A DNA stretch of 64,000 nucleotides from an uncultured Lachnospiraceae bacterium. Its GTDB lineage: Bacteria > Bacillota > Clostridia > Lachnospirales > Lachnospiraceae. The DNA lies in contig CANQAR010000004.1 of NCBI GenBank assembly GCA_947588845.1, positions 1-64,000 of the forward strand. Reading direction: 5' to 3'. Positions 1 to 64,000 of the stretch are shown here, piece by piece. The notes beneath the pieces were generated by a model that worked only from the letters and a program-made list of their open reading frames with translations, had not been told where the DNA came from and searched no databases. Position numbers and translations under genes: made by a program. Position 1 is the stretch's first letter. Each line of letters starts with the position of its first letter.

Positions 1-10
1 CAGCTGTAAA

Positions 11-47
11 GGCCGGAATTCCCCGTAAAATCAGGGAATTTCGGCCC
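11..47. terminator. Hairpin, probable terminator of an upstream gene
   Basis: Arms GGCCGGAATTCCC (11-23) and GGGAATTTCGGCC (34-46) pair with a single G-T wobble around a 10-nt loop. A short pyrimidine-rich tail follows on the + strand. The gene it would end lies outside the window, so the role is inferred. Confidence 0.55.
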
Positions 48-187
48 TTTCCTGTCCTTCAAGTGTCGAAAACGGGATCATACAGGCCCCAAAAAGAAAA
101 GTCAAGCCGATGCTGTATCAGATTTTACAGAATTTAATTGTGCAAAATCAACAATATTTTTTCATTTTCCATAATTATTTTATATTA

Positions 188-216
188 TTGCATTTTTCTG
201 AATTTTATATTATAGT
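188..216 (+). promoter_or_regulatory. Sigma-A-type promoter of the abgT gene
   Basis: TTGCAT (188-193) and TATAGT (211-216) are separated by exactly 17 bp in a very AT-rich stretch. Transcription would start near 223, giving a leader of about 80 nt before the ATG at 301. No better pair was seen nearby. Confidence 0.6.
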
Positions 217-231
217 AAAAGCAGGGCAAAG

Positions 232-268
232 GGGTCTGTTAATGTATGTATATTCATACAGCAGACCC
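232..268 (+). promoter_or_regulatory. Inverted repeat in the abgT leader (operator or RNA hairpin)
   Basis: GGGTCTG (232-238) pairs with CAGACCC (262-268), and an inner GTATG/CATAC pair extends the symmetry. It begins about 10 nt after the predicted transcription start and ends about 20 nt before the ribosome site. It could be an operator or a leader hairpin; no T run follows, so it is not an intrinsic terminator. Confidence 0.5.
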
Positions 269-300
269 TTTTCCAAATTAAGGGACAAGGAGTGAATTGT

Positions 301-1839
301 ATGAAACAAAAAACCGCAGCCAAAAAATCCTGGGTGGACCGCATGCTCACCGGCATCGAGGCCGTGTGCAACAAGCTTCCGCCGCCTCCCATCCTCTTCT
401 GCTGCCTGTTCGTGATCGTCGCCATTATTGGAGCAATCTTCAGCTTCGCGGGCGTCTCCATGACGAATCCGGCCACAGGGGAAGCCGTCGTGTCGGCAAA
501 CCTGTTCTCCACGGAAGGTCTGCACTGGTTCCTGGACAACATGGTGACAAACTTTACCGGTTTTGCGCCTCTCGGCCTCGTGATTGCCATGACACTGGCA
601 ATCGGCATCTGTGAGGAATCCGGAATGCTGGTATCTCTGCTCAACAGCAGCATGAAAAACGTACCGGTCGCGCTCGTTCCGTTCGCAGTCGCGTTTATCG
701 GAACGCTCGGCAACATCGCCTCCGATACGTCGATGATCATTGTTCCGCCTCTGGCCGCTCTTCTCTACCTGAGCGTCGGCAAACATCCGGTCGTCGGCAT
801 GATCGTCGGCTACGCAGGCGCACAGGCCGGTACAGCCGCCAACCTCATGATCGCCGGCACCGACTCTCTGATCCAGAGCCTGACCAATCAGGCGATCGCA
901 GGATTCATGCCGGACAGCACCTTCCAGGTGGACGTCACCTGCAACTGGTTCTTCTTCATGGCGTCCGTGCTTCTGTGTACGGTCGTGATCGGTCTTGTGT
1001 CCATCAAGATCATCGAGCCGAGATTTGGTACATACACGGGCGATTCCTCCGAGAAGATGCAGGAAGTCGGCCCGCAGGAAAAGAAAGCGCTCCGCGCCAC
1101 CGGAATTGCCGCGGTTCTCTATATCCTGATCATCGTCGTACTGTTTGTGGCCGGCCCGCTTGCCAACGAGGACGGAGGACTGATCGGTTCCTATCTCCTG
1201 AAAGGACTGATCCCGATCCTGTTCGTATTCTTCTTCGTGTGCGGTCTGACCTACGGATATGTGAGCGGAAAATTCAAAAACGTGGTTGATGTCAACAAGG
1301 CAATGACGCGCCAGATGTCCGCAATGGGCAGCTACGTTCTGTTCTGTTTCTTCTGCGGACAGTTCCAGTCTCTGTTCAACTGGACAAAGCTCGGCACCAT
1401 GCTGGCGATCTCCGGCGCGGACTTCCTGGGCAGGATCAATTTCACCGGAATCCCGCTCTGGGTGACTTTCATCATCCTCTGCGCGTTCATCAACATCTTC
1501 ATGGCATCCGGTTCCGCAAAGTGGGCGATCTTCGCTCCAATCTTTGTCCCGATGTTCATGCTGCTTGGCTATCATCCGGGCTTTGCGCAGCTGCTGTACC
1601 GGATCGGCGACTCGCCGTTTAACTGCTTCACACCGATGTCGGCCTACATCTGGATGCTCCTGAGCGTCGCCCAGACCAAATATATGAAAGATCTGAAGAT
1701 CGGAACGCTGGTTGCAAATGAAATCCCGATCGCAATCGTTCTGCAGATCGCCTGGATCATCTTCATGGTTATCTGGGTACTGATCGGCCTTCCGATCGGA
1801 CCGGGCGTCGGAACCATGCTGCCGGCGGGCGTCATGTAG
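301..1839 (+). CDS. abgT: AbgT family transporter
   Basis: This 512-residue polytopic membrane protein belongs to the AbgT family, whose founder takes up p-aminobenzoyl-glutamate and whose other members can export antifolate drugs. Hydrophobic segments run through the whole length, and the family-like stretches GFAPLGLVIAMTLAIGICEE and GYAGAQAGTAANLMIAGTD are visible. The length is usual for the family. The ORF opens nine bases earlier at a GTG, but AGGAG ends 8 nt before the ATG at 301, so that start was chosen. The M29-like aminopeptidase 134 nt downstream on the same strand suggests a transporter-peptidase pair acting on small amide-linked substrates. Direction and substrate cannot be read from sequence. 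Confidence 0.9.
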   Translation: MKQKTAAKKSWVDRMLTGIEAVCNKLPPPPILFCCLFVIVAIIGAIFSFAGVSMTNPATGEAVVSANLFSTEGLHWFLDNMVTNFTGFAPLGLVIAMTLAIGICEESGMLVSLLNSSMKNVPVALVPFAVAFIGTLGNIASDTSMIIVPPLAALLYLSVGKHPVVGMIVGYAGAQAGTAANLMIAGTDSLIQSLTNQAIAGFMPDSTFQVDVTCNWFFFMASVLLCTVVIGLVSIKIIEPRFGTYTGDSSEKMQEVGPQEKKALRATGIAAVLYILIIVVLFVAGPLANEDGGLIGSYLLKGLIPILFVFFFVCGLTYGYVSGKFKNVVDVNKAMTRQMSAMGSYVLFCFFCGQFQSLFNWTKLGTMLAISGADFLGRINFTGIPLWVTFIILCAFINIFMASGSAKWAIFAPIFVPMFMLLGYHPGFAQLLYRIGDSPFNCFTPMSAYIWMLLSVAQTKYMKDLKIGTLVANEIPIAIVLQIAWIIFMVIWVLIGLPIGPGVGTMLPAGVM

Positions 1840-1944
1840 TATTTCTGCACAGTGTATGCGGTTTCCTGCAGTATTCGGAAATTCGGCAATTCTGCCGGCG
1901 ATTTCCCGGTGCGCAGCAGGCCGCGCACTTTTATTTGTGATTCA

Positions 1945-1961
1945 GCCCTGCCCGGCAGGGC
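1945..1961 (+). promoter_or_regulatory. Hairpin abutting the aminopeptidase ribosome site
   Basis: GCCCTGCC pairs with GGCAGGGC over a single-base centre, and the ribosome site TGGAGG starts directly after it. It may shape translation of the second gene or protect a processed mRNA end. It has no U tract and is not a terminator. Confidence 0.4.
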
Positions 1962-1973
1962 TTGGAGGTATCT

Positions 1974-2915
1974 ATGGAATTAAAAGAAATTGCAAAAAAT
2001 GTAATGATCAGCTGTATGGGCGTCAAATCTTCCGAGAGCGTGCTCATTGTCACTGACGACAGCCGCCTGTCCATCGGAGAAGCCCTGTATGAGGGAGCAA
2101 AAGAACTGGGCTGCGAGGCCATGCTGACGGTGATGAAGGAACGCTCCGTCGCCGGAGAAGAACCGCCCGCAGCAGTCGCGGCCGCGATGAAAGCTGCCGA
2201 TGTGGTGCTCTGCCCCACGGCAAAATCCCTGACTCACACCAACGCAAAGATTGCCGCCCAGAAAGCCGGAAGCCGCGTGGCGACCATGCCCGGCATCACG
2301 GCGGAAATGTTCAGCCAGGGCGCCATGACGGCCGATTACACCAAAGTGGAAGCTCTGACGGCCGCTGTCGCCGACCTGCTGACGGAAGCGAAAACCGCTG
2401 TCATCTTAAAAGACGGCCTTAAACTGACACTGAATCTTATGGGCCGTTCGGGAGTGCGCAGTCCCGGCGTGTACCGCAATCCCGGCGAGTGCGGCAATCT
2501 TCCCTCCGGAGAAGGCTACATCGCCCCGCTCGAGGACGGCGTCAATGGAGAAACCATTGTGGACGGCTCCATGGTCGGGATCGGCAAGCTTGACTCGCCG
2601 CTCCATATCACGATCAAAGACGGAAAGCTGGTCAGCATCACCGGCGAAAAAAGCGAGAAACTGGATATCCTCTTTGCCAACGACCGCAACCGCACGGTGG
2701 CCGAGCTCGGTATCGGCACCAACGAGGCGGCGATCCTGAACGGCATTATTCTGGAGGACGAAAAAGTATATGGCACGGTCCACATCGCGTTCGGCACAAA
2801 CACCTCTTTCGGCGGTGTGAACAAGGCCGACTGCCATATGGACGGCATTATCCTTCGACCCACGCTGTATCTGGATGACAAGCTGGTCATCCAGAACGGA
2901 GTATTTCAGCTGTAA
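1974..2915 (+). CDS. M29-like (aminopeptidase T family) aminopeptidase
   Basis: This 313-residue cytoplasmic protein resembles metal-dependent M29-type aminopeptidases, which remove N-terminal residues from small peptides. The C-terminal half carries the family's ligand-bearing stretches: NLPSGEGYIAP, ELGIGTNEA, a GTVHIAFGTN block and CHMDGII. The ORF can begin at a TTG at 1962, but that TTG lies inside the ribosome site, and the ATG at 1974 sits 6-7 nt after GGAGG. It is shorter than classical M29 enzymes of about 400 residues, as is usual for the clostridial branch. It follows abgT, so it may hydrolyse what AbgT transports; this is inference. A two-way hairpin ends the unit. Confidence 0.8.
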   Translation: MELKEIAKNVMISCMGVKSSESVLIVTDDSRLSIGEALYEGAKELGCEAMLTVMKERSVAGEEPPAAVAAAMKAADVVLCPTAKSLTHTNAKIAAQKAGSRVATMPGITAEMFSQGAMTADYTKVEALTAAVADLLTEAKTAVILKDGLKLTLNLMGRSGVRSPGVYRNPGECGNLPSGEGYIAPLEDGVNGETIVDGSMVGIGKLDSPLHITIKDGKLVSITGEKSEKLDILFANDRNRTVAELGIGTNEAAILNGIILEDEKVYGTVHIAFGTNTSFGGVNKADCHMDGIILRPTLYLDDKLVIQNGVFQL

Positions 2916-2933
2916 AACAAATCGCCGGAAATC

Positions 2934-2960
2934 AAATATCCATGCAGGCATGGTTATTTT
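2934..2960. terminator. Bidirectional terminator after the aminopeptidase gene
   Basis: A CCATGC-AG-GCATGG core is flanked by AAATA on one side and TATTTT on the other, giving an A-rich/T-rich symmetric hairpin 18 nt after the stop codon. Confidence 0.6.
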
Positions 2961-3053
2961 CCTCATTGCTCTCGGAAATAAATGATTGGCACTGTCACAA
3001 GGAACCTGTCAATCAATCTTAATCGGTTGCAAACTGTACATCCAAAATTTACA

Positions 3054-3090
3054 CAGGCTGCCTTCTTCTTTTTCAGAAAAAGGCAGCCTG
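3054..3090. terminator. Strong hairpin between convergent genes
   Basis: CAGGCTGCCTT (3054-3064) and AAGGCAGCCTG (3080-3090) are perfect 11-bp arms. It lies between the aminopeptidase (+) and the nitroreductase (-), 45 nt from the latter's stop. On the minus strand the arm is followed by TGTGTAAATTTT, so it most likely ends the nitroreductase transcript. Confidence 0.6.
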
Positions 3091-3134
3091 CTGTTAATAT
3101 CCCTTGCAGTCAGACTCTCCCTGCATCGTGTTCC

Positions 3135-3725
3135 TCAGATCAGCGTTACCGGGTTCCCATTTCTCGGCAGAGGAGTCCTTGACGGCAGCCCGTCCGCCGT
3201 TTTCGGATAACCGAGCGCAAGCGCTCCGTACACGCGCTCATCGTCCGCCAGTCCAAGTTTTCTCATATAATCCAGAATCACCTCGTTCTCGTTCAGCCAG
3301 CGCAGCTGATTGATCCAGCAGCTTCCCAGATCCAGAGCGTTTGCCATCAGCATCATATTTTCCAGCGCACAGGAACAGTCCGCGATATTGTTGCCGTAAT
3401 CCTTCTGGTTTGCGGTAACGATCAGGATCGGCGCAAAATAGTGGAAAACATACGTCTCTCCCTTCGAGGCGCGGATCGCGTTCGCCATCGACTTGTACAT
3501 CCCCGGCGTCTCCTCCATTTTGGAAAACTCCTGCTTTACCAGCATGGCCAGTTCCTCGAGCACTCTGCCGTCGCGGATCACCAGAAAATGCGTCGTCTGG
3601 CTGTTGCCGCCGCTCGGCGCGTACCGTCCGGCCTCAATTACCCGTTTCAATTTTTCTCCCTCAACGGGAAGACTCTTGTAGGCGCGCGTGCTTCTGCGCG
3701 TCATGATCAGTTCCAGTGCATCCAT
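3135..3725 (-). CDS. Nitroreductase family FMN-dependent oxidoreductase
   Basis: This 196-residue protein is a nitroreductase-fold flavoenzyme that would use NAD(P)H and FMN to reduce nitro or quinone-like compounds in the cytoplasm. Visible features are the N-terminal MTRRSTRAYKSLPV motif, APSGGNSQTTHFLVI, and the C-terminal half LDLGSCWINQLRW with the ALALGYP stretch. Two ATGs are close together; AAAGGAG lies 8 nt before the second (3725) and only 2 nt before the first (3731), so 3725 is chosen. The gene start lies inside the 3' end of the upstream MmcQ-like gene, a 65-nt same-strand overlap, implying co-transcription. The natural substrate is unknown. Confidence 0.85.
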   Translation of the reverse strand: MDALELIMTRRSTRAYKSLPVEGEKLKRVIEAGRYAPSGGNSQTTHFLVIRDGRVLEELAMLVKQEFSKMEETPGMYKSMANAIRASKGETYVFHYFAPILIVTANQKDYGNNIADCSCALENMMLMANALDLGSCWINQLRWLNENEVILDYMRKLGLADDERVYGALALGYPKTADGLPSRTPLPRNGNPVTLI

Positions 3726-4503
3726 TTTCATTTCTCCTTTCTGTAATGCCAGCCCCTGCGGAAACAACACCGTTGATCTCACAGCTCAGACTGTTCGGCA
3801 TACTGCGCGGCCCTCTGACCGCATAGACTCCAAACTTCTTCAGCACATCAAACGTGAAGCGTGTCCTGTCATACTGTTCCAGAAGCTCCAGCCTCATCAC
3901 CCGGCTGATCGTCACATATTTTCCTTTATGTTCATACGGAATATCAACTTCAACAGCCCTGCATTTGTAGAGAATTGCGGAAACCGGGGCCGCCACGTAC
4001 ATATAGACCGTATCTCCCACTTTCACATTGCTGCTCTGCTTCCAGTCAATCACCTTATTTTTGCGAAACGCTTCCTCAATATCATAAAACTTCGGATTTG
4101 CCGGGACAAGCCATTCCTTCGGCCCTCTGCGGTTTTCTTTTTTCTTCTGGGAAGCCGTCAGATTGTAGCTCATATCAAGGAGATCCAGCACTTTTTCCTC
4201 CGGCACCGTCCCGTCGAGAAGAACGCTGATCCACGCAAAACGATTCATATGATATGCAGGAAATATCCCCTTTCCTGTACGCAGAACTTCTCCCAGCGCC
4301 GGATCACATTTCACATTCAGAATATCCGTCGGCTCAGTGCCCGGAAGTCCCAGTTTCTCTCTCCTGATGCACATGATAAGTCCGTACCATTTATGGCTGT
4401 CTTCATGGCGCAGCACCACACTGTCGGGATCCCATTTCCATGGATAATCCGGTTTCGTGCCGTATTTCTTGCGTGCATAGGAAAGCACGTCATCTCTGTC
4501 CAT
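3661..4503 (-). CDS. MmcQ/YjbR (CyaY-like) protein with C-terminal EVE/PUA-like domain
   Basis: The ORF track extends to 4788, but the stretch upstream of 4503 is antisense-like noise; the ATG at 4503 has GGAAG close by and starts the family-like MDRDDVLSYARKKYGTKPDY. Residues 1-115 look like an MmcQ/YjbR domain, with LRHEDSHKWYGLIM and FPAYHMNRFAWISVLL. Residues 130-235 look like an EVE/PUA-like domain, with KVGDTVYMYVAAPVSAILYK. The role of such two-domain proteins is not established; nucleic-acid binding is often proposed. The last 40 residues look unlike a domain and overlap the nitroreductase gene by 65 nt, so an indel near 3790 may have removed the original stop. Confidence 0.7.
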   Translation of the reverse strand: MDRDDVLSYARKKYGTKPDYPWKWDPDSVVLRHEDSHKWYGLIMCIRREKLGLPGTEPTDILNVKCDPALGEVLRTGKGIFPAYHMNRFAWISVLLDGTVPEEKVLDLLDMSYNLTASQKKKENRRGPKEWLVPANPKFYDIEEAFRKNKVIDWKQSSNVKVGDTVYMYVAAPVSAILYKCRAVEVDIPYEHKGKYVTISRVMRLELLEQYDRTRFTFDVLKKFGVYAVRGPRSMPNSLSCEINGVVSAGAGITERRNENGCTGTDHDAQKHARLQESSR

Positions 4504-4529
4504 AAAGTCTTCCTTCTCTCCCTGTATAT

Positions 4530-5273
4530 TTACACACTGAGCTTTCGCTCCATAATCCAGCACGACAGCCCGTACATCAGACCGGTCAGGGCAAAACCCG
4601 CCGCGATCACCGCACCGGAATTCGCCAGGAGACTGCCCAGATCCGGCAGATAACCGATCAGCTCTGACTCCCCAAACGTGATCAGAAGGTACAGGCCAAA
4701 GCTTGCCAGCCCGCTGAATCTCTTCCCCGCCAGCACCGTCGCGGCCAGCACAATCGCCAGATAGCCGGTCGTGATCGTCATAAGCCACGAAGAGAGTATG
4801 GAGAAAAACACGATCAGGATATCCCCGGAAGAAACGCTGATCTCAAAACGAAACATGGAGGTCACCCTCCTGACCGTATCCAGAAATTCCTGCAGTCCGC
4901 CGATATACAGCACGGCGACAGATACATCGATAGCGGCCAGCGCCGCAAAAAACAGTCCCGTAATAAAAATGGAAATCCCGTTCTCCAGCACCTTCGTCCC
5001 AAGGATCTGCCAGCTGCTTTTCGGAGTCAGAAACAGCATGTAGCTCTGCTTCGTATTCAGATCCCGGTGAAACACCAGAAGACTCTCTATGCCAATATAA
5101 AAAATACCGATCATCGCGCAGAGCATCAGCACGCTGATTCCCGCTCCAAGCCCGTTGTCCCATTTCAGAAACACTCCGGCCAGAAATGCCGCCTCCGCCA
5201 CTGCCGTGACCGCAAGCAGAATCAGTTTTGAAAACAGCGTCTTTCGAAGCTCATATTTCATCAGCTTTCTCAT
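4530..5273 (-). CDS. ABC-2 type transporter permease
   Basis: This 247-residue membrane protein has about six hydrophobic segments and no binding-protein features, matching the permease half of an ABC-2 type exporter. The family-like LFLTPKSSWQILGTKVLE stretch after the second membrane segment is typical of YtrC/D-like permeases. GGAGG lies 8 nt before the ATG at 5273, favouring it over an upstream GTG. It overlaps the ATPase gene by 23 nt, so the two are translationally coupled and should form one exporter at the membrane. The exported molecule is unknown. No GntR regulator, common beside such pairs, is present here. Confidence 0.8.
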   Translation of the reverse strand: MRKLMKYELRKTLFSKLILLAVTAVAEAAFLAGVFLKWDNGLGAGISVLMLCAMIGIFYIGIESLLVFHRDLNTKQSYMLFLTPKSSWQILGTKVLENGISIFITGLFFAALAAIDVSVAVLYIGGLQEFLDTVRRVTSMFRFEISVSSGDILIVFFSILSSWLMTITTGYLAIVLAATVLAGKRFSGLASFGLYLLITFGESELIGYLPDLGSLLANSGAVIAAGFALTGLMYGLSCWIMERKLSV

Positions 5274-5973
5274 AGCCTTCACCTCCGTGTCCGTAAATCT
5301 CGCGGTATTTATCTGTGACAGATTTTCCCTGCGTCTCCTGGAGCTCTTTAACCTCCCATACCCCTGCCAGATGACTCTGCTTTATGAAAATTGCTGTATC
5401 CACAATCTTCTCAAGCTCGTCCACCAGGTGACTGGAAATCACCAGTGCGACGTCCGGCGCGGCAGCCTCCATCATGCTGGCGATGATCTCATCCCTTGCC
5501 AGAAGATCAATCCCGTTCAAAGGCTCGTCGAGCAGATACACCTTCGCGCTCCTCGCCATCGTCACCGCAATTTTCAGCTTCGCCATCATGCCCGACGACA
5601 GCGTCTTTGTCCTCATATCAGACGTAAGCTCCATCCGCTCCAACAGCTCCTGATAGCGCTTCTCTGAAAAATCTTCGAAAAAATCCGCATAATACCTGCC
5701 CACATCCTTCACCGTCATCCACGAATAAAAATACGGCTCCGTCGACATATAAGCGACTTCTCGCCGGCTGTTTTTATCGACCGGGCTTCCATTATAAAAA
5801 AAGTTCCCGGCATCCGGCTTGACCAGCCCCACCGCCATCTTCATCAGCGTCGTCTTTCCGCTGCCGTTCGGCCCGAGCATGGCATAGATCCTGCCCGGCT
5901 CTATCGCAAACGATACCTGATCGACCGCCGTTTTTCTCCCGTACCGTTTTGTAATCTTCTTACATTCCAGCAT
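5251..5973 (-). CDS. ABC transporter ATP-binding protein
   Basis: This 240-residue ATPase energises the permease encoded just downstream. It shows the Walker A motif GPNGSGKTT near residue 35, a somewhat divergent signature SSGMMAKLKIA near 130, and Walker B with VYLLDEPLNGID near 150, followed by the ISSHLVDELE switch region. The start at 5973 has AAGGAG 6 nt upstream, while the longer ORF start at 6000 lacks one. Proteins of this type (YtrB/EcsA-like) commonly export lipids, peptides or drugs; the substrate cannot be told. The region upstream to 6193 holds divergent promoters for this operon and the next gene. Confidence 0.85.
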   Translation of the reverse strand: MLECKKITKRYGRKTAVDQVSFAIEPGRIYAMLGPNGSGKTTLMKMAVGLVKPDAGNFFYNGSPVDKNSRREVAYMSTEPYFYSWMTVKDVGRYYADFFEDFSEKRYQELLERMELTSDMRTKTLSSGMMAKLKIAVTMARSAKVYLLDEPLNGIDLLARDEIIASMMEAAAPDVALVISSHLVDELEKIVDTAIFIKQSHLAGVWEVKELQETQGKSVTDKYREIYGHGGEGYEKADEI

Positions 5974-6129
5974 AACATTCTCCTTAACATCCTTTTGCAC
6001 CGCTGCACTGTATCATACATGCGCACATAATCCCATTCCTGTTTCACTGCCGATCACAAAATGAACGACAGTGGAGGTCTGAACTGTAACCCTCCCGCAT
6101 CTTTGTAATAATAGCAGAAAAAACAAATA

Positions 6130-6158
6130 TTGTAAATCGTATCATAATCCGATATACT
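6130..6158 (+). promoter_or_regulatory. Sigma-A-type promoter of the AAA/PD-(D/E)XK gene
   Basis: TTGTAA (6130-6135) and TATACT (6153-6158) are 17 bp apart. The start of transcription would be near 6165, with AAAGGAG and the ATG (6194) close downstream. Confidence 0.5.
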
Positions 6159-6193
6159 GAAAACAAGATAAGTAAGAAAAGGAGCGGCTTTTC

Positions 6194-7891
6194 ATGAACA
6201 GAAAAATCGGTATCGGACATCAGGATTTTGAGGATGTTATTACCAAAAACATTTTCTATGTCGATAAAACAGAATTTATCCGCGAATGGTGGGAAGAAAA
6301 CGATATGGTCACGCTGATCACACGGCCGCGCCGCTTTGGAAAAACTCTGAACATGAGCATGGTGGAAAAATTTTTTTCCGTTGATTACGCCGGACGCGGC
6401 GACCTTTTTACAGGATTATCCATTTGGAATCATGAAACGTACCGCATTCTGCAGGGAACATATCCTGTAATCAGCCTCTCCTTTGCAAATGTGAAAGATA
6501 CCCGGTATGAAGAGGCAAAACGGAGAATCGCTCAGATTATTACAGATCTGTACGGGCGGAACCGGTTTCTCCTTCAGAGTGGTTTGCTCAATTCCGAGGA
6601 GAGAGCTTTTTTTCAGTCCATCAATATAAACGCAGACGACGTCTCCATCACCATGGCCGTTCACCGTCTGTCCGAATTTCTCTGCCGCTATTATAAGAAA
6701 AAAGTAATCATCCTGCTCGACGAGTACGATACCCCTATGCTGGAAGCATGGGTAAACGGCTTCTGGGATGAACTCACATCATTTACCCGAAGTTTTTTCA
6801 ATGCCTCCTTCAAGACGAATCCTTACCTTGAACGGGCCGTCATGACCGGAATCACAAGAATCAGCAAAGAATCCATTTTCTCAGATCTGAACAACCTGAA
6901 GGTTGTCTCGGTCACTTCCGCAGAATACGCTGATTCTTTTGGCTTTCGGGAAGATGAAGTGTTTGCGGCGATGGACGCATTTGGCCTGTCCGACAGAAAG
7001 CAGGAGGTCAAAAACTGGTATGACGGTTTTATCTTTGGTCCTGTCCGTGATCTCTATAATCCATGGTCTGTCATTAATTTTCTTGATACAGGGAAGCTCG
7101 GTCCGTACTGGGCAAACACCAGCAGCAACGGACTTATCGCAATGCTTCTGCAAAAGGCGAACCCCAGCATCAAAACAGAATTCGAACAGCTGCTCCAAGG
7201 GAAAAAACTGAAAACCACTGTGGATGAACAGGTCGTATTTGAACAGCTGAATACCAGAAAAAATGCCATCTGGAGCCTTCTTCTCTCCTGCGGCTATCTG
7301 AAAGCGGAAAATCACGCCATGGACGAATCGTCAGGGCAGGAATTTTTCACCCTCTCCCTGACAAACAAGGAAGTCCTTCTGACATTCAAAGCCATGGTTC
7401 GAAGCTGGTTTTCCCAGGACGAACAGAATTACAATGAATTCATTCTCGCCCTGCTTCTGGGCGACCTTGACGCAATGAACGAATATATGAACCGCGTGTC
7501 TCTGAACATATTTAGTTTTTTTGACACCGGCAGACAGCCGTCCAGAGAAGAACCGGAACGTTTTTATCACGGTTTCGTCCTTGGCCTTATAGTGGAACTG
7601 GAAGGAAACTATACGATCACCTCCAACCGGGAAAGCGGCTTTGGACGGTATGACATCGTACTCGAACCCATCGATCACAAAAAAGACGCAATGATTCTGG
7701 AATTCAAAGTATATAATCCCAGAAAAGAAACCTGTCTCGAGGACACTGTCAAAAACGCGCTCCGTCAGATCCAGGAAAAAAACTACGCCGCTTCCCTTAT
7801 GGCAAGAGGGTTTGAAAAACAGCAGATCCGCAGCTATGGCTTCGCTTTTGAAGGGAAGAAAGTACTCATAGGAACATTTTCTCCATGCTGA
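6194..7891 (+). CDS. AAA-ATPase-like / PD-(D/E)XK nuclease-like protein, copy 1
   Basis: This 565-residue protein has the two-part architecture of the PF09820/PF08011 type: an AAA-ATPase-like N-terminal domain and a PD-(D/E)XK nuclease-like C-terminal domain. The Walker A-like loop TRPRRFGKT is at residues 43-51 and Walker B, VIILLDEYDTP, near 171-181. The nuclease core is readable as GRYDIVLEP...MILEFKVY near residues 485-510. The GGAG-to-ATG spacing is normal. These proteins are abundant in Lachnospiraceae and often occur in families; their function is unproven, with defence or mobile-element roles suggested. It is clearly more diverged from the other two full copies in this window (22.5 and 58.2 kb) than those are from each other. 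Confidence 0.85.
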   Translation: MNRKIGIGHQDFEDVITKNIFYVDKTEFIREWWEENDMVTLITRPRRFGKTLNMSMVEKFFSVDYAGRGDLFTGLSIWNHETYRILQGTYPVISLSFANVKDTRYEEAKRRIAQIITDLYGRNRFLLQSGLLNSEERAFFQSININADDVSITMAVHRLSEFLCRYYKKKVIILLDEYDTPMLEAWVNGFWDELTSFTRSFFNASFKTNPYLERAVMTGITRISKESIFSDLNNLKVVSVTSAEYADSFGFREDEVFAAMDAFGLSDRKQEVKNWYDGFIFGPVRDLYNPWSVINFLDTGKLGPYWANTSSNGLIAMLLQKANPSIKTEFEQLLQGKKLKTTVDEQVVFEQLNTRKNAIWSLLLSCGYLKAENHAMDESSGQEFFTLSLTNKEVLLTFKAMVRSWFSQDEQNYNEFILALLLGDLDAMNEYMNRVSLNIFSFFDTGRQPSREEPERFYHGFVLGLIVELEGNYTITSNRESGFGRYDIVLEPIDHKKDAMILEFKVYNPRKETCLEDTVKNALRQIQEKNYAASLMARGFEKQQIRSYGFAFEGKKVLIGTFSPC

Positions 7892-7936
7892 AGAAAACAC
7901 GCCGCCTGACAATTCTGCCGAAAATTATTAACAGGC

Positions 7937-7992
7937 AAAATTTCAATTAAATTCGGCTTATAAATTTAACTGCCGAATTTAATTGAAATTTT
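7937..7992. promoter_or_regulatory. Perfect 21-bp inverted repeat before abiEi (probable AbiEi operator)
   Basis: Arms 7937-7957 and 7972-7992 are perfect reverse complements (start AAAATTTCAATTAAATTCGG) around a 14-nt AT-rich centre. The right arm runs into TTTTTTCTTG and lies just before the -10-like TATAAG near 8009-8014. AbiEi antitoxins are known to repress their own promoter by binding paired inverted repeats, which this fits. It could also act as terminator of the upstream + strand gene because a T run follows. Confidence 0.6.
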
Positions 7993-8030
7993 TTTCTTGT
8001 TGTTGTATGATATAAGCGGAGGTGATTCAC

Positions 8031-8609
8031 ATGAACAAACTTTCTGAAAACAAAAAGTTCATCACAACCACTGAACTAAAAAATATGGGATACTCCTATT
8101 ACAAGATAGGAAAACTTGAAAAAGACGGTCTTCTCCGTCAGGTAAATCGAAGCACCTATGAAAATCTCTCCTACAAGGGAGACGAGAACGACTTCTTCAG
8201 TGCAGAAGCCTTCGTACCGAATGGAGTCATATGCCTTATGAGTGCTGCACGATATTATGAACTGACCAATTTCCTTCCGGACACCGTTGATGTAGCGATT
8301 GACCGGAAGAAAAAAGTCGTCACTCTCCCGGACTGGCCGGAAATTAAAATATTCTACTTCGATCCTGCCCGAATGAAGTTTGGTATTTCCGAAGTCTGGG
8401 AAGGGGACAATGTTTTTCATATCTTTGATATTGAGAAAACTGTTGTGGATATCATCTACTACAGAAACAAGATTGGTATTGAAGAAACAGCCGAGATTCT
8501 TAAGAACTACCTGAAGCGCAGGGACAGACAGGTTGACCGGCTGTATGCCTATGCAAAACAGCTTAGATGCGAAAAAATAGTCAGAACATATCTGGATGTG
8601 CTCATATGA
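8031..8609 (+). CDS. abiEi: AbiEi family antitoxin / transcriptional repressor
   Basis: This 192-residue cytoplasmic protein is an AbiEi-type antitoxin of a type IV toxin-antitoxin system. The N-terminal winged-helix region (FITTTELKNMGYSYYKIGKL near residues 10-30) should bind operator DNA, and the rest (YFDPARMKFGI, FDIEKTVVDIIYYRNKIG) forms the antitoxin domain. GGAGG lies 8 nt before the ATG at 8031; the ORF-track GTG at 8022 is part of that site. It overlaps the toxin gene by 4 nt. The antitoxin looks intact although its toxin partner is truncated. The large inverted repeat just upstream is its likely autoregulatory site. Confidence 0.85.
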   Translation: MNKLSENKKFITTTELKNMGYSYYKIGKLEKDGLLRQVNRSTYENLSYKGDENDFFSAEAFVPNGVICLMSAARYYELTNFLPDTVDVAIDRKKKVVTLPDWPEIKIFYFDPARMKFGISEVWEGDNVFHIFDIEKTVVDIIYYRNKIGIEETAEILKNYLKRRDRQVDRLYAYAKQLRCEKIVRTYLDVLI

Positions 8610-9082
8610 TGAATGCAGAATCAGTAAAAGCGAGATTAAAAAACTTTGCCGCAGGAAGCGGGCATACCTTTCAAGAAGCTCTGACTTACTACGGGCTTGA
8701 ACGGACAATCTACAGAATCTCAGTTTCAGAATATGCCGATCATTTCGTGCTGAAAGGCGGCATATTCCTGTATGCAATATTCAACAGGAATTACGAAAGG
8801 GCGACAACAGACATTGATTTCCTTGCCCGACAGATTTCCGGCAGCAGTGAAAAGATGGAAACTGTCTTCCGCAACATATCATCTCAAGGAATTGACGATG
8901 CTCTTGTATTTGACCTTGATTCCATTACTGTGGAAGACATCACAGAGTTCAAAAAATATCATGGTCTCCATATTTCTGCCGTCGGATACCTGGATCGGAC
9001 AAGAATAGCCGTCGGAATTGATATTGGTTTCGGCGACGTAATATATCCGGATGCTGTAAAGCATCCACCTTTTGCAGGTTAA
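8606..9082 (+). pseudogene. abiEii: abiEii nucleotidyltransferase toxin, 3'-truncated
   Basis: The 158-residue reading frame starts in an ATGA overlap with abiEi and encodes the N-terminal half of an AbiEii nucleotidyltransferase-like toxin. It has YADHFVLKGGIFLYAI, the RATTDIDF metal-binding motif and VGIDIGFGDVIYP. Full-length family members run to roughly 250-300 residues, so the C-terminal half with the rest of the active site is missing. The family-like sequence stops near codon 149 (about 9050), after which the frame runs through the antisense of an adhesin gene until a chance stop. The product is probably inactive as a toxin. The break coincides with a 6-bp inverted repeat at 9049-9066. 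Confidence 0.8.
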
Positions 9083-11072
9083 TAGTAGGATCGCTGCTTC
9101 CCGAAGCGCTGGAGTCACCAATCTCGACAATGGTGGTCTTTTCGTCCGTCTCCGTATGGTCGGCGTAAAGCGTAGCTGTATTCTCCGCAATTTCCTGCGC
9201 GTTAACCTTCCCATTCACAATGACTTTGTAGGTAATGCGGATATACAATTCGTCCGGCAAGATGAAGGAAACAGCGTTATCCTCTTCAACGCCCATAAAG
9301 TAATTGTGTGACGCTTTATTGATCCCCGTTGTGGAGCTTGACCGTGTCAAAGGCTGCCATGCTCCGCTTTCACCGCAATACTCAACGGTGATGTCATACC
9401 CTCCATCTGTAGTTGTAACGAGTTGCAGATTGCTGCTCATCTGGTCAACCAGTTTGTAGCTGTCCAGATTTACAAAGGTATCCTCGCCCGTATCGACCTG
9501 CACCAGATCGATCGCCGACGGATTGACCTGGATGGTGTACTGCAAAACACCGTCTTGGCCGGGAACCGCCTCAAAGTTCTTTTGCAGCATATCGTAGGGG
9601 ATGTCTACACTGGCATCGTCGGTCGGAGCATTATCACCATACCTGAGACAAGCTGTATTCTTGATGTCCTGATCCGGCTTCCAGTCGTTTCTGTCTTCGT
9701 CATTCAGCTGGAGCTGGTAAACGAAATAGATCTTCCAATGGGCAGCAAACACCTTGCTTATACCGTCGCCTGCATTGAACCAGAGACCATCGTAAGACTC
9801 CAGAACAAAATCCTGCACATTAACGTTTAGGGTATTCTTTTCGGTCAGCGGGTTGCCATTATTTCCGTTATATTTATAAACAGCATAGGCCCCGTCGCTC
9901 TCTTGGCCTTCCCAATAGACCTCCAGGCGCAGCGAATCTGCCACATACTCCATGCGCTTGTCAAACATATCCTCGAAATAGGTCTCCGGACTTATCTTGC
10001 TACCTGGTGCGACCTCCCTGTCAGTATTAAGCTTAATAAAACGGTTGCCTTTTTCATCGGCGTTGTCAAAGCCTACCCGATACTCTACTACGCCATTCCC
10101 CAGGTAACGGGCGGTCTTGTCGATCGAACCTGTTTTCGGCTTCTTTTCCAGCGTAGCCGAATTATACAGCACAACGCCGCTACGCCGATAATATACGTTG
10201 TTCGTCAAAGTGTTGCCTTGCGACAGCAGCTCGCCTACGGTAGTGTTCAGCTCTTTACCGTCTGCATCAACGACGATCGTATCATAAGGGATTTTATAGG
10301 TAATCGTCATCCGGGTATCCTCGTTGATATCCCAGATGGAGTCGTACTTATTTAAGGTCTCATCTGTCCCCACGCCGTAAGGGGCCGTATTGAAATAGAT
10401 CCGAAACTCCCTGTAGCTCTCGCCTCCCGTCGTTGCACTATTCTCAGGAACCAGGTAAGATCTGGAAGGTCTCCCGGGCCTCATCGTCGCCATTCCCGCT
10501 GACGCAAGGCGCCTCCTCAAAACTCCAACTGTTTGTCGTATCCTTGCTGGTCACATAGATGGTGACGTCCTTCGGAGCATTCAGGGCATAGTAGGATGTT
10601 GTCTGACCTTCTGTAAATTCCAGATCATCCTCCAGATAGAAATAGGGGAGATCCAATTCATGGCCTTTGTCGCGGCCCAGCATGGACTGCATATAGCTAC
10701 TCTTTGGGATATCCACAGTCACCGTATAAGTTAAATATCCCTCCTTCTCATTGTCGATGACGCTCTTTTGGATCGCCTCTCCTATGGGGATTCTGCCATC
10801 CACGCCGTCCGGCGTTATCAGGCGGGCATGCAGCTCCGCCTCCTTTGGGATCCGGGCCTCTTTTCCATACATCGCTTCCACATACACCGTGTCATCTCTG
10901 TATGATGCAGTCAGCGGGCCGCCTCCCCCGTGGAACTGCGTCCACAACCCTAAGGAAAACAGAATCACACCGAATATCAGGGACACCCAGCCCGCAATGC
11001 CCAGCAGGGTATTCGGCCCATTTCGCTTGTTAAACACTTTTTTGGGACATCATTCATTTTTGTCATTTCCAT
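9061..11072 (-). pseudogene. Surface adhesin (SpaA/Cna-type) gene, frameshifted and 3'-truncated
   Basis: Two adjacent minus-strand frames together encode the N-terminal part of a large cell-surface protein. The first (to 10444) begins with an uncleaved-looking hydrophobic segment (AGWVSLIFGVILFSLGLW). The second carries isopeptide-type adhesin sequence ending at TINLQKVDA, the opening of a SpaA-like domain. GGAGG lies 7 nt before an ATG at 11072, but the frame is lost at an A6 run (11038-11043) and again near 10450-10480. The repeat domains and sorting signal expected at the C-terminus are absent because the sequence passes into abiEii. Two frameshifts plus truncation make this a decayed gene. 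Confidence 0.75.
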
Positions 11073-11402
11073 CCTGCTACCTCCATAAACCACTGCTGAA
11101 AACCGGTAATTCTCCGGTCTTATGATTGTTTCAGGCGTCTTTTCGCCCGGCAAGTACCAGAACCTGTTCTCGTCCAGACAGAAAGACTGTCCAGAAGCAT
11201 CCGGTCCGTTTTCGCAGTTCTGACCGCCGTGCGCTGCTTCCATCCTGACTGCCTCCCGGACAACATCCTCCTTTTCCCTGCTCGCAGACGCATAACAGAC
11301 TGTCACAATGGGAAAACTCTGTAATACCAGAACAGATCCAGCCAGCTGGTGTCGCAGATTACACAAATCTGCGACACAAAGCACAAAATTGCCAAAATTT
11401 TA
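11073..11402. other. Intergenic stretch with an 11-bp inverted repeat
   Basis: I recognise no gene. A minus-strand ORF (to 11384) reads through part of it but resembles no family I know; it might be a remnant of the adhesin locus. TGTCGCAGATT (11350-11360) and AATCTGCGACA (11366-11376) form a perfect hairpin with a 5-nt loop. Confidence 0.4.
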
Positions 11403-11434
11403 GCCCGCCGGAGAAAATCTCAGGCGGGCCTTTT
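11403..11434 (+). terminator. Strong intrinsic terminator without a recognisable upstream gene
   Basis: GCCCGCC-g-GAGA pairs with TCTC-a-GGCGGGC around AAA, followed by CTTTTTA. This is a textbook + strand terminator, yet no + strand gene was found before it; it may end a decayed gene or a small RNA. Confidence 0.65.
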
Positions 11435-11511
11435 TACTTGCCAGACCGACTATGCGCAAGAGACGACAACAGGTATGAGCAATACAGCAGCGTGAACAAA
11501 GTGAACGATGC

Positions 11512-11577
11512 GGCGCCGCGTGCCAGTAGCGCACGTTTAGCCCCGGTTCTGAGCGCCAGTGGCGCTCGTTTAGAACC
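11512..11577. repeat. Tandem pair of palindromic units of about 33 nt
   Basis: Two units share the pattern GCCAGT-GCGC-CGTTTAG. The second forms a hairpin, GGTTCTGAGCGCCA with TGGCGCTC and AGAACC, with a GTTT bulge. The first can form CGTGC/GCACG. The sequence that follows (to about 11640) keeps a similar GC-rich style. No coding function is evident; it looks like a short dispersed palindromic repeat. Confidence 0.5.
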
Positions 11578-11754
11578 GACCGAAACGGAGTGGAGACCCG
11601 AAGCGGAGCGCAGACCGCTGAAAGCGTGGAGTCATCTGCTTTCATTCGTGGTGTTACTGACAAGCTGAAAAAAGCACCAGCCATTTGACTGACTGATGCT
11701 TATCTTTCACCATATAAATTACTTTGTTTCAGCAGATGCCAAATACAGGCGTTT

Positions 11755-12513
11755 TCACTTAATCCTGAAGCCGCCCATCTCTCCGAACTCCCACGTCCCA
11801 TGAACCCCGCAGGACGCGGCGCCTACTTCAAACTGCATCTTTGCAATCCCGAGATCCACAAGTTCAAGACCGTTGCCAGGTTTCCAGATTCTCGCAAATA
11901 CCTTTCCTTCCTGGTAGACAATATTTACCGGCTGCTGATTTGCCGCAGACGGTCCCAGCTTAACCGCCTCGACTCCTTTCTGAAGCCAGCGGGGCTGTCT
12001 GTCAAACTCCTGTCTTGCTTCCAGAAACTCCTCAAGCCTGCGGTCTTTTCTCCGTACGGTCGCTCGGATCATCTTCTGCCTCGCAGGTGTATTGTCCGCC
12101 GCATACCCCAGCGTTATGACGCTCCAGAGTTTTTCTTCCGGAGGCACTTCCACCCAAAAAGATTTTTTGTCATACGTTCCCGCAGCCCAGCATGTCCCGA
12201 GACCAAGCCGTTCTGCATACAGAACCAGCTTTTCCCCGTAATATCCGATCTTTTCGGCTGATATGGGATCACTGCCTCCCACGAGGGCCGCAAAAGCATA
12301 CACGATCCCGCTGAACATGGAAGAAGCCATCTTTATGGCAGGTACTCCCACTTTCCTCGACGCCTGCAGCTGGAAATGAAGACCGGACTCCTGATTCATC
12401 TCCTCAATAAACGCAGACAGCTTCGCAAGCTTTTCCTCTTCAATCATTTTCTTTTCCCTGTAGGACCTGCAGGAAACTCGTTTTTCAAGTACTTCCCAAT
12501 CTGTTGTAACCAT
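11755..12513 (-). CDS. Putative nitroreductase family protein
   Basis: This 252-residue protein matches the larger clostridial nitroreductase branch (putative TM nitroreductase type) in which two half-domains are fused. Recognisable parts are KRVSCRSYREKKM near the N-terminus, YYGEKLVLYAERLGLGTCWA near residue 90, VITLGYAAD, and GPSAANQQPVNIVY near 190 in place of the usual N-terminal flavin loop. GGAGG lies 6 nt before the ATG. FMN binding and NAD(P)H-dependent reduction are inferred from the family; the substrate is unknown. It appears monocistronic. Confidence 0.8.
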   Translation of the reverse strand: MVTTDWEVLEKRVSCRSYREKKMIEEEKLAKLSAFIEEMNQESGLHFQLQASRKVGVPAIKMASSMFSGIVYAFAALVGGSDPISAEKIGYYGEKLVLYAERLGLGTCWAAGTYDKKSFWVEVPPEEKLWSVITLGYAADNTPARQKMIRATVRRKDRRLEEFLEARQEFDRQPRWLQKGVEAVKLGPSAANQQPVNIVYQEGKVFARIWKPGNGLELVDLGIAKMQFEVGAASCGVHGTWEFGEMGGFRIK

Positions 12514-12892
12514 CTTGTTCCTCCTTGCATATTTACTTACTTATATAAAATAATATTTCCTGCCGGAATAATTGTCAACCAGTTTTCAACGGATTCCCTT
12601 AACTTCATACTATTGTCTGCCGCAGTATGATCCCGCGGAGCGTTTTTTGTGTCACAGGACGAAATTTCCTGTAACATGAAAAAACAGACACCCTTTTTAA
12701 TCCACATGCGTGCCTGCGCAAAAACAGCTCCCATCCGGCAATCTTTCTGACAGACAGGAGCTGATCCCTCTTTATCCAATTACCATCAGCCGGCATATCG
12801 AGCACTGGCTCTCCGTCGACGCAGATCATGCAGAGCGCCGCGCAGGCAGGAATCGCAGAAACAACAACACCTCAGCTCGTCCTGTATCCGGC
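12514..12892. other. Intergenic region without a recognisable gene
   Basis: About 380 bp separate two minus-strand genes. I see no credible ORF. ATGCGTGCCTGCGCA at about 12710 matches 15 nt of the palindromic repeat at 25.96 kb, and GCGCAGGCA near 12840 is its partial complement, so a degenerate copy of that repeat may lie here. Confidence 0.35.
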
Positions 12893-13891
12893 TTAAATTC
12901 CGAATCTCTCTTTGTTATAACGGTTAATTTCATCGATGATGATCGTCTCCACCTGCGGGTAAATGGTTCCCGGGCCTCCATAGCTGTGGCTGGGCATGAA
13001 ATGCGGCAGATTTCCATAAGCGGCAAGCGCTTTCTTCACTTCCGCACGAATTTCTTCTTCCGTGACATCTTCGCGGTCGATCACCGAATCAATACCGCCC
13101 ATCAGAGCCATGCGTCCATCCAGTTTTTTGGTAAGCGCCGCGATATCGTTCGTCGGAAGAACTCCCTGCCAGATATCTACGCCGATCTCAGCCAGATCTT
13201 CCACAATCGGCTCACAGAAAGAATCCGCATGATGAATCACCATAACATCGTTCGCGTGCAGATAATCATACAGCTTCCGGTACGGCTCCTTGAAAAATTC
13301 ACGCCATGTCTCCGCTTTCATGAACAGACTGGTCTGGCTGCCAAAATCATCATGGGAAAGAATCGCGTCCGGATGCAGATTCTCCACAATCAGCTTCATG
13401 TATTCCAGACGGTATTCCGTGATGGCATCGATCAGCTCGTGAACCTCATCCGGGTACAGCAGCAGATTGCACAGCGTATCCTCAAACGTCATCAGCATAT
13501 GCATCTGCTCAAAAATTCCGGTTCCCATAACCGTCATGGAAAAATACTGTGAACTGTCAATTGCCGCCTTGTTTTTCAGGGCTGTCTCCCATCCGTCCGA
13601 ACAGTTGGCGCGCAGATCCGGCACTTTGACATATTTCTGCCATTCTTCAATATCCTGAATCACCTGGTTCTCTGCCGTGACGATCGGAACCGCAGCCGGC
13701 TGATCCTCCGGAAAGGAAATAAAGGTTCCCCAGCGGTCATAGGAATCTGTTCCGCGGATACGGTTGCCTCTTACATACTGAAAGACGGGATCCCCGCCGA
13801 TCGGTTTGAATGCAGTATAGCAATTTGTCAGGCAGTCCGGTTTCCCATCTTTTTTGATCGTCTCCAATACGTTTTCTCTCGGTGTAAGCAT
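12893..13891 (-). CDS. Uroporphyrinogen decarboxylase family (MtaA/CmuA-like) protein
   Basis: This 332-residue protein has the fold of uroporphyrinogen decarboxylase-like enzymes. In anaerobes such stand-alone members usually act as methyltransferases with corrinoid proteins rather than in haem synthesis. Readable family parts are LTPRENVLETI at the N-terminus, HDDFGSQTSLFM near residue 215, VMVIHHADSFCEPIVEDLAEIG near 245, and ALMGGIDSV. The start at 13891 has GGAGG 8 nt upstream; the listed TTG at 13897 does not. No corrinoid protein gene is adjacent, so the methyl donor and acceptor are unknown. A very AT-rich divergent promoter region lies upstream. Confidence 0.8.
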   Translation of the reverse strand: MLTPRENVLETIKKDGKPDCLTNCYTAFKPIGGDPVFQYVRGNRIRGTDSYDRWGTFISFPEDQPAAVPIVTAENQVIQDIEEWQKYVKVPDLRANCSDGWETALKNKAAIDSSQYFSMTVMGTGIFEQMHMLMTFEDTLCNLLLYPDEVHELIDAITEYRLEYMKLIVENLHPDAILSHDDFGSQTSLFMKAETWREFFKEPYRKLYDYLHANDVMVIHHADSFCEPIVEDLAEIGVDIWQGVLPTNDIAALTKKLDGRMALMGGIDSVIDREDVTEEEIRAEVKKALAAYGNLPHFMPSHSYGGPGTIYPQVETIIIDEINRYNKERFGI

Positions 13892-14224
13892 ATTCAAATC
13901 CTCCTTCTGCTTTTGATTCTTTCGTACTCATTATAACCTCAGCATTCTTTTTCATCAAGTGTTTTTATATTATCTGATTGTTTCTTTATATGCTATGTAA
14001 CTTTTATTTGTTTTTATTATTAAAAATATTTTACTATATATAAATATCTCTTAATATATTTAATGTTTATATTAATCTTTTTATACGCCAAACTTGCCTG
14101 CTGCAGCGAACCAGAATGTTCTTTTGTTGACAAAACGGATTATTCCACAGTATAGTGTAATCTATAAGAAAATACCTCTCTTTCCTGAACCCGCTGGCAA
14201 ATTTTAAATGAGGAGGATTTTATA
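13892..14224. other. AT-rich divergent intergenic region
   Basis: About 330 bp of strongly AT-rich sequence separate the divergent MtaA-like and aldo/keto reductase genes. Apart from the promoter at 14127-14156 I find no gene or clear repeat. The composition suggests intrinsic curvature and a promoter role for both directions. Confidence 0.5.
14127..14156 (+). promoter_or_regulatory. Near-consensus sigma-A promoter of the aldo/keto reductase gene
   Basis: TTGACA (14127-14132) and TATAGT (14151-14156) are 18 bp apart, about 60 nt before the ribosome site of the gene at 14225. Confidence 0.65.
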
Positions 14225-15484
14225 ATGAATAAAATGGGATTTGGTTTTCTCCGGCTTCCGGTCACAGACCCGAAAGTCCCAGACTCTTACGATCTGAATC
14301 TTCTGAACCGTATGGTTGATTATTTTCTGGAACACGGCGGCCGGTATTTCGACACCGCATACACGTATCTGAACGGAAAAAGCGAATGGGCACTCAGAGA
14401 ATGTCTCGTAAAACGTCATCCGCGGGAGAGCTTTCTTCTCGCAGACAAGCTTCCCGGCTATCTGATGACCTCGCACGAAGACTGTCGGAAATATTTTGAA
14501 GAGCAGCTGGAGCGGTGTCAGGTGTCTTACTTTGACGTCTACCTTCTGCACTGGCTGAACAGCAAAAATTATGAACTGGCAGAAAAATACAGCGAATTTG
14601 AGTTTTTGCAGGAACTGAAGGCTTCCGGCAGGGCAGGCAAAACCGGCTTCTCCTACCACGATACCGCCGACCTTCTGGACCGTATCCTCACCCGCCATCC
14701 GGAAGTGGACTATGTACAGCTGCAGGTCAACTACCTCGACTGGGAGAGCGAAGCGATCCAGGCAAGGCGATGCTGCCAGACTGCCTGCAAACATCACAAA
14801 AAAGTGATCGTGATGGAGCCGCTCAAGGGAGGAACCCTGGCGCAGATCCCTGAAAATGCCGAAAAGCTCCTGCATACGCTTGATTCCAGATTCGATGCCG
14901 ACCGCGGCGATCTTGCAGCCACGAAATATGCCGCACCGAAATGCGGCAGAAATAAGACAGCAGACTCTGATTTTGACAAACACAGCAAAAACTGTCCGGA
15001 AAATTCACTTCCTGGGAAATTGACAACTTCGGAACCTTCCGTTTTCGTCCCCTCAACCGCCTCCTATGGCCTCCGCTTTGTACAGAGCCTGCCTGAAGTC
15101 GAGATTGTGCTAAGCGGCATGAATACCATGGAACAGATGATCGACAACATGCAGGACGTGGAGCCTGTCTCCGACGCTGAAAAGGCCGTGATCTGGAAAG
15201 TGGCCGATCTGCTCCGCCATTCAACCGCCGTCACATGTACGGCCTGCGGCTATTGTCTGCAGCACTGCCCGCAGGATATCCCGATTCCGTCTTACTTCAA
15301 ATTATATAATGAATATTCCAGAAATCCTGGCGACGACTGGAAGATCAGACCCGCCTACCAGGAGCTGGCTGCAAACTATGAGTATGCCTCCGGCTGTGTC
15401 AAGTGCCGCAGCTGTGAGAAAAACTGCCCGCAGAACATTCCGGTCACACACTATCTGGAGAAAGTCGCGGAGGTATTCGAATAA
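14225..15484 (+). CDS. Aldo/keto reductase with C-terminal 4Fe-4S ferredoxin domain
   Basis: This 419-residue cytoplasmic oxidoreductase joins an aldo/keto reductase barrel to a dicluster ferredoxin-like tail. The barrel has FDTAYTYLNGKSE, a lysine in LLADKLPG, and the VYLLHWLNS stretch. The tail carries CTACGYCLQHCPQDIP and CVKCRSCEKNCPQNIP, each able to bind a 4Fe-4S cluster. GGAGG lies 8 nt before the ATG. Residues 225-280 hold an unusual hydrophilic insertion (with KYAAPKCGRNKTADSDFD) where related enzymes move straight into the FVPSTASYGLRF region. This family is common in anaerobes; substrates are unknown, and the clusters probably pass electrons. Confidence 0.85.
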   Translation: MNKMGFGFLRLPVTDPKVPDSYDLNLLNRMVDYFLEHGGRYFDTAYTYLNGKSEWALRECLVKRHPRESFLLADKLPGYLMTSHEDCRKYFEEQLERCQVSYFDVYLLHWLNSKNYELAEKYSEFEFLQELKASGRAGKTGFSYHDTADLLDRILTRHPEVDYVQLQVNYLDWESEAIQARRCCQTACKHHKKVIVMEPLKGGTLAQIPENAEKLLHTLDSRFDADRGDLAATKYAAPKCGRNKTADSDFDKHSKNCPENSLPGKLTTSEPSVFVPSTASYGLRFVQSLPEVEIVLSGMNTMEQMIDNMQDVEPVSDAEKAVIWKVADLLRHSTAVTCTACGYCLQHCPQDIPIPSYFKLYNEYSRNPGDDWKIRPAYQELAANYEYASGCVKCRSCEKNCPQNIPVTHYLEKVAEVFE

Positions 15485-15541
15485 ACAGATATCTGATGTT
15501 TCGGGTTACACGGAGGCCGAAATGTGAAAAACTGATGGTGA

Positions 15542-16696
15542 TCAATTCTTCTGCAGCTGTGCAATTATTGCTTCCAGTTCCTTTACTTTCGCCTCCGCAG
15601 CCTCCGCCTTCTTCTTCTCAGTCTCCGCTTTCTCCTCTGCAGCCTCTGCTTTCTTCTTCTCGGCTTCCGCTTTTTTCTTCTCAGCTTCCGCTTTTTTCTT
15701 CTCAGCTTCCGCTTTCTTCTTCTCAGCTTCCGCTTTCTTCTTCTCAGCTTCCGCTTTTTTCTTCTCAGCTTCCGCGAGATCCCTCATCCGCTCGTATCTT
15801 TCCCACTCCTCATCAAATAACATTTGTGTCAGTCTCAGCATCCTGATCTCCTCCTTTATCTCTTCAAGATCTTCCCTCTCCAGAAATTTATCTGCCATCG
15901 CGAACAGCATCGCCTCCGCTTTCTCTGACAGCTCCTTCTCTTTTGTTTTCCCTTTGCTTATCAGCCTCAGCGCCGTCCGGATCCGCTCTCTCATCTCCGT
16001 CTTCCCGTCCATCAGCGGACACAGGGTCAGGAGTACCAGTTCCTCCTTCGTGATAACCTCTCCTTTGTCCGCCTTTTCTCTCAGTCCGGCAAGCAGATCA
16101 TCCGCGTCACGGTTTCTCATGATGATCGGCTGGATCCGGTATGTATTGATCCCCGATGTAAACTCTGTCATCGGACTGCGTACTCTCCCCGAATACAGCA
16201 CGTATGTCACGATCTCCACGTTATACTGATACCCGGCCAGCGCCTCATATGCACGAAAACGCTTCAGACCTTTCAGGCCTTCATTTTTACTCTGAAACTC
16301 AAAATGTTTCCACTCTCCGTTTTCCATCACCAGATTGAAATCCTGAAAGAATTTATGCACCTCCAGCTGAACAAGCTCCGTCGGCGCAACGGAAACCACC
16401 TTTCCTTCGATTCCAAAACAGGGAAGCAGCTCATCCGCAAAGAACTGCATGGAAGTCTTCAGGATTGCGTCCTCATGCTGCTGCACGGTATGCCGTGAAT
16501 CCTTTTTGCTGCTGTCAACGCTTTCTTTTTCTTCGGTTTCCGCCGCGGCATTTTCCTTTTCACTGTCTTTCCCCGCGACATTCCTCTCATTATTTCTTCT
16601 TTTTCTGTTCGCCTCCCCGGAAGTTCCTCTTTCTCCGTTTTTTTCTTCGGCTGCTTCCTGTCTGCTGACTCTGTCATGTTTTTGTTTTTCCTCCAT
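15542..16696 (-). CDS. Rpn-like PD-(D/E)XK nuclease family protein with C-terminal coiled coil
   Basis: This 384-residue protein resembles Rpn-type (recombination-promoting nuclease/putative transposase) proteins. The likely nuclease core is DFNLVMENGEWKHFEFQSKN near residues 115-135, an acidic residue followed by E-x-Q. The first 60 residues are charged and low in complexity. The C-terminus is nine heptads, about six of them AEAEKKK, predicting a long helix or coiled coil. AAAGGAG lies 4 nt before the ATG at 16696, whereas the upstream ATG at 16714 has no site. The heptads are encoded by near-identical 21-nt units, so copy number could vary by slippage. Cellular role unknown. Confidence 0.75.
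   Translation of the reverse strand: MEEKQKHDRVSRQEAAEEKNGERGTSGEANRKRRNNERNVAGKDSEKENAAAETEEKESVDSSKKDSRHTVQQHEDAILKTSMQFFADELLPCFGIEGKVVSVAPTELVQLEVHKFFQDFNLVMENGEWKHFEFQSKNEGLKGLKRFRAYEALAGYQYNVEIVTYVLYSGRVRSPMTEFTSGINTYRIQPIIMRNRDADDLLAGLREKADKGEVITKEELVLLTLCPLMDGKTEMRERIRTALRLISKGKTKEKELSEKAEAMLFAMADKFLEREDLEEIKEEIRMLRLTQMLFDEEWERYERMRDLAEAEKKKAEAEKKKAEAEKKKAEAEKKKAEAEKKKAEAEKKKAEAAEEKAETEKKKAEAAEAKVKELEAIIAQLQKN
15587..15775 (-). repeat. In-frame 21-nt tandem repeat (nine heptad units)
   Basis: Nine 21-nt units encode the C-terminal heptads of the Rpn-like protein; the six nearest the 5' end are almost identical in DNA (GCTTCCGCTTTTTTCTTCTC on the + strand). Unit length keeps frame, so gain or loss changes only the coiled-coil length. 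Confidence 0.85.
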
Positions 16697-17172
16697 AAAT
16701 CTCCTTTCCGACATGTCATGATGCTGGAGTCAAAATGAATTTTTTCCCCATGATGCCACAAATTGCTCCGCATTTCATGCTTACGCGATTCTGAAGCACC
16801 TCACAGCCGCTATACTAAAAAGTAAATCTTTATCTGCACTCATTGTATCAGTTTTTTTCGATCAACACAATCCTTTTTATATTTTTTCTGATTAAATGAT
16901 ACTTTTATATTTTCGCTGATGGTTCCTCTGAACTGAGGTGAATTTAAAAAGAGAGACTATGATAATAGAAGAATCTAGAATAGGGTCTGATATTTCTACA
17001 TTCTATGACATATCTTATTTATTTCATTCAATATAATACGATATATCAGGATTTTTGTCAATCTTTTTCGTTTGAAAAATTTTTATGCCATAAAAATCCA
17101 CTGAAATTTCCTATACAGGTCACTCACCATCGCCCAGTAAACATTCATACCCTGCAGACAGGGCAGCGCGAA
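16697..17172. other. AT-rich intergenic region upstream of the Rpn-like gene
   Basis: About 475 bp with no recognisable gene. It contains a consensus minus-strand promoter (17033-17061) and an 8-bp inverted repeat GGATTTTT/AAAAATCC (17049-17099) around it. A nearer, weaker minus-strand pair TTGTGT/TACAAT lies near 16845-16875. Confidence 0.5.
17033..17061 (-). promoter_or_regulatory. Consensus sigma-A promoter pointing to the Rpn-like gene
   Basis: On the minus strand TTGACA (17061-17056) and TATTAT (17038-17033) are 17 bp apart. Transcription from about 17026 would leave a leader of about 330 nt before the Rpn-like start, or make a small RNA. A perfect 8-bp inverted repeat overlaps its -35. 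Confidence 0.55.
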
Positions 17173-18438
17173 TCATTTTTCTTCTAATACAACCGGGAAC
17201 CCCATCCTCAGCTCAAATCCTTCCTTCCAGGCAGAACTTGCGGCAAGTGTAATTCCAAGTTCCCCAGCAAGTTCCCGGACGAGATACAGCCCCATCCCAG
17301 TCGCGTTCTTTCCCTCTTCGCCGGAGAAACCCGTGAATCCACGATTGAAAATATACGGGAGATCGCAGCTTTTCACTCCTCTGCCGTTGTCCCGGATAAG
17401 AAGCACATCTTTCTCCACATCTTTGGACAGTCCGGCCAGGATATGTAAGATCCCAATTTGTTCCGCTCTTTCCAGAATTTCCTGGTTTTTCTCTCCAGCC
17501 AATCCGTCTGAAAATTCTGATCTTTTGCTTCCATCCATCCTGCGTCCTGCTTTTGGTATTTCAGCCTCTCCTGGTTCAATCAGCATCTCTGCGGGATCCT
17601 CCGGACATACGCAAGTAAATGCCCCCTTCTCGCCTGAGGAAATCAAAAAATCCGGTTCTCCCCCTCTGCCCCTGAATAATTCGATCACAAGCTCCGGCTC
17701 CTCGCCGCTGTACTTGACCGCGTTGCTGACGACCTGACTCAGCATGAACCGCAGGCTGCGCCGATCCGTATATATTTCCCGATCCGGAACGCGAAGGATC
17801 ACCTGAAACTGTTTTTCCTCCAGAAGCGGCCGGTAATCCTCAATAACCTCCCCCACGCAGGCGCGGACACTGACGTATTCAAACAGATAATCTTTCTGCG
17901 CGCTTTTCAGGCGTGCGCAGAACATCATCTGCTCTGTGAGCTCCTGCATGCGGCTGCGGACATAATCCAGCCGGAAGCACACATCCTCCGGGATTTCCTC
18001 TCTGTGATTGTCCAGCAGCATCGTCAGCAGGGCGATCGGTGTCTTTATCTCATGTGCCCATGCTTCCACATACTCTTCATATTCCTCCAGCCGTGTCTGC
18101 GCCTGCTCATATTTATACCGATTTTCGCGCAGCAGTTCCCCCAGTCCGTGGATTTCTTCCTGCGCAGCTCCCGACATTTTTGTGAGTGTTTCCTCATGAC
18201 CGGTATCCGGATCATTCAGAAAATCCCGGAACGCCTGTATTCTTCTGCGGCTCTGCCACCCAAGAATTCCGCATACCGCCGCAAACAAAAAAACGGTCGC
18301 CAGCACAATCAGCGCTGCCAGCGCCCGAAATGCCGCCGCATCCGCGAGCCACAGAAGGACCGCCGCAAAAGAATCAACTCCCAGCACAAGCGCCAGCCAC
18401 GGAAACGACTGCCGGAGAAAATTCCAGTCATATTTCAT
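17173..18438 (-). CDS. BceS-like intramembrane-sensing histidine kinase
   Basis: This 421-residue kinase has two closely spaced membrane segments in the first 60 residues and almost no extracellular loop, the hallmark of BceS-type kinases that sense antimicrobial peptides through their ABC exporter. The H box is AWAHEIKTPIALL near residue 130, the N box LSQVVSNAVKYSG near 235, the G1 box IRDNGRGV and the G2 box GMGLYLVREL. Between the N and G1 boxes lies an insertion of about 80 residues (from RGRGGEPDFLISSGEKG) that typical kinases lack. It is last in the ATPase-permease-regulator-kinase order, 143 nt after the regulator gene. The start has only a weak ribosome site. Confidence 0.85.
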   Translation of the reverse strand: MKYDWNFLRQSFPWLALVLGVDSFAAVLLWLADAAAFRALAALIVLATVFLFAAVCGILGWQSRRRIQAFRDFLNDPDTGHEETLTKMSGAAQEEIHGLGELLRENRYKYEQAQTRLEEYEEYVEAWAHEIKTPIALLTMLLDNHREEIPEDVCFRLDYVRSRMQELTEQMMFCARLKSAQKDYLFEYVSVRACVGEVIEDYRPLLEEKQFQVILRVPDREIYTDRRSLRFMLSQVVSNAVKYSGEEPELVIELFRGRGGEPDFLISSGEKGAFTCVCPEDPAEMLIEPGEAEIPKAGRRMDGSKRSEFSDGLAGEKNQEILERAEQIGILHILAGLSKDVEKDVLLIRDNGRGVKSCDLPYIFNRGFTGFSGEEGKNATGMGLYLVRELAGELGITLAASSAWKEGFELRMGFPVVLEEK

Positions 18439-18581
18439 ATCGCTTCATCATCCCTTTTCCGTCCTGTCAATTAAACTTCTTTTAGCCTCATTCCTTTTCT
18501 GTTCTTCTAATCCCACTCCGCTTTTTCAATACTGTCATCTGCCCGATAATCAGCGCTGTACGAAATGTTTACGACAAACGT

Positions 18582-19286
18582 TCATGGCTGAGGCCTGGAG
18601 ACATAAGCACAAGCCTGCTGCTGTAACCCAAGGCGATACCCCTCTCCCCGCACCGTCTCGATCCGCTGCCGCATCCCCACGACTGCCATCGTCTTTTTCA
18701 GTCTCGTCAGATTCACCTGCAGCGCGTTCTCGTCGATGAACTCTGTCGTTCCCCAGACGGCAAGGCACAATTCCTCTTTCGTGATGAGCTGATCCCGGCG
18801 CGTCAGAAACACCTCAAGCAGTTTCCCCTGATTTTTGGGAAGGATTACGGAAGTATCGTCAATGTACAGCGTATAAGTCTGCCGGTCAAGGAGAAATCCC
18901 TCCCCTTCCAGCAGATTTCTGCGCCCCTCATACCGCTTCAGGATGTTTTCCAGACGGGCAAGCAGACGCTCTGCCCTGCAGGGCTTTGTCAGATACTCAT
19001 CCGCGCCTAACTTCAGCGCACGCAGCTCATCCTGCATCTGATCGCGGGAGGTCAGCACAAAAACCGGCATGGAGCCCGCCTGCTTCAGGATGCGGCAGAT
19101 CTCAAAGCCGCCGGCGCCAGGAAGGTTCAGATCCAGAAGAACAAGGTCAGGGGAGAGCTCCAGCAAACGCTCTCCCGCTTTTTCAAATTCACAGATTTCA
19201 TACACCTCATAATTCGCCCTGCGCAGAATCTCCGAGAGCTCCTCCCGCACCAGAGCGTCGTCCTCCACAACCGCAATTCGTTTCAT
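18582..19286 (-). CDS. BceR-like OmpR-family response regulator
   Basis: This 234-residue regulator has a receiver domain with the acidic pair EDD near residue 8, the phosphorylatable aspartate in LVLLDLNLPG near 53, and the conserved threonine and lysine in VLTSRD and YLTKPC. A winged-helix DNA-binding domain follows (LLEVFLTRRDQLITKEELCLAVWG). It should be phosphorylated by the kinase encoded next and activate the bceAB-like genes upstream. It lies 16 nt after the permease gene. GGAGG is only 4 nt from the ATG. Confidence 0.88.
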   Translation of the reverse strand: MKRIAVVEDDALVREELSEILRRANYEVYEICEFEKAGERLLELSPDLVLLDLNLPGAGGFEICRILKQAGSMPVFVLTSRDQMQDELRALKLGADEYLTKPCRAERLLARLENILKRYEGRRNLLEGEGFLLDRQTYTLYIDDTSVILPKNQGKLLEVFLTRRDQLITKEELCLAVWGTTEFIDENALQVNLTRLKKTMAVVGMRQRIETVRGEGYRLGLQQQACAYVSRPQP

Positions 19287-19302
19287 AAATCCTCCAATAC
19301 TT

Positions 19303-21420
19303 TTATTCCTCCCGCTCCGGCTCCATCAACGTCAGCAGATACCGGGCGCTGGTCCTTCTGACCAGCATGATGTAGAGATACTCAACTGCAAAAAGCAGCA
19401 AAAGCATCGGAACAGAAAGTCTTATCATTTCCGGGATGCTTTCTCTCATCTCGAATGAGAGCAGGCCTGTCAAAAGCGCTCTTTCACCAAACAGGCTGGC
19501 AATCGCCGCAAGTACGACCGGGATTCCAAAATACCAGTTGATCTGTCTGGCCGCCGACCGGCACAGTGTTCCGTAATCCGCGCCGAGCCGCACCAGCGTC
19601 CGGTATCTCCGTCCCGCTTTCTGCTGCCCCATCAGGAACTGCACGCCGATGACGGTATTCGCGACAACCAGGAATATGATCGCGAGATAGATCGTCAGGT
19701 AGCTCGAAGCCACCGTGTAAAACAGCTGACGCCCCATGTTCTGCAGATAGCTCTCATATGGCAGACCGGCCTCATCCAGCTTCTGATTCATGGCGGAGAT
19801 TGCCTGCAGAAGGCTCTTCCCCTCCACAGCTTCGTTCCCTAAAATTCCATTCAGATAAACACTGTAATCGCCCTGCGTATAATATTCAAACTGCTCATCC
19901 GGCAGGATCAGAGCAAAGCTGAGCGTGAGCATCCGATCCGTGACCAGAGCCGTGGTCTGCACCTCCCCGGTCAGACGTATGGCCGTTCCGTCCAGCACGG
20001 CTTCCGGTTCTTTGGACAAAATCTCATTCAGTATCCTGGTCCGCTCGTCATCCGTAAACTCTGGATCAATGTAGACGCCGGCCTCCCCTTTCTCCAGTTT
20101 CAGCACAGGAAGTCCTGCCGCATCAAGCAGCATGTTATAACCGGTCAGGGAGATCAGACGCGGCGCAGTCGCATAGCCGAGATTATTTAAAAGAATCTCC
20201 CGCGCATAGGACTCGGGCAGCCCGGCCAGAGCGTCCATGACCGTCTCCATCTGAAATGCATGTTCATAATCTTCTGTCGTGCGGATATGACCCACCTTCA
20301 TCTCAAACAAGCTGGAAAAATACGTATCCAGTCCCCTGTCAGCCAGTACCGTTTTTTCATTCTCCGCTTCATCCGAAAACGTGTAATCAAGGACATGATC
20401 CTTTGACCAGTTGTTGTCCCGGGCGATCGCCACGCCTGAACCAAAGCAGCAAAGAGCCGCAAGGATCAGCAGAAAGCTGACCGCCATCGCACCGGAATGA
20501 TGAATTACCGTCTCCTCGAGCTGCCGGAAATCAAAAACCTGCAGGTTTTGAAAAGAACAGTCTTCCTTCACTCTCCTGGGGTCCGCAGACAATGACGCAC
20601 GATTCCCCCTCCGTGCCAGAAAATCCATCGCAAAACGGAGTCCGTAAAACAAAAACGCCGTCCCCAGAAGTCCCAGTGCAAGCGTATACCCCATCTTGTC
20701 TATCTGGCTCCACGAGATTCCTCCGGCAGCCATCCCGAACGCCGCCGTCAGGCAGACCAGCCCGACAAGCAGCGACAGCAGATAAACCGCCGCCGGCTTC
20801 TGTTTTTTCACCCCTTTGGGCGTATCCAGCAGCAGACTGCCGACTTCCTGCCGGACGATCTTTCCGCTGAGCACCAGAAAAGCCGCAGATTTGATCAGAA
20901 GAAATCCCACCGCAGTCCACAGCACCGCCCGCAGAGAAAAGGAGCTCTGATGTCCAATGATTCCCAGCCCGACGACTTTCGCCGTCACAAGACTCGTCAG
21001 CTCCGAGATCAGAACGGCGACAGGAATCCCGATCACAAGCGCCAGAACACTGCCGGAAAAATCCTCCGCAAGCAGCAGCAGAAACAGTTTCGGTCGGCGG
21101 AGTCCGAACATCAGATACATTCCGAACTCATGGCTGCGCCGTTCCATCTGGAAACTTCCGGCATAGTAAATCAAAAAGAACAGAATGATCAGCGTCATTC
21201 CATAGAAAAGCGGGATCATCGCCATCAGTTTATTCACCGCGTCACTCTCCATTTTCTGAAGAAACAGCATGACATCCTGGCTGGAGAGCGACAGGACAAT
21301 GTAGAACGCGATGATCGAAATCAGCAGAGAGAGGAAAAACAGACTGTTTTCTTTTCGGTTTCTTCTGCTGTTGCGGCGGACCAGCGTCCGGAACATTCCG
21401 GGAGATTTCTCATAAAACAT
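19303..21420 (-). CDS. BceB-like ABC transporter permease (FtsX domains, large extracellular loop)
   Basis: This 705-residue permease has the BceB topology: about four N-terminal membrane segments with FtsX-like sequence, further segments to residue 340, a soluble extracellular domain of about 200 residues, and three C-terminal segments. In the known systems this large loop takes part in peptide recognition, and the permease relays flux to the kinase. The Bce-like N-terminal MFYEKSPGMFRTLVRRNSRR is characteristic. GGAGG lies 8 nt before the ATG, which sits within the end of the ATPase gene (11-nt overlap). It should confer resistance to peptide antibiotics acting on lipid II-cycle targets; the specific one is unknown. 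Confidence 0.88.
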   Translation of the reverse strand: MFYEKSPGMFRTLVRRNSRRNRKENSLFFLSLLISIIAFYIVLSLSSQDVMLFLQKMESDAVNKLMAMIPLFYGMTLIILFFLIYYAGSFQMERRSHEFGMYLMFGLRRPKLFLLLLAEDFSGSVLALVIGIPVAVLISELTSLVTAKVVGLGIIGHQSSFSLRAVLWTAVGFLLIKSAAFLVLSGKIVRQEVGSLLLDTPKGVKKQKPAAVYLLSLLVGLVCLTAAFGMAAGGISWSQIDKMGYTLALGLLGTAFLFYGLRFAMDFLARRGNRASLSADPRRVKEDCSFQNLQVFDFRQLEETVIHHSGAMAVSFLLILAALCCFGSGVAIARDNNWSKDHVLDYTFSDEAENEKTVLADRGLDTYFSSLFEMKVGHIRTTEDYEHAFQMETVMDALAGLPESYAREILLNNLGYATAPRLISLTGYNMLLDAAGLPVLKLEKGEAGVYIDPEFTDDERTRILNEILSKEPEAVLDGTAIRLTGEVQTTALVTDRMLTLSFALILPDEQFEYYTQGDYSVYLNGILGNEAVEGKSLLQAISAMNQKLDEAGLPYESYLQNMGRQLFYTVASSYLTIYLAIIFLVVANTVIGVQFLMGQQKAGRRYRTLVRLGADYGTLCRSAARQINWYFGIPVVLAAIASLFGERALLTGLLSFEMRESIPEMIRLSVPMLLLLFAVEYLYIMLVRRTSARYLLTLMEPEREE

Positions 21421-22201
21421 TTTCGCTGCCTCCTCCCATCTGCGCCATCACTTTGAGTATGCGTCCATGAAACATCTGCTGCGTCTCCTCCGGAGTATCT
21501 CTGCGCAGCTCATGGATAATCCGTCCGTCCCGGATAAACAAAATTCTCCGGCAATAGCTCGCCGCACCGGAATCATGCGTGACCATCAGGATTGTAGCGT
21601 TCTCATCCCGGTTCAGCCCGGACAGCTTCTCCATCAGGACCTTCGCGTTTCTGGAGTCAAGCGCCCCGGTCGGCTCATCCGCAAGAACAAGCTCCGGCTT
21701 CATGATCAGCGCCCGCGCCGCCGCCACTCTCTGTTTTTGCCCTCCGGACATTTGCGCCGGAAATTTATCCAGTACATCCGCAATTTCCAGATAATCCGCA
21801 AGCTGCCGCAGTCTTTCCCGGCTCTCTTTTTCCGAAATACCGTGCAGCGACAGCGGAAGCAGAATATTTTCCCGGCCGGTCAGATTATCGAGCAGTTCAA
21901 AATTCTGGAACAGATAACCGATTTTCTTCCCGCGGTATTCCGCCAGTTCTTTTCCTTCCATATCCTGTATCTGCGCGCCGCGCAGGGCGATTTTGCCGGC
22001 AGTCGGCCGGATCACTGCCGCAATGCAGTTTAAAAGTGTCGACTTGCCGGAACCGCTGCTGCCCATGATACCGAGAAATTCTCCCTCCAGAACCTGAAAC
22101 GTGACGCCATCGAGAGCTTTCGTCTGATTCTGGGATTTCCCTCCGTAATACTTGCTCAGGAAATCAATTTCAAGAATATTTTCTGTTCTGATGTTTTCCA
22201 T
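21410..22201 (-). CDS. BceA-like ABC transporter ATP-binding protein
   Basis: This 263-residue ATPase heads the locus. Visible are Walker A GSSGSGKST near residue 48, the signature MSGGQKQRVAAARAL, Walker B LVLADEPTGALD and the switch histidine in MVTHD. It belongs to the MacB/LolD-like branch that partners FtsX-fold permeases. GGAGG lies 8 nt before the ATG. The overlap with the permease gene indicates coupling. The 327-bp region upstream should hold the promoter controlled by the cognate regulator. Confidence 0.9.
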   Translation of the reverse strand: MENIRTENILEIDFLSKYYGGKSQNQTKALDGVTFQVLEGEFLGIMGSSGSGKSTLLNCIAAVIRPTAGKIALRGAQIQDMEGKELAEYRGKKIGYLFQNFELLDNLTGRENILLPLSLHGISEKESRERLRQLADYLEIADVLDKFPAQMSGGQKQRVAAARALIMKPELVLADEPTGALDSRNAKVLMEKLSGLNRDENATILMVTHDSGAASYCRRILFIRDGRIIHELRRDTPEETQQMFHGRILKVMAQMGGGSENVL

Positions 22202-22528
22202 CTGGTATACCTCCGTTTTCTGTCAGACACCCTCTTGCGCCGAACGCATCCGCGCGGCAGACGTTCATGTCCCGTGCCGCAGACTAATGCCATGATACCA
22301 GAATCAAACAGTCATGCGTTATGCCTGCATGGAAAAGCATGACCTGTTCCCAACATCACACCATAGCAAAAAGTCCACGGATCGCTCCGTTCCTTTCCCG
22401 CTTCTGCAATCCATGTCCTGCCTCGGCCGGTGCTGACAAACAATATCCTACCATATGCCAGACCGGAAAAACACTTACAGCTGATGAAAGAAACTGATCC
22501 TTCCCTTTAAAGTACAGTTGTTCCTGTT
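22202..22528. other. Intergenic region upstream of the bceAB-like operon
   Basis: No gene is seen. An imperfect inverted repeat, CAGTCATGC (about 22309) with GCATGACCTG (about 22336), lies about 110 nt upstream of the ATPase start and is a candidate regulator-binding site or promoter element. The remainder is featureless to me. Confidence 0.4.
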
Positions 22529-24238
22529 TCATTTATCCGACGGTCTGCACGTTTCCTCCAGAACTATGCTGCATCTCTTTTTATAACAGGCAATGCCGTA
22601 CCGCAGTACCTTCCTGATTCCATCATCATACAGCTTTTCTTCATATCTCCTCTCACGTATCTGCTTAAGCGCCTGTTCCGCTCCTTTCTCCAGGTCGCCG
22701 TCCTGCGCGTATTTCACCTCGATCACAATTCCCAGCTCGTCGTCCTCTGTCTCGATCAGAATATCTCCGTAACCGTCCCCTGTCTCATAATTGCTGAATA
22801 CATACCAGTTTCCTTTGAATCCGAGTATCCCCAGAAGAATCCCATGATAAAAATTCTCTTTCAGATTTCTTTTCACAAAAGTGTCCCGGATACTGACCGT
22901 TTTTTTAAGGTACAAACCGAATAGTTCCTGTACCTTTGCAGCGTCCCCATTTTTAAGCGCGCTGCAGAATTCCCGCACGGTCTCTCCATCTTTCTTTGTG
23001 TTTTCCTTAAACAGATCAAGAATCTGTGTCCTGAAAATATCGCGGATCTCCATGTTCGGAATCGACAGCGGGACCACCCGTCCATTGGCTTCCCCGCGCT
23101 TTGTCAGATAACCGGTCATATACAGCAGGCTCCACAGATTCTCCACAGAACTGTACATCTCCCGGTACGTAAGCTCCTGATAAATTTCTTTTCTGACCAC
23201 TTCGCCGGCTGTCAGCTCCTCCAGCTCCTGTCTGGTCACGCTCACGTCCTGCTGCTCTACAAATTGTCTGACTGCGTCATTCCCACTGGAATTGGCCCAG
23301 TAATCCTGAGGCGGAAGCTCCGGATCCGACTCCAGATCAAAGCAGTAATTGATCACATCCCACGGACAGTACAGATCCCTGCTGCCGAACCGGTATCCAT
23401 CGTACCACTCTCTAACCCGCTCATAAGACTCTTCCAGTCCATAATATTCCAGCATTTCCCGGACTTCTCGATCCGTGAAGCCAAAATACTCATCAAATTT
23501 CGTGTCCGCAATCGTGAATACCCTGAGATTATTCATTCCTGTGAAAACGCTCTCCTTCGAAATCCGCAGACATCCAGTCAGCACCGCAAATTCCAGACTG
23601 CTGTTGGTCTTAAGCGCCTGACTGAACATACCGCGGATCAACTGCACCATCTGGTCATAATACCCGCCATAAAACGCTTTCTGCAGCGGAACATCATATT
23701 CATCGATCAACAGTATCGTTTTTTGTCCATAATGCGTTTCCAGCAGCCGGGTCAATGTTCTCAGGCTGTCATAAAGCGCCTGCTCTCCCATTTTCCAGCT
23801 CATCAGTTCCAGAAAAATTTTTTTATCAAAATCATCAAGGCGGTCACTTTTCAATAAAAAGCGAAGACGTCCTGCCTCCTCCGCGATCACGCTTCCCATC
23901 TGTCCTCTGGCAGTCTCAAAACTGTCCGCGTCCACACTTTTCAGCGACACAAAAATAACCGGGAATTTTCCCATGTATTTCCTGCACAGCTCCGTCTCCC
24001 GCGTGATTGCCAGCCCGTCAAAAATTGCCGGATCCCCGCCGATCTCGAAGAAACATTTCAGCATGGTCATAGTCAGCGTCTTCCCAAAACGCCGCGGGCG
24101 GGTGAAAAGATTCACTTCTGCAGAACTGCGGATCAGCTCGCTGATCAGAGCTGTTTTATCTACATAGTAACAGTCCTTCTTTCTCAGTTCATCAAAAAAT
24201 TCCGTTCCCAATGGGAGCCTTTTTTTCTTATACGGCAT
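22529..24238 (-). CDS. AAA-ATPase-like / PD-(D/E)XK nuclease-like protein, copy 2
   Basis: The real protein is 569 residues, starting at MPYKKKRLPLGTEFFDELRK; the ORF track runs 122 codons further upstream in frame without family similarity. GGAGG is 11 nt before this ATG. Residues 43-54 hold the Walker A-like NLFTRPRRFGKT, residues about 180-190 the Walker B-like TILLIDEYDVPL, and the C-terminal nuclease-like core reads GYGDILIETEDDELGIVIEVKY. It shares a close architecture and many identical stretches with the copy at 58.2 kb, including LTGCLRISKES and EWYDGYRFG. Function unproven. Confidence 0.85.
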   Translation of the reverse strand: MPYKKKRLPLGTEFFDELRKKDCYYVDKTALISELIRSSAEVNLFTRPRRFGKTLTMTMLKCFFEIGGDPAIFDGLAITRETELCRKYMGKFPVIFVSLKSVDADSFETARGQMGSVIAEEAGRLRFLLKSDRLDDFDKKIFLELMSWKMGEQALYDSLRTLTRLLETHYGQKTILLIDEYDVPLQKAFYGGYYDQMVQLIRGMFSQALKTNSSLEFAVLTGCLRISKESVFTGMNNLRVFTIADTKFDEYFGFTDREVREMLEYYGLEESYERVREWYDGYRFGSRDLYCPWDVINYCFDLESDPELPPQDYWANSSGNDAVRQFVEQQDVSVTRQELEELTAGEVVRKEIYQELTYREMYSSVENLWSLLYMTGYLTKRGEANGRVVPLSIPNMEIRDIFRTQILDLFKENTKKDGETVREFCSALKNGDAAKVQELFGLYLKKTVSIRDTFVKRNLKENFYHGILLGILGFKGNWYVFSNYETGDGYGDILIETEDDELGIVIEVKYAQDGDLEKGAEQALKQIRERRYEEKLYDDGIRKVLRYGIACYKKRCSIVLEETCRPSDK

Positions 24239-24389
24239 GCTTCTTACCACCTCCAATCCACTTTGTGGTTCTTCCTTCAGTATATAAAAAACCTCTGTTT
24301 TCCGCAAGGTGAAACAGTGATCCGGACATACAAACTGCCCAGACCATTCCACATCCATGCCATGTTTTTTAGGGAATTTAATCAAATTA

Positions 24390-24441
24390 TTAACAAACCT
24401 TAAGAATTCCTCAGTATATGTTAAGATATGTCTTTTATAAT
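24390..24441 (+). promoter_or_regulatory. citMHS promoter with phased TTAA-A repeats (response-regulator sites)
   Basis: TATAAT (24436-24441) has no recognisable -35. Upstream, TTAACAA (24390), TTAAGAA (24400) and TTAAGAT (24421) recur at 10 and 21 bp intervals, on one face of the helix. This is the usual look of an OmpR-type activator site, and an OmpR-type regulator is encoded beside this gene. Confidence 0.55.
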
Positions 24442-24510
24442 AGAATGCGAACTTTAAGACTCTGCCGCGGACAGACGGCAGAAATATATTATTTACAGGA
24501 GGTAAAGTGT

Positions 24511-25869
24511 ATGAGTACAACTGTAGTTGGTATTCTCGGTTTTCTCTGCATCGCCGTGATCGTGGTGGTTCTGTTTCAGAGCAAAACCCTTCCCAGCGTG
24601 GCATTCATTGCCTTCCCTGCTATTCTCGCCGTAATTCTGGTTATCGGCGGATACTACACCTTTGAGAATATCGGGGATCTGATTAAGGCGGGATTTTCCA
24701 GCACCGGCCCCACCGCTGCCCTTTTCGTCTTCTCCGTACTCTATTTCGGCATTATGACCGATGCGGGGATGTTTGACGTAATCATCGGCAAACTGATGAA
24801 ACTGGTCGGCGACAATGTCATCGGCGTCACAGTGATGACCGCTGTCATCGCCCTGATCGGCCATCTGGACGGAGGCGGCGCTTCCACATTCTGTATCGTC
24901 GTTCCTTCCATGCTTCCGGTCTACAAGAAAATGCACATGCGTCCCACGACGCTGCTGAGAGTCGCCGTTCTTGGCATGGGTATCCTGAACCTGATGCCGT
25001 GGGCAGGCCCCACCATGCGTGCCGCTACAGTGCTTGGCATTGAGTCCGCAGGTCTCTGGCACACCCTGCTTCCCATCCAGATCTTTGGTATTATCCTGGT
25101 ACTGGGACACGCGATCCTGGCCGGCGTTCAGGAAAAGAAACGCGGCGCCGGACTTGCCGGCGAACTGGCAAAATCAGAGGGAACCGTCACGACAGAGGAA
25201 AGCTCTTCCGCCTCTGGGACAAACGAACTGGCACGCCCCAATCTTTTCTTCTTCAACATCATTCTGACCATCGCGGTTATCGCCATGCTGGTCTGGGGTG
25301 TATTTCCTGACTACCTGCCGTTCATGCTGGGTGTTGCGATCGCTCTGTTTGTTAACTATGGCTTCACTGCCAACATGCACAAGAAGGTCATCAATCTCCA
25401 CGCAGCGCCTGCTCTGATGATGTGCTCCACCCTGATGGGCGCCGCTGTCCTGATGGGTATTCTGGTCAAGAACGTCGAAGGCGTGGACAGCGTTGTTACC
25501 TGTATGGCCGGCATCATCACACAGATTCTGCCCGATTTCCTGGGAAGACATCTTCCTATCGTTATCGGTATTCTGTCTGTACCGCTGGCTCTGGCTTTCG
25601 ATACCGACAGCTACTTCTACGGCATGCTGCCCGTTATGATCGGAATCGGCGAGAGCTTTGGAATCGCTGCTCTGCCTATCGCAGTAGCCATGGTTGTCTG
25701 CCGTAACTGCGCGACCTTCATCAGCCCTATGGTACCGGCTACACTCCTTGGCGTAGGTCTGGCCGAAGTAGATATCAAGGATCATATCAAGTCCAGCTTC
25801 TTCTACGTGTGGGCGTTCTCCATCCTATGTATGATCTTCGCTATCATTCTGGGAATTATGGTTCTGTAA
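24511..25869 (+). CDS. CitMHS family citrate-metal:proton symporter
   Basis: This 452-residue membrane transporter belongs to the CitMHS family, which takes up citrate complexed with divalent metal ions. About 11-12 membrane segments are visible, along with LIGHLDGGGASTFCIVVPS in the first half and AFDTDSYFYGMLPV with CRNCATFISPMVPATLLGVG in the second, both typical of the family. The ORF opens earlier, but GGAGG lies 8 nt before the ATG at 24511. The two-component genes that follow probably sense the substrate and switch it on. The exact substrate could be another tricarboxylate. Confidence 0.88.
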   Translation: MSTTVVGILGFLCIAVIVVVLFQSKTLPSVAFIAFPAILAVILVIGGYYTFENIGDLIKAGFSSTGPTAALFVFSVLYFGIMTDAGMFDVIIGKLMKLVGDNVIGVTVMTAVIALIGHLDGGGASTFCIVVPSMLPVYKKMHMRPTTLLRVAVLGMGILNLMPWAGPTMRAATVLGIESAGLWHTLLPIQIFGIILVLGHAILAGVQEKKRGAGLAGELAKSEGTVTTEESSSASGTNELARPNLFFFNIILTIAVIAMLVWGVFPDYLPFMLGVAIALFVNYGFTANMHKKVINLHAAPALMMCSTLMGAAVLMGILVKNVEGVDSVVTCMAGIITQILPDFLGRHLPIVIGILSVPLALAFDTDSYFYGMLPVMIGIGESFGIAALPIAVAMVVCRNCATFISPMVPATLLGVGLAEVDIKDHIKSSFFYVWAFSILCMIFAIILGIMVL

Positions 25870-25890
25870 ACAAACGGCACTTTTTACATA

Positions 25891-26020
25891 GCAGGAGACG
25901 GTTTTTCCTCCTGCTCGCCTGCGCGGCCCGCATGCTGCGGCAGCAGCTGATTTCCATATGCGTGCCTGCGCATCATGGAAGACGGCGGGCCGAAACTCAC
26001 TGTATGGGTTTCGGCCCGCC
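25891..26020. repeat. Palindromic intergenic repeat, copy R1, with adjacent long hairpin
   Basis: Positions 25891-25973 match the repeat at 28983-29067 over about 80 nt: a GCAGGAG/CTCCTGC hairpin, then GCTCGCC-GCGCGGCCCG, GCTGCG-CAGCAGCTG, and a CCTGCGCAT end. Directly after it, GGCGGGCCGAAAC (25984-25996) pairs perfectly with GTTTCGGCCCGCC (26008-26020). It sits between convergent genes and may act as a two-way terminator. Confidence 0.7.
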
Positions 26021-26185
26021 GCCGCAATTCAAGACTCGCTTCCTGCATGTCTGCCTTTTTATCCGCTCTGCTTTCTCGTCTCTCAGAAAACTGCGTCTGC
26101 AAGACAAAAGCCTCAAGCCGCGGCCCGCGAAAAGGAAACAGCTGTTTCGCAATCTGCCTGCCGTAAAAATACTTTCTTTCTCCTC

Positions 26186-26878
26186 TCACTCCGGATCAAC
26201 CACAAATTTATATCCCAGTCCCCAGACCGTCATCAGATAACAGGGAGATTTTGGTTTATCTTCAATCTTGCTCCTCAAATGATTGATATGCACCGTGACC
26301 GTATTCTCATCCACAACCGTGTCGTTCCAGACCGCCTGATAAATCTGCCCTTTTGAAAATACCTGCCCCGGATGTTCCATAAAAAAAGCCATCAGCTGAG
26401 TTTCTTTCGAAGAAAGTAAAATCTCCCGGTCTTCTTTCTTCAGCCGGAGCGTGGACTTATTAAACTGAAACGGCCCCACGGCCAGCAGATTTGAGGAAAA
26501 TGTCCGCAGATGTTCACTGCGCCTGATCAGGGCTTTAACCTTTGCCCCCAGAATCACCGGGTTGAAAGGTTTCGTCACGTAATCGTCCGCTCCCAGCTCC
26601 AGTCCGTACAAAGTATCATAATCTTCATTTTTCCCACTGACAATAATAATCGGCGTTATATTATGCGCAGCGCGGATCTTCTCCACAGCTTCAAATCCAT
26701 CCATCCCATCCATCGTGATATCCATCAGAATCAGAGCATATGTATTCATCGTCAGAAGCTTCAGCGCCTGCTCCGCACTCGCAGCCACATCCGCCGCCAG
26801 ACGATTGCTGTACATTACCTTTTTCAAAAGCCGCTGAATACTGGGATCGTCGTCCACGATAAGAACTTTGTCTTCCAT
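26186..26878 (-). CDS. OmpR-family response regulator of the citrate-transport system
   Basis: This 230-residue regulator has a receiver domain (acidic pair in IVDDDPS, phospho-acceptor in LILMDITMDG near residue 54, IIIVSGKNED, VTKPFNP) and a winged-helix domain (SSKETQLMAFFMEHPGQVFS and the VTVHINHLRSKIED recognition region). It is divergent from the histidine kinase gene and convergent with the CitMHS gene. The AGGAGG site is 12 nt from the ATG, rather far. It most likely binds the TTAA-A repeats before the transporter gene. Confidence 0.85.
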   Translation of the reverse strand: MEDKVLIVDDDPSIQRLLKKVMYSNRLAADVAASAEQALKLLTMNTYALILMDITMDGMDGFEAVEKIRAAHNITPIIIVSGKNEDYDTLYGLELGADDYVTKPFNPVILGAKVKALIRRSEHLRTFSSNLLAVGPFQFNKSTLRLKKEDREILLSSKETQLMAFFMEHPGQVFSKGQIYQAVWNDTVVDENTVTVHINHLRSKIEDKPKSPCYLMTVWGLGYKFVVDPE

Positions 26879-26970
26879 AAATAAACGCAGCCTCCTTCCA
26901 AAACCTGCTTTTGACTTTCATATCATACTGAAAATCTGAGAAAAAGTAAATACAAAAACCGGAAAATTCA

Positions 26971-27051
26971 TGAAATGATCTTAACAGCCGTGAAATGAAC
27001 CATGCAATTTTAGAAAAACACTATGGAAAAACAGGACTTTTCAGGTATAAT
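26971..27051 (+). promoter_or_regulatory. Divergent control region: TGAAATGA direct repeat and TATAAT
   Basis: TGAAATGA occurs at 26971-26978 and again at 26991-26998, exactly 20 bp apart, and a TATAAT (27046-27051) for the kinase gene follows. The pair could bind the adjacent response regulator. No strong -35 was found. Confidence 0.4.
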
Positions 27052-27144
27052 GAAATTTATATTTTTTACTTTTCCAAAAAATCCCACGCCGCAGACATGG
27101 CCCCTGACTTATTGCCTGCGGAAATACATATACAGGAGAAGACG

Positions 27145-28965
27145 ATGAATAAAAATATACCAAAGAAAAGCGCCAGGGACCACAGGTTTGTGATCATACT
27201 GGCCATTATACTGGCCGGACTGCTGGTTCTGGTGGCGGTGATTCTGGCCCTGGAGTTTCGCCATCATCAGCAGACCATCCTCGACAGCCAGAAAGACCGG
27301 CTCATCAATATCACGGAAAGTGTGGCCAATAATATCGAAGTCTACCTGGAAAGTTTCCAGCGGACAGCGGAAAATCTGACCGCCCTGCAGCAGTTTCAGA
27401 CGGCGGAAGATGCGGCGTCCAGAGGCAGTTTGGAACCAATGAATGACTTTCTCGCTCAGGCGATCCAGGGGAGGACAGACGAAATATCCTATGCCTGTTT
27501 TACTCTTGGAGATACCGTCTGCGAAGCCGGAACCCGCAAAGACTACTCTCTTCACCGAAACATGGGCTCCGACAGCCAGTTTCAAAAGCTTGCCGTCATG
27601 ACCGACGAAACCGGCAGCTTCTATTTTCGGCTCTCTGCCGCCAGCGCCGCCGGCGGAGAACTCTCGCTGCTGGTTCCCATGCAAAAGGTATACGAGAAAA
27701 CGGCTTCCTACATTCAAATGGGCGAAAACGGCTACGTGATGATCAAAGATTCCAGGGGTATCATCCTGATGCACCAGGTGGAAGCCCAGATCGGCATTGA
27801 TGTGCTGGCAGACCGGAAGAAAAAGTATCCGGATTTTGATTACAGTGAACTGGAAGTTCTGGTCGGACACCAGCTGAAGGAAGAAACCGGCGTGGAAATC
27901 TACCGCTCTTACTGGTGGGCAGAAAATCCGCCCAGACCGACGCAGAAAGTATCCGCTTACCAGCCGGTACATCTGGCGGATGATTTCCTCAGTATCAGCG
28001 CGGTAATCGACTACAGTGAAATTACCAGCGCCGTACAGAACTCCGCGATGCGGATCCTTCTGATCACGATCCTTCTCGTGACCATCTTTTTGATTTTTCT
28101 TCTGTTTCTGTGGAATGCCGTGACGAAACGGATTAAATTTGAGAAAGAAAACGCTTATCTGAAACAGGTAAACGAACAGCTGGAACAGCTGCACCGCCAG
28201 GAAGAGACCCTCTCCCACCAGCAGCGTCTGCAGCTTATCGGCACCATGACCGGCGGGATCGCGCACGAATTCAATAATCTTCTGACTCCCATTATGGGGT
28301 ATTCCACCTTGATCCTGTCAGGTATGTCGAAAGAAGATGAGAACTACGAGGACATGTGTGAAATTCTCGACTCGGCGGAAAAAGCCAAGGAGATCATCGA
28401 CCAGATTACTCAGTTCAGCCGTAAAAATGCCGAAAAAATGTTTCAGCCCACCCATATCGGGGAAGCTATACGCAAGGCACTGATTATCACGGAAGCGGTC
28501 AAGCCGAAGAATATCACCATACTCAGCAATCTGGATGCGGAAAAGGACGTCTGCATGGGCAACCCGGTACAGATTCACCAGATGATCGTCAATTTGTGCA
28601 ACAATGCCATCTACGCCATGGAAGGCGGCGGAACTCTCACCATCGAGGGACAGGCCATAAAGCCAAAACACAAAAAAGACCCCTTCTTCCGGGGAAAAGA
28701 GAAAAAATGGTTCTACCGTATTTCTATCCTGGATACCGGATACGGCATGAACAAAGAAACTCTGGATCAGATTTTCATTCCTTTCTTTACCACAAAAAAA
28801 CCCGGCGAAGGCACTGGCCTGGGACTTGCCATCGTCCAGCGGCTGGTAGACGCCCACGACGGCCTGATCCGCGTCACCAGCGAGGAAGGAAAAGGAACCT
28901 GTTTCACCATTTACCTGCCAGTCCTGGAAAAATATGAGAAAATCACAGTTGAAAACTATCATTAA
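27145..28965 (+). CDS. Sensor histidine kinase with extracellular Cache-type domain
   Basis: This 606-residue kinase has one membrane segment near residues 18-40, an extracytoplasmic sensor region of about 280 residues with Cache-like features (YIQMGENGYVMIKDSRGIIL), a second segment near 318-340, a short coiled coil, and an NtrB-like kinase core. The H box is GGIAHEFNNLLTP, the N box NLCNNAIYAME, G1 DTGYGM and G2 GTGLGLAIV. AGGAG lies 6 nt before the ATG at 27145; the ORF track start at 26995 lacks one. It should detect an external ligand, plausibly a carboxylate, and act with the divergently encoded regulator. Confidence 0.85.
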   Translation: MNKNIPKKSARDHRFVIILAIILAGLLVLVAVILALEFRHHQQTILDSQKDRLINITESVANNIEVYLESFQRTAENLTALQQFQTAEDAASRGSLEPMNDFLAQAIQGRTDEISYACFTLGDTVCEAGTRKDYSLHRNMGSDSQFQKLAVMTDETGSFYFRLSAASAAGGELSLLVPMQKVYEKTASYIQMGENGYVMIKDSRGIILMHQVEAQIGIDVLADRKKKYPDFDYSELEVLVGHQLKEETGVEIYRSYWWAENPPRPTQKVSAYQPVHLADDFLSISAVIDYSEITSAVQNSAMRILLITILLVTIFLIFLLFLWNAVTKRIKFEKENAYLKQVNEQLEQLHRQEETLSHQQRLQLIGTMTGGIAHEFNNLLTPIMGYSTLILSGMSKEDENYEDMCEILDSAEKAKEIIDQITQFSRKNAEKMFQPTHIGEAIRKALIITEAVKPKNITILSNLDAEKDVCMGNPVQIHQMIVNLCNNAIYAMEGGGTLTIEGQAIKPKHKKDPFFRGKEKKWFYRISILDTGYGMNKETLDQIFIPFFTTKKPGEGTGLGLAIVQRLVDAHDGLIRVTSEEGKGTCFTIYLPVLEKYEKITVENYH

Positions 28966-28982
28966 CCGGAATTTACGTGATC

Positions 28983-29067
28983 GAGCAGGAGGCGGTTTGC
29001 CCTCCTGCTCGCCCGCGCGGCCCGGGGGCTGCGTCAGCAGCTGGTTTCCCTGCCCGAGCCTGCGCAT
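28983..29067. repeat. Palindromic intergenic repeat, copy R2
   Basis: A perfect 10-bp hairpin GAGCAGGAGG/CCTCCTGCTC leads into GCCCGCGCGGCCCGG, GCTGCGTCAGCAGCTGG and CCTGCGCAT, matching R1 at 25.9 kb base for base over most of its length. It fills the gap between the convergent kinase and putP genes, only 9-17 nt from either stop. Confidence 0.7.
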
Positions 29068-29076
29068 AAAATACAA

Positions 29077-30528
29077 TTATTCTGTATAATTCACTGCGTC
29101 GTCAAACAGCTTCTCGACTTCCTTCGACGGCTCCTCCGTGCAGAGCGTCACGATCACCGCCGCGATCAGGCTGATGATGAACCCAGGCGCAAGCTCATAG
29201 ATTCCGGTTGAGGAAAGGAACATGTACCAGCCGCCGTCCACCAGAGCGCCGACCACGATGCCGGCCACAGCGCCTTTGAAGTTAAACCGTCTCCAGAAGA
29301 GGCTGAGCATGATCGTCGGACCGAAGGCGGAACCGAACATTCCCCAGGCATTCGACACCAGGTCCATGATGGAGCCTGCATTCGGGTTGGACGCGATCAG
29401 CAGAGCCGCAACCGCGATCACAAGAACGACCACACGGCCGATCCAGAGCATTTCCTTGTCGCTGGATTTTCCCTTGCGGAATATCGGCTTGTAGACGTCG
29501 CTCGCGAACGCTGACGCCGCCGCGAGGAGCTGGCTGTCCGCTGTACTCATCGACGCCGCAAGGACTGCCGACAGCAGAATACCGGAGATAATGCCCGGGA
29601 AGATCCGGCGCACGATCTCGATAAATACAAGAGAGTTCTGGTTGATCTGCTCGTCATAGCCAAGGAACATACGGCCGATGATACCGATCAGAGCCGCGAA
29701 GATAACGATCAGGATCGTCCAGGTAATTCCAATCTTCGCAGACTTTTTCAGATCCTTCTGTGATTTCAGTGACATAAAGCGGATGATGATGTGCGGCATT
29801 CCAAAATATCCGAAGCCCCACGCAAGACCGGAAATAATTGCCTTCCAGTCGGAGAACGCGTCCCAGTAACCTGCCTGGATCTCACTGCCCGCTCCCGTAT
29901 CGAGCAGAGCCGCCGCAAAGATCGGCGCGATCAGCATGGCGCCAAGGATCAGCAGGCCCTGGAAAAAGTCGGTCCAGCACACCGCTGAAAATCCGCCGAG
30001 GAACGTATAGCCGACGATAATAACCGCCGCAAGATACATGGCTGTCTGCGCATCCATACCGATAACGGTATTGAACAGTGTACCGCAGGCCTTCACACTG
30101 GAAGCCGCGTAAACCGTATACGCGACAAGGAACACGATCGCGCAGATCACCTGAAGCGCATGTGACTTTGAGAGGAAGCGGTTCGCCAGATACTGCGGTA
30201 CCGTGATGGAATCATTCGCAACGATGGAGAAACGGCGAAGTCTCGGAGCTTCCAGAATCCAGCTGACCGTATAGCCGATCGCGAGTCCGACCGGAATCCA
30301 TACCTGGCCGACGCCGAGCGCATAGATGGAAGTCGGAAGACCCATGAGCACCCAGGCGCTCATATCCGACGCTCCTGCCGAGAGAGCCGTTACCCACGGA
30401 CCCATCTCACGGTCGCCGAGAAAATACGTTTTCTCACCGCCGTTTTTGTTCTTAATAAAAAAGAACAGGCCGATCCCCAGCATAAATGCGAGGTAAATAA
30501 TGAATACAACAACTTCTGACATTTTCAT
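29077..30528 (-). CDS. putP: Sodium/proline symporter
   Basis: This 483-residue membrane protein of the SSS family has about 13 segments and the PutP-like stretches YFLGDREMGPWVTALSAGAS, DMSAWVLMGLP and SILLSAVLAASMSTADSQLL-like sequence containing the conserved sodium-site serines. It would import proline with sodium for use as carbon source, Stickland substrate or compatible solute. GGAG lies 8 nt before the ATG at 30528; the listed TTG two codons earlier is rejected. The glutamate 5-kinase gene (first step of proline synthesis) lies 146 nt upstream on the same strand, a proline-related neighbourhood. Confidence 0.9.
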   Translation of the reverse strand: MKMSEVVVFIIYLAFMLGIGLFFFIKNKNGGEKTYFLGDREMGPWVTALSAGASDMSAWVLMGLPTSIYALGVGQVWIPVGLAIGYTVSWILEAPRLRRFSIVANDSITVPQYLANRFLSKSHALQVICAIVFLVAYTVYAASSVKACGTLFNTVIGMDAQTAMYLAAVIIVGYTFLGGFSAVCWTDFFQGLLILGAMLIAPIFAAALLDTGAGSEIQAGYWDAFSDWKAIISGLAWGFGYFGMPHIIIRFMSLKSQKDLKKSAKIGITWTILIVIFAALIGIIGRMFLGYDEQINQNSLVFIEIVRRIFPGIISGILLSAVLAASMSTADSQLLAAASAFASDVYKPIFRKGKSSDKEMLWIGRVVVLVIAVAALLIASNPNAGSIMDLVSNAWGMFGSAFGPTIMLSLFWRRFNFKGAVAGIVVGALVDGGWYMFLSSTGIYELAPGFIISLIAAVIVTLCTEEPSKEVEKLFDDAVNYTE

Positions 30529-30674
30529 AAACAAGACTCCTGACTATTATGTAGTATTGTGAAACTCTGCGCTACTGTCACTCTCTTCTGTCATGATCAG
30601 CAGCAGCACTCCGCGAGGCAGACACAGTGTGAACTGCCTGCCGCAAATCCATCCGCCAACTGTCCTGCGGACTT

Positions 30675-31511
30675 TCATCTGTGATGCTGCGGCGCCTCAT
30701 GCCGCCAGGCATCCGCGCGCGTTGCCGGAAACAATGTGCCCGCGCTGCCTCCCTTCAAAATCTCATACAGCGCTTCCGGGTTTTTCCCGTTCATGATGAC
30801 GACATCCGTCCCGTTCGCAGTGGCCGTTTCAGCCGCATGCAGCTTTGTCTTTACCCCCGCCGCGCCGCGCCGCGAACCGCGCGTCGCCGTGTACGAGTAG
30901 ACGGTCTCGTCAAACTGTTCAATCCGCTCAATCGGTCTTGCATCCGGAAATTTCCGCGGATCCTTGTCGTAAATGCCGTTGATGTCGGCCAGAATGACGA
31001 GCCTTTTTGCCTTGCAGAGCGTGGCGACAACGGCTGAGAGAAGATCATTGTCCCCGAATGAATGATCCGCTGACTCAATCTCCGAGTAATTCACGGAATC
31101 GTTCTCGTTGACGATCGGGATAACCCCCAGCTCCAGAAGGGAATCAAACGTGTTCGTCAGATTCGCTTTCTTTTCCTCCTGCTCCATATCCTCCGCGTTC
31201 AGAAGAATCTGGGCAATCGTCTTGTCGTAATCTCCGAAAAACCGGTCATAGAGATAAAGCAGGCTGCACTGTCCCACTGCGGAAACCGCCTGTTTCATGC
31301 GCAGGCTGTTTGGCCTTGATTTCAGCTTCAGCTTGTTCACGCCGGCGGCAATCGCCCCGGAGGATACCAGAATCAGCTCATATCCCATATTATGGATATC
31401 CGCGAGCACCCGAATCAGATGCTCCATGCTGCGCAGATCACTTTTCCCGACCTCGTTCATCAAAGTGGACGTTCCGATCTTCATGACAATTCTGTTCTGG
31501 TATAATCCCAT
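30675..31511 (-). CDS. proB: Glutamate 5-kinase
   Basis: This 278-residue kinase phosphorylates glutamate in the first step of proline synthesis. Readable are IVMKIGTSTL at the N-terminus, LVSSGAIAAGVNKL, VNENDSV, FGDNDLLSAVVA and GGMxTKLHAA-like sequence as RRGAAGVKTKLHAAE. The C-terminal PUA domain found in longer homologues is absent, as in many Firmicutes. The ATG at 31511 has GGAG 7 nt upstream; the ORF-track extension is unsupported. No proA follows, which is unusual since proBA are often adjacent. Confidence 0.9.
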   Translation of the reverse strand: MGLYQNRIVMKIGTSTLMNEVGKSDLRSMEHLIRVLADIHNMGYELILVSSGAIAAGVNKLKLKSRPNSLRMKQAVSAVGQCSLLYLYDRFFGDYDKTIAQILLNAEDMEQEEKKANLTNTFDSLLELGVIPIVNENDSVNYSEIESADHSFGDNDLLSAVVATLCKAKRLVILADINGIYDKDPRKFPDARPIERIEQFDETVYSYTATRGSRRGAAGVKTKLHAAETATANGTDVVIMNGKNPEALYEILKGGSAGTLFPATRADAWRHEAPQHHR

Positions 31512-31765
31512 GACTCTGCTCCTTTGCATCTTTTCTGCGGGGGAAGTTAATGTCCTGAAAACAAAACTGCCCTTGCAATTCGCACTGTGGTAGTGTAGCA
31601 TAAGAAAGTGAATTATAAAAGCGAATGTTTGTCATAAGATCCATGACAAAATCAGATATATCAGATAAAAAAATGTTTGCTGACGCAGACCCGAATCCCA
31701 CGCGCAGGATTCGCAGGTGGATTCTGAACAAAAATCAACCCGGAAAGGATGTGACGTGACGTTTT

Positions 31766-32632
31766 ATGGATATGAACATTCAGAAATATCTTGCTTTCAT
31801 CAAAACCGTGGAATACGGAAGCTTCACGAAGGCGGCGGACGCCCTGAACTACTCCCAGTCAGGAATCAGCCGCATGATTCACGACCTCGAAAAGGAATGG
31901 AAAGTTTCCCTTCTTGAACGTGGAAGAGCAGGCGTAAAGCTGACCTCGGACGGCCTGCAGCTTCTTCCCTTTGTAAAAAATGTATGTATGGAATATCAGC
32001 GGCTGCAGATTCAAATCGACGACCTGAATGGCATGCAGTCCGGCCTGATCCGCATCGGCGCCTTCTCAAGCGTGGCGACGCACTGGCTGCCCAACATCAT
32101 CGCGGAATTTCAGAAAGATTATCCGAATATCGACTATGAACTGCTGGTCGGCGATTACACGGAAATCGAGCAGTGGATCCTGGACGGACGCGTGGACTGC
32201 GGTTTTCTCTGTCTGCCCGCTCACCCGGACCTTGAGACGATTTTCCTCGAACAGGAGCGTCTGCTTGTAATTCTTCCGGAAAACCACGCGCTCGCGGACT
32301 ATGACCGGTTCCCGGTGACGGAATTGTGCAGCGAACCGTTCCTGCTGCTCGAAAAAGGCGGCAAGTCAGAAATTTCCGAAATCTTTGAGCGCTGGGATCT
32401 GAATCCGAAAATTCATTTCACGACATGGGACGATTCTGCCATCATGGCAATGACAGAAAGCGGCCTGGGCATCAGCATTCTGCCAGAACTCAGCCTGCGC
32501 CGGATTCCTTATCATATCGCCGCAAAGGAACTCGATGTCCCGGCCTACCGGAACATCGGCCTCGCCCTGCGCAGCAGGAAAACCGCGTCGCTCGCAGTCA
32601 AACGCTTTCTGGACTACGTGCAGTACCGGTGA
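31766..32632 (+). CDS. LysR family transcriptional regulator
   Basis: This 288-residue regulator has the LysR winged helix at the N-terminus (FIKTVEYGSFTKAADALNYS then SQSGISRMIHDLEKEWKV) and a periplasmic-binding-protein-like effector domain (LIRIGAFSSVATHWLPNII, GRVDCGFLCLP). It is divergent from proB with 254 bp between them, so it may control that gene and itself. The ribosome site is weak and distant (AAAGGA, 16 nt), so MNIQKYLA at 31772 is an alternative start. Effector unknown. Confidence 0.85.
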   Translation: MDMNIQKYLAFIKTVEYGSFTKAADALNYSQSGISRMIHDLEKEWKVSLLERGRAGVKLTSDGLQLLPFVKNVCMEYQRLQIQIDDLNGMQSGLIRIGAFSSVATHWLPNIIAEFQKDYPNIDYELLVGDYTEIEQWILDGRVDCGFLCLPAHPDLETIFLEQERLLVILPENHALADYDRFPVTELCSEPFLLLEKGGKSEISEIFERWDLNPKIHFTTWDDSAIMAMTESGLGISILPELSLRRIPYHIAAKELDVPAYRNIGLALRSRKTASLAVKRFLDYVQYR

Positions 32633-32670
32633 TCTCCATGTGTTATTGTTCACTCCGTGCCCAGTAACAT

Positions 32671-32712
32671 ACAGTTTGGGCATGCAAATTCGCTTCGCGA
32701 AGCCCAAACTGT
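32671..32712. terminator. Inverted repeat after the LysR gene
   Basis: ACAGTTTGGGC (32671-32681) and GCCCAAACTGT (32702-32712) are perfect 11-bp arms, with an inner TTCGCTTCGCGAA palindrome. It lies between the convergent LysR and spore-protein genes, 39 nt after the LysR stop, so a two-way terminator is likely. Confidence 0.55.
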
Positions 32713-32849
32713 CATTTGACTCATGTTCTTACGGCCTCAGCAGCAAGTGCTTCGGCCTGGTCTGAACTGTAACCTTCATGTTTCATTTCCAGTGCTGTTT
32801 CAGATTCCGGCGATCTGCGGCAGACCGCTTTTGTTCCCGGCTACATGGA

Positions 32850-33047
32850 TCATGAAGCTTCCTGTCTCAATTCCCTCTTCCTGCGCGTCATCATGCCGCC
32901 GATCCGGCCTGTTTCCTTTGCCGTCAGCGCTTTCCATCCATCGTTTTTCACCTTCTCGAGAAGACCCAGTTCCTCCGCGATCTCATATTTCAGCCGGTCA
33001 TCCGGACTGAGCTCCTCCCACACAATTTTTCTGTTCTTTTCCGACAT
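32850..33047 (-). CDS. Small acid-soluble spore protein, alpha/beta type
   Basis: This 65-residue protein matches alpha/beta-type SASPs, which coat and protect spore DNA. The visible family pattern is LKYEIAEELGLLEKV, then LTAKETGRIGGMMTRRKR, containing the E-T/G-R-IGG germination-protease-like region. The start at 33047 (MSEKNRK) has AAAGGAG 10 nt upstream, whereas the start at 33056 is only 1 nt from it. The ribosome site is part of an 11-bp inverted repeat described separately. Expression late in sporulation is expected from the family. It is the clearest sign that the organism forms spores. Confidence 0.75.
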   Translation of the reverse strand: MSEKNRKIVWEELSPDDRLKYEIAEELGLLEKVKNDGWKALTAKETGRIGGMMTRRKRELRQEAS

Positions 33048-33051
33048 AAAA

Positions 33052-33115
33052 ACCATACTCCTTTCTCTGCCCTTCATGTTTCCTTTCTGCGAGCTGCTTC
33101 AGATAGGAGTATGGT
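33052..33115 (-). promoter_or_regulatory. Anti-Shine-Dalgarno hairpin before the spore-protein gene
   Basis: In the minus-strand mRNA, ACCATACTCCT (33115-33105) is perfectly complementary to AGGAGTATGGT (33062-33052), which contains the ribosome site. The loop is 42 nt. Pairing would hide the AGGAG and could gate translation. Confidence 0.5.
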
Positions 33116-33186
33116 CTGTTTTTTGAAAATTATACACAGTAAACTTTCATGCCCTCGTTGCGGGCATCACCTGCCGCCTGGAGAAT

Positions 33187-33369
33187 TTAATACGGCTCCT
33201 CCGGTATGATAAACACCGCCAGAATATAGAACAGTACGCCCACATGCATCAGCCCCAGAATGACAAACACCAGCCTGACGATCGTAGCGTCAAGATTAAA
33301 ATACTGTCCCAGGCCCCCGCATACTCCGAACAGTTTGCGGTCTTCTTTTGATCTGTATAATTTTTTCAT
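33187..33369 (-). CDS. PspC domain protein
   Basis: This 60-residue protein is a stand-alone PspC domain: KKLYRSKEDRKLFGVCGGLGQYFNLD followed by one membrane segment (VRLVFVILGLMHVGVLFYILAVFIIP) and a PEEP end. PspC proteins take part in envelope-stress responses. GGAGG is 10 nt before the ATG at 33369 but only 1 nt before the ATG at 33378. It lies 99 nt after the DUF4097 gene and is probably the last member of the PadR operon. Confidence 0.8.
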   Translation of the reverse strand: MKKLYRSKEDRKLFGVCGGLGQYFNLDATIVRLVFVILGLMHVGVLFYILAVFIIPEEPY

Positions 33370-33468
33370 ATTTCTCATTCCTCCTTCATTCTTTTTGTGC
33401 TGTCAAAACCGTTACCCATCCGGTCTGTCTCTGTCGTCAGCCTTTCCTGAAGACTGAATTCCCCAGTA

Positions 33469-34353
33469 CTATTCCTCTGTAAAAGCCAGCGTCACGGATC
33501 CCACCCCGCAGGATATTTTGACTTCGCGGTCTGCGTCATGGTCCACCTTCCTTTTTGCTCCGCTCACCGCATACTCTGTTCCATATGTCATACTTTCCCC
33601 CGGACGCTGCGCGTCCGCACTGTCATACTGGTTCTGCTGATCGGTTTCGGTATTCCCCTCCGGCATCCGGACACCTTTATTCACCGTGATGTCCCCGACG
33701 CCGCAGTCCAGTTTGTAATCAAAATCCGTCTCCGTCCCCATAAGCAGAAGCGAGACGTCCCCAACGCCGCACTCAATTTTCAGCTCATCACGTACATCCA
33801 TGCGCAGCGTACAGTTTCCAATTCCGCAGTCAACATCCGCTTCATCACAGACAAGAATTCCATCTTCCATCAGGATATCACCGACGCCGGAATCAATCTC
33901 AAGTCCGTTAAGCACCGCGCTCTCAGGAAATAAAATCTCAAGACAGGCATTTTCTTTCTGAGAATTCCAGGACAGAAACTGGCCGCCCCCGGATTTGATT
34001 TTCAGCACTCCGCCGGATTCCCTGCATTTGAAGTCCGAAGGAAGCCGATAGCCTGTAACTTTCCATTCTTCTCTCTCCCAGGGAACCAGCCTGCATTCCA
34101 TCGCGGAAATATCAAGACTCAGCTCATCGATTTCAACCCCTCGATAACTCTGCTCGAATTCAATGTCATCCTGCGTCAGCTGTGAAAAATTTACGCCGGA
34201 TGGATGAGCCGTCACATACGATCTGCCTGACTGGATCACCTGCGCGAAATCACTTCCGCTGAAACCAAGACAAAAACTGGCAATACAGAATGCGCCGCCG
34301 ATCACGCCAAAAACAAATGCCGCGCCAAGCAGCAGCTTCGTCATTTTTTTCAC
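33469..34353 (-). CDS. DUF4097 beta-strand repeat protein
   Basis: This 294-residue protein has an N-terminal membrane anchor (LLLGAAFVFGVIGGAFCIASF) and an extracytoplasmic beta-repeat region of the DUF4097 type. The repeat signature recurs as DSGVGDIL, DCGIGNCTL, ECGVGDVSL, DCGVGDITV and SCGVGSVTL, spaced about 20-60 residues, suggesting a beta-helix with aligned cysteines. The start is the GTG at 34353, with GGAGGG 7 nt upstream, overlapping the DUF1700 stop by 4 nt. Together with PadR, DUF1700 and PspC genes it forms the common Firmicutes envelope-response module; its molecular job is not established. Confidence 0.85.
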   Translation of the reverse strand: MKKMTKLLLGAAFVFGVIGGAFCIASFCLGFSGSDFAQVIQSGRSYVTAHPSGVNFSQLTQDDIEFEQSYRGVEIDELSLDISAMECRLVPWEREEWKVTGYRLPSDFKCRESGGVLKIKSGGGQFLSWNSQKENACLEILFPESAVLNGLEIDSGVGDILMEDGILVCDEADVDCGIGNCTLRMDVRDELKIECGVGDVSLLLMGTETDFDYKLDCGVGDITVNKGVRMPEGNTETDQQNQYDSADAQRPGESMTYGTEYAVSGAKRKVDHDADREVKISCGVGSVTLAFTEE

Positions 34354-35468
34354 AAGCGCTCCCTCCTGTCCCTGAAAATTCTGTCAAACAGTTCTCGCAG
34401 CCACTCAAAACCTGTCCGAACGATGTCCCGGATCAGGCGGATCATCCACGGAACCGCCGTGCCGCATCCCCATTTGGTCAGCAGGAGCAGAAGCATGGCC
34501 AGCGCCAGCAGAAGAAATCCGCCGCCGATCGACATCAGACTGACTGCCGGAGCTGTCCAGTCCGCCGCACCGGAAAGAATCAGGGCGATTCCTCCTCCAA
34601 AGACCCCCAGCGCTGCCGCAAAAGCAGCGGCAACCAGACCGAACACGCCTCCAAAAATGCCAAAAATTCCTCCAAGAATGCCCCCTACGATCGAAAACCC
34701 GGCTCCTATCACAGTCCCGGCCGCCGGAAGGCCAAAAAAGAGAATCAGCAGAAAAATAATCAGTCCCCTGTTCCCATTGTCAGTCCGGCCGCCGGATCTC
34801 CCATGACCCACAACTTCACCTTCCCAGACATCATCTGCCCCGCCGGACTGCCGGCCTTTTGATCCCTTGTACTCCCACCAGCGCGGCTCTCCGGCATTTT
34901 GCCGGTCTCTTCGCCCCTGATACTTCTCGTATCTTTCTCTGGCACGCTCCGATCTCCGTTCCTGACGTTCCCTGGTACGTTCCGACCTTTGTTCCTGTCT
35001 GCCGCCGCACTGTCCCCGGGCACGCTCAAACCGCTGCTCCCGCTCCTTTCTCCACTTGCTCCATTCCTCCCGGCAGCTCTTTCCTTCTTTTTCAAAAGAG
35101 GTCCATCCGCTGTCTTCAGCTTCTCTCTCCCTCTTCGCATCCCTGGCGTTCCCGGATTCAGAATCTCCACAGATTTCTCCATCCACAGTCACGATTTCGG
35201 CATACTGATCCGGCACATGATAAGCTTCCCGGAAACGCTCATCCTGATACCCTCGCTCCGTAAACTCCCCCTGCCCGCTCTCCGAAAGCCCCGCTCTGAT
35301 CTCAGCCGCCACTTTTTCCGGACTGCCCAGCCTCCCGGCAATCTCCTCATCCTGCAGACCGGCTTCATCAAGATAATCCCGGTAATATCCGACCGCTTCC
35401 TCCCTCTCATCATCCGGCAGGTCAGAAAGCAGATATTCCAGCTCCTTCAAAAATTCTTCTTTTTTCAT
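34350..35468 (-). CDS. DUF1700 family membrane protein
   Basis: This 372-residue protein begins with the DUF1700 helical domain (KKEEFLKELEYLLSDLPDDEREEAVGYYRDYLDEAG), continues with a charged, arginine- and glutamate-rich linker of about 140 residues, and ends with four or so membrane segments that are rich in glycine. The linker is much longer and more repetitive than in typical homologues. The ATG at 35468 has GGAGG 8 nt upstream and overlaps the padR stop (ATGA). Such proteins are usually paired with PadR regulators and DUF4097 proteins. Confidence 0.85.
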   Translation of the reverse strand: MKKEEFLKELEYLLSDLPDDEREEAVGYYRDYLDEAGLQDEEIAGRLGSPEKVAAEIRAGLSESGQGEFTERGYQDERFREAYHVPDQYAEIVTVDGEICGDSESGNARDAKREREAEDSGWTSFEKEGKSCREEWSKWRKEREQRFERARGQCGGRQEQRSERTRERQERRSERARERYEKYQGRRDRQNAGEPRWWEYKGSKGRQSGGADDVWEGEVVGHGRSGGRTDNGNRGLIIFLLILFFGLPAAGTVIGAGFSIVGGILGGIFGIFGGVFGLVAAAFAAALGVFGGGIALILSGAADWTAPAVSLMSIGGGFLLLALAMLLLLLTKWGCGTAVPWMIRLIRDIVRTGFEWLRELFDRIFRDRRERL

Positions 35469-35791
35469 TCCCCGTTCCTCCCTGAAAACAATATCGAAGA
35501 AATCTTCGCAGAATAGCTCTGCCACTCTCCGCGATACATGTTCAGCTGCGCCATTCCCTGCTCTGTCACCTGGTAATACCGTCTGTTTCTTCCCGCGTAT
35601 TCCCTGTCATAGACCGTCAGGCAGCTGTCCTTCTGCAGCCTCCGCAGCACAGGATACAGCGTAGATTCTGAGACCTCGAGCACCTTCCGCATCTCCTGCG
35701 TGATGCGGTAACCGTAAGTCCCTTCCGGCTCCGCGGATACGATCGAAAGGACGATCGCGTCGAGCAGAGCCGCCCCTGTATTAAACACCAT
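35465..35791 (-). CDS. PadR family transcriptional regulator
   Basis: This 108-residue winged-helix repressor shows the PadR pattern LDAIVLSIVSAEPEGTYGYRITQEM, then SESTLYPVLRRLQKDSCLTVYD and RRYYQVTEQG. GGAGG is 8 nt before the ATG at 35791; the longer ORF-track start is unsupported. It begins a tight operon with the DUF1700 and DUF4097 genes (4-nt overlaps). A perfect palindrome lying on the operon promoter is its probable operator, so it should repress its own operon until an envelope signal relieves it. Confidence 0.9.
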   Translation of the reverse strand: MVFNTGAALLDAIVLSIVSAEPEGTYGYRITQEMRKVLEVSESTLYPVLRRLQKDSCLTVYDREYAGRNRRYYQVTEQGMAQLNMYRGEWQSYSAKISSILFSGRNGE

Positions 35792-35852
35792 TTTGTCGTC
35801 CTCCTTTTCCTTCCAGCATACTTTGTGCAAAATCTATTATTATTCCTTATTC

Positions 35853-35896
35853 AATATTATATGTTATATAATATTATCCGGCAGAAACTTTGTCAA
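35853..35896 (-). promoter_or_regulatory. PadR operon promoter with overlapping palindromic operator
   Basis: On the minus strand TTGACA (35896-35891) and TATTAT (35873-35868) are 17 bp apart. A perfect palindrome AATATTATAT-GTT-ATATAATATT (35853-35875) covers the -10 and the start of transcription. The padR start is about 70 nt downstream. Confidence 0.7.
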
Positions 35897-36022
35897 CACA
35901 TTTCTTGATAAATATTTTATCCATCCAGAAGCGGAAACTCATTGCCTTTATTCTTTTCATGGAATATAATCAAACCGTTCCTGCAGACCAGTTTCCCCGG
36001 AATAATGAGCGGAGCTGATAAA

Positions 36023-37777
36023 ATGTACACAACATCTTCTGATTCAGACAGCAGGCTGTGCCAGCCTTCCATACAGAACCTTCCTGCGGGTTCCGGCGTA
36101 AAATCCGGATCCGCTCTGTCCTCCGGGCAGGTTGTTGTCCTGTCCGGCCAGATCCTTCGTCTGCTGCAGGAAGAATTCATGATCCGTTTTCCGGCATTTC
36201 CGGAAATTTTTGGTCAGCTTACTCCTGTTCCCGCTTTACAGATGGAAACCGTTTCGGCGGCAGTTCCGACAGACAGAAAACTCCAGGAAATTTCCAGCAA
36301 AAACGGGACTCCGGACGAAACATTCCAAATGAAAAACAATTCTACAGCAGAAACCTGCAAAAAAATTCCCCGCATGGAAGCAGCCCTCGGAACGGACGGC
36401 AGTCATCTGTACTACGAACCGACTCTGCTCTGCGCAGAATTTCTTCAGTCCCCGGACCGGCTGAAGCACGCTTATCTGCACGTCCACGTGCACTGTCTCT
36501 GTCTGCACATGTTCCAGGACCAAAGCTGTCAGGAACGCCTGAGAAGAACCTCTCAGAACTGCACTGAGATTTTTGATACATCTCCGCCTCCTGCCCATAA
36601 GGAACAACAGCATTCGCAGGAATACACGGACCAGCGGGAAATTTCCGGGTATGAAAAAAGACAGGACAAAAATACGGAAGCCGAAAATCGGAAAAATCTG
36701 TGGGATCAGGCATGCGATCTGTCGGCGGAATTTATGACCGGGCTGCTTCTGGAAGAAGATCAGGATCTTTTTGCGGAACAACTATCGTCGGCGATCTCTG
36801 GATTTTCTTCTTTAAATTACCTGGACGCCTCCTTTTTCCTTCCCCTCCTGGAGGCTTCCCCGTCTCTGCAGGAACTCGCCGTACAGTGTTCCCGCGACAC
36901 GCATCGATTCTGGTATGAGGAAGCGCCGGATACAGACGACAGCTTCCCGGAACAGGCCCGCGCTTCAGCAGACGACAATTCCGGCAGAAAATCTGCCGCG
37001 GACGGACATCGTTCTTCCTTTCTCCGGTTACAGGAGACACTTGCAGACAAATGGGTGGATCAGCGCCGCAAACTGAACACGTTTCTGTCGAACGGAGCAG
37101 GTCATAAGAATAAAGAGGCAGGACGAGATACCGAAGACGCCGCTCTGCAGAAGCGGGATGCGATGGATTACCGGAAATTTCTGCACCAGTTCGCAGTCCC
37201 CCGCGAGGAACCCATTCTGGATCCGGACTCTTTTGATTACATTCCGTACTGCTATGGACTGACTTACTATGAGAACATGCCCTTTCTGGAACCACTCGAA
37301 TACAGCGAGGTAAACCGGCTCGACGAACTCGCAATCGCGATCGACACCTCAGGCTCCTGTTCCGGCCAGATTGTCCGGCGTTTCCTCGAGGAAACCTGGA
37401 ACATCCTGCGGCAGAAAGAAAACTTCTTCTCGCGGATGCGGCTGCACCTGATCCAGTGCGACTCCATGATACAGGATCACCAGATCTTTACGAGCGTTGA
37501 GCAATGGGAAGAAGCGCTTCCCAGCCTGAAAATCCAGGGACTGGGCAATACGGATTTCCGCCCCGTATTCGACTACCTGAATACTCTGATCCAGAAAAAG
37601 GAAATCCGGCGGCTGCGCGGGCTGCTCTATTTTACCGATGGGGACGGCATTTACCCGCGATCCCGGCCGCCTTTTGACACAGCTTTCGTATTTTTGAACC
37701 GGCGGCTGGAAAAACAGAAAATCCCCGACTGGGGAATCCGGCTGAATCTGGATCTGCCGGATATATACGAAAGATAA
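36023..37777 (+). CDS. VWA-like domain protein with N-terminal putative metallopeptidase domain (DUF2201 type)
   Basis: This 584-residue protein pairs with the MoxR-type ATPase downstream. The N-terminal part has the H-x-x-x-H-like HVHVHCLCLH expected for the putative metallopeptidase domain. The C-terminal VWA-like domain has a MIDAS-type AIDTSGSCSG near residue 450 and LLYFTDGDG. Between them lies a long variable linker rich in charged and cysteine-poor low-complexity sequence. GGAG is 8 nt before the ATG at 36023; the ORF-track start at 35942 lacks a site. VWA/MoxR pairs act as metal- or complex-assembly chaperones; the target here is unknown. Confidence 0.8.
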   Translation: MYTTSSDSDSRLCQPSIQNLPAGSGVKSGSALSSGQVVVLSGQILRLLQEEFMIRFPAFPEIFGQLTPVPALQMETVSAAVPTDRKLQEISSKNGTPDETFQMKNNSTAETCKKIPRMEAALGTDGSHLYYEPTLLCAEFLQSPDRLKHAYLHVHVHCLCLHMFQDQSCQERLRRTSQNCTEIFDTSPPPAHKEQQHSQEYTDQREISGYEKRQDKNTEAENRKNLWDQACDLSAEFMTGLLLEEDQDLFAEQLSSAISGFSSLNYLDASFFLPLLEASPSLQELAVQCSRDTHRFWYEEAPDTDDSFPEQARASADDNSGRKSAADGHRSSFLRLQETLADKWVDQRRKLNTFLSNGAGHKNKEAGRDTEDAALQKRDAMDYRKFLHQFAVPREEPILDPDSFDYIPYCYGLTYYENMPFLEPLEYSEVNRLDELAIAIDTSGSCSGQIVRRFLEETWNILRQKENFFSRMRLHLIQCDSMIQDHQIFTSVEQWEEALPSLKIQGLGNTDFRPVFDYLNTLIQKKEIRRLRGLLYFTDGDGIYPRSRPPFDTAFVFLNRRLEKQKIPDWGIRLNLDLPDIYER

Positions 37778-38037
37778 GCCCTGACTGAAATATTATCTCC
37801 GCGTACAATAAACCGGACAATATATCTGCACAGATATCGGATAACACGAATTTTTCAGCATGATAATTTTGAGTTCAGAACTCGCCCACAAATTCTGCGC
37901 GCAGGATTCGGATCTGCAGATCTTGTGCACAGGATTCAGAACTGCGTCAGCAGACACTTTCAGACAGGTATCAATGGCACCCGGAGCCTTCGCGAAACGT
38001 ATATCAGACGAGAAAGTAACCCACGAGGATAATTACT
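37778..38037. other. Intergenic cluster of short palindromes between the VWA and AAA genes
   Basis: Within 75 bp there are four separate perfect palindromes: AGTTCAGAACT (37872), CTGCGCGCAG (37895), GATCTGCAGATC (37911) and TGTGCACA (37924), and TTCAGAACT recurs at 37936. No gene or terminator is evident. It could be a recombination or protein-binding site. Confidence 0.45.
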
Positions 38038-39816
38038 ATGAATATAAGAGAAGCGAAAGAAGAAATTAAACATACTCTGCTGGCCTACACAGCCAGAAAC
38101 GCCCGGGGAGGCTACGCGATTCCGCCCCGCCACCAGCGGCCGGTCCTTTTGATCGGTCCTCCCGGCATCGGCAAGACAGCCGTCATGCAGCAGGCCGCCC
38201 AGGAATGCGGCGTCGGATTCGTCTCCTACACAATGACACATCACACACGCCAGAGTGCTGTAGGACTTCCGTTTATCAAAAGCCGCACCTTCGACGGACA
38301 GGAATATTCCATCACGGAATATACGATGAGCGAGATCATCGCCTCCGTTTACCGGTGCATGGAGGAAAGCGGCAAAAAAGAAGGACTGCTGTTCCTCGAC
38401 GAGATCAACTGCGTCTCCGAGACACTGGCCCCGACCATGCTGCAGTTTCTGCAGAACAAGACCTTCGGAAGCCACCGCCTGCCGGACGGCTGGGTGCTTG
38501 CCGCCGCCGGGAATCCGCAGGAATACAATAAATCGGTCCGCGAGTTTGACATCGCCACGCTCGACCGCCTGAAATATATCACAGTGGAGGCGGATTATGA
38601 CGCATGGCGCGCCTATGCTCTCGAAGCCGGCATCCATGGCTCCATCCTCGCTTACCTGGATACGCACCGCAACCGGTTTTATATGCTGGAGCAGACTTAC
38701 GCGAGCAAAACTTTCGCGACTGCCCGCGGCTGGGAAGATCTGTCATATCTTCTTCTCCAGTATGAGGCTCTGCATCTTCCCGTGACCCCCGCTTTGATCG
38801 GACAATACCTGCACATGGAAGAACTCGCGCGCGATTTCACCGGTTACTATCAGTTTTTTATCTCCAGAAAAGAAAACCTGCCCGTGACGGCCATGCTTTC
38901 CGGAGATGAAGAAGCCGCGGCGGCCTGTCTCCGGCTGCTGCAAAAGGCGCCGTTCGACGAAAAACTGCTGTTCGTACATCTCTCCCTCTCCTTTCTCGGG
39001 GAAAAGCTGCAGTCCTGGGAACATAAGCAAAAACAGCTTCAGCTCTTTGGCAATGTTCTGGAACGGCTTGACCGCTTCCAGAAACAGCAAAAGCTGTCCT
39101 CCCTGGCTGCGGCGGTCAGACCCTTTCTGGAAAAGGAAGAAGAAATACTCTCGATCCGGCATCAGCACGGCCTGTCCTCCGATGAGGAAATCCAGAATAC
39201 GCGGCAGATCCTGTACGAGCTCCGGGATCTCGCGTACCGCTGCCGCAGCGCGGTACCCGTATTCAGATCTGACAGTTCCGGCGTCCTTCCTCCTTGTGGC
39301 AGGGCGTCGTCCAATCCCAAATCCAGCGATGATCAGACGCAGATGCCCGCACCAGCCCCGCTCTGCCGGAATATCCCGCTGACAGATGAACCTGAAAGCT
39401 GGTTGCCATCTGGTTCCGCAGACAACAATGGTCAGCTGGTTGCTTCGGCCCCGCTCTGTCCGAATATCCCGCTGGCAGACGGATCTGAAAATCATTTGAC
39501 GTCTGATCTTGTCAGGCTGACATCGGACGGATCAGAGGACAGGATTTTCTTTGAAAGAGAGAAAACAGCCCGCCAGGATTCCCTGCGGGCGACGGCGAAC
39601 GAACTTCTCCGTATGCTGGAGCGCTGCGCCTTTCTTTTGGAAAAAGCCGACGGACCGGAACTCACTTTGTTTGTTTCTTCGATTTACCAGAACAAACTGG
39701 CCGTCTCCTTTCTAAAACAACATCCCTCGCCGCTGTTTGACCGGCTGAAAGAACGGCTGCAGTTCGCGTCGCGCGAAGAACAGCTGCGGCAGGCGCTGGA
39801 AAATACCCTGCTGTGA
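38038..39816 (+). CDS. MoxR-type AAA ATPase
   Basis: This 592-residue AAA+ ATPase has Walker A GPPGIGKT near residue 40, Walker B LLFLDEINC near 120, sensor-like AAGNPQEYNKS and an arginine-finger-like LDRLKYI. Residues about 410-510 form a poorly conserved linker that contains an imperfect duplication (APLCRNIPLTDEPE and APLCPNIPLADGSE). A helical C-terminal region follows. It is 260 nt after the VWA gene, and order VWA-then-AAA is the reverse of many such pairs. It should remodel a target together with the VWA protein. The ribosome site (GAGGA) is close to the ATG. Confidence 0.85.
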   Translation: MNIREAKEEIKHTLLAYTARNARGGYAIPPRHQRPVLLIGPPGIGKTAVMQQAAQECGVGFVSYTMTHHTRQSAVGLPFIKSRTFDGQEYSITEYTMSEIIASVYRCMEESGKKEGLLFLDEINCVSETLAPTMLQFLQNKTFGSHRLPDGWVLAAAGNPQEYNKSVREFDIATLDRLKYITVEADYDAWRAYALEAGIHGSILAYLDTHRNRFYMLEQTYASKTFATARGWEDLSYLLLQYEALHLPVTPALIGQYLHMEELARDFTGYYQFFISRKENLPVTAMLSGDEEAAAACLRLLQKAPFDEKLLFVHLSLSFLGEKLQSWEHKQKQLQLFGNVLERLDRFQKQQKLSSLAAAVRPFLEKEEEILSIRHQHGLSSDEEIQNTRQILYELRDLAYRCRSAVPVFRSDSSGVLPPCGRASSNPKSSDDQTQMPAPAPLCRNIPLTDEPESWLPSGSADNNGQLVASAPLCPNIPLADGSENHLTSDLVRLTSDGSEDRIFFEREKTARQDSLRATANELLRMLERCAFLLEKADGPELTLFVSSIYQNKLAVSFLKQHPSPLFDRLKERLQFASREEQLRQALENTLL

Positions 39817-39970
39817 TATGAGTATGAGAAATCCTCTTTTCGGAAATACTGAATCTGGAGCGCTGCCCTCTTTCCTCGGATCATGGAACGTCACAGTTCT
39901 GCAGCTCGATGACACGCGAAGCCTGTACAACGTATTTTGATTCGAAAAATGGCAGGGATTCCTTTATCAG

Positions 39971-40032
39971 GCCGCAGTCCGCACAAAAATCATTGCGTCG
40001 ATGCAACACACCGCATTGTACCGGACTGCGGC
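39971..40032 (+). promoter_or_regulatory. Structured leader before the small acidic protein gene
   Basis: GCCGCAGTCCG (39971-39981) and CGGACTGCGGC (40022-40032) are perfect 11-bp arms; the 40-nt loop contains a smaller TTGC/GCAA hairpin. The AAAGGAG ribosome site begins 8 nt after the right arm. It may be a regulatory leader, or an attenuator between the AAA gene and the small gene. Confidence 0.45.
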
Positions 40033-40057
40033 ACTACCGAAAGGAGAAACCACAGCA

Positions 40058-40300
40058 ATGAATGAAAAATATGAAAGTCCTTCCGCGCAGAACCCGAATG
40101 ATACCGACAGATACGGCATTCCCCACGTATCACTCGACGGATACGGTCACATGGGAAACGCCTGCTCCGCAACAGACTGTACCGGCCTGATCCCGGCGCT
40201 GCCGGAATCCGAAGAAGAACTGGAAGCTTATGAGGAAATGTATCAATTCTGCGCGCAGAAGCCACGTTCCACCGCAGCAGAAGCCGACACCATTTCCTGA
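40058..40300 (+). CDS. Small acidic protein of unknown function
   Basis: This 80-residue protein has no membrane segment and matches no family I can name with certainty. It is acidic, with a compact motif ATDCTGLIPALPESEEELEA and three cysteines (two in the CSATDC pair). AAAGGAG lies 11 nt before the ATG at 40058. It follows the VWA and MoxR genes on the same strand after a structured leader, so it may be a substrate or partner of that pair. The ORF-track extension to 40001 crosses the hairpin and is not favoured. Confidence 0.55.
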   Translation: MNEKYESPSAQNPNDTDRYGIPHVSLDGYGHMGNACSATDCTGLIPALPESEEELEAYEEMYQFCAQKPRSTAAEADTIS

Positions 40301-40340
40301 CAGATGCTGGTGTAATTTAACGACGTTACATTCCACCGTT

Positions 40341-40369
40341 TTCGCGCAGCATGAAACACGCTGCGCGAA
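40341..40369. terminator. Hairpin between convergent genes
   Basis: TTCGCGCAGC (40341-40350) and GCTGCGCGAA (40360-40369) are perfect 10-bp arms around ATGAAACAC. It lies between the small acidic protein gene and the Panacea antitoxin gene, marking the edge of the AT-rich defence region. Confidence 0.6.
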
Positions 40370-40394
40370 GGAGGGCGGGAATCGTCACTGTGAA

Positions 40395-41405
40395 TCATGA
40401 TGCCTTATCCAGCATATCATAAATATAAGTCCGCAGACCATTCTCGGTATCTATGCTGTATTTTTGGTTCATCAAGATATAGTAATTCATAATCCTCGCT
40501 TTCGGCAGAATCTCACTGGAAGGAATGCTGTCGCCATATCCTTTTCTCGCTTCCATCCACGGATCCTCATTGTGTGTGATCTTCTCCAGTACTTTTCCGC
40601 TATACATACCGAAAGTATTTACTACAAGGTCGGTCACCCGTTTCTCATCTTTCGTCAAGGCATCCTCCTTACCTTCCAAAAGTGCAAACCGCGCGTCATC
40701 AATCGGATTATATTTGAAATCCCTGAAAAGGTCATACACTTCCGGATAAACCGGACCATGTACCCATGCGCTGCAATCCTCTTCAAAGATCGGCTTCCCA
40801 TACAACGCGGAATAAACGCCCTGGACAAAGTAAAGCAGCTTCTGCAGCATAAGCGGTGTTACCTCTTCCAGCTTTTCAAAAATATACGCAATCACCCTGA
40901 GCATCTTATCTGAAACGGAAAACAGACGCTCTATGCTTTCTGCCGCGGCAAAAGCTTTCCTGTATGCCGCATTCGTCAGTTTCTTCCGGTTCTCCATGAG
41001 TTTCTGCTTCATGTATGCCGGGGACGAAAGCGCCGCTTTGATGATATCCGAATACTCTTTAGATGGCACCTGCCCTTCCAGATATCTCGGTATGGTTACT
41101 TCCCCGAATCCAAGCGCCAGGGACAGCGGCGCCTTTCCGATCTTATAAATCTTCATCAGCCTTTCGATATCATCAATCGATACAATCCCTTCTGCCGCCC
41201 TGTACTGCTCGTCGATTTCCTGAACATTCTTATCAATGAGACCCGGAATGCTCATTTCCTCACCGCAATCAGCACAGACGGCCACAGTGATTCCAAAAGT
41301 GTAATCCTTATCCCTTATATTCTTTACAATGTCTTTCCTCTGCAAAAGGTACTCCGTCTCTCTCCTGCATTCTATACAAAAATCTTTTCTTCCCTTCTCT
41401 GTCAT
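40395..41405 (-). CDS. Panacea-domain (DUF4065) antitoxin with MqsA-like N-terminus
   Basis: This 336-residue protein appears to have three parts. Residues 1-70 are a zinc-ribbon-like region with CIEC and CADC pairs as in MqsA antitoxins. Residues 75-150 are a helix-turn-helix of the same kind (APLSLALGFGEVTIPRYLEG). The C-terminal third is a Panacea/DUF4065 domain (LQKLLYFVQGVYSALYGKPIFEED, WVHGPVYPEVYDLF). Panacea domains neutralise many unrelated toxins. AGAGGTG is 6 nt before the ATG. It lies 27 nt after an MqsR-like toxin gene, the same toxin-first order as mqsRA, and should bind both the toxin and the shared operator. Confidence 0.8.
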   Translation of the reverse strand: MTEKGRKDFCIECRRETEYLLQRKDIVKNIRDKDYTFGITVAVCADCGEEMSIPGLIDKNVQEIDEQYRAAEGIVSIDDIERLMKIYKIGKAPLSLALGFGEVTIPRYLEGQVPSKEYSDIIKAALSSPAYMKQKLMENRKKLTNAAYRKAFAAAESIERLFSVSDKMLRVIAYIFEKLEEVTPLMLQKLLYFVQGVYSALYGKPIFEEDCSAWVHGPVYPEVYDLFRDFKYNPIDDARFALLEGKEDALTKDEKRVTDLVVNTFGMYSGKVLEKITHNEDPWMEARKGYGDSIPSSEILPKARIMNYYILMNQKYSIDTENGLRTYIYDMLDKAS

Positions 41406-41432
41406 AATGGTCACCTCTGACTTGCCTCCTGA

Positions 41433-41843
41433 TTATTTGAAATAGTATGTAAGCGGATACTTCTGTTCATGAAACGAAATAATAATTACAAAACAGTTCT
41501 CCAGCTTATTGAACTTGATATACAGAGAGACCGTCTTTTCTTCCGCTCCATTTCTCTCCAAAAGAACTACGTCCTTCCCAAATACGTAGAGTCTCTCATG
41601 TTCAAAGCCCTTATGCTCATTCTGCAGAATCTCCGAAAAGTCCATTACAGTAAGGCTCAATATGATTTCTTTTGCTTTTGCCTCGTCAATAACATAATCC
41701 AGAAACAAATTGATGTTATCCAACCGCCTGGCATTCCGATCCAGCCGATAGTTGTCTTTCTCAACAGCTTCCTTCACCCCGGAAAGATACTGTTCTATGT
41801 CTTTCTTATCTATATTCAATACTTTATCCTCCGCAGAGTGCAT
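41433..41843 (-). CDS. Putative MqsR-like toxin (ribonuclease fold)
   Basis: This protein of about 136 residues has a C-terminal half resembling MqsR-type toxins, which cut mRNA: LSLTVMDFSEILQNE, then RLYVFGKDVV, VSLYIKFNKLENCFVIIISFHE. Its position directly before an MqsA/Panacea-type antitoxin supports the call. The start is uncertain. A consensus promoter would begin the transcript near 41865, excluding the ATG at 41870 unless transcription starts earlier, so the ATG at 41843 is given. No clear ribosome site precedes either. Similarity is recognisable but weak, so another toxin of related fold is possible. Confidence 0.6.
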   Translation of the reverse strand: MHSAEDKVLNIDKKDIEQYLSGVKEAVEKDNYRLDRNARRLDNINLFLDYVIDEAKAKEIILSLTVMDFSEILQNEHKGFEHERLYVFGKDVVLLERNGAEEKTVSLYIKFNKLENCFVIIISFHEQKYPLTYYFK

Positions 41844-41900
41844 GATATGTTTTTTATTTTTTTCTATCATGAGTATAACAATTTGATTGCTTTTTGTCAA
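41841..41900 (-). promoter_or_regulatory. Consensus promoter and operator-like repeat of the toxin-antitoxin operon
   Basis: On the minus strand TTGACA (41900-41895) and TATACT (41877-41872) are exactly 17 bp apart. TATCATG (41865-41871) and CATGATA (41841-41847) form a 7-bp inverted repeat over the predicted start of transcription, suited to binding by the antitoxin's helix-turn-helix. Confidence 0.65.
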
Positions 41901-41956
41901 TATCCTATCATACGGAGAACCTGCCACTGGCAGCTTTTCTGCATACTAAGGCATCA

Positions 41957-41983
41957 AAAGCGGCAGGAAATTTTCTCTGCCGC
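41957..41983 (-). terminator. Intrinsic terminator, minus strand
   Basis: GCGGCAG and CTGCCGC (41960-41983) pair around a 10-nt loop and TTTTGATG follows on the minus strand. It separates the DUF3791 gene from the toxin-antitoxin pair. Confidence 0.6.
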
Positions 41984-42141
41984 CAATTTCATTTTCAGAT
42001 TGTCTTCCTCCACATCTCCGCCCACTGCTTCTTGAACAATTCCGCTTTATTTTCAATCAAATCCTGCACCAAAGTCCAAATGTGCTTTTGAGTGCTCAAT
42101 ATCTGGTTTCTGTATTTTCAGTGTTGTTCCATGATACACAA

Positions 42142-42357
42142 TCATATATGAACTCCTTTTTCTTTTACAAATTCAGTGATATCTTCCACCAGATACTGCT
42201 TCCCCTGCGTATGAAGCACGTCATAACAAGGTAAAATATAGCCGTCCAATATTCCTGATTCATTCAAAATCTGATATACCTGTCCATAAGTTCTGTTCCA
42301 TGTTTCGGCCAGCGCATGAATAAGAAACACAGAGAATTCTAACATCTTTCTATCCAT
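42142..42357 (-). CDS. DUF3791 domain protein
   Basis: This 71-residue helical protein resembles DUF3791 proteins (MLEFSVFLIHALAETWNRTYGQVYQILNESG, then CYDVLHTQGKQYLVEDITEFV). These commonly sit beside toxin-like genes in Firmicutes, often DUF3990. GGAGG is 5 nt before the ATG at 42357; the longer ORF-track start is inside the upstream gene region. It is 26 nt after a nucleotidyltransferase-like gene on the same strand, so the two probably act together as a small toxin-antitoxin-like unit. No biochemical role is known to me. Confidence 0.6.
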   Translation of the reverse strand: MDRKMLEFSVFLIHALAETWNRTYGQVYQILNESGILDGYILPCYDVLHTQGKQYLVEDITEFVKEKGVHI

Positions 42358-42383
42358 AATAACCTCCCTGAACAATACAAAAG

Positions 42384-42704
42384 TCAAGCAGCATATACGA
42401 TTACCCCTTTCTTATCGACTTCCTTCTTTATTTGTCCATTTAAACGCCGATAAATCAATATATCACAGTTGGCATCACACGTTTTACAAAGTTCAACATG
42501 CAGATTGTGTAAGTCGCGCCCTCTATCCGGACAATCAACATCTGCACAGACATCGATATCACTTTCTTCCGTACAATAGTCGGTAACGCTGCTCCCAAAA
42601 ATAATCAGCCGCTTTACAAACGGATATTTCCGGGCCACGTTAATCATCTTATTTACAGAATCCAGCTTGATTCGGTTAACTCTGGAAGTATCAATTCTCT
42701 CCAT
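42384..42704 (-). CDS. Minimal nucleotidyltransferase domain protein (MNT-like)
   Basis: This 106-residue protein is a small nucleotidyltransferase of the Pol-beta type: RLIIFGSSVTDYCTEESDIDVCAD gives the GS-x-D-x-D core, though here the first G-S is followed by SVTD. AGGAGG is 6 nt before the ATG. Such minimal enzymes often act as antitoxins that modify a HEPN toxin (MntA/HepT). Here the adjacent gene encodes a DUF3791 protein, not a recognisable HEPN protein, so the pairing may be a variant unit. Confidence 0.7.
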   Translation of the reverse strand: MERIDTSRVNRIKLDSVNKMINVARKYPFVKRLIIFGSSVTDYCTEESDIDVCADVDCPDRGRDLHNLHVELCKTCDANCDILIYRRLNGQIKKEVDKKGVIVYAA

Positions 42705-42793
42705 AAGAATCCTCCTGATTTATTGTCTGCTTCATTGTACCACAGTCTCCGGAATCCGAAAAGATATATAATATGTTTCCTGCCTTTCAGTTA

Positions 42794-45700
42794 TTATAAG
42801 TTTTTCATTACGTTCAGCAAGCTCTGATAGCTGTCCACATCATGATACTTCACTTTGCTGGTGGACATCTCATTGAACAGCTTCTTTGCGCAGGAAATCT
42901 TTGCCTGTTCGATGGGACGCAAATTCAGGCTTTCCATCGTTCCTTTAGTTTCTGCGACGAAGAAGATATGTTTTACCGTCCCCTCATAGAAAGCAATTGC
43001 CCAGTCGGGAGAATAATTCCCAACCGGCGTAGGAATCTGGAATGTCCTTGGCAATTTCGCATAAACGCAGACTTCTTCCGCAGCATCCAATTCTTCGGCA
43101 AAAGTCCTTTCAATGCTTTTATCAGCGGAACCATCGGTAAACACATAATCCTGGATGGCTTTCTTTGCAAGGAAAGCCTTTTCAAAGCTCTGCGTATTTT
43201 TATCGGCAGTAAAGATAGTGCTGTCGTATGCCCCCTCAATTTGATTGTAGGAGATATGCTCGACTATCATCGTCGCTTTCTGTTCCCGGATAAGCCTGAC
43301 CACTTTAGAAATAAATTCCTCCGGGTTATACTTAAACATTAACAGTTTTGCGGGGCTTAACCCTTTTAGTATCCGTACTACGGTTTTCCGTGTAAGAACC
43401 GTACCTTCTGCCACTTTTCCAACAAGATCATAGGGAACTCGGCTTGCCTCAGCGTATTTTAAAGTTCGCGTCTTCGTTTTCTCACCGCCAAAGGATGTTC
43501 CTCTCTCTATTTCATACTCATCCATTTTTGCTTTCTGCCTGCCGACAGTGGTGGTGTACTGAAGTTCCGAAACAAACAGTTTGTCATTGATATGATCGAT
43601 TGCTTTTCTTATCAATTCCTCACTGTCAAATTCCACTGTATAGGCATACTTATGATTGATTTCTTTCCAGAAAGCCTGAAACTCCTTCTTCGCAAAATTC
43701 TCGTTGAGTGGATTGCCCTTAACCTTTGATTCATGGCCGTCTTGGAACATACCCGCAAGAATACTGTCATCATATACAGACTGGATAAGTATATGAATAC
43801 CTTCCGCCATAGGCGCAAGCTCCTCTGGCAAAGGCGCGACCGTACCGTTTGCAACGTCGCTCCGGTATTTATCCGTGACTTTACGCTTCATATCCACATA
43901 GCCATTGAAAATCAGATAAAAATCAATGGCATTAGCGGCGTTGTCGTCAATGAGTGTAGGCACATCGTTTACCTTCACATATTTTCCGGTAAAATACTCG
44001 CTGGTCGCAACGGTTGGCCGGTCATACAGTACCGTCTTAATGTCACTCTGCAAATCGGAAACGAACGTCTTGTAACTTTCACTGGCAATGACCGTCAGCA
44101 TATTGACATCATGAACTGTCTCACCGCAGGTCTCCACATCCATTCTGTTGCCGGCCTGATTCACGCACAACCGTAGCCCACGCCCAACTTCCTGACGCTT
44201 GGCAGTATTGCTGTCAGAATGTTTCAAAGTACAAATTTGGAACACGTTGGGGTTATCCCAGCCCTCACGCAGCGCCGAGTGGGAGAAAATAAAACGCGTG
44301 GGTTCCTCAAAGGACAATAGCCGCTCCTTATTTTTGAGTATCAGGTCATAAGCGGAAATATCGTCTGAAAACTCACTTCCACGTTTGAGCTGACTGTCAA
44401 TGTTCCTGCCAGTCTTCTTATCAATGCTGAAATATCCCTTATGTACGGCAGAAACATCACTACAAGTAGAACGCAGGTATTTCTGGTATGGAGTATCGAA
44501 CAGCGTGATGTACTCGTTCAGGACATTGATATATTCCTGTTCAAACATCTTCCCGTATTCTCCAAGTACCTCATTCCCGTCCGCGTCATACTGGCGGTAC
44601 TTTGCAACCTCATCAATAAAAAACAACGAGAGGTTCTTTATCCCCATATTAAAGAGTTTTTCTTCTTTTTCAAAGTGGGAAATGATAGTTTCCCTGATTT
44701 GGATGCGGCGTATATCCTTCTCAGAAACATCACCGACCACTTCACCGGCCTTGATAACCTCACCGTTTGTGAAAGTTACCGTTCCACGCAGCGGATCTAT
44801 CTCCGATACGGTGAATCCCTTATACTGCTCCATCTGCTGCGAGATATAATAAAGATCATCTCCAACACCCAAAATCCGTGTTTCACGGTTGATAGACTTG
44901 TTATATCCGATTTCAAGCTCTACTTTAGCCATAGGCGGCTTTTTTGAGGAAAGGATAATCTGTTCCAGATACAGATAACTATCTGTACCTCTGAAGTTTT
45001 TTACTTCAAAACCCTTGACTTCTATTTTCTTAACCAACCGCTTGTTAAAGGCGTCAAGCGCGTCAAGCACATAAACCGTGTTATGCCGCTTAGCATGAGT
45101 AGCAGAATAGTTCAAGCTAAAAAGCGGGTTGAAATTCTTCAGCGCCTTTTGCGTGACCTCGCCGCCCATTTTCTGCGGCTCATCCAAAATGATAATCGGT
45201 CTGTTCGCCTTGATAACATCAATCGGTCGGCGGGAACCGAACTCATCGCGTTTGGAGTAGATGATACGGGCTTCTTTACTTCTGCCGTTCTCTTTTAAAG
45301 AGGATGCGAACGCCTGCGTGTTGATTATCATTACGTTGATACCGGAGCTTTGCGAAAAATTATCCAGTTGATTGAGATTCCTGCTGTTATAGATAAAAAA
45401 GCGAGCCTTTTTTCCATAATACTCCATAAAGTGATCAGTCGTTATCTCAAAGGATTTCTTCACACCCTCTCGTATGGCGACAGAGGGAACCACAACGATA
45501 AACTTGCTCCAACCATATCGCTTATTCAGCTCAAACATCGTTTTGATATACACATAAGTCTTGCCTGTGCCAGTCTCCATTTCTATATCGAGAGAACAGC
45601 ATCCCAACTCGCGACTCAAAGAAGCAGACTGCTTGATATTGTTCTCACTTTGTATTTTTTGAATGTTATACAAAAGCTGTTCATCCGAAAGCTCCACCAT

Positions 45701-45916
45701 CGCATTCTTGTATCCAGTATCACTCAGAGGATCAAATAGCTCCATTGTTTCCTCATTATCAGATATAAGTCTCATTTGCTGGTAAGTATCGGTAGAGACC
45801 TTGCCTAAATCCCGAATATAGCTTGTTTTTTCACTATATTCCTGACCAGCAAACACCTTCACAACAGCGTCAACCGCATCAGTCTGATACTGCTGTATCT
45901 TAAAATTAAGCTTCAC
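42794..45916 (-). CDS. res: Type III restriction-modification system restriction subunit (Res)
   Basis: This 1040-residue protein has an SF2 helicase core and C-terminal nuclease as in type III Res subunits. Walker A is MxTGTGKT as EMETGTGKT near residue 112-120, the DEXX box is ILDEPQKM near 245, helicase motif VI is GRGLRL, and the nuclease core is NYSPDWAIAF...FFVAETKGT near 965-990. The start is GTG at 45916, overlapping the AbiJ-like gene by 4 nt (GTGA), with a GGGGG-rich ribosome site. With Mod it should cut DNA after ATP-driven sliding between two sites. It is the last gene of a seven-gene operon. Confidence 0.9.
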   Translation of the reverse strand: MKLNFKIQQYQTDAVDAVVKVFAGQEYSEKTSYIRDLGKVSTDTYQQMRLISDNEETMELFDPLSDTGYKNAMVELSDEQLLYNIQKIQSENNIKQSASLSRELGCCSLDIEMETGTGKTYVYIKTMFELNKRYGWSKFIVVVPSVAIREGVKKSFEITTDHFMEYYGKKARFFIYNSRNLNQLDNFSQSSGINVMIINTQAFASSLKENGRSKEARIIYSKRDEFGSRRPIDVIKANRPIIILDEPQKMGGEVTQKALKNFNPLFSLNYSATHAKRHNTVYVLDALDAFNKRLVKKIEVKGFEVKNFRGTDSYLYLEQIILSSKKPPMAKVELEIGYNKSINRETRILGVGDDLYYISQQMEQYKGFTVSEIDPLRGTVTFTNGEVIKAGEVVGDVSEKDIRRIQIRETIISHFEKEEKLFNMGIKNLSLFFIDEVAKYRQYDADGNEVLGEYGKMFEQEYINVLNEYITLFDTPYQKYLRSTCSDVSAVHKGYFSIDKKTGRNIDSQLKRGSEFSDDISAYDLILKNKERLLSFEEPTRFIFSHSALREGWDNPNVFQICTLKHSDSNTAKRQEVGRGLRLCVNQAGNRMDVETCGETVHDVNMLTVIASESYKTFVSDLQSDIKTVLYDRPTVATSEYFTGKYVKVNDVPTLIDDNAANAIDFYLIFNGYVDMKRKVTDKYRSDVANGTVAPLPEELAPMAEGIHILIQSVYDDSILAGMFQDGHESKVKGNPLNENFAKKEFQAFWKEINHKYAYTVEFDSEELIRKAIDHINDKLFVSELQYTTTVGRQKAKMDEYEIERGTSFGGEKTKTRTLKYAEASRVPYDLVGKVAEGTVLTRKTVVRILKGLSPAKLLMFKYNPEEFISKVVRLIREQKATMIVEHISYNQIEGAYDSTIFTADKNTQSFEKAFLAKKAIQDYVFTDGSADKSIERTFAEELDAAEEVCVYAKLPRTFQIPTPVGNYSPDWAIAFYEGTVKHIFFVAETKGTMESLNLRPIEQAKISCAKKLFNEMSTSKVKYHDVDSYQSLLNVMKNL

Positions 45917-47211
45917 TCGTTTGTTCCCCCTTCCAAATATAGAATAGCAACAGAAACCAACGAGAGACATCTCTTATAAAAATATTCATATTGACGGTTA
46001 TCTGTAATATCAATCTTGGTCGTTTCATGATGACGGATTCTAAATTTATTCCCAATATTAGTTAAATCCTTAAACTCTGCCTGATACAAAGATTTAAAGT
46101 TCGGCTCAGAACCACTCATATTATCAATAATTTTGTCTGCCGATTTTGCCTTGTCAAGCGCAGGGGAATAATAAGTTTTCATCCTTTCAAATGCATCCCA
46201 TAGTTTTTCAACTGCAATCTGCTTATTTCCTGAACGATAGTATCTATCTGCCTCATTGAGTAATTCTTTCAAACCCTTTTCGGAAATTTTAGATACATCC
46301 TTTTTGTCGATAGTCACTTCAAGTATACTCTCTATACATCCTTGATCCAATTTGTATGCTACTGCATTTAATTTGAAAAAAGCATTTATTCGGGCAGCAA
46401 AGTCACTATCACGATTATATTTCTCATAAAACTCAACTGCATCGAATACATAATATGGGGAATTATGCAGTATGAATTGCTTCATATCTGTAGTTTCAAC
46501 ATAATCTCCCTTTTCATCAAAGCACTTTGGTACATAAAACTGAGAAATATCTCGGAAAACACATTCACTTGTCGACATATCATATTGCCATCCTGTATCA
46601 TCAGATTCCCGATAGATGGTAGAATACTTTTCAAATAACTTGTATATTTGATTCCGAATTTTCATATTCAATGACAGCTTTAACTTTTTCGATTTTATCT
46701 CCTGCTCATGTCTCTGTGAAAAAGGGACAAATAAAGCACTTGCTTCTGGGTCATATCTGCGCCATGCGTAAACATCTCGACCTGAAATCTTGTTTTCGGG
46801 ATAAAGTTCATAACCGTCATTCCGCAATAATCCGTTTACAGCATCAAGAAGTTCCTTCCAGTAACTTGTTTCAATCCTTACAGCAGGATGAAACACAGCA
46901 CACAAGAATTTCAGCAGCACCTCATCGTCACCATTCAGTAATCCCAAACGGTCATCTTCAAAAACCCAACCTTTTTCATAATCATCATTGTTTACTGTAT
47001 GTTGTCGTATATCGCTTTCAGCATTTTCAAACCGATTGTCATAACTTGGCAAAGCGTTAAGGTCATAAAGGCGCTTCAAGAAATCAATTTCACTGAGTTT
47101 TCCACAAAAATCATAATATATCCGCTTGTTTTCCCAAAAATCTGTTATATCTATCCCATACATAAACAAAGCAAATATATCTCTCCGTGTTATTTCGGTT
47201 ATTTGCCTCAT
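45913..47211 (-). CDS. AbiJ-like abortive-infection protein, inserted between mod and res
   Basis: This 432-residue protein has an N-terminal region that looks like an AbiJ N-terminal domain (TEITRRDIFALFMYGIDITDFW) and a C-terminal helical region with NKFRIRHHETTKID, a motif style seen at the end of AbiJ/HEPN-like proteins. The mod stop is directly followed by its ATG, and its stop overlaps the res start. AbiJ-type proteins abort phage infection; this assignment is by resemblance and the nuclease motif is not the textbook R-x4-6-H. Placement between mod and res is unusual and suggests it is part of the same system. Confidence 0.65.
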   Translation of the reverse strand: MRQITEITRRDIFALFMYGIDITDFWENKRIYYDFCGKLSEIDFLKRLYDLNALPSYDNRFENAESDIRQHTVNNDDYEKGWVFEDDRLGLLNGDDEVLLKFLCAVFHPAVRIETSYWKELLDAVNGLLRNDGYELYPENKISGRDVYAWRRYDPEASALFVPFSQRHEQEIKSKKLKLSLNMKIRNQIYKLFEKYSTIYRESDDTGWQYDMSTSECVFRDISQFYVPKCFDEKGDYVETTDMKQFILHNSPYYVFDAVEFYEKYNRDSDFAARINAFFKLNAVAYKLDQGCIESILEVTIDKKDVSKISEKGLKELLNEADRYYRSGNKQIAVEKLWDAFERMKTYYSPALDKAKSADKIIDNMSGSEPNFKSLYQAEFKDLTNIGNKFRIRHHETTKIDITDNRQYEYFYKRCLSLVSVAILYLEGGTNE

Positions 47212-49170
47212 TTACAACACCTTCCTTACCGTGTCAGGACTATATGTAGCGAAAATTTGCTCAAAATTGGTCGCCACACTGTCATTAGCCATTGAGCTAT
47301 CACGCATGACGAAATAATACGGCTTTTTTTGGGCGATTTCCTTAATAGTTTCCTCGGTCACATCGTCATCAAAACAGGCCATCAGAAAACCATCAGCAAC
47401 ATTGAATACCTTTTTATCCACTATGATTGTTTCTTCGATTTTGGAAGAAAGCAATACCCCCAAATCAAGCATTACTTGGAACAGTAAATCCTCCGGCGTT
47501 CTGTCTTCTTTGATATTGTCGGTAGCGGTTTCAAACATCGACAGCCCAAACTCATCGGGGTGATAGTAGACATCTTTCATATTGGAAGTACCGCATTTCA
47601 GAACACGGAAGCCGACATCAAGGCTTTGTGTAGTGAGCGGACTTTCCTCTTTGATTTTCTTACCAGCGCGGCGGATGCGTTCTTTGCCAATCTCGCAGAT
47701 GTTCTTGTAGCCGGCTCTGTACGCCTCACTCTTTTCAGCACAGGGCTCGGGAAGCTGCACCATAATGAATCTACGGTGTCCACCGTCCTCGGCGTTTAAC
47801 TTCATCACGGCATGGGCTGTGGTGGCAGAGCCGGAGAAGAAATCGAGGATAATATCAAATCCATTTGACGCCAATCTAAGACATCTTTGTATGGTTCCCA
47901 CTGGCTTTGGTTTGGAGAAAACTCGTTTATCAAATCCTAAATTAACGAATTCTTCAGTGCCTCTTTCACTGTTTACATCTTTAAAAGTCCAAGAGCTTGT
48001 GGGCTTAACTAATGCTCGGCCTTCAAGATAATCCTTTTGCATTATTCCCCAAACTTGTCTTGTGGGCATAAATTTGGGAATTAAATTCTCAATTTGTTTT
48101 CTTGCGGTTTCAATTCCCCAGCGCCAGTTTCCTTCTCTGCCATCCTCTCTTTGGGGTTTTATTTGAATATATCCATTCTTAACATAATCATTCTTGTCGG
48201 GGTAAAAATCACCTGTGATTTTAGAATAGTAAAAATAATAAAATAAGTTTGGCCTATCTTCTCTCAAATCGTTTTCTCCTGTTTTTCTCAAATCTATCTC
48301 ACGATAGCGATGACCAGAACTATCTAGTTTATTGTAGCGCTTTGTAATTTCTTCCGTTGGCTCAAATCCATACCAGATAACTTGATTCACATTTTTTGCA
48401 TATACTAACAAATATTCATGAGCTGTTGCAATATATTTATCATCAGATCTTCCCTTAGGATTATTAGTATTTGATATACACCCTATATAGTTATCGTCGC
48501 CGAAAATTTCATCACAACACTTCTTCAAATTCTCCTGTTCATTATCATCAATACTTATAAATATAACCCCATTATCGCTGAGCAAATCTTTTGCCAATTT
48601 TAATCTTGGATAAATCATATTCAACCAATCGGTGTGAAAGCGGCCATTGCTCTCTGTATTTGTAAAAAGACGGTTGCCATCCTCGTCAAACTGCCCGCTG
48701 TTAACAAGGTACTCGTCTGTACTTTGGACAAAGTCATCCTCATACACAAAGTCGTTGCCTGTGTTATACGGCGGGTCAATATAAATCATCTTGATCTTGC
48801 CGAGATAAGTTTCCTGTAAAAGCTTCAGCACTTCAAGGTTGTCACCCTCAATATAAAGATTTTCAGTGTTATCAAAATCCACGCTTTCCTCCCGGCAGGG
48901 GCGGAGCGTCTTGTTGATGGGGGCATTTGCCAACAGGACAGACTTTTTCTTGTCCGGCCATGTAAACTGATAACGTTCTTCACGTCCGTCAACTACTTTG
49001 CAGGAAATCTCCTGCATCAGCGCATCTTTATCAATGGCACGTTCAACAATAGCCTTGCCTTTCTCGTCATAGCCTGTTATAACTTCAGTGACGGCAGTGG
49101 GGAACAGTTCCGCCAACTTCTTGAAGTTTTCGTTCGCTTTATTCGCAGTCTGCATTTTCAGCTTATCCAC
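47212..49170 (-). CDS. mod: Type III restriction-modification system methyltransferase (Mod)
   Basis: This 652-residue adenine methyltransferase of the beta class has motif IV DPPYNTG at residues 132-138, well before motif I DFFSGSATTAHAV, the order typical for type III Mod. A variable target-recognition region lies between. The start is GTG at 49170 with GGAGG 9 nt upstream; the ORF-track start at 49227 overlaps the previous gene. It should methylate one strand of an asymmetric site and give Res its specificity. It lies 4 nt after the DUF4365 gene and abuts the AbiJ-like gene. Confidence 0.92.
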   Translation of the reverse strand: MDKLKMQTANKANENFKKLAELFPTAVTEVITGYDEKGKAIVERAIDKDALMQEISCKVVDGREERYQFTWPDKKKSVLLANAPINKTLRPCREESVDFDNTENLYIEGDNLEVLKLLQETYLGKIKMIYIDPPYNTGNDFVYEDDFVQSTDEYLVNSGQFDEDGNRLFTNTESNGRFHTDWLNMIYPRLKLAKDLLSDNGVIFISIDDNEQENLKKCCDEIFGDDNYIGCISNTNNPKGRSDDKYIATAHEYLLVYAKNVNQVIWYGFEPTEEITKRYNKLDSSGHRYREIDLRKTGENDLREDRPNLFYYFYYSKITGDFYPDKNDYVKNGYIQIKPQREDGREGNWRWGIETARKQIENLIPKFMPTRQVWGIMQKDYLEGRALVKPTSSWTFKDVNSERGTEEFVNLGFDKRVFSKPKPVGTIQRCLRLASNGFDIILDFFSGSATTAHAVMKLNAEDGGHRRFIMVQLPEPCAEKSEAYRAGYKNICEIGKERIRRAGKKIKEESPLTTQSLDVGFRVLKCGTSNMKDVYYHPDEFGLSMFETATDNIKEDRTPEDLLFQVMLDLGVLLSSKIEETIIVDKKVFNVADGFLMACFDDDVTEETIKEIAQKKPYYFVMRDSSMANDSVATNFEQIFATYSPDTVRKVL

Positions 49171-49174
49171 TGTC

Positions 49175-50968
49175 TTAATCCTCCGTAATTTTGAAATATC
49201 TAAATATAGGGTATTTCCTAAACTCATTTTGAATTTCTTCGCTGAGCTTCGAGAAGTAATGTTCAGCAGGAATCCGTTGCTCTAACAACAAATATGCACC
49301 CAGTTTATAAACATCATCCGTAATGCTATCTTCGGCGATTTTCCACAATTCAGTTATCTCATCAATATTAAGCCCACGTTCTCTTTTAAGCACCTGATAA
49401 CGGTTAAGATATTTTATATGATAGTCCAAATACTTCTCAGGAGTATCACAAAGCCATCTTGATAATTCACTGGCAGCTTTAAGCAGATCCTTTCTTGTAT
49501 CATTAGATTTATCATAGGCTTCAAGTAGTTCAAGTAAAAACCAATTCGCCCTTGTATATTTATCTTCAGCCTCTACTTTCTGAAATGAAGGAAGAAAAAG
49601 CTCTGGCTGGATATTTTGGATTTTTAACAAATCATCCGCGTGAAGAATGGAATACTGTGATGTAGGTATCATCTCTCCGTTTGAATCTTCATAAATGACG
49701 TTAAAATCACTCCTAAAAAAATCAAAAACTGAGTATTCTCCGGGTTTTTCTCTTTTGCGAAAGACAAGTGCAAATTTCAAATCGCCTATCGACATCAGAA
49801 GAACCGGTGACAAATCCGGATTAAGTCCAGATATGGGTTTTTTATCAATGAAGGCAACTGCAAGGCGTATCAAATTCCTTATATCCTCCTCAGAAAGAGT
49901 TGACAAATCTAAATCTTCTCTGCAACCGAGCATATCAAGTACCTTCACCGACCGCTGTGCAAATAATAATCGGTTATATTCCTTATCTATATCAAAATTC
50001 TTAAAGTTAGCTCCAGTAGAGTCAAACGGAAATCTTACACCACCAGTCTGAAAATATCCCTTCTCAATATAACTAAGGAGAAAACCCAAATCAACAGCAA
50101 GTACGCGGATTTTAGAAGAATCCTTATAATTGATTTTGTATCCTATTTTATCATTTTCAAATGTTATCAAAAAGCTCTCCCCAAATCGCACAGTGGTTTT
50201 TTCTACGCTTTTAATGACATGGTATTTTGTATAGTAAGTTACATCGTCAATAATAACATCTTTGACAATCTCTTCCTCAGTAAAAATCATATTCAGAAGA
50301 AGTTCTACCGGTTGAGGTATAGTACTCCCTTTAATATGGGCATAAAGATAAGCTTCACTTGTAAGCAATAACTTTTGCGGGTCAAAGACACCTGCCCCAG
50401 CTAATGGTATAGTAAGCCCCTCAAGCAGACCTGATTTTTCAAGCTCGTCCAGCGAATAGAGTTTCGCATCTGTGAAACTCGATTGCTTCTTACAATTTTG
50501 CAAGCAATTCAAAAATATTGTTGCTTTCTTATTCCCATCTTCAGGAAATTTTTTGAGCTTTACTGTTTTTGTCTTTTGATTCTCAGCTTCATCAAGTAAA
50601 AATCTCAGCTTCAACGGAGTAAGCTCCGAATAATAGATTTGAGTTGCTGTTCCGGCATTATTGATACAAACAACAAACAAAACTGCCCCGCCATCGTATA
50701 AATAGTTTTTCAAATCAGAAACTTCAATAGAATAGGAAATCTCGTCAGATGAAAAATCATCATTCACCTTTCCTTTTACTTGAACAGGTAGGCGTCCTTT
50801 AAGCTTATTTTTCTTTTTGCTTGTGTCTTCATAGATATAGACATTGCCATCCCAAGACGGCTCTTTATCATTATCCGCAATAAACTGGTCGAGAAATGGA
50901 GAAGTCACAATGCCGTTCCGTACAGCATTGACAGAAATAGTTTCTATCGCTTTTTTATCTAAATCCAT
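49175..50968 (-). CDS. DUF4365-like protein with possible PD-(D/E)XK core
   Basis: The first 160 residues of this 597-residue protein resemble DUF4365: SWDGNVYIYEDTSKKK, then RLPVQVKGKV, then DLKNYLYDGGAVLFVVC, arranged like a restriction-endonuclease fold with D and Q-x-K. The remaining 430 residues match no family I know and look mixed alpha/beta. GGAGG is 8 nt before the ATG. It lies 3 nt after the HEPN-like gene and 4 nt before mod. DUF4365 proteins are frequent in defence loci; a nuclease role is inference. Confidence 0.6.
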   Translation of the reverse strand: MDLDKKAIETISVNAVRNGIVTSPFLDQFIADNDKEPSWDGNVYIYEDTSKKKNKLKGRLPVQVKGKVNDDFSSDEISYSIEVSDLKNYLYDGGAVLFVVCINNAGTATQIYYSELTPLKLRFLLDEAENQKTKTVKLKKFPEDGNKKATIFLNCLQNCKKQSSFTDAKLYSLDELEKSGLLEGLTIPLAGAGVFDPQKLLLTSEAYLYAHIKGSTIPQPVELLLNMIFTEEEIVKDVIIDDVTYYTKYHVIKSVEKTTVRFGESFLITFENDKIGYKINYKDSSKIRVLAVDLGFLLSYIEKGYFQTGGVRFPFDSTGANFKNFDIDKEYNRLLFAQRSVKVLDMLGCREDLDLSTLSEEDIRNLIRLAVAFIDKKPISGLNPDLSPVLLMSIGDLKFALVFRKREKPGEYSVFDFFRSDFNVIYEDSNGEMIPTSQYSILHADDLLKIQNIQPELFLPSFQKVEAEDKYTRANWFLLELLEAYDKSNDTRKDLLKAASELSRWLCDTPEKYLDYHIKYLNRYQVLKRERGLNIDEITELWKIAEDSITDDVYKLGAYLLLEQRIPAEHYFSKLSEEIQNEFRKYPIFRYFKITED

Positions 50969-50971
50969 TTC

Positions 50972-52048
50972 TTACACCTCCATTTCCTTTGGAGCCAGAC
51001 CTATTATGAAATCAGTCAGAAGTATTGCATTGAGCGATGCCTTTTTGTTTGGATACTTGTTATACCTACTATGCGAAACACCGTTACGATTAGGAACTCC
51101 TTCAATCACATCGGCGTTTGTATTAATCTGACTGACTATAAAGTTTTCATAGTAATCGGAGAAAATTGGTTCATAATCATTCTCCGCAATTAGTTTTACA
51201 AAATCTTCTTTTGTTTTCTTGCTTTGCCGTCGTTCTGTTACATTCGTTTTGTAGTGTATAAGTCCCTCCCACATTGTTGCTAAACAAGTAATTGTCAGTA
51301 CATATTCGCCTCGAAGATGAGCTTCAACTGCTTGGCCGAGTATCTTTTTTATATGGGGTTCCAAATCAGAATTACGCCATACCTTTTTTATATCTTTTAT
51401 CTCCTTTGGCGTATAATAAGCGAGAATAGCTTTATCTATTCGTGCCTTTCTGCGCTTACTGTTACCTCGGCTTGTTACAATAATCTCATTGATTTCTCTA
51501 AACAATGAAATATCCGCAGTTATTCCGGCATATGGAAACCACTCGCAGTCATACATAGCCTGTAAATAAGCCTTATGGAGTTCCTGATGCCGTTTGACTG
51601 CGCCGATGTTGATTTGCAAGCTTTCGATTATTCTCTGGAATGGAGAATAATCGAAGATATTTAGCCATTCTACAAATGGTGAACGTATTGCAGTAAGCAA
51701 AGACTCGGTCATCACTCTGGAGGCATTTATGATGCTGTCAGACGTTACTCTAAGTGCTGAATCGTTCAGCGCCTTGATTGCCGCGGTAACACTGGAACTC
51801 AACTGATATCCCGAAAACAGTTCCGATAATCTCATGGCAGGAATTTGGATTTGTTTCATTGCTGTCGTCAGAACTGGATAACTGAAATCAATCTGAGATA
51901 GATTCAATCTCATATTCTCTGTAAGATTATGTAATAAAACTTGCTGTAGTAACTCAGGTTGCATCGCTTCCGAAATCTTAGCAATATATCCCATACTCTG
52001 CTTTAATGATTCCGGTATGTTGGGAATGTTCACATTCAGCTCGCTCAT
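50972..52048 (-). CDS. HEPN-like protein of unknown family in the defence operon
   Basis: This 358-residue, largely helical protein is not one I can place in a named family. Its C-terminus contains RNGVSH followed by SRYNKYPNKKASLNAILLTDFII, an R-x4-H pattern like the active site of HEPN ribonucleases. The N-terminal half is a series of amphipathic helices. The gene overlaps the DUF4391 gene by 4 nt and ends 3 nt before the DUF4365 gene. GGAG is 4 nt from the ATG. In a defence operon it is a good candidate for the toxic effector. Confidence 0.55.
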   Translation of the reverse strand: MSELNVNIPNIPESLKQSMGYIAKISEAMQPELLQQVLLHNLTENMRLNLSQIDFSYPVLTTAMKQIQIPAMRLSELFSGYQLSSSVTAAIKALNDSALRVTSDSIINASRVMTESLLTAIRSPFVEWLNIFDYSPFQRIIESLQINIGAVKRHQELHKAYLQAMYDCEWFPYAGITADISLFREINEIIVTSRGNSKRRKARIDKAILAYYTPKEIKDIKKVWRNSDLEPHIKKILGQAVEAHLRGEYVLTITCLATMWEGLIHYKTNVTERRQSKKTKEDFVKLIAENDYEPIFSDYYENFIVSQINTNADVIEGVPNRNGVSHSRYNKYPNKKASLNAILLTDFIIGLAPKEMEV

Positions 52049-52653
52049 AATACTCCTTCCATTTGCTTTTTCAGTTTACTTACCTGCTGGGCCAGCTCAA
52101 ACTTTTTCTTCGGCTGCTTCTCGGTCCTTGCCAATTTTTCCAGCCGATCAATTTTCTTTTGCAGTTTTGCTCTCTGTCCATCTATGCTGATTTGCTCGTC
52201 GAGAGTTCTCCCCTGTTCGATGGTCAGGTCACCAATTTGAATAATAATATTCTCCCATGCCGCATCGAGGTCTAAACCTTTCATCTCAATAGACAATTTC
52301 TCTTTCGGCATCCACACAGTCTGCAACAATTTGTTGCGATAGGTGACCAGTTTCGCCTCGCCCCCATATTCCAGCACCATCACTATATTCTGTGGTATCA
52401 ATTTGGAAAGGGTGATGATATTCTTTTCATCAAAGTCCTTCCGTTTCAGCAACACGGACATCACAAAAAAGGACTTTACCTCTGCGCCTTCTTTCAGATT
52501 CACTTTCTCCGCTGAAATCTCGTTAACGATGTAAATACGGGAAATATCCCTGTCAATCCTCTCCTTTTCGGCTGTATTCATCTGAAACTTAGCATATATC
52601 GCATTTTTCGGAAGCTGTCTGTTCAATTCCGTTGTCTTTGGCAATCCAATCAT
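52045..52653 (-). CDS. DUF4391 domain protein
   Basis: This 202-residue protein resembles DUF4391: the N-terminal IGLPKTTELNRQLPKNAIYAKF and a mixed alpha/beta body, then a lysine-rich coiled coil (AKLQKKIDRLEKLARTEKQPKK) at the C-terminus. DUF4391 proteins typically occur between SNF2-type helicase and methylase genes in defence operons, exactly as here. It starts 4 nt after the helicase gene stop and its stop overlaps the next start. Function unknown; a helicase partner is likely. Confidence 0.75.
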   Translation of the reverse strand: MIGLPKTTELNRQLPKNAIYAKFQMNTAEKERIDRDISRIYIVNEISAEKVNLKEGAEVKSFFVMSVLLKRKDFDEKNIITLSKLIPQNIVMVLEYGGEAKLVTYRNKLLQTVWMPKEKLSIEMKGLDLDAAWENIIIQIGDLTIEQGRTLDEQISIDGQRAKLQKKIDRLEKLARTEKQPKKKFELAQQVSKLKKQMEGVL

Positions 52654-52657
52654 TGTA

Positions 52658-55600
52658 TCATCTCTCTTTCACGACTAAGAAACAGATAAGCTCGAAGTCA
52701 TCCAGTCCCTTGATAGTAGTATCAATAAAACTAACCTGTTTACCGCCAAGAAAAGAATCAATATCATTTTCCTCTTTGACTTCGATAATGGATGCGATGG
52801 CCTGACCGAGAAGCTTTGATAATTCTCTCATATCCCGTCCATCCTTCGTTTTGCGGTTGAACTGGCGGCACAAATCAGCTATCGGTTCCGTTTCCCCTTT
52901 GCAGAGATACCGCATCTTATCAAGCATCGCTTTGGGGGAAAGATGGTCGCAGACGATTTCCCCCTCATTTGAAATGTAAACCATATAAAATGGATGCAGA
53001 CGATTCTGATTGTTGATGTTCACGCTGCCTTCGCGATTTTTCAAAATAAAGACAACACCCGCTGGCATTTCCTCATTTGCGGGAACGACAGCATGAAGTC
53101 CAAAGGGCGTTTTATCAAGCCCATCGTTGTGCTTGATATATTCGAGCAGATCTAACCTGAATTCATTCAATCCCAAGTCCACGATGGAAATCCCGCTTGT
53201 CATATCCTCTATATCGACCACCTCGTCCTGCAATCGTTTAAGCTGCGCCTTGCGATATTCGAGATCTGTTTTTTCCTCATCGCTCAAAAGGTTATCATCA
53301 CCGGTCGCGGTCATATTAACAATTTTCATGCGAGTCTCAACCTTTGCTTTTAGGTTGATGTAATCATCAAGAGATACATCCGGCCAGAAGTTCACAAGCT
53401 GAATATACTGATTCCTGCTGCCAATACGATCAATACGCCCGAATCTCTGAATGATACGAACAGGATTCCAGTGAATGTCATAGTTGATAAGGTAATCGCA
53501 GTCCTGCAAATTCTGTCCTTCAGAAATACAGTCGGTAGCAATCAGGAAATCTATATCCGTATGATCATTCGGCATCAGGCGTTGCTTGTCCTTTGAAATG
53601 GGAGAAAAACAGGTCAGTACCGTATTCAAGTCACAGCGCAGCTTTGGTACAGTCGTCCTGCCGTCAACCATGCCGGAAACCATAGCTGTATGTAAATCGT
53701 AATTTTGTTTTACAAATACGCTGACATTATCGTAGAGATATTTTGCCGTATCTGCAAAAGCAGTAAAAATGATAATCTTCTTATTACCCTCATTTATCGG
53801 ATGAGCAAGCTTATCCTGTATCACCTCTAAAAGTTTTTGTAACTTTGAATCATGCTCCGGCGTAATATCAGACACCATCAATGTGAGCAGTTCAAGAATT
53901 TCTGCGTCCTTGACAAGGAAGTCTCTCCACGATTTATAATCCATATCGGCAAGTTCGATTTTGATTTTCCTTCCAAAGGAGAACAGATCATCACTGTTCT
54001 GATCATCGCTGTCAAACTCATCAACATCCGAAATATCCGTCAGGTCAAGCCGCACATCGGAAGAACGTTCATAATTATCTATCGTCTCAATCGTCGATTG
54101 AATCAGTTCCCGTATCCTCGTCAAAGTAAGATTGAACGAATATACTGAGCTTTCCATACGTTTCATCAGATTAATGGCCATCAATCGCCGGATACCCTGT
54201 TCACGGTTCGCCTGCGTAAAGCCGACATTGACCCGATTGTCCTGAAACAGCTCAGAATACTTATCCATCTTGCTCGGAAGGATGAAATGGGACGGGGTAT
54301 ATATAGTAAGATTCAAAAGCATAAGCTGCTCAAAAATCTCGTTGTAGTTTATTGCAGATTTCAAATCAGTCAAATGCGGCCGGAGGGAAACTGGCTTCAG
54401 TCTTGTGGGAAAAGTGCCGATGTCCGACATATCATAATACTTCTGAATGTGCTTACGGGAACGGGCAATCGTCACACTGTCAAGCACTTCAAAGAAATCA
54501 AAATCCAGCATACGAAGCAGATTCTCCGTTGTCCTGTCCTCCGGTTCCCATTTGCTCCATGTAGTGAAAGCCCTCTGCGCATTTTTGAAAATATCATCAA
54601 TGGAATGCGTAGTATTCAGTTTTTCATCTATCAAGTCAGCATTTCCCTCATAGGCGAGCGCCAGCTGGTTTTTCAGGTCGAGAAATTTATTGTTGACCGG
54701 CGTTGCAGAAAGCATCAAAACTTTCGTTCTGACACCGGCACGAATAACTTTTTTCAAAAGCCGCACATACCGGTTTTCTTTTTTATCCTCGTCCGGGTTT
54801 TCTGCCACCTTGCCGCCATTGCGGAAATTGTGGGATTCGTCAATGACCACAAGGTCATAATTGCCCCAATTCAATCTGCCTAAATCAAGCCCATTCGATG
54901 TACCGCGTGTACGATTCAAATCCGTATGATAAAGTACATCGTACCGGAGTCTGTCCGCTGCAATGGGGTTATTCACATAATTGTCCTTATAGGTATTCCA
55001 GTTATTCGTCAGCTTTTTCGGACAAAGTACAAGAACGGATTTGTTTCGGTTCTCATAATATTTGATAACCGCAAGTGCAGTAAATGTCTTACCGAGGCCA
55101 ACACTGTCAGCAAGAATACAGCCATTATATTTTTCGAGCTTATTAATAATCGCAAGCGCAGCGTCCTTTTGAAAATTATAAAGCATGTTCCAAATCTTGC
55201 TGTTCTTAAATCCGGTGGCCTCATTCGGCAACACATCCTCAGATATATCTTCAAGGAACTCGTTAAAGATGTTGTACAGCGTGATAAAGTAAATAAAGTC
55301 CGGTGGATTCTCATTGTAAGCAGCTGTAATACTGTCTATTACTTCATCAGTTACCTCTTGAAGCTTACGTTGGTCGTTCCAAAGACTATCAAAAATATCT
55401 ATATATGCTTTTGCAAATGGAACTTCTGTTTTTTGTACCATATTGTAAGCGTTATTTCCTCGTTCACAGCCTAAATCAATCGTCGTAAAACCATTGATAG
55501 GCATATAGTTTTTGTCATCAAGATTGATAAAACCCATCATATTGTCGGATGTTACGTTTGATTTGAAGGTGACTTTTTTCCGTATCCAGTCTGCACATTC

Positions 55601-55906
55601 TTTCGCTATTGCCTTCTGCGTCAGCTCATTTCTCAGCTTGACTTCAAATTCTGTTCCGTACAAGCTGCGCTCACGGTTGAGGCGGGGAATGTAAAACTCA
55701 CGCTTCTCCTTTTTTGTCTTTTCTGTTACAAATGTGGGGGAAGTGAATATAAAACGAAGCTCGTCAATATCCTGCAATTCCTTTTTCAATTCCTGAAAAG
55801 CATAAATAGAGAAACAAGCTGCTGCGATAGACAGCTTGCTGCCTTTCTTAATCTCGACCGCTAAATCATCCCTCAGTGTTTTTGATTTATTATCTATTAG
55901 CTCCAT
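52658..55906 (-). CDS. SNF2/DEAD-type helicase with N-terminal PLD-like domain
   Basis: This protein of about 1082 residues starts with a phospholipase D-like region (KKGSKLSIAAACFSIYAFQE), though full HKD motifs are not visible. It then carries an SF2/SNF2 helicase: Walker A ADSVGLGKT near residue 266-274, DEAH-box variant VVIDESHNF, motif III LMLSATP, and motif VI QRFGRIDRIGSRN. The N-terminal lobe is separated from the C-terminal lobe by a long insertion. The ATG at 55906 is preferred over an in-frame GTG at 55918; neither has a strong ribosome site. It heads the seven-gene operon and should translocate on DNA. Confidence 0.88.
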   Translation of the reverse strand: MELIDNKSKTLRDDLAVEIKKGSKLSIAAACFSIYAFQELKKELQDIDELRFIFTSPTFVTEKTKKEKREFYIPRLNRERSLYGTEFEVKLRNELTQKAIAKECADWIRKKVTFKSNVTSDNMMGFINLDDKNYMPINGFTTIDLGCERGNNAYNMVQKTEVPFAKAYIDIFDSLWNDQRKLQEVTDEVIDSITAAYNENPPDFIYFITLYNIFNEFLEDISEDVLPNEATGFKNSKIWNMLYNFQKDAALAIINKLEKYNGCILADSVGLGKTFTALAVIKYYENRNKSVLVLCPKKLTNNWNTYKDNYVNNPIAADRLRYDVLYHTDLNRTRGTSNGLDLGRLNWGNYDLVVIDESHNFRNGGKVAENPDEDKKENRYVRLLKKVIRAGVRTKVLMLSATPVNNKFLDLKNQLALAYEGNADLIDEKLNTTHSIDDIFKNAQRAFTTWSKWEPEDRTTENLLRMLDFDFFEVLDSVTIARSRKHIQKYYDMSDIGTFPTRLKPVSLRPHLTDLKSAINYNEIFEQLMLLNLTIYTPSHFILPSKMDKYSELFQDNRVNVGFTQANREQGIRRLMAINLMKRMESSVYSFNLTLTRIRELIQSTIETIDNYERSSDVRLDLTDISDVDEFDSDDQNSDDLFSFGRKIKIELADMDYKSWRDFLVKDAEILELLTLMVSDITPEHDSKLQKLLEVIQDKLAHPINEGNKKIIIFTAFADTAKYLYDNVSVFVKQNYDLHTAMVSGMVDGRTTVPKLRCDLNTVLTCFSPISKDKQRLMPNDHTDIDFLIATDCISEGQNLQDCDYLINYDIHWNPVRIIQRFGRIDRIGSRNQYIQLVNFWPDVSLDDYINLKAKVETRMKIVNMTATGDDNLLSDEEKTDLEYRKAQLKRLQDEVVDIEDMTSGISIVDLGLNEFRLDLLEYIKHNDGLDKTPFGLHAVVPANEEMPAGVVFILKNREGSVNINNQNRLHPFYMVYISNEGEIVCDHLSPKAMLDKMRYLCKGETEPIADLCRQFNRKTKDGRDMRELSKLLGQAIASIIEVKEENDIDSFLGGKQVSFIDTTIKGLDDFELICFLVVKER

Positions 55907-55991
55907 ATCATTACCCACATCTCTCTAAGATTTTTAAATGAGTGCAACCCGACAATGTATCCAACCGAGTAAAAAACACGGAAATATCCGG

Positions 55992-56021
55992 ATTATATGG
56001 TTTTAAATCATGTATCTCCAA
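55992..56021 (-). promoter_or_regulatory. Possible promoter of the seven-gene defence operon
   Basis: On the minus strand TATAAT (55997-55992) is preceded by TTGGAG (56021-56016) with an 18-bp spacer. The -35 is poor, so expression may be low or activated. It is the only good -10 in the 160 bp before the helicase gene. Confidence 0.4.
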
Positions 56022-56066
56022 AAGCATTTCCGCAGTCCGATCAAATGGAATCAGCCTGTTGCGTCA

Positions 56067-56981
56067 TTAACCTAAATATACATTCTCATTATGCCACATC
56101 AGAAACTCCCTGGCTGGCATTTGACTCTCCTGACTGGGCAAAACTAAAAGTTTGTTTCCATGATATTTATAGTAATCCTTTCCATTTCCATAATCTTCAT
56201 GAAGTCTGTGACTAACCTCTAAACAAAAATCAGGATCAATAGTAATATATCCTTTATCAAATAAAGTATGAAAATCTGATTTCATCAATATTCCATTACT
56301 TGTCAGATGTGGACCATGCTCTGAATACGGTTTGATATGAGCGGCTTCTAACACAGGCAATGTCTTTTCACCGGTAATCGCACATCTTCTCTGATATGCA
56401 TCTGTAACCAATACCCGGAAAGCTCCCTGACCAAGCCGATGCCGCGTTATTGTCTCACTGTACCTGTCTGCAGATGACTCTGCATTAAACGCTGACGGTA
56501 TCCTCTGTAATCTTTCTGTTACAGTTTCATAAAGCCTTTTTCCAATCGGCTCTTCGTCTGAGTATATTTTTCCCTGAACAATGGAATTCTTCCAGTCTTC
56601 AGGTACTGGTATCCAATCTTCTTCATCGAAGAAAAACGGTTCTGTAAGTATGATACACCCAATTGATGGGTTATCCCTGACTATGCCGTTTCGGCCTCTG
56701 TATTTTCGGATTCGATCATGCAGCTCAGACAATGAACGAGTTCCATTTTTTATTCCAAAAGAATCCCAGGCTAGATAAGTTGGCAAACTGGAAAAACGGA
56801 CAAAGAAACCGCCGCCAACCACATAATTATACGGCGCATGAAGTTTAAACAAAAACAATTCATTTGGTTCCAACGCCCGAAAATTACTAGTCCCCGGCTT
56901 CCAAAAATTAACCTCATCACATTTTTCTTCTCTGAGTGTTTCAAACCAGTCTTTATCTGTAATACCTACATACATCTTCAC
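56067..56981 (-). CDS. HNH endonuclease family protein
   Basis: This 304-residue protein ends in an HNH-type nuclease domain: CAITGEKTLPVLEAAHIKPY, then GILMKSDFHTLFDKGYITID, with the conserved histidines and the H-x-x-x-D-like FH. The N-terminal 190 residues resemble the specificity part of similar restriction endonucleases (LFLFKLHAPYNYVVGGGFFV). The GTG at 56981 has AGAGGG 8 nt upstream and is preferred over the ATG two codons later. It stands alone on the minus strand 161 nt before the defence operon, and could be a stand-alone restriction enzyme, possibly of modified DNA. Confidence 0.8.
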   Translation of the reverse strand: MKMYVGITDKDWFETLREEKCDEVNFWKPGTSNFRALEPNELFLFKLHAPYNYVVGGGFFVRFSSLPTYLAWDSFGIKNGTRSLSELHDRIRKYRGRNGIVRDNPSIGCIILTEPFFFDEEDWIPVPEDWKNSIVQGKIYSDEEPIGKRLYETVTERLQRIPSAFNAESSADRYSETITRHRLGQGAFRVLVTDAYQRRCAITGEKTLPVLEAAHIKPYSEHGPHLTSNGILMKSDFHTLFDKGYITIDPDFCLEVSHRLHEDYGNGKDYYKYHGNKLLVLPSQESQMPAREFLMWHNENVYLG

Positions 56982-57293
56982 GCCTGTCGCCCTCTTTCGT
57001 AATTCAAAAGCCGAAAACCATTTTCTTTATAAAGTTAGGTGTGTCTCTAAATACATAAGTGATGTGAAAAGCGATTCTTCTGCCACATATTTCTCTTTTT
57101 TTATTTCCTGCATTTTTGATTTATCTTTACACCAAAAACTCTGGTAGAATTAATTTGCCGTATTCTCATGCATCCGTTTTATACATTATACCTTTTTGTC
57201 ATCTTTTGTACAACAGAATTTCGCAAGTCTTCAATTTCAGATAATTCACCATCTAATAAAATTAATAAATGATTTGGCGTCACTAAAACTTTC
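56982..57293. other. AT-rich intergenic region
   Basis: About 310 bp between the chimeric ORF and the HNH gene. No credible gene, hairpin or repeat was seen. Confidence 0.5.
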
Positions 57294-57803
57294 TTATTCA
57301 TCTGTTCTCACACAGCCGTACCGGATCACCTGATATTTTCTGCGCTCATACGGCCAAGTATATTTCTTCTCCCTGATCTGAGCAAGAGCCCTCTCTGCTT
57401 CCCGCTCAAGATCGTCATAGTCCGCCGATCTCTTCGTCTCGATGATCACCGCACGCCTCTTCTTCGCATCCTCCACCACGATATCGCTCCTCCCCTTCCC
57501 CATCTCATAATTCGAGCGCACCAGCAGATTTCCGCCCAGGAGCACTCCGGCCAGCAGTGCATGGTAGTAATTTTCATGATAATCATAATAGCTGATCGTA
57601 TCGAGAAGGATATTCCCGATCTCCTCCTCCAGTGCTCCCTCGTCCCTCTCCCAGATCAGCTCACAAAGCCGGTTATGGGCCGCAGGTTTTACCATCTCTG
57701 AAAACCCCTTCCGGATCTTCTCCACAAAGATTTCACGAATCTCCCTGTTCGGAATCACCAGACGCATCAGTCCATCCTCCGTATTTTCTGCTTCTCGGTC
57801 CAG
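57294..57803 (-). repeat. Long direct repeat, partner of about 58216-58752
   Basis: The 3' 510 nt of the chimeric ORF and the 3' end of the AAA/PD-(D/E)XK copy 3 gene are closely similar in the same orientation (for example CATCCTCCACCACAATATCG-type stretches). The repeats enclose the MntA-like gene and the HepT remnant, so recombination between them could delete both. Confidence 0.75.
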
Positions 57804-57872
57804 CATATATTCACATAATTTTACTGCATTGTCATATATTCTCTGAATACGTTGCTGGTCTGAATATTTCAT
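57294..57872 (-). CDS. Chimeric ORF: HepT N-terminus joined to a PD-(D/E)XK nuclease-like C-terminus
   Basis: The first 23 residues (MKYSDQQRIQRIYDNAVKLC and three more) look like the start of a HepT-type HEPN toxin. From residue 24 (LDREAE) the sequence is a near copy of the last 165 residues of the AAA/PD-(D/E)XK protein encoded at 58.2 kb, with the nuclease core GRSDIVVEDAKKRRAVIIETK. The HEPN active site is lost. Its ATG overlaps the stop of the MntA-like gene (ATGA), so it kept the toxin's translational coupling. It may be a fortuitous fusion or a swapped effector domain. Confidence 0.75.
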   Translation of the reverse strand: MKYSDQQRIQRIYDNAVKLCEYMLDREAENTEDGLMRLVIPNREIREIFVEKIRKGFSEMVKPAAHNRLCELIWERDEGALEEEIGNILLDTISYYDYHENYYHALLAGVLLGGNLLVRSNYEMGKGRSDIVVEDAKKRRAVIIETKRSADYDDLEREAERALAQIREKKYTWPYERRKYQVIRYGCVRTDE

Positions 57873-58171
57873 GCTACAAGCAGCCTCTCTTTCATAATTG
57901 TACTGTAAAATTCACTATCCGGATTAATCTCATGAATTTCAAACACATCCACTTTCTTTTCCAGTACTTCGCGTAATTCTTCAGCAAGTGAAAAAATCAT
58001 AGTAAGTTTAAATTTTTCTCCTCCATATACCAAAAAATCCAAATCACTATTTATTCCCGCCTCTCCTCTGGCATAGGAACCAAATAAATATATCTGATCT
58101 ACATGATACTTTTGGGCAATCGGTTTAACTAAGCTAACTATAGTTTCTATTGTAAATACCTCATTATTCAT
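57869..58171 (-). CDS. MntA-like minimal nucleotidyltransferase (antitoxin type)
   Basis: This 100-residue enzyme has the MntA pattern: YHVDQIYLFGSYARGEAGINSDLDFLV, containing GSYARGE-x-SDLD. MntA antitoxins add AMP to a tyrosine of HepT and so silence the ribonuclease. Here the HepT partner has been replaced after 23 codons by a nuclease domain, so the enzyme lacks its normal target in the adjacent gene. The GAAGGTGAG ribosome site is well placed. It lies 32 nt after the AAA/PD-(D/E)XK copy 3. Confidence 0.8.
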   Translation of the reverse strand: MNNEVFTIETIVSLVKPIAQKYHVDQIYLFGSYARGEAGINSDLDFLVYGGEKFKLTMIFSLAEELREVLEKKVDVFEIHEINPDSEFYSTIMKERLLVA

Positions 58172-58203
58172 GTTAATCTCACCTTCCTTGAAAGAAAGTT
58201 ATC

Positions 58204-59901
58204 TCACATCTGATATGCTGTATCATCTGTTCTCACACAGCAGTCTTTCTCTGAAAAAGATATCCCATACCGGATCACCTGATATTTTCTCCGCTCATAC
58301 GGCCAGGCATGCTTCTTCTCCCTGATCTGGGCAAGCGCCCTCCTGGCGTCCCGCTCAAGATCGTCATAGTCTGCCGACCTCTTCGTCTCGATGATCACCG
58401 CGCGTCTCTTCTTCGCATCCTCCACCACAATATCGCTCCTCCCCTTCCCCATCTCATAATTCGAGCGCACCAGCAGATTTCCACCCAGAAACACTCCGGC
58501 CAGCAGCGCGTGGTAGTAATTCTCATGATAGTCATAGTAGCTGATCGTATCGAGGAGGATATTCCCAATCTCCTCCTCCAGCACTTTCGCGTCCCTCTCC
58601 CAGATCAGCTCACAAAGCCGGTTGTGAGCCGCAGGTTTTACCGTCTCCGAAAACCACTTCCGGATCTTCTCCACAAAAATTTCACAGACCTCCCTGTTCG
58701 GGATCACCAGGCGCGTCAGCCCATCCTCCGCAGCCTCCGCTTCCCGGTCCAGCGTCAAGTATCCGGTCAGGTAGAGCACGCTCCACAGGTGCTCCACATC
58801 CTCATCCAGATCCCCATACGTCAGCGTCTTATGCAGATGCTTTGCTACGCTCTCCCCCGCAATCAGGCGCTCGATATCCTCCCGCGCCGCCACATCCGCC
58901 AGGTCGATAAACCGGCGCACCATCTGGTTGGAGCTCGTGTTATCCCAGTATGCTTCCGGACTTGCCTTCGGGTTCACCAGCAGCTTGTCGCAGTGGTTCA
59001 GCACATCCCACGGACAGTACACCTCCTCCGTTCCGAACCGGTAGCCGTCATACCACTCTTTCATCTCCGGGTACGCCTCCGGCACGCCATAATCCGCCAG
59101 CAGCTTTTTCACGTCCCTGTCCGTAAAGCCAAAGAACTCATCGTACCGCTCATCTGAGATCGTATCTACCTTCAGGTTGTTGACGCCGGTAAAAATGCTC
59201 TCCTTTGAGATCCGCAGGCATCCGGTCACAACCGCGAAAAACAGATCCGGGTTCGTCTTGAACGCTCCCCCAAAGAAACCTCGCAGAAACATAACCATCT
59301 GTTCATAATATCCCCGGTCGTTTGCCTTATCCAAAGGAACGTCATATTCGTCGATCAGCAGAATTACTTTTCTCCCAAAGTGCTTCGCAAGAAGCCCGGA
59401 AAGGGTTCTCAGACTTTCCTGCATGACGTCATCTTCCATTGCAAACTGACCCTTTCCGTTCACTTCTATAAGTGCACGGTATCTGCTTTTATCCGCTTCC
59501 GTAAGCTGAACACTTTCTGCAAGAAAGCAGAATCTTGAAGCTTCCATCCCGACTATATAGCGCAGCTTTGCGCATGCTTCCTGATAACTCAGCCCATCCA
59601 CGCCTTTCAACGTGAGAAAAATTACCGGATACCTGCTCATATACTTTTCACAGAGTTCTTCCTCCCTGCTGATCTCCAGATTCGCAAAGAGTTTCGGATC
59701 CATGCCAATCTCAAAAAACTCTTTCAGCATACTCATATTCAGCGTCTTGCCAAAGCGCCGGGGACGGGTAAAAAGATTCACCTCGCCACGGTTATCCAGC
59801 AGTTCCTTTATAAACAGAGACTTATCCACATAGTAATAATCCGACTGTCTCAGTTTTTCAAACAGATCAACGCCGATCGGCAGCTTTAATCTCGGTGTCA
59901 T
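58204..59901 (-). CDS. AAA-ATPase-like / PD-(D/E)XK nuclease-like protein, copy 3
   Basis: This 565-residue protein is the third full copy of the family in the window and most like copy 2. It has NLFTRPRRFGKTL near residues 43-54, VILLIDEYDVPLDK near 185-198, VTGCLRISKESIFTGVNNL and, at the C-terminus, GRSDIVVEDAKKRRAVIIETK. AGGAGG is 7 nt before the ATG. It is the probable source of the duplicated C-terminus in the chimeric ORF at 57.3 kb, which lies two genes downstream. Confidence 0.88.
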   Translation of the reverse strand: MTPRLKLPIGVDLFEKLRQSDYYYVDKSLFIKELLDNRGEVNLFTRPRRFGKTLNMSMLKEFFEIGMDPKLFANLEISREEELCEKYMSRYPVIFLTLKGVDGLSYQEACAKLRYIVGMEASRFCFLAESVQLTEADKSRYRALIEVNGKGQFAMEDDVMQESLRTLSGLLAKHFGRKVILLIDEYDVPLDKANDRGYYEQMVMFLRGFFGGAFKTNPDLFFAVVTGCLRISKESIFTGVNNLKVDTISDERYDEFFGFTDRDVKKLLADYGVPEAYPEMKEWYDGYRFGTEEVYCPWDVLNHCDKLLVNPKASPEAYWDNTSSNQMVRRFIDLADVAAREDIERLIAGESVAKHLHKTLTYGDLDEDVEHLWSVLYLTGYLTLDREAEAAEDGLTRLVIPNREVCEIFVEKIRKWFSETVKPAAHNRLCELIWERDAKVLEEEIGNILLDTISYYDYHENYYHALLAGVFLGGNLLVRSNYEMGKGRSDIVVEDAKKRRAVIIETKRSADYDDLERDARRALAQIREKKHAWPYERRKYQVIRYGISFSEKDCCVRTDDTAYQM

Positions 59902-59925
59902 CCGGCAGCCTCCTTCCTTTCCCGC

Positions 59926-60093
59926 CTATATAATAAAGTTCCTGGCTCTTGCCGTGGCTTCGTTGATAACAATAAAATCAGAAATCTTCCAAATCCTCAT
60001 TTCATCCTTCAGTTCACGTTTGAATACATCCTGAACTTGTTCTTCTGTATATTTGCCAAATTGCATGCCTGATTCCGTAATAACGACCGTCAT
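59926..60093 (-). CDS. Small ORF coupled to the deleted ATPase gene
   Basis: Too short for the ORF track, this 55-residue frame starts at the ATG of a TGATG overlap with the ATPase remnant, with GAGGAGG upstream (MTVVITESGMQFGKYTEEQV). It appears to be the start of a longer partner gene: translation ends soon after at a stop near 59926, only 25 nt before copy 3. It resembles no family I can name. It may be a genuine small partner protein or a 3'-truncated one. Confidence 0.5.
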   Translation of the reverse strand: MTVVITESGMQFGKYTEEQVQDVFKRELKDEMRIWKISDFIVINEATARARNFII

Positions 60094-60661
60094 CAAAGCA
60101 CCTCCTCAATTTCCTGCTCATACAGACGAATGGATGTGTCAATAATAGAGTTTTCCGGCATCCCATCATGAAGATCACAAACACTTATCTGCTTCTCTTT
60201 ACTCAAAGAAATGCAGTTTACTAAACCCGTTTTTTTCATGGCAATTAAATAGAGTTTTTTTATTACAAAATATGAATGACTGGTAATAAATACCTGAATC
60301 CCCATATCGTTTGCAATTATATCAATCATATCAAGAAACTGGCAAATTGCTTCCGGATGCAGTGCCGATTCAATCTCATCTATAAAAATAATCGAGTTAC
60401 TGTCCAGATATCCATTTGCAAGCAAACGATCCATGATAGCAATCTTTTTTACACCCTCAGAAGTCGCCCCTATCGAAAACTTTTGATTCTTTTTATTCTT
60501 GTAAAACCACTTGCCGGTTTCTTCGTCATAATCAACTTTCCCGTCGATTACATTTCTGACCATTTTCCTATTATGAGATTAATATTCGCAAACTGACTGC
60601 TGGTAAAATTTTCAATCATTCCAAAATTTTTCAACTGAATTTCACTGATTTTATACCCCAT
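60093..60661 (-). pseudogene. AAA-family ATPase gene with internal deletion
   Basis: The reading frame at 60661 (SD GAGAGG, MGYKISEIQLKNFGMIENFT) gives the first 33 residues of an OLD-like ATPase up to the phosphate-binding loop (NLIIGK), then shifts out of frame and stops. The second frame (60563-60093) carries only the C-terminal part, with IIFIDEIESALHPEA (Walker B) and QVFITSHSYFVIKKLYL. The Walker A loop and a large middle part are absent, so a deletion joined the two ends. Such ATPases are frequent in defence islands. The remnant cannot bind ATP normally. Confidence 0.75.
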
Positions 60662-61163
60662 ATTTCTCAACCTCTCACCCTGCTTTTTACTTCCCATTTT
60701 CCAAATTTCTTTTCATAAAAGTATATCCATAATTATTCATTTAATCAATAACTTTATCCTATCTATTAATAACTGATCTGAATTTACAAATTGTTCAATC
60801 GTGATTGAACAATTTGTGAATTCAGATTCCGATAACCCATGTAAAGCTTTCTTTCACCGAATAAACATATTCTATTTTATATTAACACACTCACGAGTCA
60901 AAAAACAATATGAATTTTGAGCGAAAACACAACATACTCTGTCTTTCCGATAGATAAAATAAAATAGGAAATTATACACTGCAAATCTCTTATGGGCAAA
61001 CTAACAGGGCGGCCCCCGAAAACCCGAACAGATGGCTTCGCCATCACACCGGACAAACGGTTCTGCCGCCCCGCAATACACGCTGCTCTGCAGCGCTGTG
61101 ACTTTCAAAAAATGTGTCAGACTTCAGTAATATTCTGAAGCTTTATTCGACGTTTTCTATAAT
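60662..61163. other. AT-rich intergenic region with long inverted repeats
   Basis: No gene. It holds a 25-bp inverted repeat (60776-60827) and a structured GC-rich segment: GGGCGGC (61007-61013) with GCCGCCC (61065-61071) enclosing GATGGCTTCGCCATC. CGCTGCTCTGCAGCG (61081-61095) and CTTCAG/CTGAAG (61122-61140) lie just after the valS stop and probably help terminate valS. Confidence 0.55.
60776..60827. repeat. 25-bp near-perfect inverted repeat
   Basis: Arms 60776-60800 and 60803-60827 are complementary with one mismatch and a 2-nt centre; the left arm begins ATCTGAATTTACAAATTGTT. Such tight spacing is a likely cruciform, an operator, or a scar of mobile-element ends. No T run follows. Confidence 0.75.
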
Positions 61164-63812
61164 TCATTTTATCAGCTGCGCCAGCCTCTCTTTCACCTGC
61201 GCCATCATCTGTGTATATTTCTCAAGCTTTGCTTTCTCCTCGTCGATCTTGGCCTGCGGCGCCTTGCTGATGAATTTCTCATTGCCCAGCATGCCGTTGA
61301 CGCGGGCAAGCTCCTTCGTCAGACGAACTTCCTCTTTCTTCAGGCGGTCGATCTCCTTGTCGATATCAATCAGCTCTGCCAACGGAATGTAGATAACCGC
61401 GTCCGGAATCACCGTCGATACCGCATCCTCGCTGATGTCTGTGCGGTCTGCCTGGATGTGCACCTCGCTCGCGAATCCGAGCGTCGCGAAGAATACTTTG
61501 CCGTGCTCGAAGATTCCGCGGAGCTCTTCATTTGCGGACACCACATAGACGTGTGACTTTTTGCTCGGCGGTACGTTCATGCCGGTGCGGACGTTGCGGA
61601 TACCGCGCACGGCTTCCTTGATCGTCTCGACGGATTTCTCCTCTTCCGCAAAGTTCCACTCATCCTTAAACTCCGGCCACGCGGAGATCATAATGGACTC
61701 TTCCTGCGGCTGCAGCGTGCAGTAAATCTCCTCCGTGATGAACGGCATGTACGGATGAAGCAGCTTCAGCGCGTTTCCAAGCACCGTCTTCAGTGTCCAG
61801 AGCGCGGCAGCCTTCGTCGTATCTGCATCATTGTAGAGACGAGGCTTCACCATCTCAATATACCAGTCACAGAATTCCTCCCAGATAAAATCATAGACCT
61901 TCTGGACCGCAATGCCAAGCTCATACTTATCCAGATTTTCGGTCACTTCCTTCGCGAGCGAATTAACTTTGGAGAGGATCCACTTGTCGGCGCCTGTCAG
62001 AGCAGAAAGCTCCATCGTCTCCGGCACTTCCGCCTTCTCAAGATTCATCATGATGAAGCGGGAAGCGTTCCAGACCTTGTTCGCAAAGTTTCTCGATGCC
62101 TCGACACGTTCCATGTAGAAACGCATGTCGTTGCCCGGCGCGTTTCCGGTCATCAGCGTCAGACGGAGCGCGTCGGCGCCGTACTGCTCGATAATCTTGA
62201 GCGGATCGATACCGTTTCCGAGCGACTTGCTCATCTTGCGGCCCAGGGAATCGCGCACAAGGCCGTGGATCAGCACATGGTGGAACGGAACCGTTCCGGT
62301 CTGCTCCAGCGCGGAGAATACCATGCGGACCACCCAGAAGAAGATGATGTCATAGCCTGTCACGAGGACATCGGTCGGATAGAAGTACTCCATCTCCGGC
62401 GTCTTGTCCGGCCAGCCGAGCGTTGAGAACGGCCACAGCGCGGAGCTGAACCACGTATCAAGCGTATCCTCATCCTGCGTCAGATGCGTGCAGCCGCACT
62501 TCGGGCAGACTTTCGGCATCTCTCTTGCCACAACGATCTCGCCGCACTCGTCGCAGTAGTACGCCGGGATCCTGTGCCCCCACCAGAGATGACGGGAAAT
62601 ACACCAGTCGCGGATGTTTTCCAGCCAGTTCAGATACGTCTTGTCAAAACGCTCCGGCACGAAAGTCAGCGTTCCGTTCTTCACCGCCTCGATCGCCGGT
62701 TTCGCCATTTCGTCCATCTTTACGAACCACTGCGGCTTGATCAGAGGCTCGACCGTCGTCTTGCAGCGGTCATGCGTGCCGACACTGTGAGAATGCGGAA
62801 CCACCTTCACGAGAAGGCCCAGATCCTCGAGATCCTTCACGATCGCTTTTCTCGCCTCGTAACGATCCATTCCGGCGTACTTTCCGCCTTGCTCGTTGAT
62901 CGTCGCGTCGTCATTCATGATGTTGATCTCTTCGAGATTATGACGCTTTCCAACCTCAAAGTCGTTCGGGTCATGTGCCGGCGTGATCTTCACGCAGCCG
63001 GTTCCGAACTCCTTATCCACGTAAGAATCCGCGATGACCGGAATCTGGCGGCCCACCAGCGGAAGCTCCAGCGTCTTTCCGATCAGATGCTGATAGCGCT
63101 CGTCTTCCGGATTCACGGCGACAGCCGTATCGCCAAGCATCGTCTCCGGGCGTGTCGTCGCGATCTCCACAAACTGGCCTTCCTCGCCGACAACCGGATA
63201 TTTGATGTGCCAGAAAAATCCGTTCTGGTCCACATGCTCGACCTCCGCGTCGGAGATGGAAGTCTGGCAGACCGGACACCAGTTGATGATCCTCGGCCCC
63301 TTGTAGATATATCCTTTCTCGTACAGGCGGATAAACACTTCCTCAACCGCCTTTGAACAGCCCTCGTCCATCGTGAAACGCTCTCTGTCCCAGTCCGCGG
63401 ACGCGCCAAGCTTCTTGAGCTGGTTCGTGATCTTTCCGCCGTACTCTTCTTTCCACGCCCACGCGTGCTTTAAAAACTCCTCGCGGCCGATCTCATCCTT
63501 ATCGATACCCTCTGATTTCAGCTTCTCGATAACCTTGACTTCTGTCGCAATCGCCGCATGATCCGTGCCCGGCTGCCACAGTGTCTCATAGCCCTGCATT
63601 CTCTTGAAGCGGATCAGGATGTCCTGCATCGTCTCATCAAGCGCATGTCCCATGTGCAGCTGTCCTGTGACATTTGGCGGCGGGATCACGATCGTGAACG
63701 GCTTCTTGTTCGGATTTACCTCCGCGTGGAAATATTTTTTGTCAAGCCATTTCTGGTATAAGCGGTCTTCCAGACCACTCGGGTCATAGGTTTTGGCCAG
63801 TTCTTTGCCCAT
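61164..63812 (-). CDS. valS: Valyl-tRNA synthetase
   Basis: This 882-residue class I synthetase charges tRNA-Val. The HIGH motif is [17 protein letters not shown] near residue 45, the KMSKS motif is [13 protein letters not shown] near 525, and the editing-domain stretch [13 protein letters not shown] near 230 is present. The C-terminal coiled coil ([21 protein letters not shown]) is typical of ValRS. GGAG is 6 nt before the ATG. No T-box leader was recognised in the 190 nt of upstream sequence available, where structured repeats are found instead. Confidence 0.95.
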
Positions 63813-63841
63813 TGTAATCTCCTCCTGTCAGATTTTGTCTG

Positions 63842-64000
63842 TTCGCCGTGTTTACCTCGATTCCGCTCCGCTTCATCTCGGTCGCGGGCTTCGCCCTCCT
63901 GGCTCGCCGTCCCCTTTCTCCGTCTGCAAACAGACGTCTCTTGGGACGGCTTCCCTGCACGGCCTTCAATTTCTCTCTTCGCCGTGCACCTCGATTCCGC
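63842..64000. repeat. Structured repeat region upstream of valS
   Basis: TTCGCCGTGTTTACCTCGAT (63842) and TTCGCCGTGCACCTCGATTC (63978) are near-identical direct repeats of about 23-25 nt. Between them lie GGGCTTCGCCC (63886), GCCGTCCC/GGGACGGC (63906-63950) enclosing CGTCTGCAAACAGACG (63921), and TGCACGGC/GCCGTGCA (63956-63988). It continues beyond the window. It may be a leader structure or a dispersed repeat. Confidence 0.5.

Follow-up and report, generated by a model that had tools for sequence, protein, structure and literature searches.

A head-on junction between truncated abiEii and adhesin genes as the probable scar of an illegitimate deletion in a gut clostridium

How do two convergent genes, one for an AbiEii toxin and one for a surface adhesin, both come to lose their 3' ends at the same point, and what does this leave of the toxin-antitoxin pair? 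A preliminary description of the locus proposed an inversion or illegitimate end-joining. We analysed the stretch of DNA holding it (the window; positions 1-64,000 of a 78.7-kb contig) from a draft genome (G000; 5.06 Mb in 280 contigs, 97% complete), together with a congener of the source organism (G006; abiEi locus L060 on contig C219 and adhesin 5' half, L061, on C97), its closest relative (G067; 93-95%), 41 loci of AbiEii relatives found through the N-terminal half of AbiEii, and 18 abiEi loci (L101-L118) from other genera of the family at 50% identity or more. Judging by its named relatives, the source organism would belong near Lachnospiraceae. The junction is very probably the scar of one illegitimate deletion in a locus that would have run abiEi - abiEii → ← sortase ← LPxTG adhesin. 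What is observed are the broken homologies, the convergent gene order in G006, and the absence of the toxin 3' half elsewhere; that the deletion was a single event, and how large it was, is what we infer. The features concerned are listed in Table 1.

Table 1. Features of the abiE-adhesin junction region, in window coordinates.
Feature	Position	Strand	Basis
Near-perfect palindrome 5' of abiEi, probable AbiEi operator	7937..7992		89% self-complementary over 56 bp
abiEi antitoxin gene, intact, 191 aa from ATG at 8034	8034..8609, stop included	+	Pfam AbiEi_4, homologues
abiEii remnant, 152 of ~295 codons; motifs I-II (GG...DID) kept, III-IV (KLEA..., KDxxD) lost	8606..9061	+	PF08843, relatives
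Junction, break point 9061/9062, 6-bp inverted repeat	9049..9066		0-2 bp microhomology
Adhesin body remnant (isopeptide/pilin-like domains), cut before last SpaA domain and LPxTG anchor	9062..10807	-	C110 paralogue
Adhesin leader, 77 aa, one hydrophobic segment, joined at 10808 to downstream body	10808..11037	-	Five homologous leaders

Similarity to abiEii gives way to similarity to adhesins at 9061/9062, where the two sides have 0-2 bp in common, so that the two convergent genes are, as first described, cut at one place. The inverted repeat reported at the edge, GGATGC-TGTAAA-GCATCC, lies exactly where it had been placed. As a cause of the break it was rejected, and its presence at the edge is due to chance. 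Inverted repeats of six bases with spacers of 3-12 abound in the window (285, compared with 134-181 in mononucleotide shuffles; 25 have a spacer of exactly 6), and both arms consist of native codons, the left one of abiEii (relatives have GATGC in the same codons) and the right one of the adhesin (GTG-GAT-GC).

On the toxin side, the abiEii start overlaps the abiEi stop as ATGA, and the remnant matches only positions 3-119 of the 238 in the PF08843 profile. Intact relatives, mostly 294-302 aa long and from other gut clostridia, resemble the window as far as YPDAVK, after which they continue M-D/E-F-P-V-I-L-D where the window reads HPPFAG-stop; at the nucleotide level the similarity ends with the AAG codon at 9059-9061 (codon 152). 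The KLEA and KDFYD motifs of the relatives fall past this break, and what is left of the gene does not encode a nucleotidyltransferase with all of motifs I-IV. Dy et al. (PMC3985639) found for the AbiEii that they studied that toxicity depends on every one of the four motifs, and with III and IV lost the remnant is almost certainly inactive. It is scarcely credible that the 158-aa product is instead a functional short variant, whether a minimal toxin or a regulator: although its reading frame has stayed open, with motifs I-II retained and the start still overlapping the abiEi stop, the essential motifs III-IV lie beyond codon 152, the final codons are antisense adhesin sequence, and the abiEii of G006 was destroyed in a different way. 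The preliminary description had named a full-length AbiEii with this same C-terminus as the finding that would tell against a truncation, and none occurs among the 41 relatives; its statement that the antitoxin was left without a complete toxin agrees with an intact abiEi beside an AbiEii that lacks motifs III-IV.

The join could in principle have been made during library preparation, amplification, or assembly, and both the fragmentation of the draft genome into 280 contigs and the repetitive nature of the adhesin family would favor such a chimera. We consider this quite improbable, however, as the two sides of the join have only 0-2 bp in common and lie within a 78.7-kb contig; the flank on the adhesin side shows synteny with G006, and both outer flanks show it with G067. 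An overlap this short would be unlike the repeat-collapse product of a k-mer assembler, and would not be a typical assembly error. The junction 29-mer was not found in viral_contigs, a collection where no match was expected, and the abiE region had no similarity to plasmids; an origin of the locus from phage or plasmid was rejected on these two results.

The comparison with relatives proposed at the outset showed a near-ancestral convergent order in G006, with a sortase gene between the two genes. On C219, abiEi (98% identical) is followed by remnants of abiEii, of which only codons 1-9, 100-111, and 224-243 are left; beyond them the sortase gene (PF04203) and an adhesin 3' half ending in LPETG lie on the other strand. 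An adhesin 5' half is found on C97 beside the genes that follow the adhesin in the window (window 11719-16997, 80-88%). Aligned to an adhesin of G067 that is intact at 1254 aa, the two halves cover residues 1-522 and 673-1254, a tiling from which the link between C219 and C97 across the contig gap is drawn. Together, the gene order in G006 and the tiling halves point to the pre-deletion arrangement given above. Two inserted genes, for an AAA ATPase and a partner, also separate the toxin remnant from the sortase gene in G006, possibly as a defence cassette; part of the sortase 3' end is duplicated on either side of this insert (L060 780-929 and 3185-3334, 93% identical). G067 offers no undamaged reference, having no abiE match and contigs that stop at window position 6858 on one side and ~11665 on the other; the adhesin-sortase operon that it has on C122 belongs to a different location, with PPIase, DegV, and dipeptidase-like neighbors.

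With the convergent order already in place in G006, simple loss of the intervening DNA is enough to bring the genes head-on, and no inversion is needed. An inversion or translocation joining the abiEii 5' half to the adhesin 5' half would account for the head-on orientation and the non-homologous join, but it would also have kept the AbiEii C-terminal half, and the search for the missing halves that the preliminary description recommended recovered no such sequence elsewhere in the 97%-complete source genome (best E 0.48). We regard this explanation as very improbable, and an inversion with a reciprocal junction was rejected on that absence. Thus, of the two events first proposed, the illegitimate join is upheld and the inversion is not. 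In the proposed history, a single deletion in the ancestral locus would have removed the abiEii 3' half, the sortase gene, and the adhesin 3' end, so that the 5' parts of the two genes came to face each other across a join without useful homology. What survives is abiEi, together with the palindrome in its promoter region and its translational overlap with abiEii. Based on the sum of the missing pieces relative to G006 and C110 (~430 bp of abiEii, ~760 bp of sortase, and 375-880 bp of adhesin), the deletion is estimated at ~1.5-2.5 kb. The sortase family has other members in G000, the closest (83%) on C210, downstream of a separate adhesin. The window locus is a case of ordinary gene decay.

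The adhesin carries damage beyond this deletion. Its body aligns at 47-49% identity with an LPxTG paralogue of 1418 aa encoded on contig C110 of G000, over residues 542-1125 of the latter, and on the minus strand reads ...DSSASGSSDPTINLQKVDA down to 9062/9061; past this point, where the window adhesin (...INLQKVDA) is cut, the paralogue runs on into the C-terminal SpaA region. NCBIfam gave only a weak isopeptide-domain match to the body (TIGR04226, below cut-off). DNA similarity to five leaders (G006 C97; G000 C117 and C16; G067 C122 and C92) stops exactly at 10808, where a second rearrangement has fused the leader of 77 aa to adhesin body sequence from much farther along, and a frameshift at ~10440-10520 parts two open frames; the preliminary description mentions neither lesion. 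Neither an LPxTG motif before the junction nor an intact reading frame was found in the window adhesin. Given the internal junction and the frameshift, the gene is a pseudogene regardless of the break at 9061/9062, through lesions that arose either before the deletion or since. The body resembles the C110 paralogue more than it does the adhesin gene of G006, and the window and G006 loci are therefore not simple orthologues throughout.

Several repeats were observed around these genes. Upstream of the adhesin, at 11349-11377, the window has a lone palindromic site, GTGTCGCAGATT-ACACA-AATCTGCGACAC; in the same pre-adhesin place, G006 (L061 8961-10521) and G067 (L160 8263-9751) have two such sites flanking a tyrosine-recombinase gene, with inverted cores in G067. 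The recombinase and its paired sites look like an invertible or mobile switch that the window has lost or never gained. A dispersed repeat at 11433-11616 has dozens of partial copies in G067, an overlapping inverted repeat of ~133 bp (84% identity) lies at 15580-15775, and an AAA-ATPase_like/PDDEXK_9 gene at 6194-7891 has many diverged copies in G067.

The antitoxin gene has fared differently from its partner. AbiEi scores 25.8 bits against Pfam AbiEi_4 (cut-off 25), and full-length homologues in other genera are 50-90% identical. Between G000 and G006 the abiEi DNA is 98% identical, compared with 80-88% for neighboring genes, from which it appears that the abiE module was probably exchanged between the two lineages. 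The two copies differ by seven synonymous and four non-synonymous changes (pN/pS 0.15; binomial P 0.003 against proportional change), which suggests that abiEi is under constraint, though the changes are few, mutational bias may contribute, and part of the branch may predate the loss of the toxin. The core of the palindrome upstream of abiEi (ATTCGGC...GCCGAA) occurs in the same place in all eight relatives inspected while the outer flanks differ, as is expected for an AbiEi operator, and 7937-7992 is the probable operator on this sequence evidence. In the one system studied, AbiEi autoregulation likewise runs through inverted repeats (PMC3985639). The bicistronic arrangement with an inverted-repeat element is thus present in the window, in the form of the ATGA overlap and the conserved palindrome, whose operator role is predicted. 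As abiEi, the palindromic promoter element, and the translational overlap have all been kept, AbiEi has probably been left as an orphan antitoxin that still acts as an autorepressor, its present activity being something we infer; open and conserved beside a broken toxin, it has the makeup of an orphan antitoxin.

Toxin-antitoxin biology predicts that the toxin is lost before the antitoxin, an asymmetry expected because losing the antitoxin first is harmful. Relatives of the window locus follow this pattern. The antitoxin gene was intact in 18 of 18 abiEi loci, with abiEii complete or nearly complete in 10 and broken in seven or eight (L101, L104, L107, L108, L109, L113, L118, and also L115, in which the break is a frameshift that could be a sequence error). 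The break points of the remnants differ, and the losses therefore look independent. Among the 41 AbiEii loci, the antitoxin was intact in four (L017, L032, L033, and L043) whose toxin was broken or divergent at its end. The reverse state, an intact toxin with a broken antitoxin, was never seen in the 18 abiEi loci or in those of the 41 AbiEii loci where the antitoxin region was on the contig. Taken over all these loci, the count hints at a decay of AbiE modules in these bacteria that begins with the toxin, and with such decay, presence calls made from abiEi alone would overcount working AbiE systems. A bolder reading, which we hold to be possible but doubtful, is that abiEii has been repeatedly and independently deleted in these gut clostridia while abiEi and its operator were kept under selection and the orphan AbiEi put to use; if true, orphan AbiEi would serve either to regulate transcription or to protect its host from addiction to AbiE elements that enter the cell. 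In the source genome itself, a second abiE-like pair was observed on contig C153 (~4412-5330; L063), with its antitoxin open and its toxin stopped early.

Taken alone, the window locus is an ordinary deletion scar; with a neighbor species in a near-ancestral state, it is a clean case of a head-on pair of half genes arising without inversion. Its two halves can be compared with known systems. The adhesin shares its leader, body domains, and domain order with SpaA/isopeptide LPxTG adhesins that have a dedicated sortase (PF17802, PF04203), with the G067 (1254 aa) and C110 (1418 aa) proteins as intact references, but differs from them in lacking the last SpaA domain, the LPxTG anchor, and the sortase, and in its frameshift and internal junction. 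The other half resembles the AbiE type IV toxin-antitoxin system (AbiEi/COG5340, AbiEii/DUF1814, PF08843) in gene order, ATGA overlap, AbiEi wing domain family, AbiEii nucleotidyltransferase motifs I-II, and the palindromic element before abiEi; unlike that system, it has a toxin cut at codon 152 without motifs III-IV and is a decayed, non-working pair. A survey of Klebsiella pneumoniae recorded 2253 orphan antitoxins, type IV groups included (PMC7192599). The window is comparable in having an intact antitoxin beside a degraded toxin, and differs in its AbiE family, its gut-clostridial host, and the toxin remnant that is still present. Orphan antitoxins and decayed toxin-antitoxin loci are an already described phenomenon, to which the window adds an instance.
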